A stretch of DNA of 64,000 nt from Argonema antarcticum A004/B2 (GTDB lineage: Bacteria > Cyanobacteriota > Cyanobacteriia > Cyanobacteriales > Aerosakkonemataceae), in the NCBI RefSeq assembly GCF_023333585.1, contig NZ_JAIQZN010000005.1:1-64000 (forward strand), read 5' to 3'. The position numbers and the translations under genes are program-made. The notes under the pieces are model-generated. The model saw only the letters and a list, made by a program, of their open reading frames with translations, was not told the origin of the DNA and ran no database searches. Shown in pieces: positions 1-64,000 of this stretch (position 1 is the first letter of the stretch; each line of letters opens with the position of its first letter).

Positions 1-56
1 TTGTTGCGATTTAGCGCTCTTAACCAAGTTGGTATAAGAGCGCTAAAGCGCAACAA
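1..56. repeat. Palindromic repeat, TTGTTGCG family
   Basis: Arms starting TTGTTGCG and ending CGCAACAA enclose an inner inverted repeat (AGCGCTCTT / AAGAGCGCT). The same outer arms recur at about 60969-61004 and 63631-63670, so this is one member of a dispersed palindrome family. The left end is cut by the window edge. The rest of the gap up to 281 holds A/T-rich sequence and short direct repeats of the type ACAAAGGACAAA just before fabD. I see no gene in it. Confidence 0.7.
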
Positions 57-281
57 CATACCCAGAGTACAAGTAACTAGCAACTTGAGTTAGCATGAGT
101 ATTAAAATATCTATACTTTGCATGGTAAAAAATTGACATTTTTTACTGGTAATGGTTCATTCCCCTCAACAATGAGCAATGAACAAGCCGTTGCCAAAAG
201 CACCATTTTGTATTAAATTGATAATCCCGTTATTTGTTATGAACAAATGACAAAGGACAAATAACAAAGGACAAAAGACAA

Positions 282-1172
282 ATGACTAAAACGGCGTGGG
301 TGTTTCCGGGACAAGGTTCGCAAGCAATTGGTATGGGAGTCGATTTATTAGAAATCCCAAATGCTAAAGCTAAATTTGAACAAGCAGAGCAGATTTTAGG
401 CTGGTCGGTTGTGGAAATTTGCCAAAGCAAGGAAGATAAACTATCTCACACCCTTTATACCCAGCCTTGTTTGTATGTGGTAGAAAGTATTCTGGCTGAC
501 TTGATGCGGGAAAGGGGAGAGCAACCCGATTTAGTTGCGGGTCATAGTTTGGGAGAATATGTTGCTCTTTATGCGGCGGGAGTGTTTGACTTTGAAGCCG
601 GTTTGTGCTTAGTAAAAGAGCGATCGCAATTGATGGATAGCGCTGCCGGTGGTATGATGGCCGCATTGATGGGATTCGATCGCAAACAATTAGAAGAAAA
701 AATCCAACAAACAGCCGATGTAGTCTTAGCCAACGATAACAGTTCTACCCAAGTTGTGATTTCCGGCACACCAGAAGCAGTAGAAACCGTGCTATCCCAA
801 GTAAAAACAAAGCGTGCTGTTAAGTTAAATGTATCTGGCGCTTTTCACTCCCACTTAATGGCAACAGCAGCCGCTGAATTTGAGAAAGTTCTAGAGTCTG
901 TAACCTTTGCAAATGCTAAAGTGTCAGTACTATCAAATGTTGAACCATTACCAGCAGTAGAAGCAGGCGTATTAAAACAGCGTCTTTCCCAGCAAATCAC
1001 TGGTTCTGTCCGTTGGCGAGAAATTATGGAACAATTGCCAGTAGAAGGTATTTCAGAAGTAGTAGAAATTGGCCCCGGTAAAGTTCTGACAGGCTTGATT
1101 AAACGCACCTGTCCTAATTTAAAGTTGAAGAATATAAGTAGCCTTGCCGAGTTGTCAGCTTTTGACCCCTAA
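282..1172 (+). CDS. fabD: Malonyl-CoA:ACP transacylase FabD
   Basis: Transfers the malonyl group from malonyl-CoA to acyl carrier protein, supplying the extender unit for type II fatty acid synthesis in the cytoplasm. The 296-residue protein has the usual family length. It opens with the family's FPGQGSQ motif (residues 8-14), carries the nucleophile in GHSLGEY (Ser89), and has the catalytic-type histidine in AFHS (His189). The ATG at 282 gives exactly the expected N-terminus. The stop lies 9 nt before the next gene, which is therefore probably cotranscribed, although its function is unrelated. In many cyanobacteria fabD follows fabH, which would lie left of this window. Function is very well supported by motifs and length. 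Confidence 0.97.
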   Translation: MTKTAWVFPGQGSQAIGMGVDLLEIPNAKAKFEQAEQILGWSVVEICQSKEDKLSHTLYTQPCLYVVESILADLMRERGEQPDLVAGHSLGEYVALYAAGVFDFEAGLCLVKERSQLMDSAAGGMMAALMGFDRKQLEEKIQQTADVVLANDNSSTQVVISGTPEAVETVLSQVKTKRAVKLNVSGAFHSHLMATAAAEFEKVLESVTFANAKVSVLSNVEPLPAVEAGVLKQRLSQQITGSVRWREIMEQLPVEGISEVVEIGPGKVLTGLIKRTCPNLKLKNISSLAELSAFDP

Positions 1173-1181
1173 AAACTGTTT

Positions 1182-2684
1182 ATGAGCTACTGTGTGAAGC
1201 CGGGATGTGAAAATCCGCAAAACCAAGACAAAGCGAAATTTTGCTTGTGTTGTGGCTCCAAGCTGTTACTCAGAGAACGTTATCGTGCCATTAAAACCTT
1301 GGGTAAGGGTGGATTTGGTAAAACTTTTTTAGCGATCGATGAAGATATCCCCTCTAAACCCCGCTGTGTAATCAAGCAATTATACTTTCGCTCGGACGAT
1401 GATGAATACTTAAACAAAGCAACGCGGTTATTTCGCCAAGAAGCAGTTCACTTGGATGAGTTGGGAAAACATCCCCAAATCCCTTATTTGTTGGCGCAGT
1501 TTGAACAGGAACTACAGTTGTATTTGGTGCAGGAGTTTATTGATGGACAGACTTTAGAAAAAGATTTAGAACAAGGTGTTTATCAGGAATATCAGATTTG
1601 GAAACTGCTGGAAGATTTGTTACCAGTACTGCAATTTATCCATGAACGTAAGGTAATCCACCGAGACATTAAGCCGGAAAATATCATCCGGCGATCGCAT
1701 CCTAACCAAGAGAAGATAACAAAGGGATCGTTAGTTTTGATCGATTTTGGCGTGGCGAAATTATTTACAGAATCAAGCCTGGGTCATACCGGAACTGTTG
1801 TCGGTAGCCAAAAGTATGTATCTCCCGAACAAGCTAAAGGCAAAGCCTTTCCAGCTAGCGATCTTTACAGTTTAGGTGTTACCTGCATTCGCCTGCTAAC
1901 TGGCGTTTCTCCCTTGGATATGTATGATTTCAATAATGAGTTTTGGCTCTGGCATCATTATTTACCAGAAGGAACGACGGTAGACTCAGATCTGGGTAAT
2001 ATTTTGGATAAGTTGCTGCAAAGTAAGATTAGTGATCGATTCCAATCTGCCGATGAAGTATTGCAAGCAATTAAATCGGCAACAGCTAAACAAATGCCAG
2101 CACAAAAAATCGAAACAACTATCGATGAAGTATTGCAATCGATTAAATCGACAACTTTTAATGAAGCGAAAACGGAATTTTTACCCCTAATCAATCAAAT
2201 TCAATCTCCTACTCATACCTCTTCATCAGCACGTACTATCCTGATTTCCCAAGTGGGGGTAGATTACAATAACTTGCAGCTTCTGCTGGAAACGCAGAAA
2301 TGGAAAGAAGCCGATCGCGAAACATGGAATCTGATGTGTCAAGCTTTAGGTAAACTACCTGGTACACATCTCGAAGTTAGCGATATCGATCGCTTTCCCT
2401 GCGAGGATTTACAGATAATTGACCAACTCTGGGTAAAATATAGCCAGAATCGCTTTGGCTTCAGCGTGCAAAAACAGCTTTACGAAAGCGTTAGGCGAGA
2501 TTACGTGACTTTTTGCAACCGGGTCAACTGGCCCACCTATAACTCCGATAATTATTATCAAGGACTGAAATTTAATCGGAATGCGCCTGTGGGACACTTA
2601 CCATCCCGGATTTGGGTTGCAGGAGTGGGATGGTTGCGTCATGCCGGTGCGATCGCGTCGAGATTGGATAAATGTGGCGTTTAA
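1182..2684 (+). CDS. Serine/threonine protein kinase with N-terminal zinc ribbon and C-terminal GUN4 domain
   Basis: A 500-residue multidomain protein. Residues 4-24 hold cysteines in a C-x4-C ... C-x2-C-like pattern, consistent with a small zinc ribbon. A Hanks-type kinase follows: glycine loop at 41-46, likely ATP lysine Lys65, catalytic loop HRDIKPEN at 160-167 and DFG at 188-190. Residues about 358-495 match the GUN4 fold (TWNLMCQALGK, then an LxVSDIDRFPCEDL-like stretch, then GFSVQKQLYES). GUN4 binds Mg-porphyrins and stimulates Mg chelatase, so the enzyme may couple tetrapyrrole status to phosphorylation, but that is inference. The linker at about 290-350 contains a repeated VLQAIKS-type segment. 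The gene starts 9 nt after fabD. All key kinase residues are present, so activity is likely. Confidence 0.93.
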   Translation: MSYCVKPGCENPQNQDKAKFCLCCGSKLLLRERYRAIKTLGKGGFGKTFLAIDEDIPSKPRCVIKQLYFRSDDDEYLNKATRLFRQEAVHLDELGKHPQIPYLLAQFEQELQLYLVQEFIDGQTLEKDLEQGVYQEYQIWKLLEDLLPVLQFIHERKVIHRDIKPENIIRRSHPNQEKITKGSLVLIDFGVAKLFTESSLGHTGTVVGSQKYVSPEQAKGKAFPASDLYSLGVTCIRLLTGVSPLDMYDFNNEFWLWHHYLPEGTTVDSDLGNILDKLLQSKISDRFQSADEVLQAIKSATAKQMPAQKIETTIDEVLQSIKSTTFNEAKTEFLPLINQIQSPTHTSSSARTILISQVGVDYNNLQLLLETQKWKEADRETWNLMCQALGKLPGTHLEVSDIDRFPCEDLQIIDQLWVKYSQNRFGFSVQKQLYESVRRDYVTFCNRVNWPTYNSDNYYQGLKFNRNAPVGHLPSRIWVAGVGWLRHAGAIASRLDKCGV

Positions 2685-2857
2685 CGTCCCTAACAGTTAG
2701 TTAACATAATCTTAACCTAAACCTGGTATTATTTCCAAAAGTAACTCTAGACACTAGAGTAGAATCAGTTTAATCTGTCAAATATAGAGTAAAAGTTTCC
2801 CAAAGAGTGTTAAAGGCTAAAGCTTAAACCAAGTTATCAAAGAGGCAAAGCCGCGAT

Positions 2858-3574
2858 ATGAAAAAAGTACTTTACTGGGTAATGGGAGAAAAAGCCGGAC
2901 GCACCATCGTCGGCACTTGGAACTGGCTGTGGGGAATGCCGGTGGAACAAGGCGGTAAGGTGGCTGTAGCAGTAGCCGAAGAATCCCTACAAGCAATGCA
3001 GCAATCAGTGCATAAGCTAGCTACAGCAGTTGCGGCTCAAGATGGTGCTTATAAAACTGCCAAGCAAAAATACGAGTCAAAAGTAAAAGAATTGCAAACC
3101 TTCGAGCAACAAGCGCGGATTGCATCAAAGAGCGGTAATGAAGAAGCAGCGCGGATGGCGATGACGAGGGTAATTCAAACCGAGCAAATTTTGCCGCAAA
3201 TCGAGGAAATGGTTAGACAAGCTGAGGCGGCGGTGAAAGCTTCCAAAGAGAAGCTGAATCGGGAACGGATGAAGCTGGAAAGCTACAAAACCGATATGCA
3301 GAATATGAAAGATATGTCAGAAGTGAACGAGGCGCTTGGTATGATCGCCAAAGTCAACAATGAATTCGATATCGGTTCGGCTAAATCTCAGTTTGAAGCG
3401 GCTAAAGGTGCAGTCGAGCGCCGAAATTTAAAGCAAAACGCCTTAGCTGAACTATCTGAAAACCCAGCCGAAAAACTTCAAGCTGACATGGAAAGAATGA
3501 CTATAGACGACGAAATTTCTCGTCGTCTCGAAATGTTAGAAGGTTCCAACAACAAGCAACTTCCAGGAAACTAA
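2858..3574 (+). CDS. PspA/IM30 (Vipp1)-like membrane-remodelling protein
   Basis: The protein has 238 residues, rich in Ala, Glu, Lys and Gln, with the long uninterrupted helical coiled-coil character of the PspA/IM30 family. That family forms ESCRT-III-like rods or rings on membranes. The N-terminal part (about residues 1-40) has a tryptophan-rich helix (GTWNWLWGMP) that could be amphipathic and membrane-binding. The sequence is diverged from the canonical Vipp1 needed for thylakoid maintenance, so I call it a paralogue rather than vipp1 itself. It ends 7 nt before the substrate-binding-like gene, which suggests an operon. A 173-bp A/T-rich spacer separates it from the kinase gene and presumably holds its promoter. 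Confidence 0.85.
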   Translation: MKKVLYWVMGEKAGRTIVGTWNWLWGMPVEQGGKVAVAVAEESLQAMQQSVHKLATAVAAQDGAYKTAKQKYESKVKELQTFEQQARIASKSGNEEAARMAMTRVIQTEQILPQIEEMVRQAEAAVKASKEKLNRERMKLESYKTDMQNMKDMSEVNEALGMIAKVNNEFDIGSAKSQFEAAKGAVERRNLKQNALAELSENPAEKLQADMERMTIDDEISRRLEMLEGSNNKQLPGN

Positions 3575-3581
3575 AAATTTT

Positions 3582-4496
3582 ATGGCTCAGAAAAGCGGCC
3601 CTCCCCCAATTCTTTTTATATTGTTATTTTTGCTGCTCGCAGGTGGTGGTTACTGGTTCTTTGTGATGAGAAAACCAGCAGCGCAAACTCCCGTAGGCAC
3701 AGCGCCAGTACCAGGCACAGCAGCGCAACCTTCCGTAGGCACAGCACCAGTAGTAGGCACAGCACCTACTTCAGTCCCAGCAGGCACAACGCTCAGGATT
3801 GATGGTGCCACCAGCATGGTGACAATTAACGAAAACCTCAAACGCGGCTTTCAGGCACAATTTCCAGGTAGTAACGTTACTACAAATGCTGGCGGTTCCG
3901 ATCGGGGAATTCAGGATCTTCTAGCTGGTAACGTAGATTTGGCGGCGATATCGCGACCTTTGACAGCACAAGAACAAAGTCAGGGTTTAGTAGCGGTGCC
4001 AATAGCTACCGATCAAATCGCAGTAGTAGTAGGGAAAACTAACCCTTTCAGCGGCGGTTTAACCAATACCCAAGTAGCGGATATCTTTCAAGGGAAAATC
4101 AACAATTGGTCTGCCGTAGGGGGCGCAGCAGCACCCATCCAGGTAATTAATCGCCCAGCCGTTAGCGGCACAAATAAGTCATTTCAGGAACTGGTGCTAA
4201 AAGGTGCTAATTTTGGCACGACTCCCAATATTACTACCCTACCAAGGGATGAGACGACAGGCTTGCTCCGCGCTTTAGGAAATAATGGCATTGGCTATGC
4301 CACTTACGCTCAAGTAGCAAACCAGCAAACAGTGCGGGTTGTTGCGATCGATGGCGTAACGCCAGGAACCGCCAATTATCCCTATCAAAGAACTCTGTTT
4401 TACGTCTATAAAAATCCACCTACTCCAGCAGTTCAAGCTTTCACGGGATATGCGACTTCGCCTCAAGGACAGCAGGCTATGTTTGCTGGCAATTAA
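3582..4496 (+). CDS. Membrane-anchored phosphate-type substrate-binding protein (PBP-like domain)
   Basis: A 304-residue protein with a basic N-terminus, one hydrophobic segment (about 9-27) acting as signal anchor, and a low-complexity linker made of repeated VGTAP units (about 34-65). A periplasmic-binding-protein-like domain of the PstS class follows (about 70-304). Recognisable pieces are the GATSM start, the GSDRGIQDLLAG region and DLAAISRPLT. It resembles PstS/SphX in fold, but there is no transport operon here. The partner upstream is the PspA-like gene 7 nt away. Its ligand is unknown and it may be a sensor or envelope protein rather than a transporter component. The repeated linker codons are near-identical at DNA level, implying recent slippage. 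Confidence 0.85.
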   Translation: MAQKSGPPPILFILLFLLLAGGGYWFFVMRKPAAQTPVGTAPVPGTAAQPSVGTAPVVGTAPTSVPAGTTLRIDGATSMVTINENLKRGFQAQFPGSNVTTNAGGSDRGIQDLLAGNVDLAAISRPLTAQEQSQGLVAVPIATDQIAVVVGKTNPFSGGLTNTQVADIFQGKINNWSAVGGAAAPIQVINRPAVSGTNKSFQELVLKGANFGTTPNITTLPRDETTGLLRALGNNGIGYATYAQVANQQTVRVVAIDGVTPGTANYPYQRTLFYVYKNPPTPAVQAFTGYATSPQGQQAMFAGN

Positions 4497-4513
4497 GCTG
4501 CTACGCTAATATT

Positions 4514-5188
4514 TTGCTTTACTTGTGTGTGTTTACGGAATTGTCTGCTGTGGCAAGAAGCCGAGAACCTTTGATTAACTTGTTGTTCTACCGCGCCTTT
4601 AAGTGGTCGGTAGTTAGCCCCATGCTCCACGTTTACTTTCGGGGTCGCATTTATGGTGCAGAGCAAGTGCCGCGATCGGGGCCACTGGTGGTAGCGAGCA
4701 ACCACGCCAGTTACTTTGACCCGCCAATTCTGTCTTCTTGCGTGGGTCGTCCCGTCGCCTTTATGGCTAAGGAAGAGTTATTTAAAATTCCCGTTCTCAA
4801 GCAAGGTATTCTCTTGTACGGCGCTTATCCAGTCAATCGCCAGTCAGCAGACAGAAGCGCGATTCGATCGGCCCTTAATTATCTGGAACAGGGTTGGGCT
4901 ACAGGTGTTTTCTTGCAAGGGACGCGCACCCCAGATGGACGCATTACGGAACCGAAACTGGGTGCTGCGATGATTGCGGCTAAGGCGAAAGCTCCCCTGC
5001 TGCCGGTGAGTTTATGGGGTACTGAGGAGATCGTGCAAAAAGGTTCTCCGATACCGCGATTGGTGTCGGTAACGGTACGTATTGGTGAGATAATAAATCC
5101 TCCCAGTACTGGAAAGCGAGATGAATTAGAAGCTGTGACGCAAAAATGTGCAGCGGCGATTAATGCAATGCACGACTTGGGGCGTTGA
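4514..5188 (+). CDS. plsC: 1-acyl-sn-glycerol-3-phosphate acyltransferase (PlsC family)
   Basis: Adds the second acyl chain to lysophosphatidic acid to make phosphatidic acid, the precursor of all membrane glycerolipids. The protein shows the acyltransferase block NHASYFDP (the H-x4-D motif, about residues 73-80) and the downstream FLQGTRTPDGR block, in which the usual EGTR glutamate is replaced by Gln. Length (about 220 residues) is typical. The open frame begins with TTG at 4514. In-frame GTG codons at 4529 and a little downstream are alternatives, so the exact start is unsettled. It follows the substrate-binding-like gene by 17 nt and is probably in the same transcript, giving a small membrane-biology cluster. 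Confidence 0.9.
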   Translation: MLYLCVFTELSAVARSREPLINLLFYRAFKWSVVSPMLHVYFRGRIYGAEQVPRSGPLVVASNHASYFDPPILSSCVGRPVAFMAKEELFKIPVLKQGILLYGAYPVNRQSADRSAIRSALNYLEQGWATGVFLQGTRTPDGRITEPKLGAAMIAAKAKAPLLPVSLWGTEEIVQKGSPIPRLVSVTVRIGEIINPPSTGKRDELEAVTQKCAAAINAMHDLGR

Positions 5189-5265
5189 ACTATCTAGCCA
5201 GAGAGAGTTTTCATACTGGAATGGCAAGCTAGAATAAGCCATAAATTAAGCAAAATTTTTGAGGA

Positions 5266-5574
5266 ATGCAGGATCTAAAAGTGGAATTAGCGGCGGCCCT
5301 GGATCAGGCAGAGTGGGAATGGCTGATGCCCCACGCTCAGCGCGATCGCTTAATTGTGGTCAATCCAGGACTAGACTTAGTAGATGTGGGAGTCGCGATC
5401 GCTAATGATGATGTCTTATCTATCCAGCATTGGATTGGTGAGCAACTGATTTCCAAACCGTCCCCCACTCAAATGGCTTCTTGGCAAACTAACCAAGCTA
5501 AGCGATTTAACGCTCTGATAGTGCAGCCTTACGTACTGGTGCAAGAACCCACAATGGGGTTTGCAGATAAGTAA
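5266..5574 (+). CDS. DUF2288 family protein
   Basis: A 102-residue soluble protein matching the DUF2288 family by its core RLIVVNPGLDLVDVGVAIANDD (about residues 28-49) and its ending ALIVQPYVLVQE. The family is widespread in cyanobacteria and proteobacteria and has no established function that I know of. No membrane segment or catalytic motif is visible. The ATG at 5266 follows a GAGGA-like sequence about 7 nt upstream, which supports the start. It sits 77 nt downstream of plsC on the same strand and could be read from the same promoter. Confidence 0.85.
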   Translation: MQDLKVELAAALDQAEWEWLMPHAQRDRLIVVNPGLDLVDVGVAIANDDVLSIQHWIGEQLISKPSPTQMASWQTNQAKRFNALIVQPYVLVQEPTMGFADK

Positions 5575-5791
5575 ACTTCATCAACCGGCAGTAGCAAAAC
5601 TATATCTCGCTTACCCCGGAATTTACCCGTCCAATTGGTTCAGGCAATAGGTTGTACTTCCAGCTACGCGATCGCTATTTAACATTAAATTTTTCTATCC
5701 TTAGTGAAGGTAGACAATGAAGCCACAAATTCCTGACTCGATTTCAGCGAGTAGACGCTATAAACATCTTGGGCATCTACCTGGAGGCAAT

Positions 5792-6841
5792 ATGAGTGAA
5801 CCACCTACACAAAATTTCTGGGAGCGAGTCAATAACTTAGCATTAATTCGCTTTTTGCTACTGTTTGCCTCTGGCTGGGCACTAATACTGCTTTTGGATT
5901 ACTTTCAAAATGTCATCGTCATCTTCAGCTTAGCAGCAGTTTTCGCTTTTTTGCTCAGCTATCCAGTGCAATGGCTGCATCGTTTTTTGCCACGGGGTCT
6001 AGCCGTTAGCTTAATCTTCTTGCTCAGCCTTTTAATGGTTGGGGGTTTCACTGTTACCGTAGGATTCGCCATTGTATCTCAAGGACAACAACTTTTTGAG
6101 GGCACACCTAGTTTTTTAAACTCCTTAACACCTTTATTAGAGAGACTAGAAAATTATCTTCGCTCCCGAGATCTTCAGGTTGATATTCGTGCCGTCGAAG
6201 AACCTCTACGTAACCAAGCCCTAGCCTTTATTGGTGCTAGCTTCGTTAGTTCGACAATATTGCTAACCAATTTCGTTAATTTCATCCTGATTGAAGTTGT
6301 CGCTTTTTTCATGCTACTAAATGGTGAAAAACTTTGGGGATTCGCCCTTAAACTTGTCCCCAAACACCTACAAAGTCGATTTACATTCATAGTTGAGCGC
6401 AATTTTTTAGGCTTTTTTCGAGGTCAGTTGCTTTTAAGTTTATTTTTTAGCGCCGCCACTTTTATTGTATTCTTAATTTTAAAAGTGCCTTTTGCATTGA
6501 TTTTGGCAGTCATAGGCGGAGTTTTTCAAATTATTCCGGGAATTGGCTCTACATTAGGTCTCGGTTTAATTTGTTTGATTTTGTTACCTCAAAGTGGGTG
6601 GTTAGCATTTAATGTTTTCATCGCTTCCATTGTGATTCAGCAGATAAAAGATAACTTGCTGGCTCCTCGGATTATGCAAAACTCGCTCAATATTAATCCG
6701 GTTGTAGTCTTTTTTGCCTTATTAGTAGGCTATAGATTAGCAGGGTTGCTGGGAATTTTTCTAGCTACTCCTATTGCAGGAGTAGTTGTTAGCTTGTTTG
6801 AAATTGAAGACATGAAAGCGATAAGTTCAGATGTAACTTGA
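5792..6841 (+). CDS. AI-2E family (PerM/TqsA-like) membrane permease
   Basis: A polytopic inner-membrane protein of the AI-2E transporter superfamily, about 349 residues with six to eight hydrophobic helices. Typical family segments are FAFLLSYPVQWLHRF near the N-terminus and the GGVFQIIPGIGSTLGLGL and LLAPRIMQNSLNINPVVVF regions in the second half. Substrates vary within the family (autoinducer-2 export, Na+/H+ antiport), so none can be assigned. The frame is open from 5717, but the ATG at 5792 is preceded by a strong GGAGG and gives the usual MSEPP-type N-terminus, so I chose it. No transporter partner is adjacent. Confidence 0.9.
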   Translation: MSEPPTQNFWERVNNLALIRFLLLFASGWALILLLDYFQNVIVIFSLAAVFAFLLSYPVQWLHRFLPRGLAVSLIFLLSLLMVGGFTVTVGFAIVSQGQQLFEGTPSFLNSLTPLLERLENYLRSRDLQVDIRAVEEPLRNQALAFIGASFVSSTILLTNFVNFILIEVVAFFMLLNGEKLWGFALKLVPKHLQSRFTFIVERNFLGFFRGQLLLSLFFSAATFIVFLILKVPFALILAVIGGVFQIIPGIGSTLGLGLICLILLPQSGWLAFNVFIASIVIQQIKDNLLAPRIMQNSLNINPVVVFFALLVGYRLAGLLGIFLATPIAGVVVSLFEIEDMKAISSDVT

Positions 6842-6845
6842 TCTA

Positions 6846-6963
6846 ATACCAAATCCGCAACGATTACCCCCTTTATGTCTCTAGGCTGTAGAGACGTTTC
6901 ATGAAACGTCTCTACAATGTTTAAGCCAAAAATTCTCATGGGGTAACAAACCCGGATTTGGTA
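6846..6963. repeat. MITE-like inverted-repeat element with internal palindrome
   Basis: The element begins ATACCAAATCCG and ends with the exact complement CGGATTTGGTAT, so it has 12-bp terminal inverted repeats. Inside at about 6888-6915 lies a long palindrome, AGAGACGTTTC / GAAACGTCTCT. There is no coding potential. This structure is typical of small non-autonomous elements. Confidence 0.7.
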
Positions 6964-7111
6964 TACAGCGGTTCCCGCTGTTAAGAGGTACAGTATGCGA
7001 AGGGGAAGGGCGAAGCATGACCGTAATTCATCTTTGCTGATTACCAATAAATCATCTACCGGAATGCTTCGCCCCTACTTAAAATGTACTTCATTACAGC
7101 GGGAACCGCTG
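6964..7111. repeat. MITE-like element with ACAGCGG ends
   Basis: It starts ACAGCGGTTCCCGCTGT and ends ACAGCGGGAACCGCTGT, each itself a hairpin. A second internal inverted pair (GGGCGAAGCAT near 7010 and ATGCTTCGCCC near 7060) makes the whole about 148 bp foldable into a long stem. It abuts the previous element directly. It carries no gene. Confidence 0.65.
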
Positions 7112-7146
7112 TAAACAGTTATCGACATATTTATGATGCTGTGTCC

Positions 7147-7180
7147 ATACAAAAATGTTCACCATAAACACTAGCATAAT
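7147..7180. repeat. Partial copy of the ATTATGCTGAT element
   Basis: These 34 bp match, in reverse orientation and with a few mismatches, the left end of the inverted-repeat element at 53189-53290. Shared pieces include ATACAAAAATGTTCACCAT and GCATAAT. It is probably a solo end or remnant of that element. Confidence 0.55.
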
Positions 7181-7213
7181 AATTCCGAAAGCCCCTGAAT
7201 TATTACGACAGAA

Positions 7214-7885
7214 TTAGTGACTGGAAAAAAGCCGACTGAAACTTGAACCTGTATTTCCAGTAGTGACCCAAAGAATTGCTCTAGCTCCATCGCGGAAAGC
7301 TTTTTCAATAGGTTCGGGCGCTTTCCCAGAAGGAACTGGTACAGGCTTAAAAACAATTCCCCGGCTTCCCAAAACAATCTCGCCAACAATCTGAGCGCGG
7401 CGCATGTGGTAGTCAGAAGTAATTAAATAAACGCTATGGATACCACGAGCTTTTAACTCATCAACCAAAGTGGTGAAGTTCGTGACCGTATCTACAGCCT
7501 GTTCGTCCAAGTATAAGCGGTCTGAGTCAACACCCGCTTTGGCGAAAACTTTTTTGACGTAAATATTGTAGCCACCAAGACCACCAGAAGAAATCCAAAT
7601 ATGTAAATTTGGATACTTACTCGCAAAGTTTGCTGTGAACCTTTCTCGCTCCAATGCCGGTGTTGAGCCACCTAACATCAAAACTGCCTGGGGTTGCTCA
7701 AGACTTCTAATTTGTTTGTAGGTAACCCAAAGTGCAACAGTAAACAATAGGGCGGGGAGAAAAAATCTGCGCTTAAAGTGCGATTTAGAGCGGGAATTTT
7801 TTTTCAGTTTGTATCGTTGTTGACTGCGAGAAATTTTTAAAACCATGCAGACAGCTAAATAGCGTTGACGATAAATAGTAAGCAT
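7214..7885 (-). CDS. YdcF/ElyC-like (DUF218) protein
   Basis: A 223-residue protein with a basic N-terminal tail, one transmembrane segment (about residues 42-57, FFLPALLFTVALWVTY) and a DUF218 domain exposed beyond it. The domain shows AVLMLGGSTPALERERF at its start, the central SGGLGGYNIYVKK and LYLDEQAVDTVTNF blocks, and YLITSDYHMRRA. Members such as ElyC and SanA act in envelope homeostasis. The biochemical reaction is not established. The long basic N-terminus suggests the true start could be the internal Met at residue 14. It stands alone on the minus strand upstream of tRNA-Arg. Confidence 0.85.
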   Translation of the reverse strand: MLTIYRQRYLAVCMVLKISRSQQRYKLKKNSRSKSHFKRRFFLPALLFTVALWVTYKQIRSLEQPQAVLMLGGSTPALERERFTANFASKYPNLHIWISSGGLGGYNIYVKKVFAKAGVDSDRLYLDEQAVDTVTNFTTLVDELKARGIHSVYLITSDYHMRRAQIVGEIVLGSRGIVFKPVPVPSGKAPEPIEKAFRDGARAILWVTTGNTGSSFSRLFSSH

Positions 7886-7975
7886 AGGATTGTCTTCCTA
7901 GCCGTAGGTATCGCTCCCAGAGTACCACTTTAGAAATCTTTTGAAAGATTCTTTTCAACTGCTATTGGATTAGTA

Positions 7976-8049
7976 CGGGACTGATGGGACTTGAACCCAT
8001 GACCTAGCGCTTAGGAGGCGCTCGCTCTATCCATCTGAGCCACAGCCCC
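7976..8049 (-). tRNA. tRNA-Arg (anticodon CCU)
   Basis: On the minus strand the sequence folds as a full cloverleaf. The acceptor GGGGCTG pairs with CAGTCCC, the D stem is GCTC/GAGC, the anticodon stem is AGCGC/GCGCT around the loop CTCCTAA, and the T arm is ATGGG-TTCAAGT-CCCAT. The anticodon CCU reads the arginine codon AGG. Discriminator base G. CCA is not encoded. Length is 74 nt. Confidence 0.96.
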
Positions 8050-8078
8050 TGATACAAAGCCATGATAGCAGATAAATC

Positions 8079-10386
<2,308 letters not shown>

Positions 10387-10503
10387 TATTTAACACATAT
10401 CTAAAATTTATTTATTGGCTGTTGCTCAAAGTGCATCTACCAAGCAATTTGAGAACTTATGTTGCAGCTTAAGAACTTATGTCCCAGGTTTTATTGTACC
10501 AAG

Positions 10504-11562
10504 CTACTTATCAGAAATTTCCGTTATAAGATCGACATCAAGCCAGCTATGACCAAAAGATAAATATCCCTTAGCCGATAAGCAATCTTCTGCTACATCA
10601 TAAATAATTTTTATATGGCTGATTTCTCGCCAGAAAATACTAAGTGCGCTGGAACCTAATAAAAGATCGCCCCCAGCTAGATTATTAGGCCAAAGCTCTG
10701 GAGCATCTGTTTTTTGAGAAAAACCAGGCCAGGTAAGAAGGGCATCTCGTTTTACTGGAGTACACACGCCTATCTCAACCAAATAGTTTAAAAGTTGTTG
10801 CCAACGTGATTCATCAGAAGGTTGCTGTAAAAAACACTCCAAGCCAATTTTGGGAGAAAAACTATCATAAATATCAAAGCATAAGCGGAAAGAGTCTACA
10901 AACTTTTCTAAAGCTAGAGTAATAGATGAAAATGTACTAGTTACATCGAACCAACCAAGTTTCGCTAAATAATCTAGCAAATGCTGTGAACTAGTTCCCT
11001 GTATACCTAATCTAACTGGTTTGTTTGGACGGGACAGCATCAACCCAATAGGAGTGACTGTAGAACTAGGGGGTAAACAATCAAAATAATAAGAAAGATT
11101 AGATTCAAGAGATGCTGTATTAGAATAACCAAAATTCTTAGAAATTAACTCTATCAAGCCTTGAGTTTTGCTCAAACCTTCCTGCTCAAAAGCCAGAAAG
11201 ATGCAGGGCATGGGCAACTGTACCAACTTACCAGGTAGATCGAATTCTAGAAAAATATAGGAAATATACTGTTTTAGTATCGATGTTGAGTTGATCAAGC
11301 CTAAGAAAATATCTCTGTAACTATACCAATCTGCTTGGATCAGAAAATATTCTATAAAATGATCGGATACAGAGCTGAAGAGACCAATCGAGAAGTCTAC
11401 TTGAGGTTGGTTATCTTCAAGGCGGCATTCAAAAAAGGCAGTGGGTGAAGGAGGTAAAGATCGTGCTAGCCTCTGGACTTGGCATAAAGCCTCAACACTA
11501 ATTAACTCAGCATTAAGATAGGGAATAACTACTCTTATATAATCTTCCATCGAAATGGTCAT
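10504..11562 (-). CDS. Uncharacterised 352-residue protein next to a Nif11-type precursor
   Basis: I do not recognise the family. The protein is soluble, with no membrane segment, and of mixed alpha/beta composition. Distinctive blocks are VRLGIQGTSSQHLLDYL (about residue 182), SPKIGLECFLQQ (about 233), VEIGVCTPVKRDALLTWPG (about 260) and HIKIIYDV (about 317). The last part repeats a pattern of short strands ending in SFGHSWLDV. It lies downstream of the Nif11 precursor on the same strand with a 147-bp gap, the arrangement expected of a RiPP maturation or immunity protein, but no catalytic motif I know supports that. The start ATG at 11562 is uncertain; an ATG at 11550 is also in frame. Confidence 0.75.
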   Translation of the reverse strand: MTISMEDYIRVVIPYLNAELISVEALCQVQRLARSLPPSPTAFFECRLEDNQPQVDFSIGLFSSVSDHFIEYFLIQADWYSYRDIFLGLINSTSILKQYISYIFLEFDLPGKLVQLPMPCIFLAFEQEGLSKTQGLIELISKNFGYSNTASLESNLSYYFDCLPPSSTVTPIGLMLSRPNKPVRLGIQGTSSQHLLDYLAKLGWFDVTSTFSSITLALEKFVDSFRLCFDIYDSFSPKIGLECFLQQPSDESRWQQLLNYLVEIGVCTPVKRDALLTWPGFSQKTDAPELWPNNLAGGDLLLGSSALSIFWREISHIKIIYDVAEDCLSAKGYLSFGHSWLDVDLITEISDK

Positions 11563-11680
11563 ACAATTAATATCTTACTTTGAAAAAAATAGGAGCATCA
11601 TCATTAGGCAGGATTTTTTGTTGTACACATCAAGAAAGCCTGTAGTAACCCTAATTAGATTATAAACAGGTGAGGAGTTT

Positions 11681-11704
11681 AAAATCCTTGTGGATAAGGA
11701 TTTT
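11681..11704. terminator. Possible attenuator hairpin downstream of the Nif11 gene
   Basis: AAAATCCTT and AAGGATTTT form a 9-bp stem with a 6-nt loop just after the Nif11 stop codon. There is no clear U tract in the minus-strand direction, so it could be a partial attenuator or an mRNA-stabilising hairpin between precursor and downstream gene. Confidence 0.4.
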
Positions 11705-11708
11705 GTTT

Positions 11709-12005
11709 TCACAATCTATCCCCCCCTCCCCATATAACTGCTCTCAATCCGCCTACTCTAGGCTGCCACTCTGCTCTAAGGTTGCGGATTGTTCTTTCTC
11801 CAAATGTCATGTTCTCCAGTGCCTGCCTCTGCTCTTGCAGAGATATTGCAACCTCTTCATCTGTGAAGTCATAACCTTTTTCCTGGCCTAGGTTTACAAT
11901 CAGTTGGATGAATTCCTGCTCATTAGCAGCTTGTTTGAGTTGTTCTTGCAGGTCTGTTTTTCTTAAAACTAATTTTTTGAATTGTTCCAGGTTTTGTCTA
12001 GACAT
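11709..12005 (-). CDS. Nif11-like leader peptide: putative RiPP precursor
   Basis: A 98-residue protein whose first 65 residues match the Nif11 leader family: MSRQNLEQFKKLVL, LQEQLKQA, EFIQLIVNLGQEKGYDFT, EEVAISLQE. Nif11 leaders guide maturation enzymes to a C-terminal core peptide. Here the leader ends in a double glycine (Gly85-Gly86), leaving a 12-residue core, LRAVIWGGGDRL. This core has no Cys, Ser or Thr, so lanthionine or thiazole chemistry is not possible. Trp, Arg and Asp are the residues available for modification. The ATG at 12005 has AAGGA about 8 nt upstream; the frame upstream to 12026 is not needed. It follows the NACHT gene by about 50 nt and precedes the unknown 352-residue gene. 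Confidence 0.85.
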   Translation of the reverse strand: MSRQNLEQFKKLVLRKTDLQEQLKQAANEQEFIQLIVNLGQEKGYDFTDEEVAISLQEQRQALENMTFGERTIRNLRAEWQPRVGGLRAVIWGGGDRL

Positions 12006-12055
12006 TAGTTTTCCTTCTAAGTACAAAATTGTTTCTTGAAAAGTAATTCAGTTTG

Positions 12056-14200
12056 CTACTTAGACTGCTTAGCGAGATGCTCTAGTAGCATTCTGTGGAT
12101 AAAAATATAACCACCTCCTACTTTTTGTAAGAAAAGATGATCGGTAGCATAGTTGAGAAATCGAGAAAGGTTCCAGGGGAAAAAACCTTTTAAGTAAAGA
12201 CTCAAACGTAAAGTAAAATGTTGTACACATGCAGTGCTAGCTGAATTAAACAGACCACCAACTAGACCAAATGCAACTCCATAAAGAAGTGAATAAATCA
12301 GACCAATATTGATAACAGAATTAGGTACAGAGCCAAAATACGCTTTGCCAATCAATCCTCCTGTAATTCCTCCTATAAATAGTCCTATCAATCCGGCGAT
12401 TAATCCCATCAGACTAGCATTTGTCGCCGATCTCCAAATTCCTTGGTTAGGAATTGCTTTAATCTCTATATTTGAACCTTTCAAACTATTGATTACACCT
12501 AACACTATACCAAAAGATAAAGCAAAAGTAAAGCTAGAAATTATTGCAAATGATACTCTATGTTCTGGGGTCAAAACCAGGTTATCACCTAAACTATGCT
12601 GTATGGACTTGTCAGACATTAAAAATACACTTCTTAATCCCATAAGCAAGGTAAAAACTAGAGAAAATAATAAAGCTCTAGGCACTGTAGAACTACTAAT
12701 TAGGTGTTGAATAATCCCTTTCCAAGAAAAACTTAACGTTTCAACTGCCTCAATATTTACTCTACTTAATCCTAATATTAAAGTACCAAGTAATGTACCC
12801 GTCAATGCACCTACAGGAACCCAAAACAACCCATCAGTAAGCTTCCAAGCTAGTACATTATTCTGGACAACCAACCCTCCCACTAATCCTAGACTTAAGC
12901 ATCCTGCAATGCCTCCGACTAGACCACTAATCGATAGTAATTTAACTTTATAAGCAATGATTAGCTTTCTATTTCCTAAGTACGTGGGCTGAAGTTGTTC
13001 AATTAAAAATATTGTCTGAGATTCTTGGGACATTCTCAAAGCTAAATTGGTTAGCCAACCCATAAACTTCTCTTTCGAGTATTTAGGCTCGACTACTCTC
13101 CAACGCCTCAACATCTGCTTAATATAAGCATTAAACAACTTTTGATGATACTCTTCTACTGAACTTGCTTCAATCCGTTCTTTACTAGATTCATCTTGAT
13201 ATGCCAAACTCATAACGCTGAGCATTAGCGGAGATTTAGCTAATTCTTGTAGTATTATGTCTTTTTGAAAAAGAGTTCTAAGTGTTTTGAGTTGATTACC
13301 AGCTTTACTAAAGTATTGATCAACTTGCTCAATAGATAGAGGCTGAAGGTAAATTGCGCTTTGCAGATTTAAACGATTGGAGAGTACTTTATAATCCTTC
13401 AATCGGCTACAAACAACCATTTCAGTCTGTCCATACTGTTGCATGAATTGATTGATAGCCTGAACGCACTCCTCTCGGTAATCAACTTTTACTTCATCTA
13501 AACCATCAAGCAAGAGAAGTAACCTTTGATTTGTAATCCATTTCTTACCAAGCTTTCTAGAAACCTGATATTTACTATCAAGCTCTCCAATCAGCCAATT
13601 AGTAATTGTTTGTCGCTTATAAATCCAAGACGATAAATTAAATACTACCGGAATGGGATAGTTTAAATCTTCTTCAGCACGAGTGATTAAATCTTTTGTT
13701 AGCCTTAAAAGAGTTATTGTTTTTCCTGCTCCTGGTTCTCCTAAAATAAGTAAGGTTCGTCCCTCTCCCATCTCAAAAAATACATCATAAATATCCCTAT
13801 CGTCAAGTGGAGTTTTTCTTGATTCATCAGGTAGAGCTTGAAAACTGTTGAAAGGATCTTTCACTGCATCTAATCGCTCTTCTAACCTAAGTTCAATCAG
13901 CGCTTGGTTGTATAGGGACTTTTCCAGTACCCCTTGAATCCAATATTTATTGACTTTATTTAGTAAAACTTTTTGAAATCTATAGTCTAGATTGTCTGGA
14001 GGCTGCACTGGGCTAGCTGGTAACTGTCCTCGCAGAATAGGAGGACGGTCATAGACTGTCAGGTTTACCACTTGTCCACTAACAACAGTACTATTGACTG
14101 AGTGACCGATTGCTTGATTACGATCTCCCTTCAATTCTTGCTGAGTTTGAAGTGATGGGTCGGAAGCATCAGAAGGCTGAGAAGAGAGCGAGCCAGACAT
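12056..14200 (-). CDS. NACHT-family NTPase with C-terminal multi-pass membrane domain
   Basis: About 714 residues from the ATG at 14200 (MSGSLSSQ; the frame runs open to 14245). N-terminal 20-50 has short beta motifs (NQAIG, VVSGQVV) resembling those in the nearby CHAT protein. A NACHT ATPase follows: Walker A GEPGAGKT at 154-161, Walker B-like LLLLLDGLDEV near 230, and a helical NACHT C-terminal region (HQKLFNAYIKQMLRRW). Residues about 430-690 contain many glycine-rich hydrophobic helices. In bacteria, NACHT proteins of this kind act as STAND-type sensors in antiphage defence, with the effector at one end. Here the likely effector is the membrane domain. The short gap to the Nif11 gene suggests cotranscription. 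Confidence 0.88.
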   Translation of the reverse strand: MSGSLSSQPSDASDPSLQTQQELKGDRNQAIGHSVNSTVVSGQVVNLTVYDRPPILRGQLPASPVQPPDNLDYRFQKVLLNKVNKYWIQGVLEKSLYNQALIELRLEERLDAVKDPFNSFQALPDESRKTPLDDRDIYDVFFEMGEGRTLLILGEPGAGKTITLLRLTKDLITRAEEDLNYPIPVVFNLSSWIYKRQTITNWLIGELDSKYQVSRKLGKKWITNQRLLLLLDGLDEVKVDYREECVQAINQFMQQYGQTEMVVCSRLKDYKVLSNRLNLQSAIYLQPLSIEQVDQYFSKAGNQLKTLRTLFQKDIILQELAKSPLMLSVMSLAYQDESSKERIEASSVEEYHQKLFNAYIKQMLRRWRVVEPKYSKEKFMGWLTNLALRMSQESQTIFLIEQLQPTYLGNRKLIIAYKVKLLSISGLVGGIAGCLSLGLVGGLVVQNNVLAWKLTDGLFWVPVGALTGTLLGTLILGLSRVNIEAVETLSFSWKGIIQHLISSSTVPRALLFSLVFTLLMGLRSVFLMSDKSIQHSLGDNLVLTPEHRVSFAIISSFTFALSFGIVLGVINSLKGSNIEIKAIPNQGIWRSATNASLMGLIAGLIGLFIGGITGGLIGKAYFGSVPNSVINIGLIYSLLYGVAFGLVGGLFNSASTACVQHFTLRLSLYLKGFFPWNLSRFLNYATDHLFLQKVGGGYIFIHRMLLEHLAKQSK

Positions 14201-14245
14201 ATAGTTAATTGTTAATTTGGTACAGATTAAGGAAGATACATACAA

Positions 14246-14700
14246 GTAATGTCTGTTGAGTCTCTGCCTAATTCAGCGTCACATTTCCCAGGACGTTACC
14301 AAGTATCGTGAGTATACTGATAAAAATTACTAGCTTGAGTGCTTGAGTTAAGCTTATCAGTGGACAGTTAATTTGTCAAAGGCGAATTCCAGATTAAATG
14401 GTATAGAAAAATCAAAAACAAAGGTAAGCTGCTACGCACCTAATTTGTAAACCCATTCTAGGCTAAGTAGGTCGGCTCTGTAAAACGCAACTATATAAAC
14501 GATAGTACAGTATCCATAATGCACGACCGCAGCTAAGTTGACCTTGTTTACATACTGTTACATAGTGAAGTTTAATCCCGCCTACCTACTTACACCTGAG
14601 TTTCAGCCTCCAAATTATACAAGTTAAATGCGCGACAGCTTAATGCTATTTGTCCGGTTTAGCTGCGTAGCAGCTTATCAGTTAAATAAGGCGACGCACT
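14246..14700. other. Intergenic region with dispersed short repeats
   Basis: No open frame with coding character. It contains TAAGCTGCTACGCACCTAA at about 14424, which recurs slightly altered at about 37599, and an inverted partner AGCTGCGTAGCAGCTTA at about 14660. This makes a 235-bp region bounded by inverted repeats that could be a decayed mobile element. The promoter of the NACHT gene should lie in its left part. Confidence 0.5.
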
Positions 14701-14728
14701 TTAATCACCTTTTGGTATAAAACAAAAC

Positions 14729-14752
14729 TAGGGTGGGCATTGCCCACCCTAT
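14729..14752 (-). terminator. Rho-independent terminator of gnd
   Basis: TAGGGTGGGCA / TGCCCACCCTA is a perfect 11-bp stem just past the gnd stop codon. On the minus strand it is followed by a U-rich stretch (AGTTTTGTTTTAT). Confidence 0.8.
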
Positions 14753-14756
14753 AACT

Positions 14757-16259
14757 TTATTCAGCACCACCTGTAGTGCGAACAGCAGTTGCTGGATCTT
14801 GGGCTTGAAGAGGACGAGGTGTAGAAGTTTGGACGGAATCCTCAGCAGCCTTAGTCCATTCGGTGTGGAAGGAACCTGCTTTGTCAAGGCGCTCATAAGT
14901 ATGGGCACCGAAGTAGTCGCGTTGTGCTTGGGTGAGGTTTTGGGGTAAGCGTGCGCGTCGGTAACTATCAAAATAATCCAACGACGCACTAAACGCCGGA
15001 ACTGGAATACCCAGTTTTGCGGCTTGTGACAACACTTCCCGCCATGCTGATTGCCGATCCAAAATCGTCTGCGTAAACTCAGGCGCTAACAGCATATTCG
15101 GCAAGTTTGGATTCTCCTTAAAGGCATCTTTAATCTTATTCAAGAACCCCGCCCGAATAATACAACCACCCTTCCAAATCCGGGCAATTTCACTCAGGTT
15201 AAGGTTATATGAATAAGCCTTCGACGCCGAACTCAATAAAGCCATTCCCTGCGCGTAAGAACAGATTTTTGAACAGTAGAGAGCATCGCGAATTTGCTTA
15301 ACAAAGATTTTGGGATCTCCTTCATATTTTCCAGAAGGGCCAGTTAAAATTTCGGAAGCAGCGACCCGTTCCTTCTTATAAGAAGAAATAATCCGGGCAT
15401 TCACCGCCGCCGTCATCGTCGGAATAGAGACACCCAGTTCTAAAGCACTTTGTACTGTCCAGCGTCCTGTTCCCTTCTGCCCCGCCGCATCCATAATCAT
15501 CTCAACCAGGGGTTGATTTATTTCTGGATCTATGTAGTTAAAGATATCCGCTGTAATCTCAATCAAAAACGAATTGAGTTCGTCGGTAGTATTCCATTCG
15601 GCAAAAACTTCGTGCAGTTGCTTATGATCGAGTCCCGCCGCATTTTTGAGCAAGTCATAAGCTTCTGCAATCAGCTGCATATCGCCATACTCAATGCCGT
15701 TATGCACCATCTTGACATAATGACCGGCTCCACCGGGGCCGATGTAGGTCACGCAGGGGCCATCATCCACTTGAGCCGCAATTTTGGTCAAAATTGGCTC
15801 TAAATACTCGTAAGAGCTTGTCGTTCCTCCCGGCATCAAGCTGGGGCCATTCAGCGCCCCTTCTTCACCACCGCTGACGCCCATACCGATAAACCTAAAC
15901 CCAGCTGGCTCTAATTCGCGGGTGCGGCGGGCAGTATCTTCAAACAAGGAGTTACCGCCGTCGATAATAATATCGCCTTCTTCTAACAGGGGACTGAGCT
16001 GACCAATCACTGCATCCACTGGTTTACCCGCTTGCACCATAATGAGGATTTTGCGGGGGCGTTCCAAGGATTTTACAAAGTCCTCAATGCTATAGGTGGC
16101 TACGACATTTTTACCTTGGGCGCGTGTTGCCATGAAGGCGTCAGTTTTTTCTTTTGTGCGATTGTATACAGCAATTGGAAAACCATTGCGCTCTACATTC
16201 AGCGCCAAGTTTTCACCCATGACGGCTAAACCAATCACACCAAAGCTTTGTAGTGCCAT
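14757..16259 (-). CDS. gnd: 6-phosphogluconate dehydrogenase, decarboxylating
   Basis: Oxidises and decarboxylates 6-phosphogluconate to ribulose 5-phosphate with NADP+, the second NADPH-yielding step of the oxidative pentose phosphate pathway, which is the main night-time sugar catabolic route in cyanobacteria. The N-terminal Rossmann motif GLAVMGENLALN (about 9-20) and NADP-loop YNRTKEKTD fit. The catalytic block KMVHNGIEYGDMQ (about 183) and the C-terminal RDYFGAHTYERLD region are all present. Length is 500 residues against about 470 for most homologues, the excess being a Ser/Thr/Gln-rich C-terminal tail. It is monocistronic, with a strong terminator directly after it. Confidence 0.97.
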   Translation of the reverse strand: MALQSFGVIGLAVMGENLALNVERNGFPIAVYNRTKEKTDAFMATRAQGKNVVATYSIEDFVKSLERPRKILIMVQAGKPVDAVIGQLSPLLEEGDIIIDGGNSLFEDTARRTRELEPAGFRFIGMGVSGGEEGALNGPSLMPGGTTSSYEYLEPILTKIAAQVDDGPCVTYIGPGGAGHYVKMVHNGIEYGDMQLIAEAYDLLKNAAGLDHKQLHEVFAEWNTTDELNSFLIEITADIFNYIDPEINQPLVEMIMDAAGQKGTGRWTVQSALELGVSIPTMTAAVNARIISSYKKERVAASEILTGPSGKYEGDPKIFVKQIRDALYCSKICSYAQGMALLSSASKAYSYNLNLSEIARIWKGGCIIRAGFLNKIKDAFKENPNLPNMLLAPEFTQTILDRQSAWREVLSQAAKLGIPVPAFSASLDYFDSYRRARLPQNLTQAQRDYFGAHTYERLDKAGSFHTEWTKAAEDSVQTSTPRPLQAQDPATAVRTTGGAE

Positions 16260-16310
16260 AAAACTTGTTGCTTACTTTTTGTAGGGTTAATTACCCTTCA
16301 GGGTAGCCCA

Positions 16311-16538
16311 TTTGAGATTTGAGATTTGAGATTTGAGATTTGAGATTTGAGATTTAAGATTTTATTTCTATTTAAAATCTGAAATCTTTTCCTTTTTCCT
16401 ATCTTCCTCTACACGACACGGATAGGCGCGGATGCAGGGATAGAGGAATCTGTGTTCAAAATCACAGTTAGCCTCTCTAGCCCTCTGCCCCACGATCATT
16501 TTGACTTTTGACTTTTGACTTTTGACTTTTGACTTTTT
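16311..16538. repeat. Heptanucleotide tandem repeats in the spacer between gnd and the thioredoxin-fold gene
   Basis: GAGATTT is repeated about six times at 16314-16361, and TTTTGAC about five times at 16499-16538. The second unit is the complement of the AAAGTCA repeats at 22532-22560 and 34293-34324. These 7-bp arrays are cyanobacterial STRR-type repeats, probably generated by slippage. Confidence 0.8.
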
Positions 16539-16551
16539 TAGCCCCTAGCCC

Positions 16552-17880
16552 CTAATTTCTTCTGCCAATTCCATCATTTTCGATCGCAGTGTAAGCGTCG
16601 CTGGGGAAAAGTCCTAACCAGGGATCGGAACTGGGTGTGAGGAATAATTCTGCATACACCCGTTCGTTTAAGGTTTGAACGTCTTTGGTGCTGACGCCTT
16701 CGGCGAACCATTGGTATAGTTTGGTGTGGAGGGAGTATTCGTTGCGAACTGTGTCGGCGGCGATCAGACGCTCGAAGTTGCGGACAGTACGTTGGAGTGA
16801 TTCGTCAACTTGATAGGCGATCGGGTTTTTCCGGCGCATTAGTGTTTGGCTGTTAATATCGAGGCGGGCTTCTTCTGCGTGGAGTTCGGCAAGTTTCGCC
16901 CACATAGAGTCATCGGTGGCGTTTTCCAGGGCTGTACGCACTGGGGAGATGGCGCGAACGATCGGGATTTCGACTCTAGATTTACTGATCGCTACTTGAC
17001 CGGCTTGTTCTGCTGTGGGTACATTATTTGAAGGCTGAGGATTTTCAACCCTGCCGAGCGGTAATGAGATGCCCAGCTTTGATAGATCTGCTGCCCAGTT
17101 TCCCTCTATTTCGGCAAGGCGCGATCGATAATACTGACGCAAAAACTCATCGCGCTGGGAGTCTGTCAGTCTAGAGGATTCTTTGACTGTTTTCTCGGCT
17201 TGCTCTAATTGTCGCTGGAAAGCTTTTGGGCCATACAGTCCCGGCAGGGCGTCTATAGGTCTTCCCTCGGCATCTAGAATGTAATGAATGCTATTGCCGG
17301 TAAGCGTGCGTTGCATCTGTCGTCCGTCGCCAAAGTCGATCGTCACTTTGGGAACGGGACGTACCGATTGCCAGTGTAAGATAAAGCGATCGCGCAACAG
17401 CTTGGAAACTTCGGCGTTAGGATACAAGGCAATGCGGAAAAACCGACTGTTGGCGCAACTGTATTCTTCATCCAGTCTGCCCAACAAGCGCAACGAGAGG
17501 ATCGGTTTGCCTTCTGCTTTTGCTTGTGCCTTTGCTTGTTCCAAATCTGTATACCAATACAAGCGAGATTCATAGCAGTCTCGCTGTTGGCAGATGGTAT
17601 CCAGCATTGCATTTAGTCTCGATTGTGAAGATGATATAGCTGGATTGGCTCGATCGCGTTTCAACTCATCTCCATAAACCTCTAAAAATGCCTGCAACCC
17701 GTTTGGCCCTTTGGCACGTAAAGCAGCGATCGCATCTGCCGACTTTGATGCGTCAGGGGAAACCGCACTAAGGGCGATCGCTTCTATGGCCGTTTGAGCG
17801 TATACTGGGCCTGACAAGCCCATAGAAGCGATCGCCACAAGTATGGTCGCCGGACTGAAAATCTTGAATCCCATCACCAA
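16552..17880 (-). CDS. Exported protein with thioredoxin-like fold, function unknown
   Basis: A 442-residue protein. Residues 1-28 are a signal peptide (hydrophobic stretch ATILVAIASMGLSGPVYAQ, cleavage expected after VYA). The middle resembles a thioredoxin-like domain: the segment WYTDLEQAKAQAKAEGKPILSLRLLG (about 107-132) looks like the helix-strand entry of thioredoxin-fold proteins, followed by a YILDAEGRPIDALPG turn. There is no CxxC redox motif at the expected place, only a CQQRDC pair about 15 residues earlier (about 92-97), so redox activity is doubtful. The C-terminal half is helical. The start may be the second Met, two codons downstream. No operon partner. Confidence 0.75.
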   Translation of the reverse strand: MVMGFKIFSPATILVAIASMGLSGPVYAQTAIEAIALSAVSPDASKSADAIAALRAKGPNGLQAFLEVYGDELKRDRANPAISSSQSRLNAMLDTICQQRDCYESRLYWYTDLEQAKAQAKAEGKPILSLRLLGRLDEEYSCANSRFFRIALYPNAEVSKLLRDRFILHWQSVRPVPKVTIDFGDGRQMQRTLTGNSIHYILDAEGRPIDALPGLYGPKAFQRQLEQAEKTVKESSRLTDSQRDEFLRQYYRSRLAEIEGNWAADLSKLGISLPLGRVENPQPSNNVPTAEQAGQVAISKSRVEIPIVRAISPVRTALENATDDSMWAKLAELHAEEARLDINSQTLMRRKNPIAYQVDESLQRTVRNFERLIAADTVRNEYSLHTKLYQWFAEGVSTKDVQTLNERVYAELFLTPSSDPWLGLFPSDAYTAIENDGIGRRN

Positions 17881-18045
17881 ACTCCTGTTTTTAGCGCAGT
17901 TTCCCCAAAGCAGAAAAAGTTTACAAATTCACTCTGACAAGATGCTAACCTCTTAATTATTGCTAAAACTGATTGAATCGTAGAGATTTTTTCAAAGATA
18001 CAAGACAATTTGATACAATTTTCCTTTGATGAGTAGAGCAGCGAT

Positions 18046-18933
18046 ATGCTTGCATACATCTTGGCACTGGCTGTCGGACTTGGTAGCCTTGGCGTTTATC
18101 TTGCCGCTTTCTTCGTACCAGAAGTCCACCGCAAAAGTGATTTTTATTGGAGTGGGCTCGGATTATTTTACGCCCTGATGTTATGGGTCTGTGCTGGACG
18201 CATTACTGGCGGTGTCCTGGTGGGGCAAATAGCTGGCGTCGCCTTGTTGGGTTGGTTTGGTTGGCAAACCCTGACGTTGCGGCGGGAACTCACCCCAGCA
18301 GCACAGCAGACAGATTTACCGAGTCAGGAAGAGGCGGCACAAACGATTAGAGTCCAAGCAGAGTCTCTCAAAGACAACGTACAGTCAAAGCTCTCAAAAG
18401 TATCCCTTCCTGCCGGGATTTCCGATCTGCCCCAAAAGCTGGCCGATTTGTTCGCCACTGCTAAAACGCAAGTGATGGCAAGGTTGGATGCGGCAAAGAA
18501 GCCTAAAGTTAAGCCGACTCCAGCGACCCCAAAGTCTGCTACTCCTGTCGCCGCAACTAAAGAAGCTGCCCCACCAATTACCACAACTGAAACGGTTAAA
18601 ATATACCCGGAAGTTAAGCCGACACAATCATTTACTTCCGTAGAAAACATCGACCCAGGGGTAGAATTATCTCCACCCACAAAACCACTGGTAGTAGATG
18701 AGCCTGCGGATCGAAAATCATCGGCTGTTGATATCATTACAACTGTAGAAGTCGTTCCAACTCCAGAAGTAACATCAAAGGCGGCTGAAGTATCTGCATC
18801 GGAGTCTGCCAAAAAAGATGACTTATTTGGACTCAAGCGACCAAATCCACCCGATCCCGAACTGGTGGAAGAAGCTGTAGAAGACGCACAAGCGAAGAAT
18901 CAGCCGAGTTCGCCTCCAGATAAAGTGGGCTAG
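18046..18933 (+). CDS. ycf66: Ycf66 family protein
   Basis: The first 85 residues match Ycf66, a protein conserved in cyanobacteria and some plastids: MLAYILALAVGLGSLGVYLAAFF, then SDFYWSGLGLFYALMLWVCAGRITGGVL, then GQIAGVALLGWFGWQTLTLRRE. This gives three membrane helices. The remaining 200 residues are a hydrophilic, Pro/Thr/Val-rich, low-complexity tail of the kind that varies widely between species. The function of Ycf66 is not established; it is presumed to be a thylakoid protein. It diverges from the thioredoxin-fold gene (165-bp spacer), and about 156 bp of repeat-laden spacer lies before ileS. Confidence 0.9.
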   Translation: MLAYILALAVGLGSLGVYLAAFFVPEVHRKSDFYWSGLGLFYALMLWVCAGRITGGVLVGQIAGVALLGWFGWQTLTLRRELTPAAQQTDLPSQEEAAQTIRVQAESLKDNVQSKLSKVSLPAGISDLPQKLADLFATAKTQVMARLDAAKKPKVKPTPATPKSATPVAATKEAAPPITTTETVKIYPEVKPTQSFTSVENIDPGVELSPPTKPLVVDEPADRKSSAVDIITTVEVVPTPEVTSKAAEVSASESAKKDDLFGLKRPNPPDPELVEEAVEDAQAKNQPSSPPDKVG

Positions 18934-19089
18934 AAACAGGACATGGGAAAAGGGAAGATTTTAGATTTCAGATTTCAAATTGAAATAAAATCTAAGATTT
19001 AAAATCTAAAATTCCCCTCTTCCCTAGCCCCTAGCCCCTCTTCCCTAGCCTTTATTTTTTGTCCTTTAATCATTTTTCGGCAAGAGATT

Positions 19090-22000
19090 GTGACAGAATC
19101 GAAAACTTATAAAGACACCGTTAATCTGCCCAAGACAAAGTTTGATATGCGGGCGAACGCGATCGTGCGGGAACCCGAACTGCAAAAATTTTGGGCCCAA
19201 AATCAGATTTACGAAAAACTGTCGCAAAACAATCCCGGCGATATCTTTGTTTTGCACGACGGGCCACCTTATGCCAACGGGGCGCTGCACATCGGTCACG
19301 CCCTGAATAAGACTCTCAAAGACATTATCAATAAGTATCAGCTGCTGCAAGGACGCAAGGTTCGCTACGTTCCTGGTTGGGATTGTCACGGATTGCCGAT
19401 CGAACTTAAAGTTTTGCAGGACATGAAATCAGCCGAACGGCAAAACCTCACACCCCTGGAACTGCGCCGCAAAGCAAGAGACTTCGCCCTCAAAACGGTG
19501 GAACAGCAACGCGAAGCATTTAAGCGCTATGGCGTCTGGGGTGATTGGGATCATCCTTATCTGACTTTGAATCCAGAATATGAAGCGGCGCAAATCGGCG
19601 TTTTCGGTGAAATGGTGCTGAAAGGCTACATCTATCGGGGTTTGAAGCCGGTTCATTGGAGTCCCAGTTCCAAAACCGCACTGGCAGAAGCAGAATTAGA
19701 ATATCCTGAAGATGCTCAAGGTCGCCCTACTCACACCTCGCGCAGCATCTACGCAGCTTTCGAGATCGTCAGTTTGTCTGCGCCATTAGAATCGGCTTTG
19801 GAACCATACTTGCCAGAATTGGGGGTAGCTATCTGGACGACAACTCCCTGGACAATACCGGGAAATCTGGCAGTCGCCGTCAATCCAAACCTCACTTATG
19901 CAGTGGTGGAGGTAGAGAAACCTCTTGTAGATCCTCAAAATCAAAAGTCGGAAACAGACAACAAACCTTCACTCAGCACTCAGGACTCAGCACTCAGCAC
20001 TTTTAAATACCTGATCGTCGCGGCAGATTTGGTAGAGCGGTTGTCGGCTACTCTGGGAGTTAACCTGACGGTGAAGGCGACGGGATCTGGGAAATCTTTG
20101 GAGGGTTCTATTTATCGTCATCCGCTGTTCGATCGCGAAAGTCCGATCGTCATCGGCGGAGACTATGTTACCACCGATTCGGGTACGGGATTGGTTCACA
20201 CAGCACCCGGTCACGGTCAAGAAGATTATCAGGTAGGTCGGCGTTATAATTTGCCTATCCTCGCGCCAGTTGATGATGATGGCAATTTCACTAAAGAAGC
20301 AGGCGAATTTGCTGGCTTGAATGTGCTGGGTGAAGGGAATACAGCAGTGATTCAAGCTTTGGCAAATGCGGGTGCTTTGCTGAAGGAAGAACCCTACGTC
20401 CACAAGTATCCTTACGATTGGCGCACGAAAAAGCCGACAATATTTCGGGCCACAGAACAATGGTTTGCTTCCGTGGAAGGATTTCGGGAAGAGGCGCTAA
20501 ATGCGATCGCATCCGTAAAATGGATTCCTCCCCAAGGCCAAAACCGTATCACTCCAATGGTGGCAGAACGATCGGATTGGTGCATCTCCCGTCAGCGCAG
20601 TTGGGGCGTCCCCATTCCCGTTTTCTACGATGAAGAAACGGGCGAACCGCTGCTGACTGCGGAAACGATCGCTCACGTCCAAGCAATTGTGGCCGAAAAA
20701 GGCTCTGACGCTTGGTGGGAACTCTCGGTAGAAGAACTGCTGCCCCAAAAATACCACAATAGCGATCGCACTTACCGCAAAGGCACCGATACGATGGATG
20801 TCTGGTTTGACTCCGGTTCGTCTTGGGCAGCCGTGGCCAAACAGCGGCCCGGATTGCACTACCCAGCCGATATGTATCTGGAAGGGTCCGATCAGCACCG
20901 GGGTTGGTTTCAATCCAGTTTATTGACAAGTGTAGCGACTAATGGTATAGCTCCCTATAAAACAGTGTTGACTCACGGTTTTACCTTGGACGAACAAGGT
21001 CGCAAAATGAGTAAGTCCCTGGGTAATGTAATTGACCCAGCGATGGTAATTGAGGGCGGTAAAAATCAAAAAGAGGAACCACCTTATGGCGCGGATGTGT
21101 TGCGCTTGTGGGTGTCTTCGGTAGATTACTCTGCCGATGTTCCTATCAGCAAAAACATCCTCAAGCAGATGGGGGATGTGAGGAATAAAATCCGCAATAC
21201 AGCTCGTTTCTTGTTGGGGAATTTGCACGATTTCGATCCAGCAAAAGACGCCGTTCCTTACGAAAATCTGCCGGAACTCGATCGCTATATGCTGCACCGA
21301 ATGACTGAAGTATTCGAGGAAGTGACGGAAGCTATGAATAGTTTCCAATTCTTCCGATTCTTCCAAACAGTGCAGAATTTCTGCGTCGTCGATTTATCCA
21401 ATTTTTATTTGGATATTGCCAAAGATCGGCTTTATATCAGTGCTGCGAATGCTTTCCGGCGTCGTAGCTGCCAAACGGTATTGGCTATTGCTGTGGAAAA
21501 TTTGGCACGTGCGATCGCACCCGTTCTATGCCATACAGCAGAAGATATCTGGCAGTATATTCCTTATCCAACACCCTACAAATCTGTATTTGAATCCGGT
21601 TGGGTCAAATTAGATGCGCGTTGGAAAAACCCCGAACTCGCTGCATTTTGGCAACAATTGCGGCAAATGCGCGGGGAAGTTAATAAGGTAATGGAACAAG
21701 CGCGAAAAGGTGACACGATCGGATCTTCTCTGGAAGCCAAAGTGTTGCTTTACGTCGCTGACGACGAGTTACGCCAACGCTTGCAGGTTTTGAATCCTGA
21801 AAGTCAGCCATTAGCCGTTGAAGTTGAAGAAGTCGATATCCCCATACAGGTAACAAGAAAAGAAACATCCTACCAAGAGTTGCAAACGTTATTGACGGAT
21901 TTTTCGGTTGTTTTATCTGATTGGTTCGATAATCTGGGCGGATTTCTGCAAAACAACCAAAAACCGCTGACACTACTTAGCTTAATTGTGGCAGTGGCAG

Positions 22001-22530
22001 GCGCACTTTATGTAACGGGTGCGACGATGGATGCTATAAATCGTCTCCCTCTGCTAGAACCCTTGTTTACAATCGTTGGGTTTGTATACTGTCTGCGTTT
22101 TGCTAGTGGGAAATTGATCAATGCAACCGATCGCCAAGAGTTGTTCGCTGAAATTCAATCTTTTAAAGAAGAGGTTGTTGGCAAAACTGCTTCAAGACAA
22201 ACACCTATTGTACAACCAGCGGTTGGCACTTCAGTAACTACTGAGATAGAACTCCCCACTCCCGACTCAGCACTCAGCACCGCATCCGAAGCACTCAATC
22301 AGGGCGTGGATGAGTTGCGTTACCTGTTTATTTCTTCTCAGGTAGAACTGTTGGAATCGCCAGAAGCTTTGTCTGGATTGGAGTACAAAGGAGAGTCTGA
22401 CGGTTTGACTGTGGGTGTGGTGAAGGCGTCAGGGGAAAAATGCGATCGCTGCTGGAACTACTCGCTTTATGTAGGCAAATCCCACGAACATCCCCTGTTG
22501 TGCGATCGTTGCATTCCCGCACTAGCCTGA
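19090..22530 (+). CDS. ileS: Isoleucyl-tRNA synthetase with appended CAAD membrane domain
   Basis: Charges tRNA-Ile. The 1146 residues exceed the usual 930-960. Canonical parts are the HIGH signature ([11 protein letters not shown], about 60), the CP1 editing domain (about 190-400), KMSKS ([10 protein letters not shown], about 640), the anticodon-binding helices, and a C-terminal zinc ribbon with CDRCW and CDRC. Between the anticodon domain and the zinc ribbon, residues about 930-1035 form a CAAD domain: amphipathic helix, two membrane helices ([18 protein letters not shown] and [16 protein letters not shown]), then another helix. CAAD domains anchor some cyanobacterial aminoacyl-tRNA synthetases to thylakoids. 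Two short in-frame inserts derive from ACTCAGC heptamer repeats (about residues 294-305 and 1055-1062). The start is GTG at 19090. Confidence 0.97.
19970..20003. repeat. ACTCAGC heptamer array inside ileS (first)
   Basis: Four imperfect units related to ACTCAGC, encoding [11 protein letters not shown] in frame within the editing-domain region. Identical units occur in spacers at 33795-33826, 46495-46530 and 48102-48126. Confidence 0.85.
22257..22281. repeat. ACTCAGC heptamer array inside ileS (second)
   Basis: Two to three units (GACTCAGCACTCAGCAC) encoding DSALST in the linker between the CAAD domain and the C-terminal zinc ribbon. Confidence 0.8.
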
Positions 22531-22531
22531 A

Positions 22532-22704
22532 GAAGTCAAAAGTCAAAAGTCAAAAGTCAAAATGGGCATAGCCCATAGCCCTATTTTCTAGCACTTACGC
22601 TTTTCTCCCCCCTAGCCCCCCAAATCTGGGGGGCTTACGCAAAAACCTTGGTTTTTGCGTAAGCCCTATTTTCTTTTGACTTTTGACTTTTGACTTTTGA
22701 CTTT
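22532..22704. repeat. Nested inverted repeats between ileS and parA; likely bidirectional terminator
   Basis: The outer arms are heptamer arrays in opposite orientation (AAGTCAA repeats at 22532-22560, TTGACTT repeats at 22674-22704). The inner palindrome at 22631-22666 has 17-bp arms starting GGGCTTACGC. The region separates two convergent genes and ends T-rich on the plus strand, as a terminator would. Confidence 0.7.
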
Positions 22705-22708
22705 CCCT

Positions 22709-23638
22709 TCACTCTCCCAAATCAAACTTGGCTGGGTTTTGCTTGACAGTACTAATAACGCTGATTTTCTGTAAGAATTCTTGCGTTAACTGCGTGAAAG
22801 CTTTACTACCAGGCGATTGAGGATTGGATAGCACAACAGGCATGAAAGTGTCAACTGCTTTGGAGACACTAACATCAACTGGGATGCGAGTTTTGAATAA
22901 TTTTGTAGCGCTGTAATCTTCATTAACTCGCCGCATCACCTGCTGGTAATACCTTCCCGTCAGCAGACTACCTGACATTGTGAAGACAATTCCCAGCAAC
23001 TGAATATTAACTGGATCGTCTTTATGAATCTCTCTTTGTTGAGCTAGCCGTCTTTCTAGCAATTGAATACCAATGACGGATAAAGGTTCTGGCTTAGCGG
23101 GTAATATATAAAAATCGCTAGCCAGAAGACCGCTACGAGTTAAGAGATTATAACCGGGCGCACAATCAAGGATGATAAAATCATAGTCTTTAATGACCGG
23201 GCTTAAAATATGTTGTACCAGTCTTCTTTCAAAGCGAATCCAAATTTGTTCAAAGTTGGGCTGACCTCCTTTAATGGCTTTTTCATAGAGCATTTCAGAT
23301 ACCAAAAATTCATCATAGAGGTCAAGATCTCCTGGCAATAAATCTAGATCCTTCAGCGAACAGACGTAGGGGCAAATTACATCCTGAATGGGTATTGTTA
23401 GCTTAATATCCGGTTTAATTGCCTTGTTTACCAAATGTCTCAGTGTCCGTTTGTCTCTGCGGCGTTTGGAAAAGTCTTGCGGAGACATCAAACTCAGAGT
23501 CGCACTGATTTGATTGTCTAAATCGACCACCAAAACCCGCTTACCAAAATCTTTCACCAAACTAGCGGCCAAGTTTACGGTGAGGGTCGTCTTACCGACG
23601 CCGCCTTTCATGTTGGCAGTTGAAATGATATAACCCAT
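22709..23638 (-). CDS. ParA-family partition ATPase
   Basis: A 309-residue ParA/MinD-class ATPase. The deviant Walker A KGGVGKTT is at residues 11-18 (signature Lys11), VLVVDLDNQISATLSL at about 35-50 is the A' motif, and DFIILDCAPGYNLLTRS is Walker B with its Asp. In the family, ATP-dependent DNA binding and dimerisation move or position DNA or protein cargo. No parB gene or obvious parS is next to it. Instead it is the last gene of the minus-strand set with the nuclease-FtsK fusion 187 nt upstream. This suggests it serves that system rather than replicon partition. A separate promoter in the 187-nt gap is possible. Confidence 0.9.
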   Translation of the reverse strand: MGYIISTANMKGGVGKTTLTVNLAASLVKDFGKRVLVVDLDNQISATLSLMSPQDFSKRRRDKRTLRHLVNKAIKPDIKLTIPIQDVICPYVCSLKDLDLLPGDLDLYDEFLVSEMLYEKAIKGGQPNFEQIWIRFERRLVQHILSPVIKDYDFIILDCAPGYNLLTRSGLLASDFYILPAKPEPLSVIGIQLLERRLAQQREIHKDDPVNIQLLGIVFTMSGSLLTGRYYQQVMRRVNEDYSATKLFKTRIPVDVSVSKAVDTFMPVVLSNPQSPGSKAFTQLTQEFLQKISVISTVKQNPAKFDLGE

Positions 23639-23825
23639 TCGTTCAGTCCTCTCAAGAATGACGCCCTACTTAGCAAAGTCGATCTGGATACCATAGCGAT
23701 TCTAAAATGGAAACGCTTAATTAAATTTAATATTTTTAGACAAAAGGCAAAAGGGCGTTAGCTCCTAAAATATTCCTACGGAGGTAGACGAATCGTCTGA
23801 CGATGCCTTCTGTGGCAGGTGAATG

Positions 23826-26420
23826 CTAGCTTTGGGGCAACTCGATAATTGTAGCCAACAAGCTTTGTAATCGGTGCAGATGCGATCCCGCTTGGTAGAG
23901 TAAATCACCTTTACCCAGTAGGTAGGCAGCTGCTTTTCGATCGCCACCTAGCACAATAATCGAGTCTGCCTCACTGGCGGTACGCAATGCAACCCTTCCT
24001 GGTAAGTTAGAGCGGATTAAGGGGGTGACAACTCTGGCTTCTGGACGTTGGGTGGCCACAATCAGGTGTATGCCAGCTGCTCGAGCCATAGCGCCTAGCC
24101 GTTTGATGCTCGATTCTAGCGCATTGCGAATTTCTTTTTCCGCCATAAAGTCAGCATATTCATCGAAAATGCAGACAATGCGGGGTAGGGGTTTGGTTGC
24201 TTTTTGATTGTAAGCGCTGATATCGGCACACCCAGCAGCTTCAAAGAGCTGGTAACGCTGCTCCATTTCTGCTACTAAGTCAGTCATGAGGGAGATCGCG
24301 CGATCGCTATCTTTAACCACGGGTGCATACAGCGACGGTATCCCCTCAAATTCTGGGAAAGTTACCCGCTTGGGATCGACGAGGGCAATTTTCAGATGCT
24401 TGGGGGAGTGACGCCAGAGTAGACTGAGGAGAAGACTTCGCAGAAATTCGCTCTTACCGCTACCAGTCGTCCCACCAACTAAAAAGTGACAAGTATTCGG
24501 ATCGGATAAATCAGCTTCTAGTAATTGTCCGTCCAGATTCACCCCGATCGCAATTTTCACTGGTGCTGTTGAGGGCAATTGTTGACGCTGAATATAATCC
24601 TCAATTTTGGCTATTTGGCGATCGGATCGCGGTAGATCGACGCTGACATACCCAGCTTGCGGTGCAATCAGCGGCGGATTGGCTAATTCTAGTTGCACCT
24701 GTAGATCGGCAGATCTATTTAGTAGGGAGGCAACTCTTACTCCCGGATGAGGTTTGAGCCTAACTCGGATGAAAGCTGGCCCGATCGCTGCCCCTTGGTA
24801 ATCAACACTAATACCAAAAGACTTGAGGGTTGCTACTAACTTTTCTGCGATCGCATCTGCGTTAGGAGTAGGTAAAGGTTTTTTAGTCGCTTCAGGCTTC
24901 TTTTTTTCAGCTTGTGGAGTAATTACTACTTTCTCAGATGATGTAGATTGGCTGCTATCAACAACAAAAAAAGACTGACACTTTTCCTGCTGTGGACAAA
25001 TATCGCAAAGGTGCGGTTGGGGTGTTGGTGGCGGCGGATTGGGATGAGGCGGTTCCCATTTCAGCCATTCCCGCATTTGCTGTAATTTATGAGGAATCAC
25101 TTGATGTACTGTCTTTTCCAACTGTTCCCAAGAATAGCGATATTCTTTGAACTCTGGTAAAACGCAGTAAACTGCCGAATCAACAGGCACTTTTTTCTTT
25201 TCTTTAAGCATATAGCTATAGAGAGAAACCTGGGCTAATTGAGCGGAGGGATCGACAGGCTCATAAGTTTTATACTCTACCACACAGAGGCGCTTTTGCT
25301 CAAAATCGAAGACTAAACTATCAAGTTTTCCGATTAACCTTTGCTGCGTACCATCTGGCAAAGTGAAGTTATGCTCAAGGCTGAATTCTCCAGTAACCAA
25401 AGTGCGGGAAATCACAGCATCCGCACGACAATCGCGTCTATTTTTAATAAGCAATTCAGTCCAGTGGCGAATCAATCTAGTTAATCCCTGCCAGATTTGA
25501 TGCAACGCCGCCGCTTGATTTGAGTCTTGTTGAATAGCTGATTGTAGATAAGGGAAAAATGCTAGTTGATAAAATAGCTGTTGCATTTGAGTTGCGATCG
25601 CATCCACTTTCAACTGCTCAACTGGCGGCTCAAACAAAGCTTGAAATTGCGGTTCTTTCTTAGCTATACCAATAAAATTTTCTGCTAATTTATGAAATAC
25701 AGTGCCAATTCCCTTGATGCGATCATCTGGCACAAACAAAGTTTTCCCATCAAAATGATGGTGCAAATAAAATAGACGCGGACATTCAAAAGCTACTCTG
25801 ACATTAGTTACGCTAAAGCTAGTTTGTTCGGATTTTTCATTTCGCGGCATTGATGACATATCCTCTAAATTAGAATTATTTTTGTTAAGATTTTTTAATA
25901 AATGGCGATGTACGTGAGCCAGATAAACTGGATCGAATTTAGCATATTTTAACTGTTTCTCGGTTAAAGGTCGCCGTCCCCAATCGCTTCCTTGTTCCTC
26001 TGAGTCTACATTGCTAAATTGGCAAAGTTCTGCTGCTAAAGTTTTGAGTTTTAGGTTGGAAACTGAAAGGCGATCTTTGGTTATCTTCCTCGCCATCTTC
26101 AAGGTACAAGTAACATTCTGTGCTTTGCTTCCACCTAGAAACCTCAGATCGAAGCTGGCGTTGTGAAAAACCTTCTCTATTTGGGGATTTACCATGATTT
26201 GATTAACAAAATATGCTACCAAATCAGACTTATCCAATACGTCTAGAATATAAGCGCGATCGCCATTAAGATTCTTCGGATCTGCCAACACTTGAATCAA
26301 AGATAATCTGGGATAAGCTGTATCCCAGTCAGCAACTTCTGTATCTGCCCAAAGTATTTTAGCAGATGATAATTTGGTGATAAGTGCTATTATTGTAGCT
26401 GATTCTGTTATATATGGCAT
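23826..26420 (-). CDS. Three-part DNA-processing protein: RNase D-like exonuclease + Cas4-like nuclease + FtsK/HerA-type motor
   Basis: An 864-residue fusion with three recognisable enzymes. (1) Residues 1-180: a DEDDy 3'-5' exonuclease of RNase D type, with Asp26/Glu28 (DTE), Asp91 (HNASFD), and Tyr159/Asp163 (YAKFD). (2) Residues about 200-485: a Cas4/AddB-like PD-(D/E)XK nuclease, with His243 in GTVFHKLAE, Asp367 in GKLDSL, Glu382-x-Lys384 in VEYKTYE, and four cysteines for a probable 4Fe-4S cluster (Cys213, Cys472, Cys475, Cys481). (3) Residues about 525-864: an FtsK motor, with Walker A GTTGSGKS (650-657) and Walker B IVCIFDEYAD (748-757). All catalytic residues are present. It starts 6 nt after the AAA+ gene stop, so the two are translationally close. 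I know of no characterised protein with this domain order. DNA translocation coupled to degradation is my inference. Confidence 0.9.
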   Translation of the reverse strand: MPYITESATIIALITKLSSAKILWADTEVADWDTAYPRLSLIQVLADPKNLNGDRAYILDVLDKSDLVAYFVNQIMVNPQIEKVFHNASFDLRFLGGSKAQNVTCTLKMARKITKDRLSVSNLKLKTLAAELCQFSNVDSEEQGSDWGRRPLTEKQLKYAKFDPVYLAHVHRHLLKNLNKNNSNLEDMSSMPRNEKSEQTSFSVTNVRVAFECPRLFYLHHHFDGKTLFVPDDRIKGIGTVFHKLAENFIGIAKKEPQFQALFEPPVEQLKVDAIATQMQQLFYQLAFFPYLQSAIQQDSNQAAALHQIWQGLTRLIRHWTELLIKNRRDCRADAVISRTLVTGEFSLEHNFTLPDGTQQRLIGKLDSLVFDFEQKRLCVVEYKTYEPVDPSAQLAQVSLYSYMLKEKKKVPVDSAVYCVLPEFKEYRYSWEQLEKTVHQVIPHKLQQMREWLKWEPPHPNPPPPTPQPHLCDICPQQEKCQSFFVVDSSQSTSSEKVVITPQAEKKKPEATKKPLPTPNADAIAEKLVATLKSFGISVDYQGAAIGPAFIRVRLKPHPGVRVASLLNRSADLQVQLELANPPLIAPQAGYVSVDLPRSDRQIAKIEDYIQRQQLPSTAPVKIAIGVNLDGQLLEADLSDPNTCHFLVGGTTGSGKSEFLRSLLLSLLWRHSPKHLKIALVDPKRVTFPEFEGIPSLYAPVVKDSDRAISLMTDLVAEMEQRYQLFEAAGCADISAYNQKATKPLPRIVCIFDEYADFMAEKEIRNALESSIKRLGAMARAAGIHLIVATQRPEARVVTPLIRSNLPGRVALRTASEADSIIVLGGDRKAAAYLLGKGDLLYQAGSHLHRLQSLLATIIELPQS

Positions 26421-26426
26421 TGGCTA

Positions 26427-28463
26427 CTAAACTTTGGGTACAAAGCAGACTAAATGGTCGTTTGGTGGATCGCTAGGATTTACAAGCTGAATTTTATTTT
26501 CCTTAATTAGCTGCTGAATTAATTGCTCAACTTGAGTTTTATTTACATCGAAAAATTTACCGATCGCATTCTTATTTAAAGTATTCTTACTCAAATATCC
26601 TTGGGTTTGAACCACATTAAGCAAAAACTCTCTAACATCCTTAAAATCGAGATTTTGATCTGTTGAAATGTCTGTTTTTTGCACAATGCCTAACTCCTTC
26701 AATAAACTACAATTATTCAAAATTTCCGCATCACGAATTAGTGCTTCTAATTCTTTTAAACTGACGGTTTTGCCAGCGACTACTAATTCATTGGCAAGTG
26801 CAGAATTAACCAAACTGTGATATGCCGCTAAGTAGTGAACAGAGGATAGAGTTGCCTTAATGTGGCGATGTTGAGAAGCCGTGAAAATTTGTTGATATAT
26901 TTGGTATCCAGCAAGTCTTGCGTTCCCTACGGTAACAGCACGAATCAGGTACAGATTTTCACAAGCATTTTGTTGAATCACTTTCTGGCAAGCATTCATC
27001 AGATGGACAAAGCTATTCATGCTGGGGTCTTCTGTCCAGACTATTCCTATCCGTTTTTGTTGACCGGGTTGTTGATAACTGAGTGAATAACTGGCGTACT
27101 TTCCGCTTAATAGTTTAGGTTTAATTCCCTGAAATTGTAAGGCAGCTAATGCTTCTGCCAACATCCGAATTAGTTCCGGTACTGCTAAAAGGGTAATTTT
27201 GATAATTTTTACCTGAGCTTTTTTGTATTCATCTTGCCAGATTAATTTTAAAGCTGCTAAAACCTTGTCATCCTCACCTTTACCGCCACCATTATTATTT
27301 TTATCAATGATTCCTTTTTTGTATGTCTGAAATATCTGCTGCCCCAGCATCAGTACATTGCGGGGTAGAGCTTTTTTACCTGGAAACTCTTTTTCTAGAT
27401 CCTCTTTAGTTACTGGGTAGATGGTAGAATTAGGTTTAGGCCGAGCTTCCTCGTGCAAGGGAGCGAGGCGAGTAGCTAAAAGAGCTTCGGCTTCATCCAA
27501 CGTAATGCGTTTCAGAGGAATCTTGATAGTAATTCTATGCAAATCAGCAGGCTGAACTCGTTTATAATTGTCATTCCACGTACTCGTAATGACGCTGATG
27601 ATAATTAATAATCCTTGCCAATTGGCATTATAAATCGCCGAAGTAACACTAAATAAAGCTTGTATATCGATAGCTCCATCTAAACGGGCTATACTATCTA
27701 TATTATCAAAACATAATACGATCGGCTGAGTTTGGGCAGATATTTTGCTAAAGTTACCTAAGATACCACGCGCCTTTTCTTCACTATCAATAGAATTTTT
27801 GACTTGTAACTTCTTGAGGTCTTCCTCATCTAAGTCATCTCCTTTCAACCACTCACAAGCTAAAGAGCTTAACTCTGGATTAGTTAGGTTATAAAGAACG
27901 CCAAAAAATTCATTAGCATTGTAAAAACCTTTAGTGCCAATGGTTTTTCGGAGGATATCAATAAAAAGTTGGCGATCGGCCCTAGCATCATCTTTGGGTT
28001 TGACAAAAAAGTTTTTTACCTTATCAATCAAATTCTTTTGCTCGCTTGGTAAAGCATCTTCGATAGCAGAAAAGCAACTTTTGAGCCACAGAATTAATTG
28101 GGAATCTGTTTGTCCTGCTGGAGCATTAACCAGGCTATCGACTGTGTAGCGTAAGATATGCCGCCAGATATAGTCACTTTGGGGAAATGGTTCAATATAA
28201 GCAAAAAAAGCTTGATTATTAAGTGTTTCCTTGAGCCGTCCGAGAAAGTGAGTTTTCCCAGATCCGGCGTCACCGTAGAGAATAAGGGTGCGAGTTTCAC
28301 GATCTTGGGTAACGTCATCCAAAGCTTTTTTGATTTGCCTAAGTGGCTCTTGATGAATTGATTCAATAGTAGGTGCTGGCTTTGGCTTTTCCCAAAAATT
28401 ACGGGCAGCAAAATTGTCAAATGGGTTAAGCGATTGTTTAATAACATCATCGATTGTTGCCAT
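26427..28463 (-). CDS. AAA+ ATPase with C-terminal winged-helix-like region (ORC/STAND-like)
   Basis: A 678-residue P-loop ATPase. An N-terminal lead (NPFDNFAARNFWEKP) precedes the core with Walker A GDAGSGKT at 64-71 and Walker B VLCFDNIDS at 249-257. TSTWNDNYKRV near 295 looks like sensor 1, and LKRITLDEAEALLATRL (about 320) a lid helix. Residues about 410-590 include a region with a restriction-endonuclease-like strand pattern (IGIVWTEDP), without clear catalytic residues. The last 80 residues resemble a winged helix (FDVNKTQVEQLIQQLIKENKIQLV). ORC/Cdc6-like ATPases load other machines onto DNA. Here the obvious client is the FtsK-nuclease protein encoded 6 nt downstream. AGAGGGA ahead of the ATG at 28463 supports the start. 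Confidence 0.85.
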   Translation of the reverse strand: MATIDDVIKQSLNPFDNFAARNFWEKPKPAPTIESIHQEPLRQIKKALDDVTQDRETRTLILYGDAGSGKTHFLGRLKETLNNQAFFAYIEPFPQSDYIWRHILRYTVDSLVNAPAGQTDSQLILWLKSCFSAIEDALPSEQKNLIDKVKNFFVKPKDDARADRQLFIDILRKTIGTKGFYNANEFFGVLYNLTNPELSSLACEWLKGDDLDEEDLKKLQVKNSIDSEEKARGILGNFSKISAQTQPIVLCFDNIDSIARLDGAIDIQALFSVTSAIYNANWQGLLIIISVITSTWNDNYKRVQPADLHRITIKIPLKRITLDEAEALLATRLAPLHEEARPKPNSTIYPVTKEDLEKEFPGKKALPRNVLMLGQQIFQTYKKGIIDKNNNGGGKGEDDKVLAALKLIWQDEYKKAQVKIIKITLLAVPELIRMLAEALAALQFQGIKPKLLSGKYASYSLSYQQPGQQKRIGIVWTEDPSMNSFVHLMNACQKVIQQNACENLYLIRAVTVGNARLAGYQIYQQIFTASQHRHIKATLSSVHYLAAYHSLVNSALANELVVAGKTVSLKELEALIRDAEILNNCSLLKELGIVQKTDISTDQNLDFKDVREFLLNVVQTQGYLSKNTLNKNAIGKFFDVNKTQVEQLIQQLIKENKIQLVNPSDPPNDHLVCFVPKV

Positions 28464-28514
28464 ACCTATCCCTCTCTTGTGCTGAAAGTTAACCTGCTGA
28501 ATATAGGGAAAATT

Positions 28515-29342
28515 TTAACTAACTGAAATGAAAAATAACCAACCACCGCTTGCTTGGGAAATTCCAGCTTCACGTTGTTCGGCTGTATAGTTACGAGGCT
28601 CTGCCAAGGTACTCAACTCAATCTGGTCGTTTTCTTCCAGACGATAAAGCGCCCAATCTAATTCTTCCCTAGACAGAGGCGGTTGTAACTTCTGCCGCAA
28701 GTGAAAAATTGGCAAATAATTTTCCGTTCCCAGTTCCCGATCTAAATCTCGAATTATCTGTAAAATCTGCTCATCGCTTGGCTTAGCTGTAGGTGTAGCT
28801 GGTGCTGGCGATACTACTTCAGAGTTTTCGCGGAGGCATTTTCGCAAAAAGCTCAGGTAATTTTTCAGTAAATCCAGACTAATGGTTGCAGAACCCTTGG
28901 GGTTGTACTCATCCCGCAAATACTCCAACCCTCGCTGAGTCAGCCATACCTCGGCTTTAGTCCGTTTGACTTTCCTTTCAGCTTCAATCAAGCCGCGATC
29001 GGCGAGGTTCTTTAATATTTCCGCTCTTTCAGCCGCTTTCACAACTGTAATTTCACTGGGTTTGATTTTTCCGGGACTTTTGCCTATTTTCTCCAGCACC
29101 TTTAGTTCTTTGTCTGCGATCGGCAGTTGAGAGGCGTCTATTTTCAGCAAGGCACGACCGGGCGGTAAAATTTTGACAGAAGCAATTTCGCGGGAGAAGT
29201 CTATCAATTCCCGTTCATCGCCCAAGTCTCGACAAATTTTGTCCTTGCCTTTAAAGTCTTTGAAGACGCCAGCAGAAAGGGATGACCGATAATTAGGACA
29301 ACCCAGCAACTTTAGGAGGAACTTCAGATCGTTAGTTTCCAT
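28515..29342 (-). CDS. Winged-helix DNA-binding protein, first gene of the nuclease-FtsK set
   Basis: A 275-residue soluble protein of no family I can name. Residues about 78-150 look like a winged helix: EKIGKSPGKIKPSEITVVKAAERAEILKNLADRGLIEAERK, followed by a wing and TQRGLEYLRDEY. A proline/alanine linker (about 180-190) leads to a second possible winged helix (about 193-245: LPIFHLRQKLQ, REELDWALYRLEENDQIEL). Two such domains suggest sequence-specific DNA binding, either as a regulator of the operon or a specificity subunit. AAGGTG precedes the ATG at 29342. The AAA+ gene starts 51 nt downstream of its stop. Confidence 0.8.
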   Translation of the reverse strand: METNDLKFLLKLLGCPNYRSSLSAGVFKDFKGKDKICRDLGDERELIDFSREIASVKILPPGRALLKIDASQLPIADKELKVLEKIGKSPGKIKPSEITVVKAAERAEILKNLADRGLIEAERKVKRTKAEVWLTQRGLEYLRDEYNPKGSATISLDLLKNYLSFLRKCLRENSEVVSPAPATPTAKPSDEQILQIIRDLDRELGTENYLPIFHLRQKLQPPLSREELDWALYRLEENDQIELSTLAEPRNYTAEQREAGISQASGGWLFFISVS

Positions 29343-29397
29343 TGCATCACCTTTATCTAACTTTTTATATTAAGCGTTTAACTATTTTATTTAAAAA

Positions 29398-30147
29398 TTA
29401 TTTACCAGCGAATATCTCGTACTGGCGATATATAGCATTCGCTTTCTTGACTATGAACTTAATATTATCATCTTCTAGCTCTTGTGTAACTATTTGTTTT
29501 AAAAGTTGACGCTTTCTGGAAGGGCCAGAATGAAATCCTTGCTGAATATGAACTTTTTGAACGTTTTGTTTGATATGTTCAAAAATACCAAAATTCGTAC
29601 CAAAACGGTGATTTATATTTTCAATTATCCTACCAAAATTATGGGTAACTTCATCAAATAAACCCACAAGGTAACGCTCTCTATACGGCATTATCCTAAT
29701 GTAAAAAGATATCCAGTTACTAAAATACTTTTCTAAAGGTATGTCTAATGCTGGATTCCTGTATGAATTTAAATCATTTATTTCTAAGTCCAAACACCTA
29801 AGAGAAACTACGGCATCCACAGGTTTTCTTATCAAAACTAAAGTTGGTATAGAAAGATGGACAGCGCGTATTATTTGAGCGGGAGCGTGTAAATGCGATG
29901 CCAATGCAACTGGACGAGTTTGGGCAGATTGAAACGCGCCTATAGAAAAACTATTTGCCGAACGTGGAAATCCTTCTATAACTAATTCAGTGTTTTTTCC
30001 TACTGCTTGAATTGGGTTTTTTCCAGCCAATTTTACTAAGGGAAAAAATAATTTCGGATGAAGGCTTAAAAAGGAACGTACCTCAAATTTTTGCTGAAAC
30101 AAATTTTTCTCTAAAGCACCCAGATCGTACATATTGAATGAGGTCAT
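29398..30147 (-). CDS. Sulfotransferase-like protein
   Basis: The 249-residue protein has the PAPS-dependent sulfotransferase P-loop variant EGFPRSANSFS (about residues 57-67), matching the 5'-phosphosulfate-binding loop. It also has the 3'-phosphate motif region IPTLVLIRKPVDAVVSLRC (about 105-123), typical of the family. Sulfotransferases transfer sulfate from PAPS to carbohydrates, lipids or proteins. Given the glycosyltransferase encoded divergently, the acceptor may be an exported polysaccharide, which is inference only. No membrane anchor is visible. It lies 55 nt downstream of the winged-helix gene's start, on the same strand but upstream of it in transcription, so it could share that operon's promoter. 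Confidence 0.8.
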   Translation of the reverse strand: MTSFNMYDLGALEKNLFQQKFEVRSFLSLHPKLFFPLVKLAGKNPIQAVGKNTELVIEGFPRSANSFSIGAFQSAQTRPVALASHLHAPAQIIRAVHLSIPTLVLIRKPVDAVVSLRCLDLEINDLNSYRNPALDIPLEKYFSNWISFYIRIMPYRERYLVGLFDEVTHNFGRIIENINHRFGTNFGIFEHIKQNVQKVHIQQGFHSGPSRKRQLLKQIVTQELEDDNIKFIVKKANAIYRQYEIFAGK

Positions 30148-30539
30148 TGCTTGGTTTTGGAGATTCTAATTCATAAAAAAATTAACATAAAAGTCTAAGA
30201 AAGCAGGTTATCTGTTTATTGTCTGTAGCTTGGTATAAAGCGATCGCTCCAACATTTTGGCCAACACTACCCCAAAAATACAGTTTGTTAACACAGTTAT
30301 ATCCGAGTACACTAACAATGTCAAACTGAGAATATAGACACAGCATAAAAACTACTAACTTAAGATAGATGTATTTTTGCATAATTAGCCTCTGGCTTGC
30401 AGGTAAGAATGAATCAGACCTCCCTGGTACTACACTCTTGTGAAGGCAGTTTCCAGGACAGAAGCAATACGCGGCCACATCGGTATAGGCTAATGTTTAT
30501 GGAGTCAGTAGAATTAGGACTTCTATTTGAGTAACTTGT
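30148..30539. other. Divergent promoter region between sulfotransferase-like and glycosyltransferase genes
   Basis: About 390 bp without a convincing gene. A 98-codon minus-strand frame (30182-30478) has no recognisable family and no ribosome-binding site, and is probably chance. The region should hold the promoters of the two divergent flanking genes. No strong repeat is seen. Confidence 0.5.
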
Positions 30540-31763
30540 ATGAATATTCTCATGCTTTCCTCTACATTCCCCTATCCACCCAGCCGAGGGGGAACGGAAA
30601 TCAGAACCTTCAACTTGCTGAAATACCTGCACCAGCGTCATCACATCACGCTGGTGACACAACGCCACGGGGGAGTAACAGAGGCGGAGGTAGAAGAACT
30701 CCGTCAGTGGGTAAGCAATCTGGTTATTTTTCCGCTACCGCCAGAACCGAAACAAGGTGGGATCGAAGGATTGGTTGGTAAAGTTGCACGCTTTAGCGAG
30801 TCAGTCATAAAAGCAACGCCACCTAATGTTTTATATCGCTATTCGCCGGAAATTCAAAATTGGGTAGATGAGTTTGTCCAAGTTGGCAAATGCGATGTTA
30901 TCACCTGCGAACATAGCGTCAATGAAATCTACATTCGTCCTAAATTTCGCAACTCTGTCAGGACAGTTGTAGATATTCACAGTTCGGTTTATGGGTGGAT
31001 TCGCGACCACTTGGAAATGGGGGCGTCTCCGAATGCTTTGCGCGATCGCCTCTACCTTCACCTCATCTTAGAACGCTACGAAAAACGCTACTCCAGCAAA
31101 TTTTCTAGTCTTGTAGTCACCACGGAAGATGATAAGAAACAATTCCTCAAATTTATTCCCCAAGCTGATATTCCGGTAATTCCAAATGGAGTAGATCTGG
31201 AAATATTCCCATATCGTACAAGCGACTGCGGCGGACAAAAATTAATATTTGTTGGTGCAATGGATGCTTCCCACAATATCGATGCTGCTCGTTTTTTTGC
31301 CATAGAGGTATTGCCAGAACTGCAAAAAAATTACCCGGAGGCTACTTTTAGCATTGTTGGCGCACGTCCTACACCCGAAGTTTTGGCCCTTGGGGAACGC
31401 AACGGAGTTATCGTTACGGGTAAAGTTTCTTCAATGGCGGAATACTTACACGCCAGTACGGTTTGTGTGATTCCGCTGCGTGCCGGTTATGGAATTAAAA
31501 ACAAAACCCTGGAAGGAATGGCTGCTGGAGTGCCGATCGTGGCAAGCGATCGCGGTTTGGAAGGACTCGCCGTTGATACTCTTGACGTACCTTTACGAGC
31601 CTTACGAGCAAATCAAGTCCAAGAATATGTTAGCACCATCAGCCGCTTATTTGAAGACGCCGAACTGCGAGCCGAGTTATCGAGAAATGGGCGATCGCTT
31701 GTAGAAACAGAATACACTTGGGAACGAGCCGGACAACTCTACGAACAAGTACTGCTAAAGTAA
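30540..31763 (+). CDS. Glycosyltransferase family 4 protein
   Basis: A retaining GT-B glycosyltransferase of 407 residues, built of two Rossmann halves. The N-terminus MNILMLSSTFPYPPSRGGTE is the typical acceptor-domain start with its glycine-rich loop. The C-terminal nucleotide-sugar domain has LIFVGAMDASHNIDAARFF, FSIVGARPTPEV and the family's E-x7-E block region AGYGIKNKTLEGMAAGVPIVASD (about residue 320). It probably adds a sugar from a nucleotide donor to a cell-surface polysaccharide or glycolipid; the specific reaction cannot be read from sequence. It converges on the zinc-ribbon membrane gene with only 17 nt between stops. Confidence 0.92.
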   Translation: MNILMLSSTFPYPPSRGGTEIRTFNLLKYLHQRHHITLVTQRHGGVTEAEVEELRQWVSNLVIFPLPPEPKQGGIEGLVGKVARFSESVIKATPPNVLYRYSPEIQNWVDEFVQVGKCDVITCEHSVNEIYIRPKFRNSVRTVVDIHSSVYGWIRDHLEMGASPNALRDRLYLHLILERYEKRYSSKFSSLVVTTEDDKKQFLKFIPQADIPVIPNGVDLEIFPYRTSDCGGQKLIFVGAMDASHNIDAARFFAIEVLPELQKNYPEATFSIVGARPTPEVLALGERNGVIVTGKVSSMAEYLHASTVCVIPLRAGYGIKNKTLEGMAAGVPIVASDRGLEGLAVDTLDVPLRALRANQVQEYVSTISRLFEDAELRAELSRNGRSLVETEYTWERAGQLYEQVLLK

Positions 31764-31780
31764 GATGGGCAATGCCAACC

Positions 31781-32293
31781 TTACTGCTGACGATCCAGAA
31801 ACTCCCGCAACTTTATTTTCAAGATGGTATAAAAAGGCAATTGATAATTTGCCGCCAGCAGCGAGACTACGAAAGTGAGATGGGATAGGAAAGTCAAGCC
31901 GATCCAAAACTTGGGAAGCCAAGATCCGTAACTGCCATCTTCCGCGGGGAATATATAGGCAGAAAGCCCAACTATCAGGGTAGGGAAAATCACTAAAGCC
32001 GTTCCCAGCAGCCAAACGACTAAAGTAAGGTCAGAATCCTTCTGATGAGCTATTTTCCAACTGCGACCAGTCCATCGCCAAGCCATTGGCTGCAAACTAT
32101 CAGCTATTATAAGCAACTGATCCTGAAGATTAGTCGTGAAAATGTGGCGGCAAAAGTTACAAGCAAAGGATTCTGTGAGAGTCAGTACGGAAATCTGCCC
32201 GTAGCGACAGACGGGGCAACTATAGACATCATGATAGTTCAGGCGTCTGCTCAGAGGAGAGGGGGAGGGCTCTAGCTTGGGTATCGGTTGCAT
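31781..32293 (-). CDS. Membrane protein with N-terminal zinc ribbon, function unknown
   Basis: A 170-residue protein. Residues about 26-48 carry two CxxC pairs (CPVC and CNFC) spaced like a rubredoxin or zinc-ribbon knuckle. Two hydrophobic helices follow in the second half (LVVWLLGTALVIFPTLIVGLSAYIF, and FWIGLTFLSHLTFVVSLLAA). The C-terminus is basic and cytoplasmic-looking. I believe this is a conserved cyanobacterial hypothetical, but I know no function. The start ATG at 32293 fits. It is monocistronic. Confidence 0.75.
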   Translation of the reverse strand: MQPIPKLEPSPSPLSRRLNYHDVYSCPVCRYGQISVLTLTESFACNFCRHIFTTNLQDQLLIIADSLQPMAWRWTGRSWKIAHQKDSDLTLVVWLLGTALVIFPTLIVGLSAYIFPAEDGSYGSWLPKFWIGLTFLSHLTFVVSLLAANYQLPFYTILKIKLREFLDRQQ

Positions 32294-32387
32294 TATGCGA
32301 AACTGTTCCGAAACTCAAAAGTTGTATTGGCAGTAGTGTAGCGAGTACTGGCGATGAAGTCGCTAATTCACATATAAATTTTAGAAA

Positions 32388-32410
32388 TATAGCAACCGCT
32401 AGGGCGGTTA
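32388..32410. repeat. TATAGCAACCGC palindromic repeat
   Basis: TATAGCAACCGC followed by GGCGGTTA: an end-type sequence of the element family seen whole at 33729-33833 and 48096-48187. Other ends are at 38715, 50054-50076 and 60226-60248. Confidence 0.65.
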
Positions 32411-32500
32411 AGACATTCTTAATTCTTGAAACGTTGGCGGATTCTAAACTCTTCTGACGCTAGCCGCTAGCCCCTAACCCCTAGTCGCTAGCTATAGGTT

Positions 32501-32537
32501 AAAACGCCCAGCCGCTCACGCATCTGGGCGTTTTTTT
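32501..32537. terminator. Rho-independent terminator after desA (bidirectional)
   Basis: AAAACGCCCAG and CTGGGCGTTTT form an 11-bp stem, with seven T on the plus side and four on the minus side. It sits 37 nt past the desA stop codon. Confidence 0.85.
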
Positions 32538-32573
32538 AGTTTTGGAGGGTGCGTTAAATTACGTTAACGCACC

Positions 32574-33653
32574 CTACTGGGTAAGGTCTTCAGTTTTAGC
32601 GCTTTTAACGCTGGCAGAGTGGTAGCTATCGAAAGACTGGTAGCATTGCTCTGGATGATACAAATGACACTTGTCAACAATCTCCTTCATTAAAGACAAA
32701 GAGAAACGCCGCGACCGCACGTAGCCTCCCCAATTTTCTTTGAGGCTGCGATGAGCCATCCGCAGGTTATAGGAAGGAATGGCGGTAGAAATGTGATGGG
32801 GGACGTGAACATTGATATCGTGGCAGAGAAATTCCACCCAGCGGGGGTAATCGCAGTGGACGCTTCCAGATAGCTGGGCCATAGCTTCATTCCACTCGTG
32901 ATTTGGCTTGAAGGGAATATCAGGAGCGGTGTGGTGTACCAGAGTAAAAGTACTCATCCAGAAGTGGTAAACCAACCAGGGTACTAACCAGAACTTGACG
33001 AAGCCCCAGATGCCAGTGGTGGCAATTAGGGTTGGGAAAGCGATCGCAGCTGTTATCAGCACCAGCAGGGCCGAAAACTTGACTTGCGATCGCTGTTTGC
33101 CCTCAAATTTCCCCCAATTAAAGTGCAAAATTGCCCAATGCCCGATCGATCCCACCCACCAAAACCAGCCTCGGATTGCCTCATAAGCCAACTGCAAAGG
33201 GCGTCCCGCACCGGCATAAACCTCTGGGTTAAGGGGTTCCCAAGCATTGTCCTCTTCGAGCTTATTGGTGTGAGCGTGGTGATAGTTGTGCAATATGCGC
33301 CAGCTGTGGAAAGGGTAAATCAAAGGCAGCATCATCGTATGACCCACCAAATCGTTCACCCAGCGTCGGTTAGCAAAAGACCGATGGCCGCAGTCATGAC
33401 CGATCACAAAAAAACCAGTCAGAGCCGTACCCGTGAAAATCCAACAGAATGGCAGCAGAAACCACGGGGAAAAGGCGATGCTCACATAGCCCAGGCAAAC
33501 CAGCAAAACATTTATTATCACTAATGTCCAGGCTTTTCGTCGATCCTTGACGAAGACATCGTGCGGCAGAGTTTTCAAAATATGTCTGAGGCGCAGCTCC
33601 GAAGGGTTGGGAGTCAATGCCAAATTCTGGGGTTTTATCGTCGATGCAGTCAT
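32574..33653 (-). CDS. desA: Delta-12 acyl-lipid desaturase
   Basis: Introduces the second double bond at carbon 12 of acyl chains esterified to membrane glycerolipids, using ferredoxin and O2. It keeps thylakoid membranes fluid in the cold. All three histidine boxes that hold the di-iron centre are present: HDCGH (86-90), HNYHH (122-126) and HVPHH (about 285). Hydrophobic helices before and between the boxes fit the family topology. Length (359) and the N-terminus fit DesA better than DesB (omega-3) or DesC (delta-9), though separating DesA from DesB by eye is not absolute. It has its own terminator and is monocistronic. Confidence 0.9.
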   Translation of the reverse strand: MTASTIKPQNLALTPNPSELRLRHILKTLPHDVFVKDRRKAWTLVIINVLLVCLGYVSIAFSPWFLLPFCWIFTGTALTGFFVIGHDCGHRSFANRRWVNDLVGHTMMLPLIYPFHSWRILHNYHHAHTNKLEEDNAWEPLNPEVYAGAGRPLQLAYEAIRGWFWWVGSIGHWAILHFNWGKFEGKQRSQVKFSALLVLITAAIAFPTLIATTGIWGFVKFWLVPWLVYHFWMSTFTLVHHTAPDIPFKPNHEWNEAMAQLSGSVHCDYPRWVEFLCHDINVHVPHHISTAIPSYNLRMAHRSLKENWGGYVRSRRFSLSLMKEIVDKCHLYHPEQCYQSFDSYHSASVKSAKTEDLTQ

Positions 33654-33728
33654 GAATAAATTTACAGGTCTCCAAATGCCAGTAAAGTTGATTGATTTAA
33701 TTGACGCATGAGAAACACCTGCTATTTA

Positions 33729-33833
33729 TATAGCCACCGTCACATCGGTTAGGACAGTATTAAACGCTCAAAGCAAGGCGGAGACTGTGTTTATACTCAG
33801 CACTCAGCACTCAGCACTCAGCACTTTGCTATA
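33729..33833. mobile_element. TATAG-ended MITE with heptamer array (copy 1)
   Basis: It runs from TATAGCCACCG to TTTGCTATA, so both ends are TATAGC in inverted orientation. A 38-bp core starting AGGACAGTATTAAACGC is an exact reverse complement of the core in the copy at 48096-48187. This copy carries four ACTCAGC units against two or three in the other. Confidence 0.8.
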
Positions 33834-33923
33834 CATCGGTAGCAGGGGATGCTTCTGATATGTTTTACCAAAAAATGAGCTAAAGCTGCTTCAAGCAGGC
33901 AGTGGGCCTGCTATCGGCTTCTA

Positions 33924-34118
33924 TCAGTTGAGATTTTCGTCGTAGCTGGCTACTTCTTGGGTATCTGAGGTCAGTCGTTGCTGCTTGAGGTATTGCAGTT
34001 GCTGCAATAAACTTTCTACGTCAGCCTCCAAATGCAAGAGCTTGATTTGCTGATCTGCTTGGTAGACAGACTTCTTTGACCGCATGAGGTGGTTTTGATT
34101 CGCTAGTGCTACAGACAT
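33924..34118 (-). CDS. Small conserved cyanobacterial protein with coiled coil
   Basis: A 64-residue protein. The middle (about 21-47, DQQIKLLHLEADVESLLQQL) is a clear amphipathic helix with heptad leucines. The N-terminus MSVALANQNHLMRSKKS is of a kind I recall from hypothetical proteins in other filamentous cyanobacteria. Function is unknown. Nothing in the neighbourhood (desA upstream, thrC downstream and divergent) hints at a role. The start is supported by the conserved-looking N-terminus rather than by a strong ribosome-binding site. Confidence 0.65.
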   Translation of the reverse strand: MSVALANQNHLMRSKKSVYQADQQIKLLHLEADVESLLQQLQYLKQQRLTSDTQEVASYDENLN

Positions 34119-34292
34119 ATTGCTGACTTCTTGAGAAACGAAAGCAGGACGTTGGATGTGGAAGTACTAGATAAACCAGTTGACATCTTTCGTTGCCTAG
34201 TCATTTGTGCTTACTCACACCACTTGGTCATTTTACCCTGAATGTTAAGCAAAGTTAAGTTTTCCTGTGTCAATTTTTTGAGGGGCTGCTAG

Positions 34293-34324
34293 AAAAGTCA
34301 AAAGTCAAAAGTCAAAAGTCAAAA
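34293..34324. repeat. AAAGTCA heptamer array
   Basis: Four units of AAAGTCA, the same unit as at 22532-22560, in the spacer (34119-34481) before thrC. The rest of that spacer shows no gene. Confidence 0.8.
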
Positions 34325-34481
34325 GGGGAGTAGGGGTCAGGGGGCTAGGGACTAGAAAAGTCAATTCTCTGAAGCGTAAGCTCTCTGGGGAGGATGTCAA
34401 AAAATCGTTATTTTGCTCAGACTATCCACGCTAAACTAAGGTATACCCGGAATATAGTTTAATTCCCGTTATTTATCTGTT

Positions 34482-35573
34482 GTGACTGTAAGTCTATATC
34501 CTGCTGAATCTAAGCTAAAAAGCTGGCCTGGTCTGATCGAAGCGTACCGTCCGTATCTGCCAGTAACTTCAACTACGCCGGTTATTACTCTGCTGGAGGG
34601 TAATACCCCCCTGATTCCGATTCCGGCTCTAGCATCTCTGATTGGCAGACAGGTGCGAGTTTTTGTCAAGTTTGACGGCCTCAATCCCACTGGCAGTTTC
34701 AAAGACCGGGGGATGACTATGGCCATCTCTAAAGCTAAGGAAGCAGGTGCCGAAGCAGTTATCTGTGCCAGCACCGGCAATACCTCGGCTTCAGCAGCTG
34801 CCTATGCGCGGCGCGGTGGAATGAGGGCATTTGTGCTGATCCCCGATGGTTATGTGGCCCTGGGTAAGTTAGCCCAAGCTTTGCTTTACGGGGCAGAAGT
34901 GCTGGCAATTAAAGGAAATTTCGATCGAGCGCTCGAAATTGTGCGCGAAATGGCGGCAAGCTACCCGGTTACATTGGTAAACTCAGTCAATCCATACCGA
35001 CTGGAAGGCCAGAAAACAGCGGCTTTTGAGGTGGTAGATGCCCTGGGTGACGCACCCGACTGGCTCTGTATCCCCGTCGGAAATGCCGGAAATATTACAG
35101 CATATTGGATGGGTTTTTGTCAATACCATCAAGAGGGAAAATGCTTGAGCTTACCTCGCATGATGGGATTTCAGGCCGCAGGCGCGGCTCCGATCGTAAG
35201 TGGTAAGGCGGTGGCAGACCCAGAAACGATCGCAACGGCGATTCGGATCGGCAACCCAGCAAACTGGGAAAGAGCGATCGCAGCTCAAGAAGCAAGCCTT
35301 GGGTCATTCGCAGCCGTCACAGATGAGGAAATTTTGGATGCTTATCGCCTGTTAGCTTCCCAGGAAGGGATTTTCTGCGAACCCGCCAGTGCAGCTTCCG
35401 TAGCTGGAATGCTGAAAGTTAAAGACCAGATCCCAACCGGGGCAACTGTGGTTTGCGTCCTGACGGGAAACGGACTCAAAGACCCCGACACCGCGATTAA
35501 ACACTGTCGAAATCAGTTCAAGGACGGGGTGGAGCCGGTCTTGTCGGCGGTAGCTGAAGCGATGGGTTTTTAG
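34482..35573 (+). CDS. thrC: Threonine synthase
   Basis: Converts O-phosphohomoserine to threonine with pyridoxal phosphate, the last step of threonine synthesis. The PLP lysine is Lys74 in [11 protein letters not shown]. The phosphate-binding loop is in CIPVGNAGN (about 200), and [14 protein letters not shown] (about 95-108) is the substrate-asparagine block. At 363 residues it is the short class common in cyanobacteria. The start is GTG at 34482; no better ATG precedes the conserved N-terminus. Its last 56 bp overlap the 3' end of the opposite-strand coiled-coil gene. Confidence 0.96.
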
Positions 35574-36099
35574 GAGATTCTGGCAGCTTGGCGCGGTCAG
35601 TAGAGGCGCGATTAATGGCTTCTCTACCAGGCGGGGTTGCTTTAAGCTCATCTGGCTTAGTGCCTCGGTGTTTGGCTAAAAGATCGATCGTATCGCCCAA
35701 AGCAGTAGTTAAGCTTTGGCGTGTGCGATCGTGCGCCTCTTGTTCTGCTTTCAAAGCTTGAGCGGTGCGATCGCGCTCGATCAGTACTTCTAACAGTTTC
35801 TGCTTTAATTCCCCGATACTTTGATGCTGTTCTACTCCTTGGCCAGTAGCAGACACACCTTTAGCTTCATTGAATTTTCCAACAATATCAGCCTTAAGTT
35901 GGTGGATTTCGGCCTTGAGCGTTTCTATAATTTGCTGTGATACCTTAGCCTCAGCACGGCGTTGCTGAGCTTCGGTATTATAAAGTTGACTCCAGTGGGC
36001 AGCGCTATCTAAGGCAGCATCGCGATCGCTTTGAGCTTCCGCCACTTGCTGTCGCAGCGCCTGTATTTCCCCTATCCATTGCTTTACATCGTTGTTCAT
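35518..36099 (-). CDS. Coiled-coil hypothetical protein
   Basis: A 193-residue, highly helical and charged protein. Residues about 5-150 are continuous coiled coil, and the end is a proline-rich tail ([13 protein letters not shown]). There is no membrane segment or catalytic motif. I recognise the general type (conserved in cyanobacteria, unknown function) but no named family. Its 3' end overlaps thrC by 56 bp on the other strand, and its start faces the BrkB-like gene across about 40 bp. Coding character and length make it a real gene. Confidence 0.7.
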
Positions 36100-36139
36100 T
36101 TGTTATTTCTTAGTTATTAGATTTACTCACTATAAAAAT

Positions 36140-37018
36140 ATGCTACTTGCCCGTTTTTTTCGTTTTTTTCGGCACTTAAATTGGCGAACCCTCAAGAAAA
36201 CTCTCCAGCGTGCCGGACAACGACGGTTTCCCGGACTTGCGGCGGAAATGACTTACAACGCCATGTTAGCCCTGTTTCCATCCATTTTGGCGCTCCTGAC
36301 CGCGATCGGGTTGTTTGAATCGTTACAATCTACCTTTAAATATCTTGCTACACAATTAGGTAGCATTGCCCCTAAAGAAGCTCTATTCCTGATTAAAGGT
36401 TTTACAGATACTATCAGCCTCAGCCAAAACAAAGGGCTATTTTCCCTCAGCTTTATTGTAGCCCTGTGGACAGCCTCTGGAGCGCTGAGTGCCGCTATGG
36501 AAGCCCTCGATCAAATCAATCAAATTTCTCCAGAGCAGAAGCGACCCTTTTGGAAAGCCAAATTAGTTTCTCTTGCTCTCACGATCGGTACAATTTTACT
36601 ACTGATCGCAGCATCGTTCCTAGTTTTTATCAGCGACCTGATTGTACAGATGGTGGCCCGCCAAACTGGTAACCTGGAGCCAGGACTGCTATCGATTTGG
36701 CGGCTTTTGAGTTGGCCTACAGCTTTAGTAATTATTGCATCTGCGATCGCCTTTATCTATCGCTACGGCCCCAGCCGCTGGGCACAGGGAATGCCGATTA
36801 TGCCCGGTGCGATCGTCGCCGCCGTCTCTTGGGTTATTTTATCAGCTTTCTTTCGCCTTTACGTATCCAACTTCGGCAATTACAACGCCGCCTATGGTGC
36901 TGTTGGCACATTTATCGTATTAATGTTATGGCTAAACTTAACTTCTTTAGTAATGTTATTTGGCGCTCAGTTAAATGTTAGCGTAGGAGAATCGATGCAC
37001 CGCCGCATAAAAAATTAA
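36140..37018 (+). CDS. YihY/BrkB family membrane protein
   Basis: About 292 residues with six predicted membrane helices. It has the BrkB/YihY signature AAEMTYNAMLALFPSILALLTAIG (about 30-53), a region usually read as (L)xxxAxxAFxxxxSLFPxL, and the C-terminal GAVGTFIVLMLWLNLTSLVMLFGAQLN. The family was once misannotated as ribonuclease BN; its transport function is still uncertain. I chose the ATG at 36140 (MLLARFFRFF) over the longer open frame that begins with TTG at 36092. The DUF4112 gene follows 36 nt downstream and may be cotranscribed. Confidence 0.9.
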   Translation: MLLARFFRFFRHLNWRTLKKTLQRAGQRRFPGLAAEMTYNAMLALFPSILALLTAIGLFESLQSTFKYLATQLGSIAPKEALFLIKGFTDTISLSQNKGLFSLSFIVALWTASGALSAAMEALDQINQISPEQKRPFWKAKLVSLALTIGTILLLIAASFLVFISDLIVQMVARQTGNLEPGLLSIWRLLSWPTALVIIASAIAFIYRYGPSRWAQGMPIMPGAIVAAVSWVILSAFFRLYVSNFGNYNAAYGAVGTFIVLMLWLNLTSLVMLFGAQLNVSVGESMHRRIKN

Positions 37019-37054
37019 AAAAATTGCTCTTTTACCTTTCTCCTTTTCAAAGCC

Positions 37055-37537
37055 ATGTCCAATTCCCATGACTCTAAAGCTATCACCTTAAAGCGCCTTC
37101 GCAGCATCAGCTATTTGCTCGACAATGCCATTCCCATTCCCGGTACAAATTATCGCGTAGGCATCGATCCTATCTTAGGATTAATCCCCGGCGGCGGAGA
37201 TACAATTTCAGCATTTCTATCCGCTTACATTGTCCTGGAATCTGCTCAATTAGGCGTGCCGCGAGAAGCTTTGCTGCGAATGGTATACAACATTCTTTTA
37301 GATACCATGCTAGGTTCTGTACCAGTGCTAGGAGATTTATTTGATGCTAGCTGGAAAGCCAATGTTAAAAACATCTCTCTGCTGGAATCTCACTTAGCTT
37401 CGCCTATACCTAGTAAAAAGGTAGATAGGGTATTTATCATTCTGTTGTTAGTTGGATTAATTCTTTTTGTGATGGCGATAACATTTTTAAGTGTGTTGGT
37501 GTTTAGATTTCTGCTGAGTCTATTTACAGGTAACTGA
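37055..37537 (+). CDS. DUF4112 family membrane protein
   Basis: A 160-residue protein matching DUF4112 by LDNAIPIPGTNYRVGIDPILGLIPGGGDTISAFLSAYIV (about 23-61) and NILLDTMLGSVPVLGDLFDASWKAN (about 87-111). One strong hydrophobic helix lies near the C-terminus (RVFIILLLVGLILFVMAITFLSVLVFRFLL). Function unknown. It is 36 nt downstream of the BrkB-like gene and probably in the same transcript. The spacer after it contains GGGAGTGGGGGAG-type purine repeats at about 37628-37668. Confidence 0.88.
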   Translation: MSNSHDSKAITLKRLRSISYLLDNAIPIPGTNYRVGIDPILGLIPGGGDTISAFLSAYIVLESAQLGVPREALLRMVYNILLDTMLGSVPVLGDLFDASWKANVKNISLLESHLASPIPSKKVDRVFIILLLVGLILFVMAITFLSVLVFRFLLSLFTGN

Positions 37538-37708
37538 CCTTTTTTTTAACGCAAAGGACGCAAAGGTAAGCGCAGAGTTACGCAGAGGAGAAGAATTAAG
37601 CTGCTACGCATTTAATTTGTATGTTTAGCGGGAGTGGGAGAGTGGGGGAGTGGGGGAGTGGGAGAGGAATTGAAGGTTTGATTGCCGGATTAGAAATATC
37701 CGAATTAG

Positions 37709-38719
37709 ATGCGTGTTAGCTTAGCATCTTTATCCCTAGCTGATAAATTACGATTATACAAGTACAAAACAATGCAAGATTGGTGGCAAATCGCATTTCC
37801 AAAAGGGCGTCAAAATCTTACGATTACTGATGCTAGCGGACATCCCGTAAAAATATCTTATGGCGAAAAAGGAACGGGGAAACCGCTATTTTTAGTGCAT
37901 GGTATTGGCAGTTGGAGCTATGGTTGGCGTCATATTATTGAGCCCCTATCGAAATACTTTCGGGTGATTTGTTTCGATGCTAAAGGACATGGTTTTTCTG
38001 ATAAACCATTGTATTCCGAAGAATTGGCTCACCAAAGTATTGAGATGGAGCGAATTATTCGAGGTTTATGCGATGAACCTGCTGTCGTGGTAGCGCAATC
38101 ATTAGGAGCTATAATAACACTTGCTTTAGCTGAGAATAATCCTGAGTTATTCGCTCGATTGGCGGTGATTAATGTACCCATTTTCCCTAAAGAACTTCCA
38201 ACTTTGTGGATGCAATTGCTAGCTGCTTTACCTCTGGATTTAGTCCGTGCTGTTGATGATTTGCGGCTGGCAAATACATTTGCACCAATGTTACGACAGA
38301 TGGTAATGTTTGGGCGTCACGAAGTTGTCGTAGATCCAGAACAAATAACAGCCGAAGAAGTATACTGGATTACTTATCCATATATTGAATTACCCAATAC
38401 AATTACAAAAACTGCGGAGGATTTACAACACGCTGCTCAAGAAATTGATCGATCGCTCCATAACCAACCAAATATCATATACACTATTCAAGATAATTTG
38501 TCAAGAATAACTTGTCCGACTCTAGTTTTATGGGGCGAACAAGACAGATGGTTTCCCGCCAGCAATGGGGAAAAATTACACGCACGCTTACCCAGTTCTA
38601 GGTTAAAAATTCTCCCCAATTGCGGTCACGATGCGGCGGGTGGTTCTCCAGAAGCAGTGAATGCGGCGATTCTTGAGTTTTTGCGCGATACTGATTTTCT
38701 CGATAGGGCAGATGTATAG
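37709..38719 (+). CDS. Alpha/beta hydrolase
   Basis: A 336-residue alpha/beta-hydrolase fold enzyme. The oxyanion strand is LFLVHGIGSWSYGWRHI (about 62-78), the nucleophile elbow is AQSLGA (serine about residue 131), the acid is in LWGEQDRWFP (about 273-282), and the histidine is in NCGHDAAGG (about 302). The triad is complete. Substrate unknown; homologues include epoxide hydrolases and lipases. The annotated ATG at 37709 could be replaced by the internal Met at 37772 (MQDWW). The stop codon TAG lies within a TATAGCAACCG repeat end, so the original C-terminus may have been different. Confidence 0.88.
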   Translation: MRVSLASLSLADKLRLYKYKTMQDWWQIAFPKGRQNLTITDASGHPVKISYGEKGTGKPLFLVHGIGSWSYGWRHIIEPLSKYFRVICFDAKGHGFSDKPLYSEELAHQSIEMERIIRGLCDEPAVVVAQSLGAIITLALAENNPELFARLAVINVPIFPKELPTLWMQLLAALPLDLVRAVDDLRLANTFAPMLRQMVMFGRHEVVVDPEQITAEEVYWITYPYIELPNTITKTAEDLQHAAQEIDRSLHNQPNIIYTIQDNLSRITCPTLVLWGEQDRWFPASNGEKLHARLPSSRLKILPNCGHDAAGGSPEAVNAAILEFLRDTDFLDRADV

Positions 38720-38878
38720 CAACCGCTTTCGTCGGTTAAGCCATAAATCTGGGGTAGGGGCGAACGCGAGTGCGTGCCGGAGGCATTAGCAAACGGGTGT
38801 GAAAGTCTTTGACTGTGAGCCATAAATTATCAGCCCCAATGAATCGCGCATCCGCGCCGCAAGAGCGAACGCCCCTAC
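38715..38878. repeat. Repeat cluster after the hydrolase gene
   Basis: The TATAGCAACCG end (38715) is followed by an inverted pair, GTAGGGGCGAACGC at 38754-38767 and GCGAACGCCCCTAC at 38865-38878. This looks like overlapping non-coding elements rather than a gene. Confidence 0.6.
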
Positions 38879-38909
38879 AAAATTGGGATGCTCCCCTGTC
38901 AAAATGGAG

Positions 38910-39521
38910 TTAGCCTAAACCCAAGGCTTTGGAAATCAACGGGAATAGCTTGTTAGCAGCTTCAACTAATGTTGCAGCAGTAGGCAATCCAGCAATTGTG
39001 CCTTTCAAAATCTTAATTGCCGTTTTTGCCATTTTCTGCATGGCTCCTTCTTGAGGCTTTTGACCGGCTTCTGCTAAAGCTTTTACTTGCTCTAGGGCCT
39101 CAGCTTTATCCTCATCAGATAAGTTTGTGTCAGTCTCAATTGCGGCTTGCAGTTGGGTTAACAATTCTTTGATTCCAGGCTGATCTGGTTCAGGTGAGTC
39201 TGGTAACTGGTTGAGGGAATTGGTAACTGTGTTGGTGATTTCACTTATATTCAAAGTTGACTCAGTAACATTTCCAGAAACTTTGATGTTACTGCTTTGG
39301 TCAATACTGTCGCTCATAGATTTACTTGCGGCTGTAGCTATAACTTCAATATTAACAGGTCTAGTAGCCAGTTGCTTAATAATTAACATCTGATCTACAC
39401 ATTGTTGCCGATAAAATGTTATCAGTTCGTCTTTAAGACTTAGTTCAGCCCGATATCTTGCCTCAAGCGCTCTGAGCAAAACTTCATAGTCAGGAGTAGA
39501 ATCGCTATCCATTCCTAGCAA
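38910..39521 (-). CDS. Hypothetical protein with helical N-terminus, beta linker and hydrophobic C-terminus
   Basis: A 203-residue protein of no named family. Residues 1-55 are helical (PDYEVLLRALEARYRAELSLKDEL). Residues 70-100 are a Ser/Asn/Thr-rich beta segment (VSGNVTESTLNISEI) reminiscent of the linkers in the CHAT and NACHT proteins of this window. Residues about 105-150 are acidic helix. The C-terminus (about 160-203) is a hydrophobic amphipathic segment (AIKILKGTIAGLPTAATLV) that could insert into a membrane. The arrangement resembles effector or adaptor proteins of cyanobacterial signalling systems, but this is inference. It follows the TPR gene on the same strand with 41 nt between them. 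Confidence 0.7.
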   Translation of the reverse strand: MLGMDSDSTPDYEVLLRALEARYRAELSLKDELITFYRQQCVDQMLIIKQLATRPVNIEVIATAASKSMSDSIDQSSNIKVSGNVTESTLNISEITNTVTNSLNQLPDSPEPDQPGIKELLTQLQAAIETDTNLSDEDKAEALEQVKALAEAGQKPQEGAMQKMAKTAIKILKGTIAGLPTAATLVEAANKLFPLISKALGLG

Positions 39522-39562
39522 CTTGAGAGAATTGTAATTTTTTCAAGTGGCATATTTGATGT

Positions 39563-41236
39563 TTATGAACTTTTTAAAGCTCTAAATGTGGATGGAAAGC
39601 GATCGCGGGTGTATATCTCTAAAGCACCGGCGTAGCAGCGGATCGCCTGCTCCAAGTTCTCCAGACGTTCCCCTTTAAACAGCTTACTGTAGGCAATGCC
39701 CAAATTGGTTTGAATGCCAGCCCATTGCTCTGGGAAAGCTTCCTGGGTATACACTTCTAAAGCAGCACGATGATAGCGTATTGCCTGCTCCAAGTTGTCT
39801 GCCTGTTCTCCTCGATGCCGCCGAATGTACTCAAGTCCTAGATTATATTGGATTCTAGCCCAGTCTTCTGGAAAAGCTTCACGGGTATAAACTTGCAAAG
39901 CATTGTGATAGCAGGCAATCGCTTTTTCCATATTTTTTGACTGTTCACCAAAGCTGCGTTCGCCGTAAGCTGCCGCCAGATTGCTTTGGGTTCTAGCCCA
40001 CTCTTCTGGAAAAGCTCCACGGGTAAAAACCTGCAAGGCATTCTCATAGTAGGCGATCGCTTGTTCCAGATTCTTTGACCGATCGCCAAGGAGACGTTCG
40101 CTGTAAGCCGCCGCCAGATTATTTTGTATACTAGCCCATTTTTCTGGGAAAGCTTCGCGGCTATAAACCTGCAAGGCATTATCATAGCAGGCGATCGCTT
40201 GTTCCAGATTCATTGACCGATCGCCACGGATGCGTTGGCTGTAAGCATTCCCTATATTCATTTGCGCCATTGCCCATTGTTGTGGGAAAGCTTCGGGGGT
40301 AAAAATCTCCCACGCATTCTTATAGCAGGCGATCGCTTGTTCCAGGTTCTCTGCACGATCTCCAAGAAGTCGCTGACGATAGACGCTTCCCAGATTATTT
40401 TGGATACTAGCCCATTGTTTTGGGAAAACTTTGCGGCTATAAACCTCCAAGGCATTCTGATAACAGTTGAGCGCAACTTCCAGATTTTCTGCCCGTTCCC
40501 CTCGGATTCGCTCAACGTAGGCATTACCCAAATTGGTTTGAATATCAGCCCATTCTTCTGGGAAGCGATCGCGGGTAAAAAAGATGGCAACGACCTCGTA
40601 GCCGATAATGGCAATCTCCAAGTTATCAGACCTGCTGCCCATTGGGAACTGCGCCATTAGGTTGCTGAAATTGCCAATAACCGCTGCGATGCTTTGGGCT
40701 TGTTTTGCCTCGACTTCTGCCAAAGTAGCAACTGTCCAGTCCCGCAACAGTTGTGCAAAATTATTATCCAGTTTGTCTAGATTGGTTTGCAGAAGTGGGT
40801 ACACCACTTCCGGGTCGCCGTTGCTCTCTAATGTTGTTTGCAATACCTTCTTCAACAAATCATATTTGTTAGCGGTTGCAACGAAATTCACTGATGCTTT
40901 ATCTATTCCAGCGGTCAGCTGCGTAGCAACATTCAGCAACCAATTAGCAGCGTTCGAGTCGCCCTGCTTTGCCAGTACAGCTGCTACCTGTTCCATCGTC
41001 ACTACCAAGCTAGGGTCAATCAGGTCTGGGTTAGCCGTAAAGATGTTAGCTTCTTCCCCGCTAGGACTGGCCAGTAGCGCTTCAATAAGATTGAGATAGG
41101 CTTGATGGCGTTTTTCATCCATTACTGTTACTGTTCTTCTTGTGCAGTCGGCTTCCTTACACGATTGTAGAGCAATCAACAATTGTGTAGCCGAGATTTC
41201 CACTCGTCGGACGATCGCATCCCCAGATCGTGCCAT
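39563..41236 (-). CDS. TPR-repeat protein
   Basis: A 557-residue protein. The C-terminal two thirds consist of about seven tandem 47-residue TPR-type repeats, each containing AIACYxNAL, a Phe-Pro-(E/K)-xW block and IQxNLGxAY. DNA of the repeats is also similar, implying recent expansion. The N-terminal 180 residues are a different helical region (MDEKRHQAYLNLIEALLASP...). TPRs mediate protein binding; the partner is unknown. AGAGGGA precedes the ATG at 41236. The 346-residue gene diverges from it with only 35 bp between start codons. Confidence 0.85.
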   Translation of the reverse strand: MARSGDAIVRRVEISATQLLIALQSCKEADCTRRTVTVMDEKRHQAYLNLIEALLASPSGEEANIFTANPDLIDPSLVVTMEQVAAVLAKQGDSNAANWLLNVATQLTAGIDKASVNFVATANKYDLLKKVLQTTLESNGDPEVVYPLLQTNLDKLDNNFAQLLRDWTVATLAEVEAKQAQSIAAVIGNFSNLMAQFPMGSRSDNLEIAIIGYEVVAIFFTRDRFPEEWADIQTNLGNAYVERIRGERAENLEVALNCYQNALEVYSRKVFPKQWASIQNNLGSVYRQRLLGDRAENLEQAIACYKNAWEIFTPEAFPQQWAMAQMNIGNAYSQRIRGDRSMNLEQAIACYDNALQVYSREAFPEKWASIQNNLAAAYSERLLGDRSKNLEQAIAYYENALQVFTRGAFPEEWARTQSNLAAAYGERSFGEQSKNMEKAIACYHNALQVYTREAFPEDWARIQYNLGLEYIRRHRGEQADNLEQAIRYHRAALEVYTQEAFPEQWAGIQTNLGIAYSKLFKGERLENLEQAIRCYAGALEIYTRDRFPSTFRALKSS

Positions 41237-41271
41237 AATAATCCCTCTGTGACCTCACGATCGCTCCACTC

Positions 41272-42312
41272 ATGGCCCAATCTTCCCAGCCTCAGAAGGA
41301 TCTTGTATCTGCCCTTAATCTCGGCGCTGAGTTAAACTTCCAACTGCCCGATCCAGAAGACGAGCAGATTCCAGACCTTGATTTTAACAACCAGGTGGAT
41401 ATCGCTTGGCAAGTATGCGATCGCTTCGACCTGCAAACGGAAATCTGGCGAGGTAGGATTTTACGGGTGGTGCGCGATCGCGAAAAAAAAGGCGGCGATG
41501 GTAGGGGGACTGGCTTCCTCAACTGGCTCAAGGAACGAGAAATTAGCAAAAGTCAGGCTTATTCTATGATTGAGCTAGCCAACAGCGCCGATACGCTTAT
41601 GGTAGAAGGAAAGCTCGACTCTGCTGCCATCAGAAACTTCAGCAAACGCGCTTTTGTGGAAACTGCCAAATCATCTCCAGAAATACAGCAACTGGTGACT
41701 GATGCGGCTCAAAAAGGAGATCGCATCACCCGCCGGGAAGTCCGCCAGCTGGCTGATGAATGGACCGCCATGACATCGGATTTACTCCCCGATGAAGTCA
41801 AAGTCAAAGCAGCGGATCATACCATTCCTTCACGCTACCTTGCGCCTCTGGTGAAGGAATTGGGAAAATTACCAGAATCTCATGTCACAGCTTTGCAAGA
41901 GGAAGTCGCCGAAGATCCCAGCGTCGATAGACTTAAACAGGTAACTTCAGACGCCCGCAACTTAGCCAAATATCTCGACGCCGCCGCCCAAGTGCAAGCC
42001 ATTAACCACTCATCCGTAGATATGGAAATGGCGCTAGAAGAAGCGCTGCGCCTGGGTTGTTTGAATACGGCATCCGAGTTAGTCAAGCAGGCGTCTGGGC
42101 TGGAACAAACGATCGCCAAACTATACACCACTTGGAAGCGTCTCGGCAGTTTGGCAGATAGACTCTATGTAGATACCGGCGCGAGTAGTCCTAATTTGCG
42201 ATCGCTCCTCAGTTGCTTAGAGCGACTTAGCGGTGAAGCGATCGAAGTCCCTCTAGATGATAGTGGCGATCGCACTATTCGCCTACGAATTATCACAGAT
42301 TCTGATAGATAA
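41272..42312 (+). CDS. Conserved hypothetical protein, possibly DNA-binding
   Basis: A 346-residue soluble helical protein. Residues 55-130 contain a region (GTGFLNWLKEREISKSQAYSMIELANSADTL) that resembles the helix-turn-helix core of ParB/KilA-like or DUF3102 proteins. The rest is helical with no recognisable motif. The name of the family is not known to me. It is divergent from the TPR gene across a 35-bp spacer, which would force overlapping regulatory sites and perhaps mutual regulation. Confidence 0.7.
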   Translation: MAQSSQPQKDLVSALNLGAELNFQLPDPEDEQIPDLDFNNQVDIAWQVCDRFDLQTEIWRGRILRVVRDREKKGGDGRGTGFLNWLKEREISKSQAYSMIELANSADTLMVEGKLDSAAIRNFSKRAFVETAKSSPEIQQLVTDAAQKGDRITRREVRQLADEWTAMTSDLLPDEVKVKAADHTIPSRYLAPLVKELGKLPESHVTALQEEVAEDPSVDRLKQVTSDARNLAKYLDAAAQVQAINHSSVDMEMALEEALRLGCLNTASELVKQASGLEQTIAKLYTTWKRLGSLADRLYVDTGASSPNLRSLLSCLERLSGEAIEVPLDDSGDRTIRLRIITDSDR

Positions 42313-42333
42313 TTTGCAGTGCCCGATGTAATT

Positions 42334-42591
42334 TCACCGTCTGGATCGCCATCTTTTCAACTTCTTCCAAATATAACCAAAGCTGAAATAACGCCGATAT
42401 TTAGTAGCGACTTCTTTTCCCGCTAACACCAAACCCAACCAGAAAAAAACTTCAGCTATAATAGCCAGAATTGGAACCAATACAGCCTTTTGTGATAAAT
42501 CCAGCGGCAGGAATGGCACAACAAAAATTATTGCTACCCAAGGCAGAAGAGATGCGACAATTAAAGACAAACCTAGATTCTTGAGATTCAT
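42334..42591 (-). CDS. Small two-helix membrane protein
   Basis: An 85-residue protein with two hydrophobic helices (about 8-27, LSLIVASLLPWVAIIFVVPF, and 37-60) and a basic C-terminal tail (KKLKRWRSRR). It resembles the short 'transporter suffix' type of cyanobacterial membrane protein, but I am not sure of the family. Its start codon is only 3 nt from the end of a MITE, and no ribosome-binding site is visible, so its leader and promoter would have to be supplied by the element. It converges with the 346-residue gene (21 nt between stops). Confidence 0.65.
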   Translation of the reverse strand: MNLKNLGLSLIVASLLPWVAIIFVVPFLPLDLSQKAVLVPILAIIAEVFFWLGLVLAGKEVATKYRRYFSFGYIWKKLKRWRSRR

Positions 42592-42594
42592 TTC

Positions 42595-42914
42595 ATATCA
42601 TGTCCGGTAGCATCGGTTACCTAAAAAAAACTGTGATATCATGTCCTGTGGCATCGGTTGTCTAAAAAAAATAACTCTCTTATCTGTGTTCATCTGTGTT
42701 CATCTGTCTTCATCTGTGGTAAAAATTTAACTCTCGATGACAACAGACAATTTCTCGCATCACGCTTACGCTACCGATGCAACCGGACATCATATGATTA
42801 TTATTATCTGCGTTTATCTGTCTTAATCTGCGGTAAAAATTTAACCACCGATGAAACAGACAATTTGACGATATCACTCATTATGCTAACAATGCAACCG
42901 GACTTGATATCACT
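42595..42914. mobile_element. Older 160-bp MITE, split by a younger copy
   Basis: The left 41 bp (42595-42635) begin ATATCATGTCCGGTAGCATC. The right 119 bp (42796-42914) end GCAACCGGACTTGATATC. Together they make about 160 bp, the same length and order as the intact element, but they are diverged and interrupted exactly by the copy at 42636-42795. The plus-strand frame reading through it is not a gene. Confidence 0.8.
42636..42795 (+). mobile_element. 160-bp MITE, copy A (nested)
   Basis: Terminal inverted repeats start ATATCATGTCC and end GGACATCATAT. The interior has TCATCTG tandem repeats and no coding. It matches the copy at 46828-46987 in reverse orientation with only a handful of differences over 160 bp, so both are recent. 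Confidence 0.85.
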
Positions 42915-42974
42915 TACTGCCTACAATTTATCTGCCTACCTTGGCGATTTACTTTGTGTAGATCGGCGTTAAAA

Positions 42975-43859
42975 TCAATGATTAATCCCAGTTGTAGCAA
43001 TACCGCGCATAAATTGTCGCTGACCGGCTAAAAACAGCAACACCACTGGCACTGTCGCAATCACAACAGCCGCCATCATTAAAGGCCAATTATTAGTAAA
43101 TTGATCCTGAAACTCTGCCAAAGCCAATTGAACCGTCTTTAACTCCGGTCTTGTTGTAAAAACCAGCGGCTTAAACAAATCATTCCACTCAGCGATAAAC
43201 GTGAATAGAAACAGCGTCACCAAAGCCGGACGAGACAAAGGCAGCATTACCCACCACAAAATTTGGAGCCGGTTAGCCCCATCCAGCGCTGCCGCTTCTG
43301 ACAATTCCACCGGCACCGTTAGGAAATATTGCCTCAGCATAAAAATGCCAAATCCGTTAGCCGCCGTGGGTAAAATCAACGCCCAATAAGTGTTAATTGC
43401 GTGTCCCCACTTCAGCACCAAAAAGATCGGAATTACTAATAACTGAAAGGGAATCACTAGGGTTGCCAAAATAATCAATAGCAAAACTTGCCTCCCGCGA
43501 AATTTTAACCTGGCCAAGGCATAGCCTGCCAAAGCCGAGGTGACAACCTGAAACCCAGTTACCGCCAAAGCCACTAAAGTGGAATTAGCAAAAGCCAGGA
43601 GAAAATTTCCCCTCTCCCAAGCCTCCCGATAGTTTTGCCAAGACCAACCTTTCTGCCAAGGGGCTAAACTGGGAGTCACCCCGATCGAGGAAAACGATGT
43701 GAGGAATACCACCCCTAGCGGCAGCAGGACAACGCCCGCACCAACTCCCAGCAATACCGGGACTAACCATTTAAGGCGGCGTTTCCGCACAATCGGTAGC
43801 CCTGCGGGCTGATTTTGACGATCGGCGGCAGAATGACCTTCCCTATTTTGCTCAGACAT
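42975..43859 (-). CDS. Carbohydrate ABC transporter permease (MalG/LacG type)
   Basis: A 294-residue inner-membrane permease with six hydrophobic helices. It has the EAA loop EAAALDGANRLQILWWVMLPLSRP (about 193-216) that docks onto the ATPase subunit, and the family start (WLVPVLLGVGAGVVLLPLGVVFLTSF). It should pair with a MalF-type permease and a binding protein to import a sugar or osmolyte, but no such gene is next to it here, so the rest of the transporter must be encoded elsewhere. The N-terminal 30 residues are hydrophilic. The start ATG at 43859 is plausible. Confidence 0.9.
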   Translation of the reverse strand: MSEQNREGHSAADRQNQPAGLPIVRKRRLKWLVPVLLGVGAGVVLLPLGVVFLTSFSSIGVTPSLAPWQKGWSWQNYREAWERGNFLLAFANSTLVALAVTGFQVVTSALAGYALARLKFRGRQVLLLIILATLVIPFQLLVIPIFLVLKWGHAINTYWALILPTAANGFGIFMLRQYFLTVPVELSEAAALDGANRLQILWWVMLPLSRPALVTLFLFTFIAEWNDLFKPLVFTTRPELKTVQLALAEFQDQFTNNWPLMMAAVVIATVPVVLLFLAGQRQFMRGIATTGINH

Positions 43860-44124
43860 CTATCTCTATCAGAAGGATTTGCATACAATACACTCTAGGT
43901 ATTAATTCCGATTTTCACACCCAGGCTAGATCCTAGTTTGGCAGATTCCCGGTAATGATAAGGTAAGTCCAATGGGTTCCTTTGACCAGAAAACCAGCGC
44001 TTTTTCGAGATTCTGGTAAATTGTATTTAAATTGCGGATGAGGGTCTCCCAGGCCCGCTTTTCGCCCAGGGTCGATTTTGGATCGACGAGTATCTACCAA
44101 TAATGTTGAGGAGACAAATTATAT

Positions 44125-44820
44125 ATGCCGCAGCTTGAGGCCAGCCCAGCAATTGACTTCCACACCGAAACCTACAAAGACGCCTACAGCCGCATCAACG
44201 CGATTGTAATTGAAGGCGAACAAGAGGCCCACGATAATTACGTCCAACTGGCTGAACTGCTGCCCAATGAGAAGGATCGCTTAATTAGCCTCTCCAAGAT
44301 GGAGAGTCGCCACAAAAAAGGGTTTGAAGCCTGTGGGCGCAATCTCGAAGTGACGCCGGACATGGAATTTGCCCGCGAGTTTTTTGCTCAGTTGCACAAA
44401 AATTTCCAAGATGCACTTCCTGAAGGCCGAATCGTCACTTGTTTGCTGATTCAGTCTCTGATTATCGAATGTTTTGCGATCGCAGCTTACAACATCTATA
44501 TCCCCGTTGCCGACCCCTTTGCCCGTAAAATCACTGAAGGCGTTGTTAAAGACGAATACTCTCACCTTAACTTTGGCGAAGTCTGGCTAAAAGAACACTT
44601 TGAGGAATCACGAACCGAAGTGGAACAAGCCAATCGTCAGAACCTACCCATAGTCTGGAAAATGCTTAACCAGGTGAAAGACGACGCCCACATCTTGGGT
44701 ATGGAAAAAGAAGCCTTAGTTGAAGACTTCATGATTCAGTACGGAGAAGCCCTCAGCAATATCGGTTTTACCACCCGCGATATTATGCGGATGTCAGCAT
44801 ACGGTTTAGTAGCTGCTTAA
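44125..44820 (+). CDS. ado: Aldehyde-deformylating oxygenase (alkane synthase)
   Basis: Converts fatty aldehydes (mostly C16/C18) to alkanes of one carbon less plus formate, using O2 and electrons from ferredoxin. The 231-residue ferritin-like helical bundle carries all six di-iron ligands at the positions familiar from the Prochlorococcus enzyme: Glu32, Glu60, His63, Glu115, Glu144, His147. GAGGAG lies 12 nt before the ATG. The acyl-ACP reductase gene follows 165 nt downstream behind a hairpin terminator, so the two are probably adjacent transcripts rather than one tight operon. Confidence 0.97.
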
Positions 44821-44866
44821 CTTCAGAGTGAGTACAGAGTACGACTCAAAACTCAAAACTTTTACC

Positions 44867-44904
44867 GCCGATTAGTCTCTAGCTGTACTAATCGGCCCTT
44901 TTGT
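44867..44904 (+). terminator. Rho-independent terminator of ado
   Basis: GCCGATTAGT and ACTAATCGGC form a perfect 10-bp stem with a 10-nt loop, followed by CCTTTTGTG. Confidence 0.8.
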
Positions 44905-44985
44905 GTAGTATTTTTAAGGGTCAGTAACAATTTTTTATCGCTCTCACTTTACACAAGCTCCACTAAAGGTCTGCTTAAATAATTC

Positions 44986-46008
44986 ATGTTTGGTCTCATA
45001 GGTCACCTTACCAGTTTGGAACACGCCCAGGCAGTCGCCAGAGACTTGGGCTACCCGGAATATGCCGATCAAGGGCTAGATTTTTGGTGCGCTGCTCCAC
45101 CCCAAATCGTCGATACCATTAAAGTCACCAGCATTACAGGTCAACAAATCGAAGGTCAGTATGTAGAATCTTGCTTTTTGCCTGAAATGCTGGCAAATCG
45201 ACGGATTAAAGCCGCCACCCGCAAAATTATTAATGCGATGGCTCACGCCCAAAAGCACGGTATCGATATCACGGCTTTAGGTGGCTTTTCCTCGATCATT
45301 TTTGAGAACTTCAATCTGAACCAAATTACCCAAGTCCGTAACATCAAGCTAGAATTTGAGCGTTTTACTACCGGCAATACCCACACGGCTTACATTATTT
45401 GTCGGCAGGTGGAACAAGCATCGAAAAAGCTAGGTATTGAATTGTCTAAGGCAACGGTAGCGGTTTGTGGGGCTACAGGGGACATTGGCAGTGCCGTCTG
45501 CCGCTGGTTAAATGCCCGTACCGATGTGCCCGAATTGTTGCTAATCGCACGCGATCGCGATCGATTGGAAGCTTTACAATCGGAACTGGGTAGGGGCAAA
45601 ATTATGGGTTTGGAGGAGGCGCTACCCCTCGCTGATATCGTCGTCTGGGTCGCCAGTATGCCCAAAGGGGTTGAAATTGACCCCACTACCCTCAAGCAAC
45701 CCTGTCTGCTCATTGATGGCGGCTATCCCAAAAACATGGGGACAAAAATCCAGCATCCCGGCATATTCGTCCTCAATGGCGGCATTGTGGAGCATTCCCT
45801 CGATATTGAGTGGAAAATAATGAGTATCGTCAATATGGATGTGCCCGCACGTCAGTTGTTTGCCTGTTTTGCCGAATCGATGCTGTTGGAATTTGAGAAG
45901 TGGCACACCAACTTTTCTTGGGGACGAAATCAGATTACCGTGGCAAAGATGGAGCAAATCGGTCAGGTATCGGTGAAACACGGGTTTCAACCGCTCTTGT
46001 CATTTTGA
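44986..46008 (+). CDS. aar: Long-chain acyl-ACP reductase
   Basis: Reduces fatty acyl-ACP to the aldehyde with NADPH, feeding the oxygenase encoded upstream. The 340-residue protein has the family start [31 protein letters not shown], a Rossmann motif [13 protein letters not shown] (about 159-171), the [13 protein letters not shown] block (about 97-109) and the C-terminal [18 protein letters not shown]-like region that bears the acyl-binding cysteine. Length is as expected. Together with ado it is the complete cyanobacterial alkane pathway, with accA farther downstream supplying malonyl-CoA for the acyl precursors, a gene order seen in many cyanobacteria. Confidence 0.97.
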
Positions 46009-46018
46009 GTTAAATACG

Positions 46019-46040
46019 GAAGCGGGGCTAACCCCGCTTC
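46019..46040 (+). terminator. Hairpin downstream of aar
   Basis: GAAGCGGGG / CCCCGCTTC, 9-bp GC-rich stem with a 4-nt loop 10 nt past the aar stop codon. Only a weak T tract follows. Confidence 0.55.
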
Positions 46041-46232
46041 TATTGCATTGATGTATTGGCAAGGGAGAAACTTTCGTTAAATAACGCAAGTTGCTAGTTA
46101 TATAATTGAGGCTGAGATTCGGTACGTAGTTGCGATGTCACTCCCTTGACGGTAGCAACTAAATCAGGAGATGGTAGAGCAGAAGAGAAGCCATTTGCAC
46201 TCAGAAAAATGTTCAAATCTCCATCAGATTTA

Positions 46233-46846
46233 CTAAACAAATAGCGTATCTTTGCCAATCTCAAAGTTATCAATCATCGCCAAATCAGCATCACCTCCAC
46301 CTATATAAAAACTTCTAGCAGGCGGGATTTTATTCTCTGTTTGTAACCGATCCAAAACGAATGTATCTTGACCGCTTCCGCCAATCAAAACATCGGCTTC
46401 GCTGACACCTAAACTATAAAAATCCAAACACTGCCCGCCGGTTGGAGTACCGCCAAGAACGCATGGCCCAGGAGAAAGGTTTACCGTACTCAGTACTGAG
46501 TGCTGAGTGCTGAGTGCTGAGTGCTGAGTAAGAAAAAGAGTACTCAGCACTTTCGCACTCGGTAAATGCCCCGCATAGCGAGTGGGCGGAATCTTATCAT
46601 CAGGAGAAGGTTGATACCCCGCATAGCGAGTGGGCGGTCTTTTAACTCAGCACTCAGCACTTTCAACTCAGCACTCTTCATTCCGTAAATCTCATCTTGC
46701 TGAAAAATACCAGATGCAACTGGTACTGCAACATCCTGGTTTTTTCGCAGATAAAACTCCTCGTCAAACAACAGACTGGCTCTTCGACCTTCTGCTCTTT
46801 CAGAGTTGCTATGCTTTTGTTCAGTTAATATCATGTCCGGTTGCAT
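46233..46846 (-). pseudogene. Remnant of an RTX/hemolysin-type calcium-binding protein gene
   Basis: Two overlapping minus-strand frames hold pieces of one large secreted-protein family. The upstream piece has LLFDEEFYLRKNQDVAVPVASG, like the cyanobacterial 'FDExYYLxxNPDVA' module. The downstream piece has DVLIGGSGQDTFVLDRL and DADLAMIDNFEIGKDTL, a single RTX calcium-binding turn and the typical C-terminal block. Between them lie several heptamer arrays (CAGCACT type) and a 22-bp direct repeat (CCCCGCATAGCGAGTGGGCGG) that break the frame. The upstream end runs into the MITE at 46828. The start, most repeats and an intact reading frame are missing, so it is surely non-functional. Confidence 0.75.
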
Positions 46847-46987
46847 CGGTAGCGTAAGCGTGATGCGAGAAATTGTCTGTTGTCATCGAGAGTTAAATTT
46901 TAACCACAGATGAAGACAGATGAACACAGATGAACACAGATAAGAGAGTTATTTTTTTTAGACAACCGATGCCACCGGACATGATAT
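46828..46987 (-). mobile_element. 160-bp MITE, copy B
   Basis: Reverse-orientation twin of the copy at 42636-42795, with the same length and ends (ATATCATGTCCGG / CCGGACATGATAT). It truncates the RTX remnant. Copies A and B flank the 4-kb segment with the ABC permease, ado and aar. Confidence 0.85.
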
Positions 46988-47125
46988 AAGAACATTTTTA
47001 TTTCCTCTTACCCCCTCCCCTCTGCTCAAATAGCATACTCAGTACGGAAGAGCCGTAAGTTTTGTGCATACTCTACAGGGTACGATCTTGTAAAGAATCT
47101 ATTCAACGTTATCCAAGTTCTTAAC

Positions 47126-48100
47126 GTGGCCAGTCCCGATCGCAAACCGTTACTTTTAGACTTTGAAAAGCCCTTGGCGGAACTTGAAACCCGCATTGAC
47201 CAGATTCGCCAACTTGCTTCCGAGAATGGCGTCGATGTATCTGAGCAAATTCGCCAGCTAGAAGCACGTTCGGTGCAACTTCGTCACGAAATCTTTACCA
47301 GTTTGTCACCAGCCCAGCGGCTGCAACTGGCTCGTCATCCCCGCCGTCCCAGCACCCTAGACTACATTCAGGCGATCAGCGATGAATGGATGGAACTGCA
47401 CGGCGATCGCGGCGGTAGCGACGATCCAGCCCTGGTAGGCGGTATTGCCAGCGTCTCTGGACGTAGCGTGGTAATGCTAGGCCATCAAAAAGGCCGGGAT
47501 ACCAAGGACAACGTTCTCCGCAATTTTGGTATGGCTTCCCCAGGCGGTTATCGCAAAGCAATGCGGCTGATGGAACACGCCAACCGCTTTGGAATGCCGA
47601 TTTTCACTTTTATTGACACTCCGGGTGCTTGGCCGGGTTCAGAGGCAGAAGAACTAGGTCAAGGAGAAGCGATCGCCTACAATTTACGCGAGATGTTTGG
47701 CCTTGATGTTCCCATCCTCTGCACTGTCATCGGCGAAGGCGGTTCTGGAGGTGCTTTGGGTATTGGCGTAGGCGATCGACTGTTGATGTTTGAACATTCA
47801 GTTTATTATGTCGCCAGCCCAGAAGCCTGTGCTTCTATTCTCTGGAAAGATGCCTCCAAAGCCCCTCAAGCGGCAGAAGCACTCAAAATTACCGCTTGGG
47901 ATCTCAAAAATCTCGGTATTCTAGACGAGCTGTTGCCCGAACCGACTAGCGGAGCCCACTCCGAACCCCTCAAAGCCGCCGCTACCCTTAAGCAGGCTCT
48001 CCTGAACCATCTGGAAGAACTCACCCAGATGACTTGCCAACAGCGTCGCGAGCTGCGCTATCAAAAGTTTCGTCGCATTGGTGTTTTCACCGAAATATAG
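47126..48100 (+). CDS. accA: Acetyl-CoA carboxylase carboxyltransferase, alpha subunit
   Basis: Half of the carboxyltransferase that moves CO2 from biotin carboxyl carrier protein to acetyl-CoA, giving malonyl-CoA. The 324-residue protein has family blocks [36 protein letters not shown] (about 71-106) and IDTPGAWPG / [31 protein letters not shown] (about 170-235), which form the CoA site. The start is GTG at 47126. The stop codon TAG is inside the end of a TATAG-type MITE, so the C-terminus (GVFTEI) may be shortened by a few residues relative to the ancestor. Confidence 0.97.
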
Positions 48101-48187
48101 CAAAGTGCTAAGTGCTGAGTGCTGAGTACAGTCTCCGCCTTGCTTTGAGCGTTTAATACTGTCCTAATCGCCTTGGCGACTGCTATA
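48096..48187. mobile_element. TATAG-ended MITE (copy 2), overlapping the accA stop
   Basis: It begins TATAGCAAAGTGC and ends TGCTATA. The 38-bp core is the exact reverse complement of that in 33729-33833. The TAG at 48098-48100 within its first bases is the accA stop codon. Confidence 0.8.
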
Positions 48188-48411
48188 TCAGGTTGAAATT
48201 TTGAAGGTAACAATCCACTTTTGGAGTGATAGAATTATAACTGTTACAATTGTTTACATAGCTCTCATTTTGGGCTGGCTCTAGGTGGGCTGGGCGGCAT
48301 AAGCGCAAAACGCCTGAAATGGGAGCTAGCACAAAGCGGCAAGGTAGTTTGCCAAAAGCAAATATCTTAAAGCGATGGGATGTTCCATCCAAGTGTCTAA
48401 AAATTTAATTA

Positions 48412-49137
48412 ATGAGTGCTTCAACCGAAAAACGCGCCCTGATTACAGGGGCAAGCAGTGGGATTGGCAAGGCAACAGCTTTAGCATTTGCGGCGGCTGG
48501 AATTCACGTAGCGTTAGTCAGCCGCGATCTGGAAAAATTGACAGCGGTAGCCCAAAACGCGATCTTTGCTGGGGTAGAAGCGAAGGCTTACGCCCTAGAC
48601 CTAGCTAAGCTCGAGCAGGTGAAAGAGGAGATTAGCGCGATCGCGGCTGACTTTGGCCCGATTGACATTCTCGTCAACAATGCTGGCATGGGGTACACCG
48701 CCGATTTGAGTGAAACGCCCCTCTCTGACTGGCAGAGGGTAATAGACCTGAATCTCACCAGCGTTTTTCAGTGCATACAGGGAATACTACCGATGATGCG
48801 CGATCGCCAGCAAGGCACAATTATCAACGTGGCCTCAATTGCTGGCAAACAAGTCTTTCCTGGCTGGGGAGCCTACTGCGTCAGCAAGTTTGGCTTGATG
48901 GCTTTATCCAAAACCCTGGCGGCTGAGGAACGCGAGCGCGGAATTCGCGTAACCGCTATCTGTCCTGGCTCCGTCAATACCCCGATTTGGGATACAGACA
49001 CGGTTAGCGTTAACTTTGACCGCTCAGCGATGTTAACCCCCGAAATCGTCGCGCAGTCAATTCTACAGACGGCGCTGCTACCAGAACAAGCAGTAATTGA
49101 AGAGTTAACCCTCGTGGCTAGCGCGGGAACCCTTTAG
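48412..49137 (+). CDS. Short-chain dehydrogenase/reductase
   Basis: A classical SDR of 241 residues. The NAD(P)-binding motif is TGASSGIGKA (12-21), the NNAG strand is at 89-92, and the catalytic tetrad is Asn (DLNLTS, about 115), Ser142, Tyr155 and Lys159 (YCVSK). Substrate unknown; it resembles 3-oxoacyl reductase-like SDRs. It is cyanobacterially conserved next to accA and folE, and the spacing to folE (56 nt) suggests cotranscription. The Ser/Arg around residue 37 (SRDL) suggest NADP preference. Confidence 0.93.
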   Translation: MSASTEKRALITGASSGIGKATALAFAAAGIHVALVSRDLEKLTAVAQNAIFAGVEAKAYALDLAKLEQVKEEISAIAADFGPIDILVNNAGMGYTADLSETPLSDWQRVIDLNLTSVFQCIQGILPMMRDRQQGTIINVASIAGKQVFPGWGAYCVSKFGLMALSKTLAAEERERGIRVTAICPGSVNTPIWDTDTVSVNFDRSAMLTPEIVAQSILQTALLPEQAVIEELTLVASAGTL

Positions 49138-49193
49138 ATTGCTGCCTCTGTGTTCACCTTAACCCGATTGCAATACTTTAATCAAGGCTTATC

Positions 49194-49904
49194 ATGACTA
49201 TCGCTTCCTCCAATGGCTCCAATAGTTCTACCTCTCTTTCCGTCAGTTCCAATGGGATTTTGAATGTCCCGACAAGGCCCGATCGCAACACGCTCAACGG
49301 TCGCGAACCCAACTTGCACCCACCTACGGAAGAAACCACCGAGAAAATGATGGACGCCGTGCGGACGATCCTATTGGGAGTGGGAGAAGATCCGGAGCGA
49401 GAAGGCTTACTCAAAACACCCAAGCGAGTCGCAGAGGCGATGAAGTTTCTCACCAGTGGCTACAATCAGTCCCTAGAAGAACTTGTTAACGACGCCATCT
49501 TTGATGAAGGCCATAACGAGATGGTTCTTGTGCGGGATATCAATTTCTTTAGCCTCTGCGAACATCACATGCTGCCGTTTATGGGCAGGGCTCACGTCGC
49601 CTATATTCCCAACCAAAGAGTGGTGGGACTGAGCAAGCTGGCGCGGATTGTAGAAATGTATGGCCGTCGTTTGCAAGTGCAAGAACGCCTGACTCGTCAG
49701 ATTGCCGAAGCAGTTCAAACTATTTTGGAGCCGAAGGGAGTCGCTGTCGTGATGGAAGCCACCCATATGTGCATGGTGATGCGGGGTGTCCAAAAACCCG
49801 GTTCTTGGACTGTCACCAGTGCAATGTTGGGTATATTCCAAGATGAACAAAAAACTCGCGAAGAGTTCCTCAACTTGATTCGCCATCAACCAGCTTTCTT
49901 TTAG
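49194..49904 (+). CDS. folE: GTP cyclohydrolase I
   Basis: Opens GTP to dihydroneopterin triphosphate, the first step of folate and pterin synthesis. The 236-residue protein has a variable Ser/Asn-rich N-terminus (1-40), then the conserved core: [19 protein letters not shown], the zinc block [12 protein letters not shown] with its Cys and His, and [22 protein letters not shown] with the second zinc Cys. Length is typical. The stop codon is immediately followed, in another frame, by a remnant of an unrelated gene. Confidence 0.97.
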
Positions 49905-50056
49905 AAGCGGCTAGACAGTTTGGTCTTTCCGGCACCGTTACGATCTCTAATCCCCAAGTAGACCCCGCTTCGGGATTAGTTGAATTATCCCAACAAGTCA
50001 CCGATCCCAGTCAAGAAGTTATAGTGGGTTGCGCGGCGAACTTCTGGCAACTCTAA
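49901..50056 (+). pseudogene. C-terminal fragment of a filamentous-haemagglutinin-type protein
   Basis: In the frame +2 relative to folE, 51 codons read [20 protein letters not shown], then DPASGLVELSQQVTDPSQEV, then IVGCAANFWQL. This resembles the end of two-partner-secretion haemagglutinin-like proteins in cyanobacteria (GTVTI..PxVDPxxGLVxL). There is no start codon, no upstream part and no secretion partner. The stop TAA is part of a TAACCGCC repeat end. It is a remnant, not a gene. Confidence 0.65.
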
Positions 50057-50076
50057 CCGCCTTGGCGGTTGCTATA
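50054..50076. repeat. TATAGCAACCGCC palindromic repeat, inverted
   Basis: TAACCGCC / GGCGGTTGCTATA, the same end-type palindrome as at 32388, 38715 and 60226. Confidence 0.7.
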
Positions 50077-50081
50077 CTTCT

Positions 50082-50717
50082 TCAATAGCTGCTAATTCCT
50101 AGTTTCTCAAACAACTGAGCTACTTTATCTACGTCTTTATCTCCCGGAGATACCTCAACGCCGCTGGATAAATCGATACCGCTAGGTTGAACTTGGCTGA
50201 GGGCGTCCAATACATTATTTGGCGTCAAGCCACCTGCAAGCAACCAAGGACGACTGGGCATATATCCTTGCAAAGTAGACCAGTCGAGGGTTTTGCCGGT
50301 ACCGCCTAGCTGAGTGGGATGGTAGGCGTCAAGCAGAAGTGTATCAACGGTGCTGGTGTAGGCATTTGTCCCAGATACCGATTTAGGTGTCTGTACTCTG
50401 AGCGCTTTGATTAGTTCCACATCGGGTAAAACCACGCGCAACTGATGGCAGAATTCGGGGGATTCATTGCCGTGCAACTGAACGCCATTTAATCTAGCCG
50501 CTGTAACTATTTGACAAATTTGCTCAATCGTGGTGTTAGCAAATACGCCAATGCGATCGACATCTACCGATAATTGCTCTACTACTGCCCGGATTTGCGC
50601 TGGGGTGACGTAGCGGGGAGATGTGGGGACACAGATAAAGCCTAGCGCGGTTGCTCCCAGTCGGGCGATCGCATCTCCCTGTTCCGGTTTCGTAATTCCA
50701 CAAATCTTAACCCGCAT
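50082..50717 (-). CDS. trpF: Phosphoribosylanthranilate isomerase
   Basis: Catalyses the Amadori rearrangement of phosphoribosylanthranilate in tryptophan synthesis. A TIM-barrel enzyme of 211 residues: [14 protein letters not shown] at the N-terminus with catalytic Cys7, GVFANTT (about 58-64), [18 protein letters not shown] with the catalytic Asp (about 132), [10 protein letters not shown], and [16 protein letters not shown] with the phosphate loop. All key residues are present. The nearest neighbours are folE (convergent, with the haemagglutinin remnant between) and psaK (divergent). No other trp gene is adjacent. Confidence 0.96.
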
Positions 50718-50853
50718 TCAGCCTACTCCGTCGTTACAGTTGTACATTTGTATCAAAAGTTGGCAATTATGTTAACTCTTAAAACAGATTCTTGTTATTT
50801 TTTAACGGCTTTCTATAATTTTTGTTGTTGTTTAGTCAAGCAGGAAAAAGATT

Positions 50854-51132
50854 TTGCTTAACTTAACTTTACTTGCGGCAGTGCAGGCTACGGTTCCCAA
50901 CACACCAGCATGGACTCCGGCGGTGGGACTTGTAATGATTTTATGCAACCTAGTTGCCATTGCGATCGGTCGCTTTGCCATCAAAAATCCGGGTGTTGGC
51001 CCAGATATTCCCGTAGGCAAGCCCGCTCTGTTTCGGAATTTTAACTTGCCGGAATTGCTGGCCACAACGAGTTTTGGACATATTCTCGGCGCAGGAGTCA
51101 TTCTGGGACTGGCTAACGCGGGTGTACTTTAA
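50854..51132 (+). CDS. psaK: Photosystem I subunit PsaK (first copy)
   Basis: A small two-helix subunit at the edge of photosystem I, helping energy transfer and antenna docking. The 92-residue protein has AWTPAVGLVMILCNLVAIAIGRF for the first helix and LLATTSFGHILGAGVILGLANAGVL for the second, with the charged loop between. The start is TTG at 50854, supported by CAGGAAA upstream and by homology of the N-terminus with the second copy. No ATG fits. The second copy is 237 bp downstream on the same strand. Confidence 0.95.
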   Translation: MLNLTLLAAVQATVPNTPAWTPAVGLVMILCNLVAIAIGRFAIKNPGVGPDIPVGKPALFRNFNLPELLATTSFGHILGAGVILGLANAGVL

Positions 51133-51368
51133 GTTCTTCAATAGTGGCGACGAAATAGCGAAAAGTTTTTCATTTAAACATTTCTCGTCAAAAAAAAGTA
51201 CGATTGGCTTGACCGGAACTTAACGCCTGTGGACTTGAAGGTGCCGACACCCTTGGTAGAAGCAGGAATGGAACCGATCGGCTTCGGTCTGCATAACTGT
51301 AGATAAGTGCGATCGAATTTCCAAAAGCAGAATAAAAGTGTCAGTTTCTTAATTTAGGAGAAAAAACC

Positions 51369-51626
51369 TTGATTAACTCGATCGTACTGGCCGTACAGGC
51401 TACCGTTCCCAATACACCAGCTTGGTCGCCCACTATTGGCCTTGTGATGATTATTTGCAATATCCTTGGGCTGGCGATCGCTCGCTTTGCTACCCAGGAT
51501 CGGGGAAGCAAACCCCCTTCGCCCATACCCACACTTGGTTTTCCCCAATTACTAGCGGGTACAAGCTTTGGTCATATCTTGGGCGCAGGTGTCATTTTGG
51601 GATTGACCAACGTTGGAGCTATTTAA
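51369..51626 (+). CDS. psaK: Photosystem I subunit PsaK (second copy)
   Basis: An 85-residue paralogue of the preceding gene, also starting with TTG (51369) behind a clear AGGAG. Both helices are conserved (AWSPTIGLVMIICNILGLAIARF and LLAGTSFGHILGAGVILGL). The inter-helix loop is shorter and different (QDRGSKPPSPIPTLGF). In cyanobacteria with two PsaK forms, one is often induced by strong light and the other constitutive, but which is which here cannot be told from sequence. Confidence 0.94.
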   Translation: MINSIVLAVQATVPNTPAWSPTIGLVMIICNILGLAIARFATQDRGSKPPSPIPTLGFPQLLAGTSFGHILGAGVILGLTNVGAI

Positions 51627-51936
51627 CTGAATCGGCCTAAATCCCCCACTATAATCTTTACTCTGATGTAGTGATGGGTACTTCACCTAATTAGTCCCGC
51701 GCTGTCCGAATCCCCCTTTTTGTCGGGAGTTGGGGGATGATAGCGTGGGATGACAATCATCTTTCTCAAAATAGACTATACTTATCTTGACGAGCAAGAA
51801 AATTAAATTGCCTAGATTAAAGCACTTCAGACTAAAAAAACCAATTAATTTTCTATGCAGTTCTCAGACTTTTACAATTTCTAGAAAAGCATTACGTTAG
51901 ATTGGCTCGTCAATATGCGAGTAAAGGAAATTTTTT
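51627..51936. other. Spacer after the psaK pair
   Basis: No gene seen. An imperfect hairpin lies at about 51687-51751 (CCCGCGCTGT ... GCGTGGGA with ATCCCCC/GGGGGAT inside) and may end the psaK transcript. The promoter of the protease gene should lie in the A/T-rich right part. Confidence 0.5.
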
Positions 51937-53160
51937 ATGCAAGCTGGGTGGCGAATTGGCTCTATATTTGGAATTCCGCTGTACATCGATCCCTCATGGC
52001 TAATTATTTTAGCTATTTTCACTTTTGCCAATGGCCAGGATTTGCAAGTAGGTTATCCCCAATGGGGGCCGTTGATGGCCTGGGGGATAGGCTTTTTAAT
52101 GGCTATACTGCTGTTTGGCTCGGTACTCTTACATGAGTTGGGCCACAGTTTAGTGGCGCGATCGCAGGGCATCAAGGTCAGCTCGATTACGCTATTTCTG
52201 TTTGGGGGGATTGCTTCGATTGACCGAGAATCTAAAACGCCGGGATTAGCGTTTCAAGTAGCGATCGCAGGCCCAGCAGTTAGTATAACTCTATTCGCAC
52301 TATTGGCAGTGCTGACTTACCTTTTGCCACCGTCTGGGCCAGCGGAAGTGTTAGTAGCAGATTTAGCTAGCATCAACTTGGTTTTAGCCCTGTTTAACCT
52401 TATTCCTGGCCTTCCTTTGGATGGAGGGCAGATTTTGAAAGCAGCGGTATGGAAGATTAAGGGCGATCGCTTTCAAGGTATCCATTGGGCAGCTCGCACG
52501 GGACAAGTGTTAGGATGGTCGGCAATTATCTTGAGTGCGATCGCCTTCCTAAACACCAGAGATCCCGGTACACTCTGGATTGCCCTACTCGGCTGGTTTG
52601 TCTTGCGGAATGCCAGCGCTTACGACCAAATAACCAACGTTCAGGAAATTTTGTTGCAGCTAACAGCCGCAGACGCAATGACGAGCGAATTTCGCGTCAT
52701 TGATGCAGACATGACCCTGCGGCTGTTTGCAGATAATTATCTCCTCGAAACCACCCAGCCCCAGGTCTACTTCGCAGCTTCTGACGGTCGCTATCGCGGT
52801 TTAGTCTCGGTTGAGGATTTCCGTTCGGTGGAACGCAGTCGCTGGGAAACTGACACGCTTCATACTATTGTCAAACCTCTCAATGCGATCGATACCGTTG
52901 CAGAAAAGACGCCTTTGGTGGAAGCGATCAACCGCATGGAAACCGACAAATTACTTAGAATCACAGTGCTTTCACCCGCAGGCGCTGTCGCAGGTATCAT
53001 CGATCGGGGTGATATTGTCCGGGTAATGGCCGAAAAGCTGAACGTAAAAATATCGGCAGCGCAAATTAAGCGGATCAAAGAAGAGGGTAGCTATCCTCCC
53101 GGATTGCCAATTCCGGGTCTAGCCGAAGCAGCGGTAGAGTCACTACCAAAACAGGAGTGA
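51937..53160 (+). CDS. Site-2 protease (M50) with CBS domains
   Basis: An intramembrane metalloprotease of 407 residues. The zinc motif HELGH is at residues 66-70 in the second helix, and the third ligand Asp lies in NLIPGLPLDGGQIL (about 160). Four to six membrane helices fill the first 220 residues, with the family start GWRIGSIFGIPLYIDPSW. After the membrane part, residues about 240-370 form a pair of CBS domains (TAADAMTSEFRVID; GVVAGIIDRGDIVRVM-like region), which usually sense adenine nucleotides. A possible role is regulated intramembrane proteolysis of an anti-sigma factor. Substrate unknown. Confidence 0.93.
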   Translation: MQAGWRIGSIFGIPLYIDPSWLIILAIFTFANGQDLQVGYPQWGPLMAWGIGFLMAILLFGSVLLHELGHSLVARSQGIKVSSITLFLFGGIASIDRESKTPGLAFQVAIAGPAVSITLFALLAVLTYLLPPSGPAEVLVADLASINLVLALFNLIPGLPLDGGQILKAAVWKIKGDRFQGIHWAARTGQVLGWSAIILSAIAFLNTRDPGTLWIALLGWFVLRNASAYDQITNVQEILLQLTAADAMTSEFRVIDADMTLRLFADNYLLETTQPQVYFAASDGRYRGLVSVEDFRSVERSRWETDTLHTIVKPLNAIDTVAEKTPLVEAINRMETDKLLRITVLSPAGAVAGIIDRGDIVRVMAEKLNVKISAAQIKRIKEEGSYPPGLPIPGLAEAAVESLPKQE

Positions 53161-53188
53161 GGAGTTGAAATTCGGGTCTTTAGGAATT

Positions 53189-53290
53189 ATTATGCTGATG
53201 TTCATGGTGAACATTTTTGTATAACAAGGCATCATTAAAACTTTGGATAACCGACATTATTTTATGATGCCTTTTCCAAATCAGCATAAT
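53189..53290. mobile_element. MITE-like element with ATTATGCTGAT ends
   Basis: 11-bp perfect terminal inverted repeats (ATTATGCTGAT / ATCAGCATAAT) and an inner pair AAGGCATCAT / ATGATGCCTT. About 102 bp, non-coding. A related end lies at 7147-7180. Confidence 0.7.
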
Positions 53291-53417
53291 TGGCAAGGGA
53301 AGAACCCCATGTACTGAGTTTGGTCAAGTGAATTAATGAGCAAAAGTTAGCCGAGCCGATTTATTTATTATATATTATGATATACGTTTCTACTTCTATA
53401 TCAATGAGGTAATAGGA

Positions 53418-53924
53418 ATGGCCTTTTTCTTCGTAGTGCCACTGGGTATTGTCCTGGTAGCTATCTATATCTTTAAAAAATCCGCCGACGAAATGGCCTA
53501 TCTGGCTGCCACAATTTCACTCGTAGCCTTAATATTGAGTTTAATCATAGCACCTTGGCAGCTCCAAGTCTCGCTGTTGCTGCTTGTCCTGCTCATTACC
53601 AGCAAACGCCTGTTGCTGTTCTTTGAGCCCAGATCTGAATCTGAGCCAGACAAGACTGCGAAACTTATTTATCGCGGAGTTAACTACGAACATTCCTCTG
53701 GGAATCTGGAAGTTACGGAGGGTGAGATCGCAGGCAAATATCGCGGTCAGATTTGGAAATCTTGTAACGTAGAAAAGACACCTGAGATCCAGCCGAACTT
53801 TGAGCTAAAGTATCGAGGTATGAGCGTGAATTGTCAAAAACCTGTGACACCTTTAGTTGAAGAAAGTGTTGTTGGTGAAGATTTGAAGACATCCTCAGCA
53901 CCAATTCACGCCGTTCAACCGTAA
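53418..53924 (+). CDS. Membrane protein with DUF4278 domain
   Basis: A 168-residue protein. The first 70 residues contain two to three hydrophobic helices (FFFVVPLGIVLVAIYIF; LAATISLVALILSLII; LQVSLLLLVLLIT). Two small DUF4278-type motifs follow: LIYRGVNYEH ... GKYRGQIWK (about 84-115), and a weaker LKYRGMSVN (about 133-141). Function unknown, family widespread in cyanobacteria. The ATG at 53418 is preceded by GAGGTAATAGGA, which gives two possible ribosome-binding cores and supports the start. No operon partner is apparent. Confidence 0.82.
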   Translation: MAFFFVVPLGIVLVAIYIFKKSADEMAYLAATISLVALILSLIIAPWQLQVSLLLLVLLITSKRLLLFFEPRSESEPDKTAKLIYRGVNYEHSSGNLEVTEGEIAGKYRGQIWKSCNVEKTPEIQPNFELKYRGMSVNCQKPVTPLVEESVVGEDLKTSSAPIHAVQP

Positions 53925-54147
53925 GAATGTCAAGAAACTCTGACTCATGCTCACTAAAAAGCTTGATTTATCAAATGCGCCTTATATCCCCGACGATACC
54001 GTTAAGTTAGTTGGGGATATAAGTCAGTCAAAACAGGGTACTCGACGTACCCTTAATATTCTCAGAAAAATGTAAGCACAATGCTTTAAGCGGAGTGTGT
54101 AGAGGCTGTTTGGCTCAGCCTTTAAGAGTAAAAATCTCTTAAGAATC

Positions 54148-54891
54148 TCAGTCTATGAGGGCCCTGAGTGTCAAAATAGCTTGCCATTCTGCCTCTGATA
54201 AGGGTTGTATCACCAGCTGAGCATCGAAACAGCGGGAGGCAGCAACACTCAGAGCATCTACAACACTTTGAATTAAGGCTTCTGTGCGATCGGGAATAGG
54301 TATGTCTACCGGCGGCGGTGCAGCAGAATCAAACACCTGAGCGAACAAAGCATCATCTGGTTGCAAACGCATGGAACCATGCTGCAAAATAGCATTGCCG
54401 CGACAAAGTTGAGCGCTACCAATTAACTTACAATTATTAGCCGATACTAAATCGGCACCTGTGGCGGTGCCAAAACAGTTGGGGTTGTGAATATAACCGC
54501 GCCCAGCATTACCATAGTGTAACTCCACGCCGAGCTTGAGCCAACCCGCAATCAAAAACTCACAAAGAGTTTGATAAACCTGGGTGCGACTACCCGTTAA
54601 TCCAGAAGTAACGACAGCGTAAGTTAAATCGCCTTGGTGCAGCACAGCACGTCCACCACTAGGACGCCTCACCAATTCTACTTGCTGTCCTTGCCAAGTC
54701 AGGTGTTGCCAAAATTCAGGCCACCGACGCTGATGATATCCTAGCGAAATTGCTGGTGGCGACCAGGTGTAAAACCTCAAAGCAGGAGGATGCAAACCTT
54801 TGGAGTGCTGTTCTAGCAACCAAAGATCGATCGCCATTTGCACCCTACCTGGAGCTGAAAGCAGCGGAATTAGACGCCAAGAATTAGTCAT
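54148..54891 (-). CDS. Lipoate-protein ligase / octanoyltransferase family protein
   Basis: A 247-residue protein of the BPL/LplA/LipB family, which attaches lipoyl or octanoyl groups to lipoyl domains of 2-oxoacid dehydrogenases and glycine cleavage H protein. Blocks: MAIDLWLLEQHSKG near the start, RRPSGGRAVLHQGDLTYAVV (about 84-103) and the KLIGSAQLCRGNAILQHGSM (about 156-175) region with the invariant HG. The Lys before IGSAQ is present. Whether it is an LplA-type ligase or a LipM-type octanoyltransferase cannot be settled by motif. It lies 63 nt downstream of the YbjN gene's stop and may share its transcript. Confidence 0.88.
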   Translation of the reverse strand: MTNSWRLIPLLSAPGRVQMAIDLWLLEQHSKGLHPPALRFYTWSPPAISLGYHQRRWPEFWQHLTWQGQQVELVRRPSGGRAVLHQGDLTYAVVTSGLTGSRTQVYQTLCEFLIAGWLKLGVELHYGNAGRGYIHNPNCFGTATGADLVSANNCKLIGSAQLCRGNAILQHGSMRLQPDDALFAQVFDSAAPPPVDIPIPDRTEALIQSVVDALSVAASRCFDAQLVIQPLSEAEWQAILTLRALID

Positions 54892-54954
54892 TTGTCAAGA
54901 GAATTACAAATAAAGTTGAAATCTGCAATTCTTCATTTTGAAATTCTTTGATGA

Positions 54955-55440
54955 CTATTGACCAAATTGCTGTTGCAAGAGTTCATCGTTGTTATCTGCG
55001 ATCGTAGCCACAATCGTGATAGTGCGGGAGATTTCGCCAGGGGAAAGCTCAGCCACAGTACGACTTGATATCACAACAACTCGATCGTTGACAATTGCGA
55101 AACGAGCCTCAAAAGTTTCAGCGCCGTTCATTTCTAGAAGTTTCCGCATTAATTGCGGTTCGTCTTTAGCAGGTAGCCCCAGCACCGAAGACCAAACCGT
55201 CAAAGTGTCGTCATCTGTAGAGCCAGTGAGCTGCACAAACACCTCAACACTACCATACTTAAACTTCCACAGATGACCAACCTCAGTCTGACTGACCATC
55301 GCGCTGTCTTCCTGTGCCATGCTGGAGATAACGGTTTGAATCACCTCCACATAATTAACTCCCGTTGCTTCCTGTAGTAGCTCGTCGCTGGATAAGGTTT
55401 GAGTAGCAACTGTTTCTGCATCTGGCTGGTAAGTCGTCAT
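54955..55440 (-). CDS. YbjN domain-containing protein
   Basis: About 161 residues from the ATG at 55440. The YbjN fold (related to type III secretion chaperones) is recognised by the FKYGSVEVFVQLTGSTDDDTLTVWSSVLGLP strand-turn-strand region, then KDEPQLMRKLLEMNGAETFEARFAIVNDRVVVISSRTVAELSPGEISRTI. Function in cyanobacteria is unclear; some members affect motility or stress. The open frame to 55482 adds a hydrophilic extension unlike family members, so I start downstream. It probably precedes the ligase gene in one transcript. Confidence 0.85.
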   Translation of the reverse strand: MTTYQPDAETVATQTLSSDELLQEATGVNYVEVIQTVISSMAQEDSAMVSQTEVGHLWKFKYGSVEVFVQLTGSTDDDTLTVWSSVLGLPAKDEPQLMRKLLEMNGAETFEARFAIVNDRVVVISSRTVAELSPGEISRTITIVATIADNNDELLQQQFGQ

Positions 55441-55674
55441 AAAATATTTCTGTTTGTGCTTCGTTGGATATGTCTGAACCAACTGTATCCTCTAGAGATA
55501 CGCTGCTGGACAGCTTATTAATTATTTTTTTATAGAATTGCACAAAAGATGGGGCTAGAGGCTAGAGTTTAAGCGATCGGCCCTCATCATTTAGCGGTTT
55601 GCGCTTGGATGAGGTACACAAGAGAAACCAGTTTCTTTCATCCCTCACTCACCTGACAAGGCTGTATTTCCCAC

Positions 55675-56739
55675 TTACGACTCAGATGGCTTGTGTGCAA
55701 TCCAATACTTGCTCACAAAGTGGACTTCAGTAGAAATATCCTTAAACCCTGCTTTCTCCAAACGTTCTACCAAATCATCAGTGGTGTAATGCTTGTAGTA
55801 GGGTTCGTGGAACATCGCTGGAAAATTTTCCATCATCGACATGAAATCAGGAGAATCGCTAACCTGAATCGAGTCGCAGATAACAAAGACTCCCCCTGGC
55901 TTAGTCACCCGGAAACATTCCTCGATTGTCCGCTGACGCACCGCCGCAGGTAGCTCGTGGAATAGAAAAACGCTAGTGACGGCATGAAAATAATTATTCA
56001 AGTAAGGTAGCTCCTCGACGTTAGCCTGGAGGAGTTGCGGCAATTCCCCTGGATTTTCAGATAACAGCTGATTTGCCTTCCGCAAATAAGCTGGTGAAAG
56101 ATCCATACCAAAGATGGATGCTTGTGGCAGAGCGCCACGGATAAATTTCAGAGTCCGACCAGTCCCGCAAGCTACGTCTAAAACCCGGATTTGCTGGGGC
56201 GCAGTCGAACTAAAAGCTTTCAATCCTTCCTTGAGGGGAGCTAAAATTCGCCGACGCATCACATCTGCTGCGCCGTTAAAGAGAATTTCCACCTGCAAGT
56301 CATAGAGATTGGCTGACATATCGCTCAAGTAGCCGTCAGTCTGGTAATGGAAGTTTTGCAAGTAGTAGCTGGGATAACCAACCTTCTCAATCTCTGGCGA
56401 AAACTCTTGATATCTCTTCTGGTTAGCCCGTTGCTTGATTTGCGGCATATCCAACAAAATCGCCGGATAGAAGCGAAAAAAGTCTGACCAGGAGTTATCG
56501 AAAAGCAAGCTGGAGGGATATACACCTTGTTCGGCATCCTCCCAATCTGCTTCGAGCAGTCGAGCGAGCCTATGTTGAAGTTTTACTAAAATCTCTGGGC
56601 CTAGAGGTTTGAGATTCTGATGATCGGAAGGATAAATCAAGTTCAGCAACTGCGAACTTAATGTTTTGTGAGCTAGACCAAAGTAACTTTTGCCCTGCTG
56701 AAAAGTCTGATAGGCCAGTTTTGTTAGGGTGTCAGACAT
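55675..56739 (-). CDS. Class I SAM-dependent methyltransferase
   Basis: About 354 residues from the ATG at 56739 (MSDTLTKLAYQTFQQGKSYF); the frame continues to 56943 but that part is unlike a protein. SAM motif I is VLDVACGTGRTLKFI (about 196-210), with the acidic residue of motif II in GMDLSPAYLRKA, and VTKPGGVFVICD in motif IV/post. The N-terminal 180 residues are an additional helical domain (LNLIYPSDHQNLKPLGPEIL ...). Cyanobacterial homologues are conserved but the methylated substrate is not known. It stands alone in transcription. Confidence 0.88.
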   Translation of the reverse strand: MSDTLTKLAYQTFQQGKSYFGLAHKTLSSQLLNLIYPSDHQNLKPLGPEILVKLQHRLARLLEADWEDAEQGVYPSSLLFDNSWSDFFRFYPAILLDMPQIKQRANQKRYQEFSPEIEKVGYPSYYLQNFHYQTDGYLSDMSANLYDLQVEILFNGAADVMRRRILAPLKEGLKAFSSTAPQQIRVLDVACGTGRTLKFIRGALPQASIFGMDLSPAYLRKANQLLSENPGELPQLLQANVEELPYLNNYFHAVTSVFLFHELPAAVRQRTIEECFRVTKPGGVFVICDSIQVSDSPDFMSMMENFPAMFHEPYYKHYTTDDLVERLEKAGFKDISTEVHFVSKYWIAHKPSES

Positions 56740-57019
56740 GGGAATTGCTTGCTCGATTTTAGATGGGTGGCTATTTACTGTAAATAATTGTAACGAAAAA
56801 ATATAGACTTTACGGATACAAAAACAGCCACCAACAGGGGTGGCTGGGCTAGTTAGAAGCAATAAATCGTTCTTGGGTGCTTTAAGTGGGGGATATACGC
56901 AGAATAAAGAGAGGTCTTTGTTTTGTGTAGGGGGTAGGGACAAGGAGCAATCCCAATACCCCCCACCTCACACAAACGTCAAAACAGACAAACAAGGCGC
57001 GTAAGTCCTGCTGTTGGCC

Positions 57020-58438
57020 TTAACAATCGTAGTAGAGAGCAAACTCGTAGGGATGGGGACGTAGCCGCATCGGGTTGACTTCCTTGTCGAGTTTGTAGGA
57101 AATCCAGGTTTGAATCAAGTCTTCGGTGAACACCCCAGTATCAGTCAAGAAAGCGTGGTCTTTCTCCAAAGCCTCCAGCGCCCCTTCTAGAGAACCAGGG
57201 GTGGAAGGAACCTTAGCCAATTCTTCTGGGCTGAGTTCGTAGATATCCACATCTAGAGGTTCGCCTGGATCGATTTGGTTCTTGATGCCATCAATACCGG
57301 CACAAAGCATAGCAGCAAAGGCCAGGTATGGGTTACAAGTGGCATCGGGACAGCGGAACTCTAAGCGCTTCGCCTTGGGATTGTTGCCAGACAGGGGAAT
57401 GCGGATCGAAGCGGAACGGTTACCTTGGGAGTAAGCCAAGTTTACGGGTGCTTCAAATCCAGGCACCAATCGCTTGTAGGAATTAGTGGTCGGGTTGGTG
57501 ATTGCCAAGAGTGCTGGTGCGTGCTTGAGCAAGCCACCGATGTAATGCAGTGCCATTTGGCTCAAGCCTGCATACTTATCGCCTGCAAACAGGGGTTGTC
57601 CGTCTTTCCAGATCGATTGGTGGGTGTGCATCCCGGAACCGTTGTCCTGAAACAGCGGTTTCGGCATGAAGGTGACTGTCTTGCCGTATTTCTTGGCAAC
57701 GTTCTTGATGACATATTTGTAAGTCATCAAATAGTCTGCTGCTTGTACCAAGGTAGCGAAGCGGATTCCTAGTTCGTTTTGACCGCCTGTAGCTACTTCG
57801 TGGTGATGCTTTTCGATCGGTACACCGCACTCTGCCATTGTCAGCAGCATTTCCGTTCGGATATCTTGCTGGGTGTCGGTGGGTGGAACTGGGAAGTAAC
57901 CTTCTTTGTAACGAGGCTTGTAGCCAAGGTTCGGGCCTTCTTCTTTGCCGGAATTCCAACGACCTTCTACTGAGTCTAAGTAGTAGTAGCCTTTGTTCTC
58001 GGTTTGGTCGAAACGGACATCATCAAAGATGAAAAATTCGGCTTCCGGGCCAATAAAGGCCACATCGCCAAGGCCGGTAGAAATCAGGTAGTCTACTGCT
58101 TTCTGAGCAATGGTGCGGGGGTCGCGGTTGTAAAATTCGCCGGTACGAGGTTCCTTGATGCTACAGATCAGACTCAAGGTTTTTTCTTTCATGAATGGGT
58201 CGATCCAAGCTGTGGTTGGATCTGGCACCATCATCATGTCTGACTCGTTAATGGCTTTCCAACCCCGAATGCTGGAGCCGTCGAATGGTACGCCATCTGC
58301 GAAGGAGGATTCGTCAATTTGGTCGTGGTAGAAGGAGCAGTGCTGCCAGATACCTGGCGTATCGATGAATTTTAGGTCGATGATCTTGATGTCTTGTTCT
58401 CGGATTAAGTTCAATACTTCTTGAGGGGTCTGGGGCAT
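57020..58438 (-). CDS. glnA: Glutamine synthetase type I
   Basis: Makes glutamine from glutamate, ammonium and ATP; with GOGAT it is the main entry of nitrogen. The 472-residue protein has the family N-terminus [19 protein letters not shown], the catalytic metal block [16 protein letters not shown] (about 123-138), [18 protein letters not shown] (about 210) and [22 protein letters not shown] (about 332-353), which holds the active-site ARG-loop. Length is that of prokaryotic GSI. Cyanobacterial GS is controlled by small inactivating factors and by NtcA; a fitting NtcA promoter lies about 400 bp upstream. Confidence 0.98.
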
Positions 58439-59000
58439 GAAATGGCTCCTTACTTTCTGTACAAGCTTTCAGTCTGGTTCTGGTTAATGATAATGAGCGG
58501 TAGTGAAGGGTCTGGTCAAGGGGAGTACAACTTAAATTTTCTTTAATTCACCGTCGTAATGAACAGAATAAGTCTGGCTGGTTCGATCTGACCTCTAGAC
58601 CATAACTGGCGGAAGTCCCCTGGATGGGGCAAGTTTAGCTTCGGGACAGATTAAACTGAGCTATCTGGGTTTGTCCCAGATCTGGCTTACGTGCCTATCC
58701 CAAAAATATGCGTCAGCCTAGAAGAAACCCGGTTTCTTGCCGATCGGGCCAAACTTTTCGGAGCGGCTCTAAATGCCAGATCGCTCATGATTGATGCCTA
58801 AAAACTTAGTGTACCTGCATCATCCTAAAGAGAGAGCTAAGGATATTTTGTATCTTAAATTACAAGAGCTTGAGCTTCTGGAGCAGCTGGAATATTAAAA
58901 AAAAATAAAATTTTGTAGCTAAGTTAACAGAATGCTGTTTTGTGGCTGGATTTGATCTATAAAATGGTATCAATAACTACAGTTTATAGAGGAAATAAGA
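58439..59000. other. Long glnA leader and spacer
   Basis: About 560 bp without a gene. Besides the NtcA promoter (58822-58863) it has a half copy of the AGAAACCCGGTTTCT repeat at 58723-58738. The probable glnA transcript leader would be about 375 nt. I looked for the glutamine riboswitch signature and did not find it. Confidence 0.6.
58822..58863 (-). promoter_or_regulatory. NtcA-activated promoter upstream of glnA
   Basis: On the minus strand GTAATTTAAGATAC fits the NtcA site GTA-N8-TAC exactly (58850-58863). After 22 nt follows TAGGAT (58822-58827), a good -10 box (TAN3T). The N22 spacing is what NtcA-activated class II promoters use. Transcription should begin near 58815. Confidence 0.75.
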
Positions 59001-59291
59001 ATGGCTTTTAAATCGCAGGTAGATTTTGAGGATCGGGAAGCGCTCCAGTACCGTCCAGGACAGCGGGTTGAGTTGAAGCAGCGATCGGGCGTTGTGGATA
59101 TCATTGCAGAGTACGACCCGATGATGGTGCCGCCGATCTGGTTGGTGAATGACCCGCAGCCGCGATATCCAGAGGAGTTGAATTTGCTCCCCAATCCGGT
59201 GATGGATTGGTTCAGGTCCTCTAGCCGCGAGAAGGTTCAGTATGCAGTCTGCCGGTTGAGCGATCGCAAAAGAGAAAAAGTTCTTGCTTAG
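59001..59291 (+). CDS. Small conserved hypothetical protein
   Basis: A 96-residue soluble protein of no named family. The sequence is acidic then basic, with a distinctive DPMMVPPIWLVNDPQPRYPEELNLLPNPVMDWF centre (about 39-71) and no membrane helix. I believe it is conserved in cyanobacteria, but that is memory, not a search. GAGGAAATAAGA lies upstream of the ATG, a good ribosome-binding site. It is transcribed towards apcF with a 246-bp spacer. Confidence 0.75.
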   Translation: MAFKSQVDFEDREALQYRPGQRVELKQRSGVVDIIAEYDPMMVPPIWLVNDPQPRYPEELNLLPNPVMDWFRSSSREKVQYAVCRLSDRKREKVLA

Positions 59292-59537
59292 TCTGACTCT
59301 CCCCTTGGGATAATGCAGCGGGATTCAACTTTTGGGCGATCGTTTTGTTGTAAACTACAATCGGCTATCTATGCCAAGCAAAAACGATTGTGCTTCCTGG
59401 CTTAGCTTTGTCAATGTCGAGCTTAAGCTTTGGAGGTAGTGTGCCAGTCCGATGGTTAGCAAAACGGGTAGCTAGGCACGCAAAGGTAATTCAGCAATAG
59501 CAAAACCCCCGATAGTAATCACTGGGAGAGCAATTTC

Positions 59538-60047
59538 ATGCGGGACGCAGTAACGAATCTGATTAGAAATTACGATGTTAGCGGTCGGTATTTAGACCGG
59601 AATGGTATCGATACGCTGAAAGCTTATTTTGAGACGGGTACGGCGCGGGTTGCGGCGGCTGCTGCGATTAATAGTAATGCAGCGGCAATTGTCAAGCAGG
59701 CTGGTTTGCGGTTGTTTGAAGAACTGCCGGAACTTATTCGCCCTGGTGGAAATGCTTATACGACTCGTCGTTATGCCGCCTGTCTCCGGGATATGGATTA
59801 TTATTTGCGCTATGCCAGCTATGCTTTAGTGGCAGGCGATACGAATGTGCTGGATGAGCGGGTGCTGCAAGGGTTGCGCGAAACTTACAATTCTTTAGGT
59901 GTACCGATCGGCCCGACAGTGCGCGGTATCCAGATTATGAAAGAAATTGTGAAAGAACAAGTGGCTGCTGCTGGGATTGTAAATACGGCGTTTGTGGAGC
60001 AGCCTTTTGACCATCTGACTCGCGAGTTCAGCGAACAGGACGTTTAA
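59538..60047 (+). CDS. apcF: Allophycocyanin beta-18 subunit ApcF
   Basis: A variant beta subunit of the phycobilisome core, present in the terminal-emitter trimers together with ApcE and needed for energy transfer to the photosystems. The 169-residue protein has the biliprotein fold with chromophore Cys82 (YAACLRDMDYYLRYASYAL), a conserved Asn at about 72, and GLRETYNSLGVPIGPTVRGIQIMKE near the end. The N-terminus MRDAVTNLIRNYDVSGRYLD matches ApcF rather than ApcB. It is monocistronic, as is usual for apcF. Confidence 0.95.
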   Translation: MRDAVTNLIRNYDVSGRYLDRNGIDTLKAYFETGTARVAAAAAINSNAAAIVKQAGLRLFEELPELIRPGGNAYTTRRYAACLRDMDYYLRYASYALVAGDTNVLDERVLQGLRETYNSLGVPIGPTVRGIQIMKEIVKEQVAAAGIVNTAFVEQPFDHLTREFSEQDV

Positions 60048-60466
60048 AATTGAGATTTTGGATTTGGGATTTTATATTCAATCTAAAATCTGAGATCGGG
60101 ATGCCAAAATAAATGGCAGGCAAGATGCCTGCCCCATAAGACAAAAGAGCGATCGCGTTTTTTCCGGGTGAGGGGATATAGTGCGATCGCTCGATCAATT
60201 TGGGATTTGGGATTTTGGTGTTTAATATAGCAACCGCCAGGGCGATTAAGCCAACTCCAACTCTTACCTTTAGTCCATAATCCCTTACGGAGTAACCTCT
60301 TCCCTCTTCCCTCAACGCTCGCCCCTAGCAAGAAAGCCCCTAGTCCCTAGCTATATGATTGAAGTGGGTTGTGTTGTACCAATCCAAAAAAAACTTTAGC
60401 TGATAGTTGATTGACATCAACTATCAGCTACGATCGATTCTAATATATTAGCTGCGATTAACCAGC
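60048..60466. other. Spacer with repeat remnants between apcF and petF
   Basis: Contains GATTTGGGATTT-type repeats (about 60055-60095 and 60200-60218), two GCGATCGC/AGCGATCGC stretches around an inverted pair (60147, 60183) and a TATAGCAACCGCC end at 60226-60248. Short minus-strand frames through it have no protein character. Confidence 0.55.
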
Positions 60467-60757
<291 letters not shown>

Positions 60758-60968
60758 TTATTTTTTGCTCCTGCAATATAGTATTGTGATAATTAAAACT
60801 TATACAAATTACTAGGCTTGATTAGCCAGAAGATTTGTACTTGTTTTTTTTCCATCTCTGATATTAAAGGAAAAAATCGATGTTGTAAAACTGATTTGCC
60901 AGATTTTCAGCATATAATTTATTATAAATAATTCTAATTTAATTATGATTACTTATATCTGACTGGAC

Positions 60969-61004
60969 AAGTTGTTGCGCTTTAGCGCTTTAGCGCAACA
61001 ACTT
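60969..61004. repeat. Palindromic repeat, TTGTTGCG family
   Basis: AAGTTGTTGCGC / GCGCAACAACTT arms with a short centre of TTTAGCGCTTTA. Same family as at 1-56 and 63631-63670. Confidence 0.75.
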
Positions 61005-61021
61005 ACCTTTGCGCGATCGTG

Positions 61022-61255
61022 CTATTCTTCTTCATTCTCTAACAAATGCCAGATCAGGAAACAGACATCAAGCAGGATGCCTAAACCTGGAAAGATTAAA
61101 TCGGCGATAGTTGCGATCGCAAATTCGATAACGGGAAATAACTTTGTCTTGATTAGTTTTGAATTTACAGAAAATTCGGTTGATTTAATTTCTGATTCTG
61201 GGTTAGATAAAGGATTGATGGTTTCAGTTTGTGAGGATGGTAAAGAAGATTTCAT
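61022..61255 (-). CDS. Small membrane protein, hypothetical
   Basis: A 77-residue frame. The first 35 residues are polar and Ser/Glu-rich, then a hydrophobic helix (FAIATIADLIFPGLGILLDVCFLIWHLL) and an acidic end (ENEEE). GAGG lies 5 nt before the ATG. An opposite-strand frame (60972-61286) covers the same DNA and lacks a comparable site, so I prefer this one. I know no family. It may be a species-specific gene. Confidence 0.45.
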   Translation of the reverse strand: MKSSLPSSQTETINPLSNPESEIKSTEFSVNSKLIKTKLFPVIEFAIATIADLIFPGLGILLDVCFLIWHLLENEEE

Positions 61256-61366
61256 GTTGCCTCGTGTTGTGAGTTTTTGGTTCTAAACTCATCAAACTCG
61301 GCTGATAAATGCGTTTGAAGCTAAGAAATATATGCGTTTATATAACTTGTGTATAACTTATGGAAA

Positions 61367-61536
61367 TAGCCCGTCTGGGATTCAAATCCCAGCGTCATAG
61401 CTGAAGTCATAGCCCGCCTGGGATGAAATCCCAGGCTAATAGCTAAAGTCATAGCCCGTCTGGGATTCAAATCCCAGCGTCATAGCTGAAGTCATAGCCC
61501 GCCTGGGATTCAAATCCCAGGCTAATAGCTAAAGTC
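61367..61536. repeat. Four tandem ~42-bp palindromic repeats in two alternating forms
   Basis: Units start TAGCCCG and contain the hairpin CTGGGATTCAAATCCCAG. Units 1 and 3 end CGTCATAGCTGAAGTCA, units 2 and 4 end GCTAATAGCTAAAGTC. Thus an 85-bp pair is duplicated. A degenerate inverted unit follows at about 61675-61709. Spacers are not unique, so this is not a CRISPR. Confidence 0.85.
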
Positions 61537-61758
61537 CACTGAAGTGGACTGAAGAATTAGAGAAAAGGTTTTTTTGGGCACAAAAATCGAATTTCCGGCT
61601 TTTACAGCTAAAAAACCTGGTTTCTGGGATTGCTGAATTTGTGTTCTACAAGTCCTCTTTCAGAGGACTTTCGCTATTAGCCTGGGATTTGAATCGCAGG
61701 CGGGTCAGGTTGATCGCACAAAATGCCAGAATGTGAGAAATTTGGTCAAAATCTGGCT

Positions 61759-63432
61759 ATGTCGCGATCGCTCAAAGTTGGCCCAAAACATATCGATCGA
61801 GTTAAACTAGCGCTGAAGCGGTGTGGCTTTCCTAGCGTGCAGGCTTTCGCGACGGAAATGGGGATAGCCTATGCTACCGCTAGCAAGTTCTTTAACGGCA
61901 AGCCTGTCGATTATCTGAATTTTGTCGAATTTAGCGAAAAATTGGGGTTAGATTGGCGAAGCATCGCGGACATAGAAGCAGACTTACCGCCTCAAACAAC
62001 TCCAGAGACTACACCTCAAACCGATAACCCGTCCACCACATCCGCTACAACATCTACTGCTAACCAGCTACCACCGACACCCTACGAAAATATTCGTCGC
62101 CAAGGCTTAAAGAAAGAGCAATTCATCGGACGTGAGGAAGAACTGGAAACCCTCCACCGCTTGTTGCAGCAAAATCAGCAAGTGGCTATAACAGCCGCCA
62201 TTGTTGGTATGGGGGGAGTGGGGAAAACGGAACTGGCGATACAGTATGGGCGAGGTCACTTGTATACCTATCAAGGTGGTGTTTGCTGGTTGCCAGCTAA
62301 AAATTTTGCACCGGAACTGTTGAAATTTGCCCGTCCTTATTTTTTCCCCAAAGACAACTTGGATGGATTTTCTTCAGCTGAGCAAGTAAGATATTGCTGG
62401 CTGCACTGGGCTGAAGGTGAAGTGTTACTGGTGGTGGATGATGTTACGGATTACAAGCAGCAGGTAAAGCCCTATCTGCCGGAATCACCTCGGTTTAAAG
62501 TGCTGATTACCACACGAGAACGGTTGGGTAAGCCGATTGAACGGTTAGATCTGAATGTGCTGCAACCAGAGGCGGCGCTGAATTTACTTCAGGCGCTGGT
62601 GGGGGCTGAACGGATTGAAGGGGAACTGGATAAGGCGAAACAACTCTGTGAATGGCTGGGCTATTTACCCTTGGGATTGGAGTTGGTGGGGCGCTATCTG
62701 GAGCAAAAGCCGGATCTGTCTCTGGAAGAAATGCTGTCGCGGCTGATGGCAAAGCGGCTTAAACACAAAGCTTTGCAGAAGGCTGAGGATACTATGACGG
62801 CTGAGTTAGGTGTAAGAGACGCCTTTGAGTTGAGTTGGGAACGCTTGGATGAAAATGCTCAGATGCTGGGATGCTTGCTGAGTTTATTTGCCTTGGCTCC
62901 CATTCCCTGGTCACTCGTGGAAAGCGTAGCGGCTGGGAAAGACCCGGACGTTCTAGAAGATGCCAGAGATGATTTAATGCGTTTACACCTAATTGAGTGC
63001 ATCGATAAAGACACCTATAGTTTGCATCAACTGATTCGGCAATTTTTGCAGGAGAAGCTGGAAGAATCACCTCGATCCAATGACCAGAAACGTGCTTTTG
63101 TAGCGGCAATGGCAGCACTGGTAATGGCACGGGTGGCAAAGGAAAATCGTAAATTGCCTACACTTGAGGAAGTTAAATCACTCGCTCCTGTGATGCTCCA
63201 TTTAGCAAGAGCAGCCATTGTTTTAACAGAGTTTTTAAACTACGAGGAATTTGCATGGCTAGTTAACACGGTGCTTTTTGCTCAAACTCTCAGTGCTGAT
63301 ATATTGGATTACGCTCGGTCAACACAGCGAGAATGGTATTTTATTGGTCGCGATAGACTTGGACAATTAATAGAAAATAGGAAAAAAATGGGTGAAATTT
63401 GGCGTAGAAAAGGCGTGTTTGTAGATTTTTGA
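61759..63432 (+). CDS. NB-ARC (STAND) ATPase with N-terminal HTH-like domain, lacking TPRs
   Basis: A 557-residue protein from the ATG at 61759 (MSRSLKVGPKHIDRV). Residues 1-70 are an HTH-like module common in cyanobacterial STAND proteins (AFATEMGIAYATASKFFNGKPVDYLNF). A Thr/Pro linker (75-105) leads to NB-ARC, with Walker A GMGGVGKT at 150-157, Walker B VLLVVDDV near 210, and RxxG-type LITTRER and GLPLGLELVG (GxP) regions, then a winged-helix and helical end. Related proteins usually carry a long TPR sensor after the ATPase; this one stops at residue 557, so it is short or truncated. The partner effector, if any, would have to be elsewhere. Confidence 0.88.
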   Translation: MSRSLKVGPKHIDRVKLALKRCGFPSVQAFATEMGIAYATASKFFNGKPVDYLNFVEFSEKLGLDWRSIADIEADLPPQTTPETTPQTDNPSTTSATTSTANQLPPTPYENIRRQGLKKEQFIGREEELETLHRLLQQNQQVAITAAIVGMGGVGKTELAIQYGRGHLYTYQGGVCWLPAKNFAPELLKFARPYFFPKDNLDGFSSAEQVRYCWLHWAEGEVLLVVDDVTDYKQQVKPYLPESPRFKVLITTRERLGKPIERLDLNVLQPEAALNLLQALVGAERIEGELDKAKQLCEWLGYLPLGLELVGRYLEQKPDLSLEEMLSRLMAKRLKHKALQKAEDTMTAELGVRDAFELSWERLDENAQMLGCLLSLFALAPIPWSLVESVAAGKDPDVLEDARDDLMRLHLIECIDKDTYSLHQLIRQFLQEKLEESPRSNDQKRAFVAAMAALVMARVAKENRKLPTLEEVKSLAPVMLHLARAAIVLTEFLNYEEFAWLVNTVLFAQTLSADILDYARSTQREWYFIGRDRLGQLIENRKKMGEIWRRKGVFVDF

Positions 63433-63630
63433 GTAGCGTTGAAGGTTGTCGCACCCCAATAGGGATGCAGGCAAGGCTAAAAGCGCGATCGCTACTACAA
63501 TAAAGCTAGGTTATCATTCAGAGTCAGACTGATGGACAATCAGCAAGACAGTTAGTAAGTAAAAATAATGAACCTGCGACAAAACATTAATCCGTTTATC
63601 CGTCCTTTGCGAACACAAAGGTAACAATAG

Positions 63631-63670
63631 GTAAGTTGTTGCGTTTTAGCGCTAAAACGCAACAACTTAC
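63631..63670. repeat. Perfect 40-bp palindrome, TTGTTGCG family
   Basis: Two 20-bp arms (GTAAGTTGTTGCGTTTTAGC and its complement) with no mismatch. Most intact member of the family seen at 1-56 and 60969-61004. Confidence 0.85.
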
Positions 63671-63687
63671 CCATGTTCATGGTAACG

Positions 63688-63780
63688 CTAATTAGTCTCA
63701 CCGATTTTTTGTTTTTCTGCACGTTTTTCTGCCATCCGCTTTTCCCATTTAGTCGCTATTTTGTCGGCAAATTCAGCCAT
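63688..63780 (-). CDS. Tiny ORF, possibly the second half of a split gene
   Basis: 30 codons, MAEFADKIATKWEKRMAEKR then AEKQKIGETN; highly charged and helical. Its ATG is directly after, and in frame with, the stop of the 25-codon ORF upstream. It could be a separate peptide translated by re-initiation, or the rest of one 56-residue protein cut by a TAA. Confidence 0.45.
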   Translation of the reverse strand: MAEFADKIATKWEKRMAEKRAEKQKIGETN

Positions 63781-63858
63781 TTATCTAGCTTTCTGTTCGG
63801 CAATTTCGATCTCTTTAATAATTTCAGCTTGTCTCTTTGCGTCTGGTAACTGTTTCAC
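63781..63858 (-). CDS. Tiny ORF with strong ribosome-binding site
   Basis: 25 codons starting at GTG (63858), KQLPDAKRQAEIIKEIEIAE then QKAR. GGAGG sits 7 nt upstream, an unusually good site. It ends TAA at 63781-63783, immediately followed in the same frame by the ATG of the next tiny ORF. Too short for family assignment. Confidence 0.45.
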   Translation of the reverse strand: MKQLPDAKRQAEIIKEIEIAEQKAR

Positions 63859-63927
63859 GGTAATTCCTCCAAAGTATTCATAATAAAGCATACCATTAAT
63901 TAGCTGTTATCATAAACCCAGAAAATC

Positions 63928-63960
63928 AGAAACCCGGTTTCTTGGAGAAACCGGGTTTCT
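63928..63960. repeat. AGAAACCCGGTTTCT palindromic repeat
   Basis: The same hairpin as inside the tocopherol-cyclase-like gene (8851-8883 and 8908-8940), here in intergenic DNA with TTGG instead of TTTG in the loop. Confidence 0.85.
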
Positions 63961-64000
63961 GCTAAGAAGGGATGAACAATTCCGGGACTCGAATCCGCAA

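Follow-up and report, generated by a model that had tools for sequence, protein, structure and literature searches.

Gene organization of the locus

We analysed a 64,000-nucleotide stretch of DNA from Argonema antarcticum A004/B2 (the window), in which a first-pass annotation had described a four-gene set for a winged-helix protein, an AAA+ ATPase, an exonuclease-nuclease-FtsK fusion and a ParA ATPase. The four open reading frames are indeed present on the minus strand and are separated by gaps of 187, 6 and 51 nt. We refer to the first three proteins as wh, AAA and fusion and to their genes together as the triad. The features of the locus are as follows (window positions):

28515-29342, minus strand: wh, 275 aa, protein with several winged helices, encoded by the first triad gene; its residues ~226-275 vary together with the type of AAA+
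26427-28463, minus strand: AAA, 678 aa, ORC/Cdc6-type AAA+ protein (Pfam AAA_16; structure model)
27285-28463, minus strand: AAA+ core of AAA, residues 1-393 (structure matches to ORC/Cdc6/TnsC; motif counts)
26664-27275, minus strand: alpha/beta insert of AAA, residues ~397-600, read as inactive REase-like (secondary-structure order in the model and residue counts)
26430-26651, minus strand: winged helix at the C-terminus of AAA, residues ~605-678 (model; alignments of the whole protein to ORC chains extend to residue 677)
23826-26420, minus strand: fusion, 864 aa, DEDDy exonuclease, Cas4-like nuclease, FtsK-alpha and FtsK motor
25887-26414, minus strand: DEDDy 3'-5' exonuclease domain of fusion (Pfam PF01612; D26, E28, D91, Y159, D163)
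24975-25820, minus strand: PD-(D/E)XK nuclease of fusion, Cas4/AddB type (Pfam PF12705; Cas4 models; Cys 213, 472, 475, 481)
24042-24881, minus strand: FtsK-alpha and FtsK/SpoIIIE motor of fusion (Pfam PF17854, PF01580; FtsK crystal structure)
26427-28667, minus strand: exchangeable cassette, AAA with the C-terminal part of wh (swapped from species to species, flanks alike)
22709-23638, minus strand: ParA, a common cyanobacterial ParA adjoining ileS, bystander outside the triad

Domain composition of the three proteins

The fusion protein carries the Pfam domains DNA_pol_A_exo1 (residues 3-178), PDDEXK_1 (201-482), FtsK_alpha (514-597) and FtsK_SpoIIIE (618-793) in this order, confirming that two different nucleases and an FtsK-type motor are combined in one protein. 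The nuclease part is also matched by the PADLOC Cas4 models, and the FtsK part matches an FtsK crystal structure (E 1e-64); no C-terminal gamma domain was seen after the motor. In the 81 loci compared, the active-site residues of the two nucleases and the motor do not vary, except for E382 and a few rows without the exonuclease. Within PDDEXK_1, residues H243, D367 and K384 are invariant and E382 is replaced by D in 6 of these rows, and the domain is predicted to be an active REase. The cysteines at positions 213, 472, 475 and 481 are invariant as well. An Fe-S cluster is a feature of the Cas4/AddB nuclease family, and by analogy these four cysteines likely hold such a cluster. The DEDDy exonuclease domain is missing from the fusion of L038, L130-L132 and a plasmid copy. 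L104:15544-16479 encodes a DEDDy exonuclease on its own that shares about 50-60% identity with the corresponding domain of the fusion; similar stand-alone frames of about 310 aa occur in many relatives and are common where a genome has no fusion.

AAA is recognized by Pfam as AAA_16, and its structure model (pLDDT 82.4, pTM 0.81) supports the earlier description of the protein as ORC-like: chains of ORC, Cdc6 and TnsC top the structure matches of residues 1-393, with Z scores of 11-13. The Walker A motif GxxxxGK[ST] is invariant in the 81 loci. At the Walker B position where most AAA+ proteins have a catalytic glutamate, 79 of the 81 loci have D-N/Q instead of D-E, and because of this replacement AAA may act more by binding ATP than by turning it over. 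The earlier statement that all catalytic motifs are intact thus applies to the nucleases and the FtsK motor and not to the Walker B motif of the AAA+ protein. The insert at residues 397-600 is not matched by Pfam; in the model it is an alpha/beta domain with an REase-like order of secondary-structure elements, and the model and residue counts place no catalytic D...(D/E)xK in it. From this order of secondary-structure elements we read it, tentatively, as a putative inactive REase-like domain.

The wh protein has no significant Pfam match. In its model (pLDDT 78.7), residues 1-152 and residues 178-275 match winged-helix folds, and the model can be read as three winged-helix units. Of the domain assignments made earlier, Pfam supports those of ParA, of the exonuclease-nuclease-FtsK protein and of the AAA+ protein; for wh, our reading of the model suggests three winged helices where two had been counted.

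Conservation and distribution of the triad

The comparison took in 20 related genomes and another 80 loci retained from scanning species genomes, every one of the 80 being from cyanobacteria. The order wh-AAA-fusion and the common strand are constant in 81 complete triads with distinct fusions, all of them cyanobacterial, and triads recur across filamentous cyanobacteria. Genes absent from a locus were mostly lost to contig ends; at L119 and L132, where flanking sequence is present, the fusion has neither wh nor AAA beside it. In a sample of 194 genomes from the phylum, with the nuclease of the fusion as a marker, the fusion was detected in 21 genomes, all belonging to the order of the window (21 of its 66 genomes). 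The AAA gene was present in all 21 of these genomes, compared to 5 of the order's 45 genomes without the fusion (Fisher p=7e-13). Two of these five (L164 and L165) have a decayed triad at the locus beside parA. In G096 and G137, two of the 21 fusion-positive genomes, AAA shares a contig with the fusion at a great distance from it. All three triad genes are present on the conjugative plasmid pPSE7367.01, where the fusion has no exonuclease domain.

In the window's family and in many Nostocales the triad adjoins parA-ileS, which explains why the first-pass annotation took the four genes for a single operon. ParA of this family is found in 53 of 60 relatives, namely in 26 of 29 fusion-positive and 27 of 31 fusion-negative genomes (p=1). 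It lies beside ileS without a triad at L134, L136 and L137, and beside ileS with the triad elsewhere at L139 and L146. ParA is therefore a bystander that occurs independently of the triad, and the conserved unit consists of three genes instead of four: across genomes wh, AAA and fusion occur together in the same order, and ParA does not follow them. Because the triad often occupies this one chromosomal site beside parA-ileS, with no obvious defence island, it appears to be inherited largely vertically. In G001, which belongs to the same genus as the window, no match to the triad or to ParA was obtained at the cut-offs used, and its contigs end beside ileS and within a glycosyltransferase gene. 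A phage origin was considered and discarded, since no relative of AAA occurs in viral contigs and, among the phage records listed, only the FtsK part is matched.

Exchange of the end of wh together with AAA

Comparison of the window with its sister genome G002 gave amino acid identities of 99% for ParA, 97% for the fusion and 92% for wh, against 53% for AAA. The comparison was extended to 50 pairs of loci with fusion identities of 85% or more; these pairs are not independent of each other. The identity of the N-terminal part of AAA (AAA-N) is bimodal over the 50 pairs, with 27 pairs at 45-64% and 20 pairs at 80% or more. Residues 1-200 of wh and the fusion are no different in switched and unswitched pairs; residues 226-275 of wh are 62-67% identical in switched pairs versus 92-96% in unswitched pairs, and identity falls over all of AAA too. 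The breakpoints vary, and in the comparison with G006 AAA-N alone is strongly different. Faster amino acid evolution of AAA as a source of this divergence was rejected, since fourfold-degenerate sites have diverged too: in switched pairs they are 33-42% alike in AAA-N compared to 81-95% in the fusions of the same pairs. Between sister species the values are 35-40% for AAA and 95% for the fusion. The AAA segment has therefore been replaced and is not merely fast-evolving.

Phylogenetic trees agree with replacement. In the AAA-N tree the window groups with relatives from Scytonema, Rhizonema, Brasilonema, Calothrix and Tolypothrix (support 100), and in the fusion tree with its own sister (support 99). 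AU tests on AAA-N rejected clades of the window with G002 (p=1e-4), of three Brasilonema (2e-53) and of three Calothrix (1.5e-5), and on the fusion data they rejected the window's AAA type as a clade; the groups were partly picked after the identities had been seen and the pairs are non-independent, so that these p-values are descriptive. Placed on the fusion tree, the AAA type of the window has to change 6 times; on the AAA tree a single change suffices. The end of wh together with AAA is thus an exchangeable cassette, which is a new observation of this analysis.

Stand-alone wh-AAA-AAA arrays with no adjoining fusion were found at four loci:

L147:7131-12116: stand-alone wh-AAA-AAA array
L148:8235-13463: stand-alone wh-AAA-AAA array
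L149:8098-13358: stand-alone wh-AAA-AAA array
L151:897-7446: stand-alone wh-AAA-AAA array

The nearest triad relative of the AAA copies in these arrays is often the AAA of G002 (up to 72% identity), and judged from this similarity cassettes may have been exchanged between arrays and triads in either direction. Such arrays could be systems in their own right, or they could serve as a store of alternative cassettes.

Relation to known and predicted systems

The set had been presented as undescribed. Systems of the same composition, without ParA, were already predicted in 2024 as 'HerA/FtsK capture systems' in a computational study that contains no experiments (Rakesh, Aravind and Krishnan, NAR 2024; PMC10853773). 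According to the passages of that paper available to us, the sets comprise an ORC/CDC6 ATPase with an inactive REase between its core and a wHTH, an active REase, HerA/FtsK and wHTH proteins; one set has FtsK-alpha, in some a 3'-5' exonuclease is fused to FtsK, and interception of invader DNA is proposed as their role. The same anti-invader prediction is repeated in a later paper (PMC12839542). The triad shares with these sets an ORC/Cdc6 AAA+ protein that has a domain between core and C-terminal wHTH, FtsK-alpha with FtsK, an active REase, a multi-wHTH protein and, for some of them, the exonuclease-FtsK combination. It differs from the sets in those passages in that both nucleases and the motor form one polypeptide and in that the nuclease is Cas4-like with four cysteines; exchange of a cassette is a feature of the triad that the passages do not mention. 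In the main text of the paper neither 'ParA' nor any word beginning with 'cyanobacter' occurs; its supplement may list identical cyanobacterial members. Our literature search found no named experimental system with this gene set.

Two known systems show partial similarity. SspFGH (PMC8092258) resembles the triad in its three genes, among them those for an ATPase and for a protein whose C-terminal end is FtsK-like; the alignment of SspH to the fusion is confined to the FtsK part (residues 517-852), SspF and SspG models are not among the matches listed for AAA or wh, and no sspBCD modification genes were noted among the neighbours in a general Pfam scan. DndFGH likewise has an FtsK/HerA motor with a nuclease and a multi-wHTH partner (DndG); it differs in its domain set, and the triad has no dnd genes alongside. 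The fusion has no match to the DndH/DptH family TIGR03237 (NCBIfam), and the search of the genomes for DptH gave zero matches anywhere, the control being silent as well.

Proposed function and alternative explanations

Taken together, the triad is best explained as a cyanobacterial ORC/Cdc6-coupled HerA/FtsK capture system that degrades the DNA of invaders, a reading to which we assign a probability of roughly 0.6; its role in defence is inferred. Since the DEDDy, Cas4-like and FtsK motifs are intact, a DNA-pumping motor and two nucleases are implied. In such a machine, wh and the ORC/Cdc6-type AAA+ protein would make up the part for recognition and loading on invader DNA, as suggested by their fold, gene pairing and joint exchange; within AAA, docking of DNA or of the fusion would fall to the REase-like insert and the C-terminal winged helix. 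Double-stranded DNA would then be pumped by the FtsK motor, cut and resected by the Cas4-like nuclease and trimmed at its 3' ends by the DEDDy exonuclease, resulting in destruction of both strands. ParA would play no part. Of this picture, the analysis itself shows the strict joint inheritance of fusion and AAA, the constant gene order and active sites, and the recurrent replacement of AAA and the end of wh beside an unchanged nuclease-motor. Two observations weigh against it: no mark distinguishing self from non-self was found in the locus, and the triad often sits at the parA-ileS site, outside any obvious defence island, with largely vertical inheritance.

Three other explanations were weighed against this one. 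The first-pass annotation had already favoured action against invaders over maintenance of an integrated element that uses ParA, and this preference holds on the gene content, the published prediction, the cassette exchange, the decayed copies and the copy on a conjugative plasmid, the use of ParA being the part that falls away. A maintenance or partition cassette, to which the position of ParA directly downstream of the triad in the window's family and many Nostocales had pointed, is very improbable given that ParA is independent of the triad and is unlinked where the triad lies elsewhere, and that no integrase or replication gene is present among the ten window neighbours scanned. AddAB and HerA-NurA are the basis for comparison in end resection, and the two nucleases and motor of the fusion resemble such enzymes. 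Together with retention of the triad at a conserved site in many Nostocales, this would agree with housekeeping repair or chromosome processing on host DNA ends; the patchy presence within the order, the decayed copies, the replacement of AAA+ by distant alleles and the conjugative-plasmid copy speak against that role, which we consider unlikely.

Slightly less probable still is that the triad is the restriction half of a phosphorothioate system and attacks DNA without a Dnd mark, as SspFGH does with SspBCD. The genome of the window does contain a dnd locus (L160:686-6663, contig C88) in which an HNH nuclease gene lies between dndB and dndC and a dndD-like gene is also present, dndC is present in 28 of 29 fusion-positive compared to 21 of 31 fusion-negative genomes among the 60 relatives (p=0.006), and the FtsK part of the fusion has SspH models as its best matches. 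The DptH search with the silent control also gave no DndH-type match in these 60 relatives. However, in a second, partly overlapping sample within the order dndC was found in 19 of 21 versus 37 of 45 genomes (p=0.48), genome G189 has a triad and no dndC, and in the window's own genome dnd and triad lie on separate contigs. Dependence of the triad on Dnd phosphorothioation is therefore not supported.

For the counter-invader machine, the cassette exchange bears on which part reads the target. Type I restriction-modification systems recombine their recognition part, HsdS, against a constant nuclease and motor. The triad resembles them in that the recognition part would be swapped and the nuclease-motor kept, and differs in having no methylase and in that the swapped part is an AAA+ protein with the end of a wHTH protein. 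The exchange points to the wh/AAA+ pair as the recognition part; replacement of this pair next to an unchanged nuclease and motor would be expected if the pair reads the target. The further reading that the end of wh with AAA determines specificity and is passed on horizontally, HsdS-like but built on an ORC/Cdc6 ATPase, with the arrays as a reservoir of alternative specificities, is put forward tentatively, at slightly below even odds. Exchange of a recognition gene would also fit kin-specific DNA uptake or chromosome processing.

With the counter-invader role, filamentous cyanobacteria would possess in the triad a widespread candidate barrier, apparently unstudied, to phages and to DNA transfer. 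Sister genomes with near-identical nuclease-motors and far-diverged AAA proteins are natural swaps that point to the likely recognition part. HerA/FtsK capture systems are predictions so far, and the swapped pairs are suited to a swap experiment.

Other genes near the locus

A gene at window positions 29398-30147, on the minus strand like wh, lies upstream of wh at a distance of 55 nt; its product has no significant Pfam match, and only some members of the window's family have it upstream of wh. The minus strand of the window also encodes, at 12056-14245 and about 5 kb from ileS, a 729-aa protein with a NACHT domain, a STAND-type ATPase. Many cyanobacteria, whether or not they have the triad, encode a ParA-type ATPase near the parA-ileS site that may be fused to a nuclease. 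Three of these proteins were tested (L134:6438-7832, L110:5231-6709 and L164:4978-6345), and a weak, repeated match to HSDR_N of type I restriction enzymes was obtained in their N-terminal part, which suggests this possible nuclease-ParA fusion. ParA-like ORFs of 450-510 aa are also present in L054, L059, L063, L104, L107 and L149.
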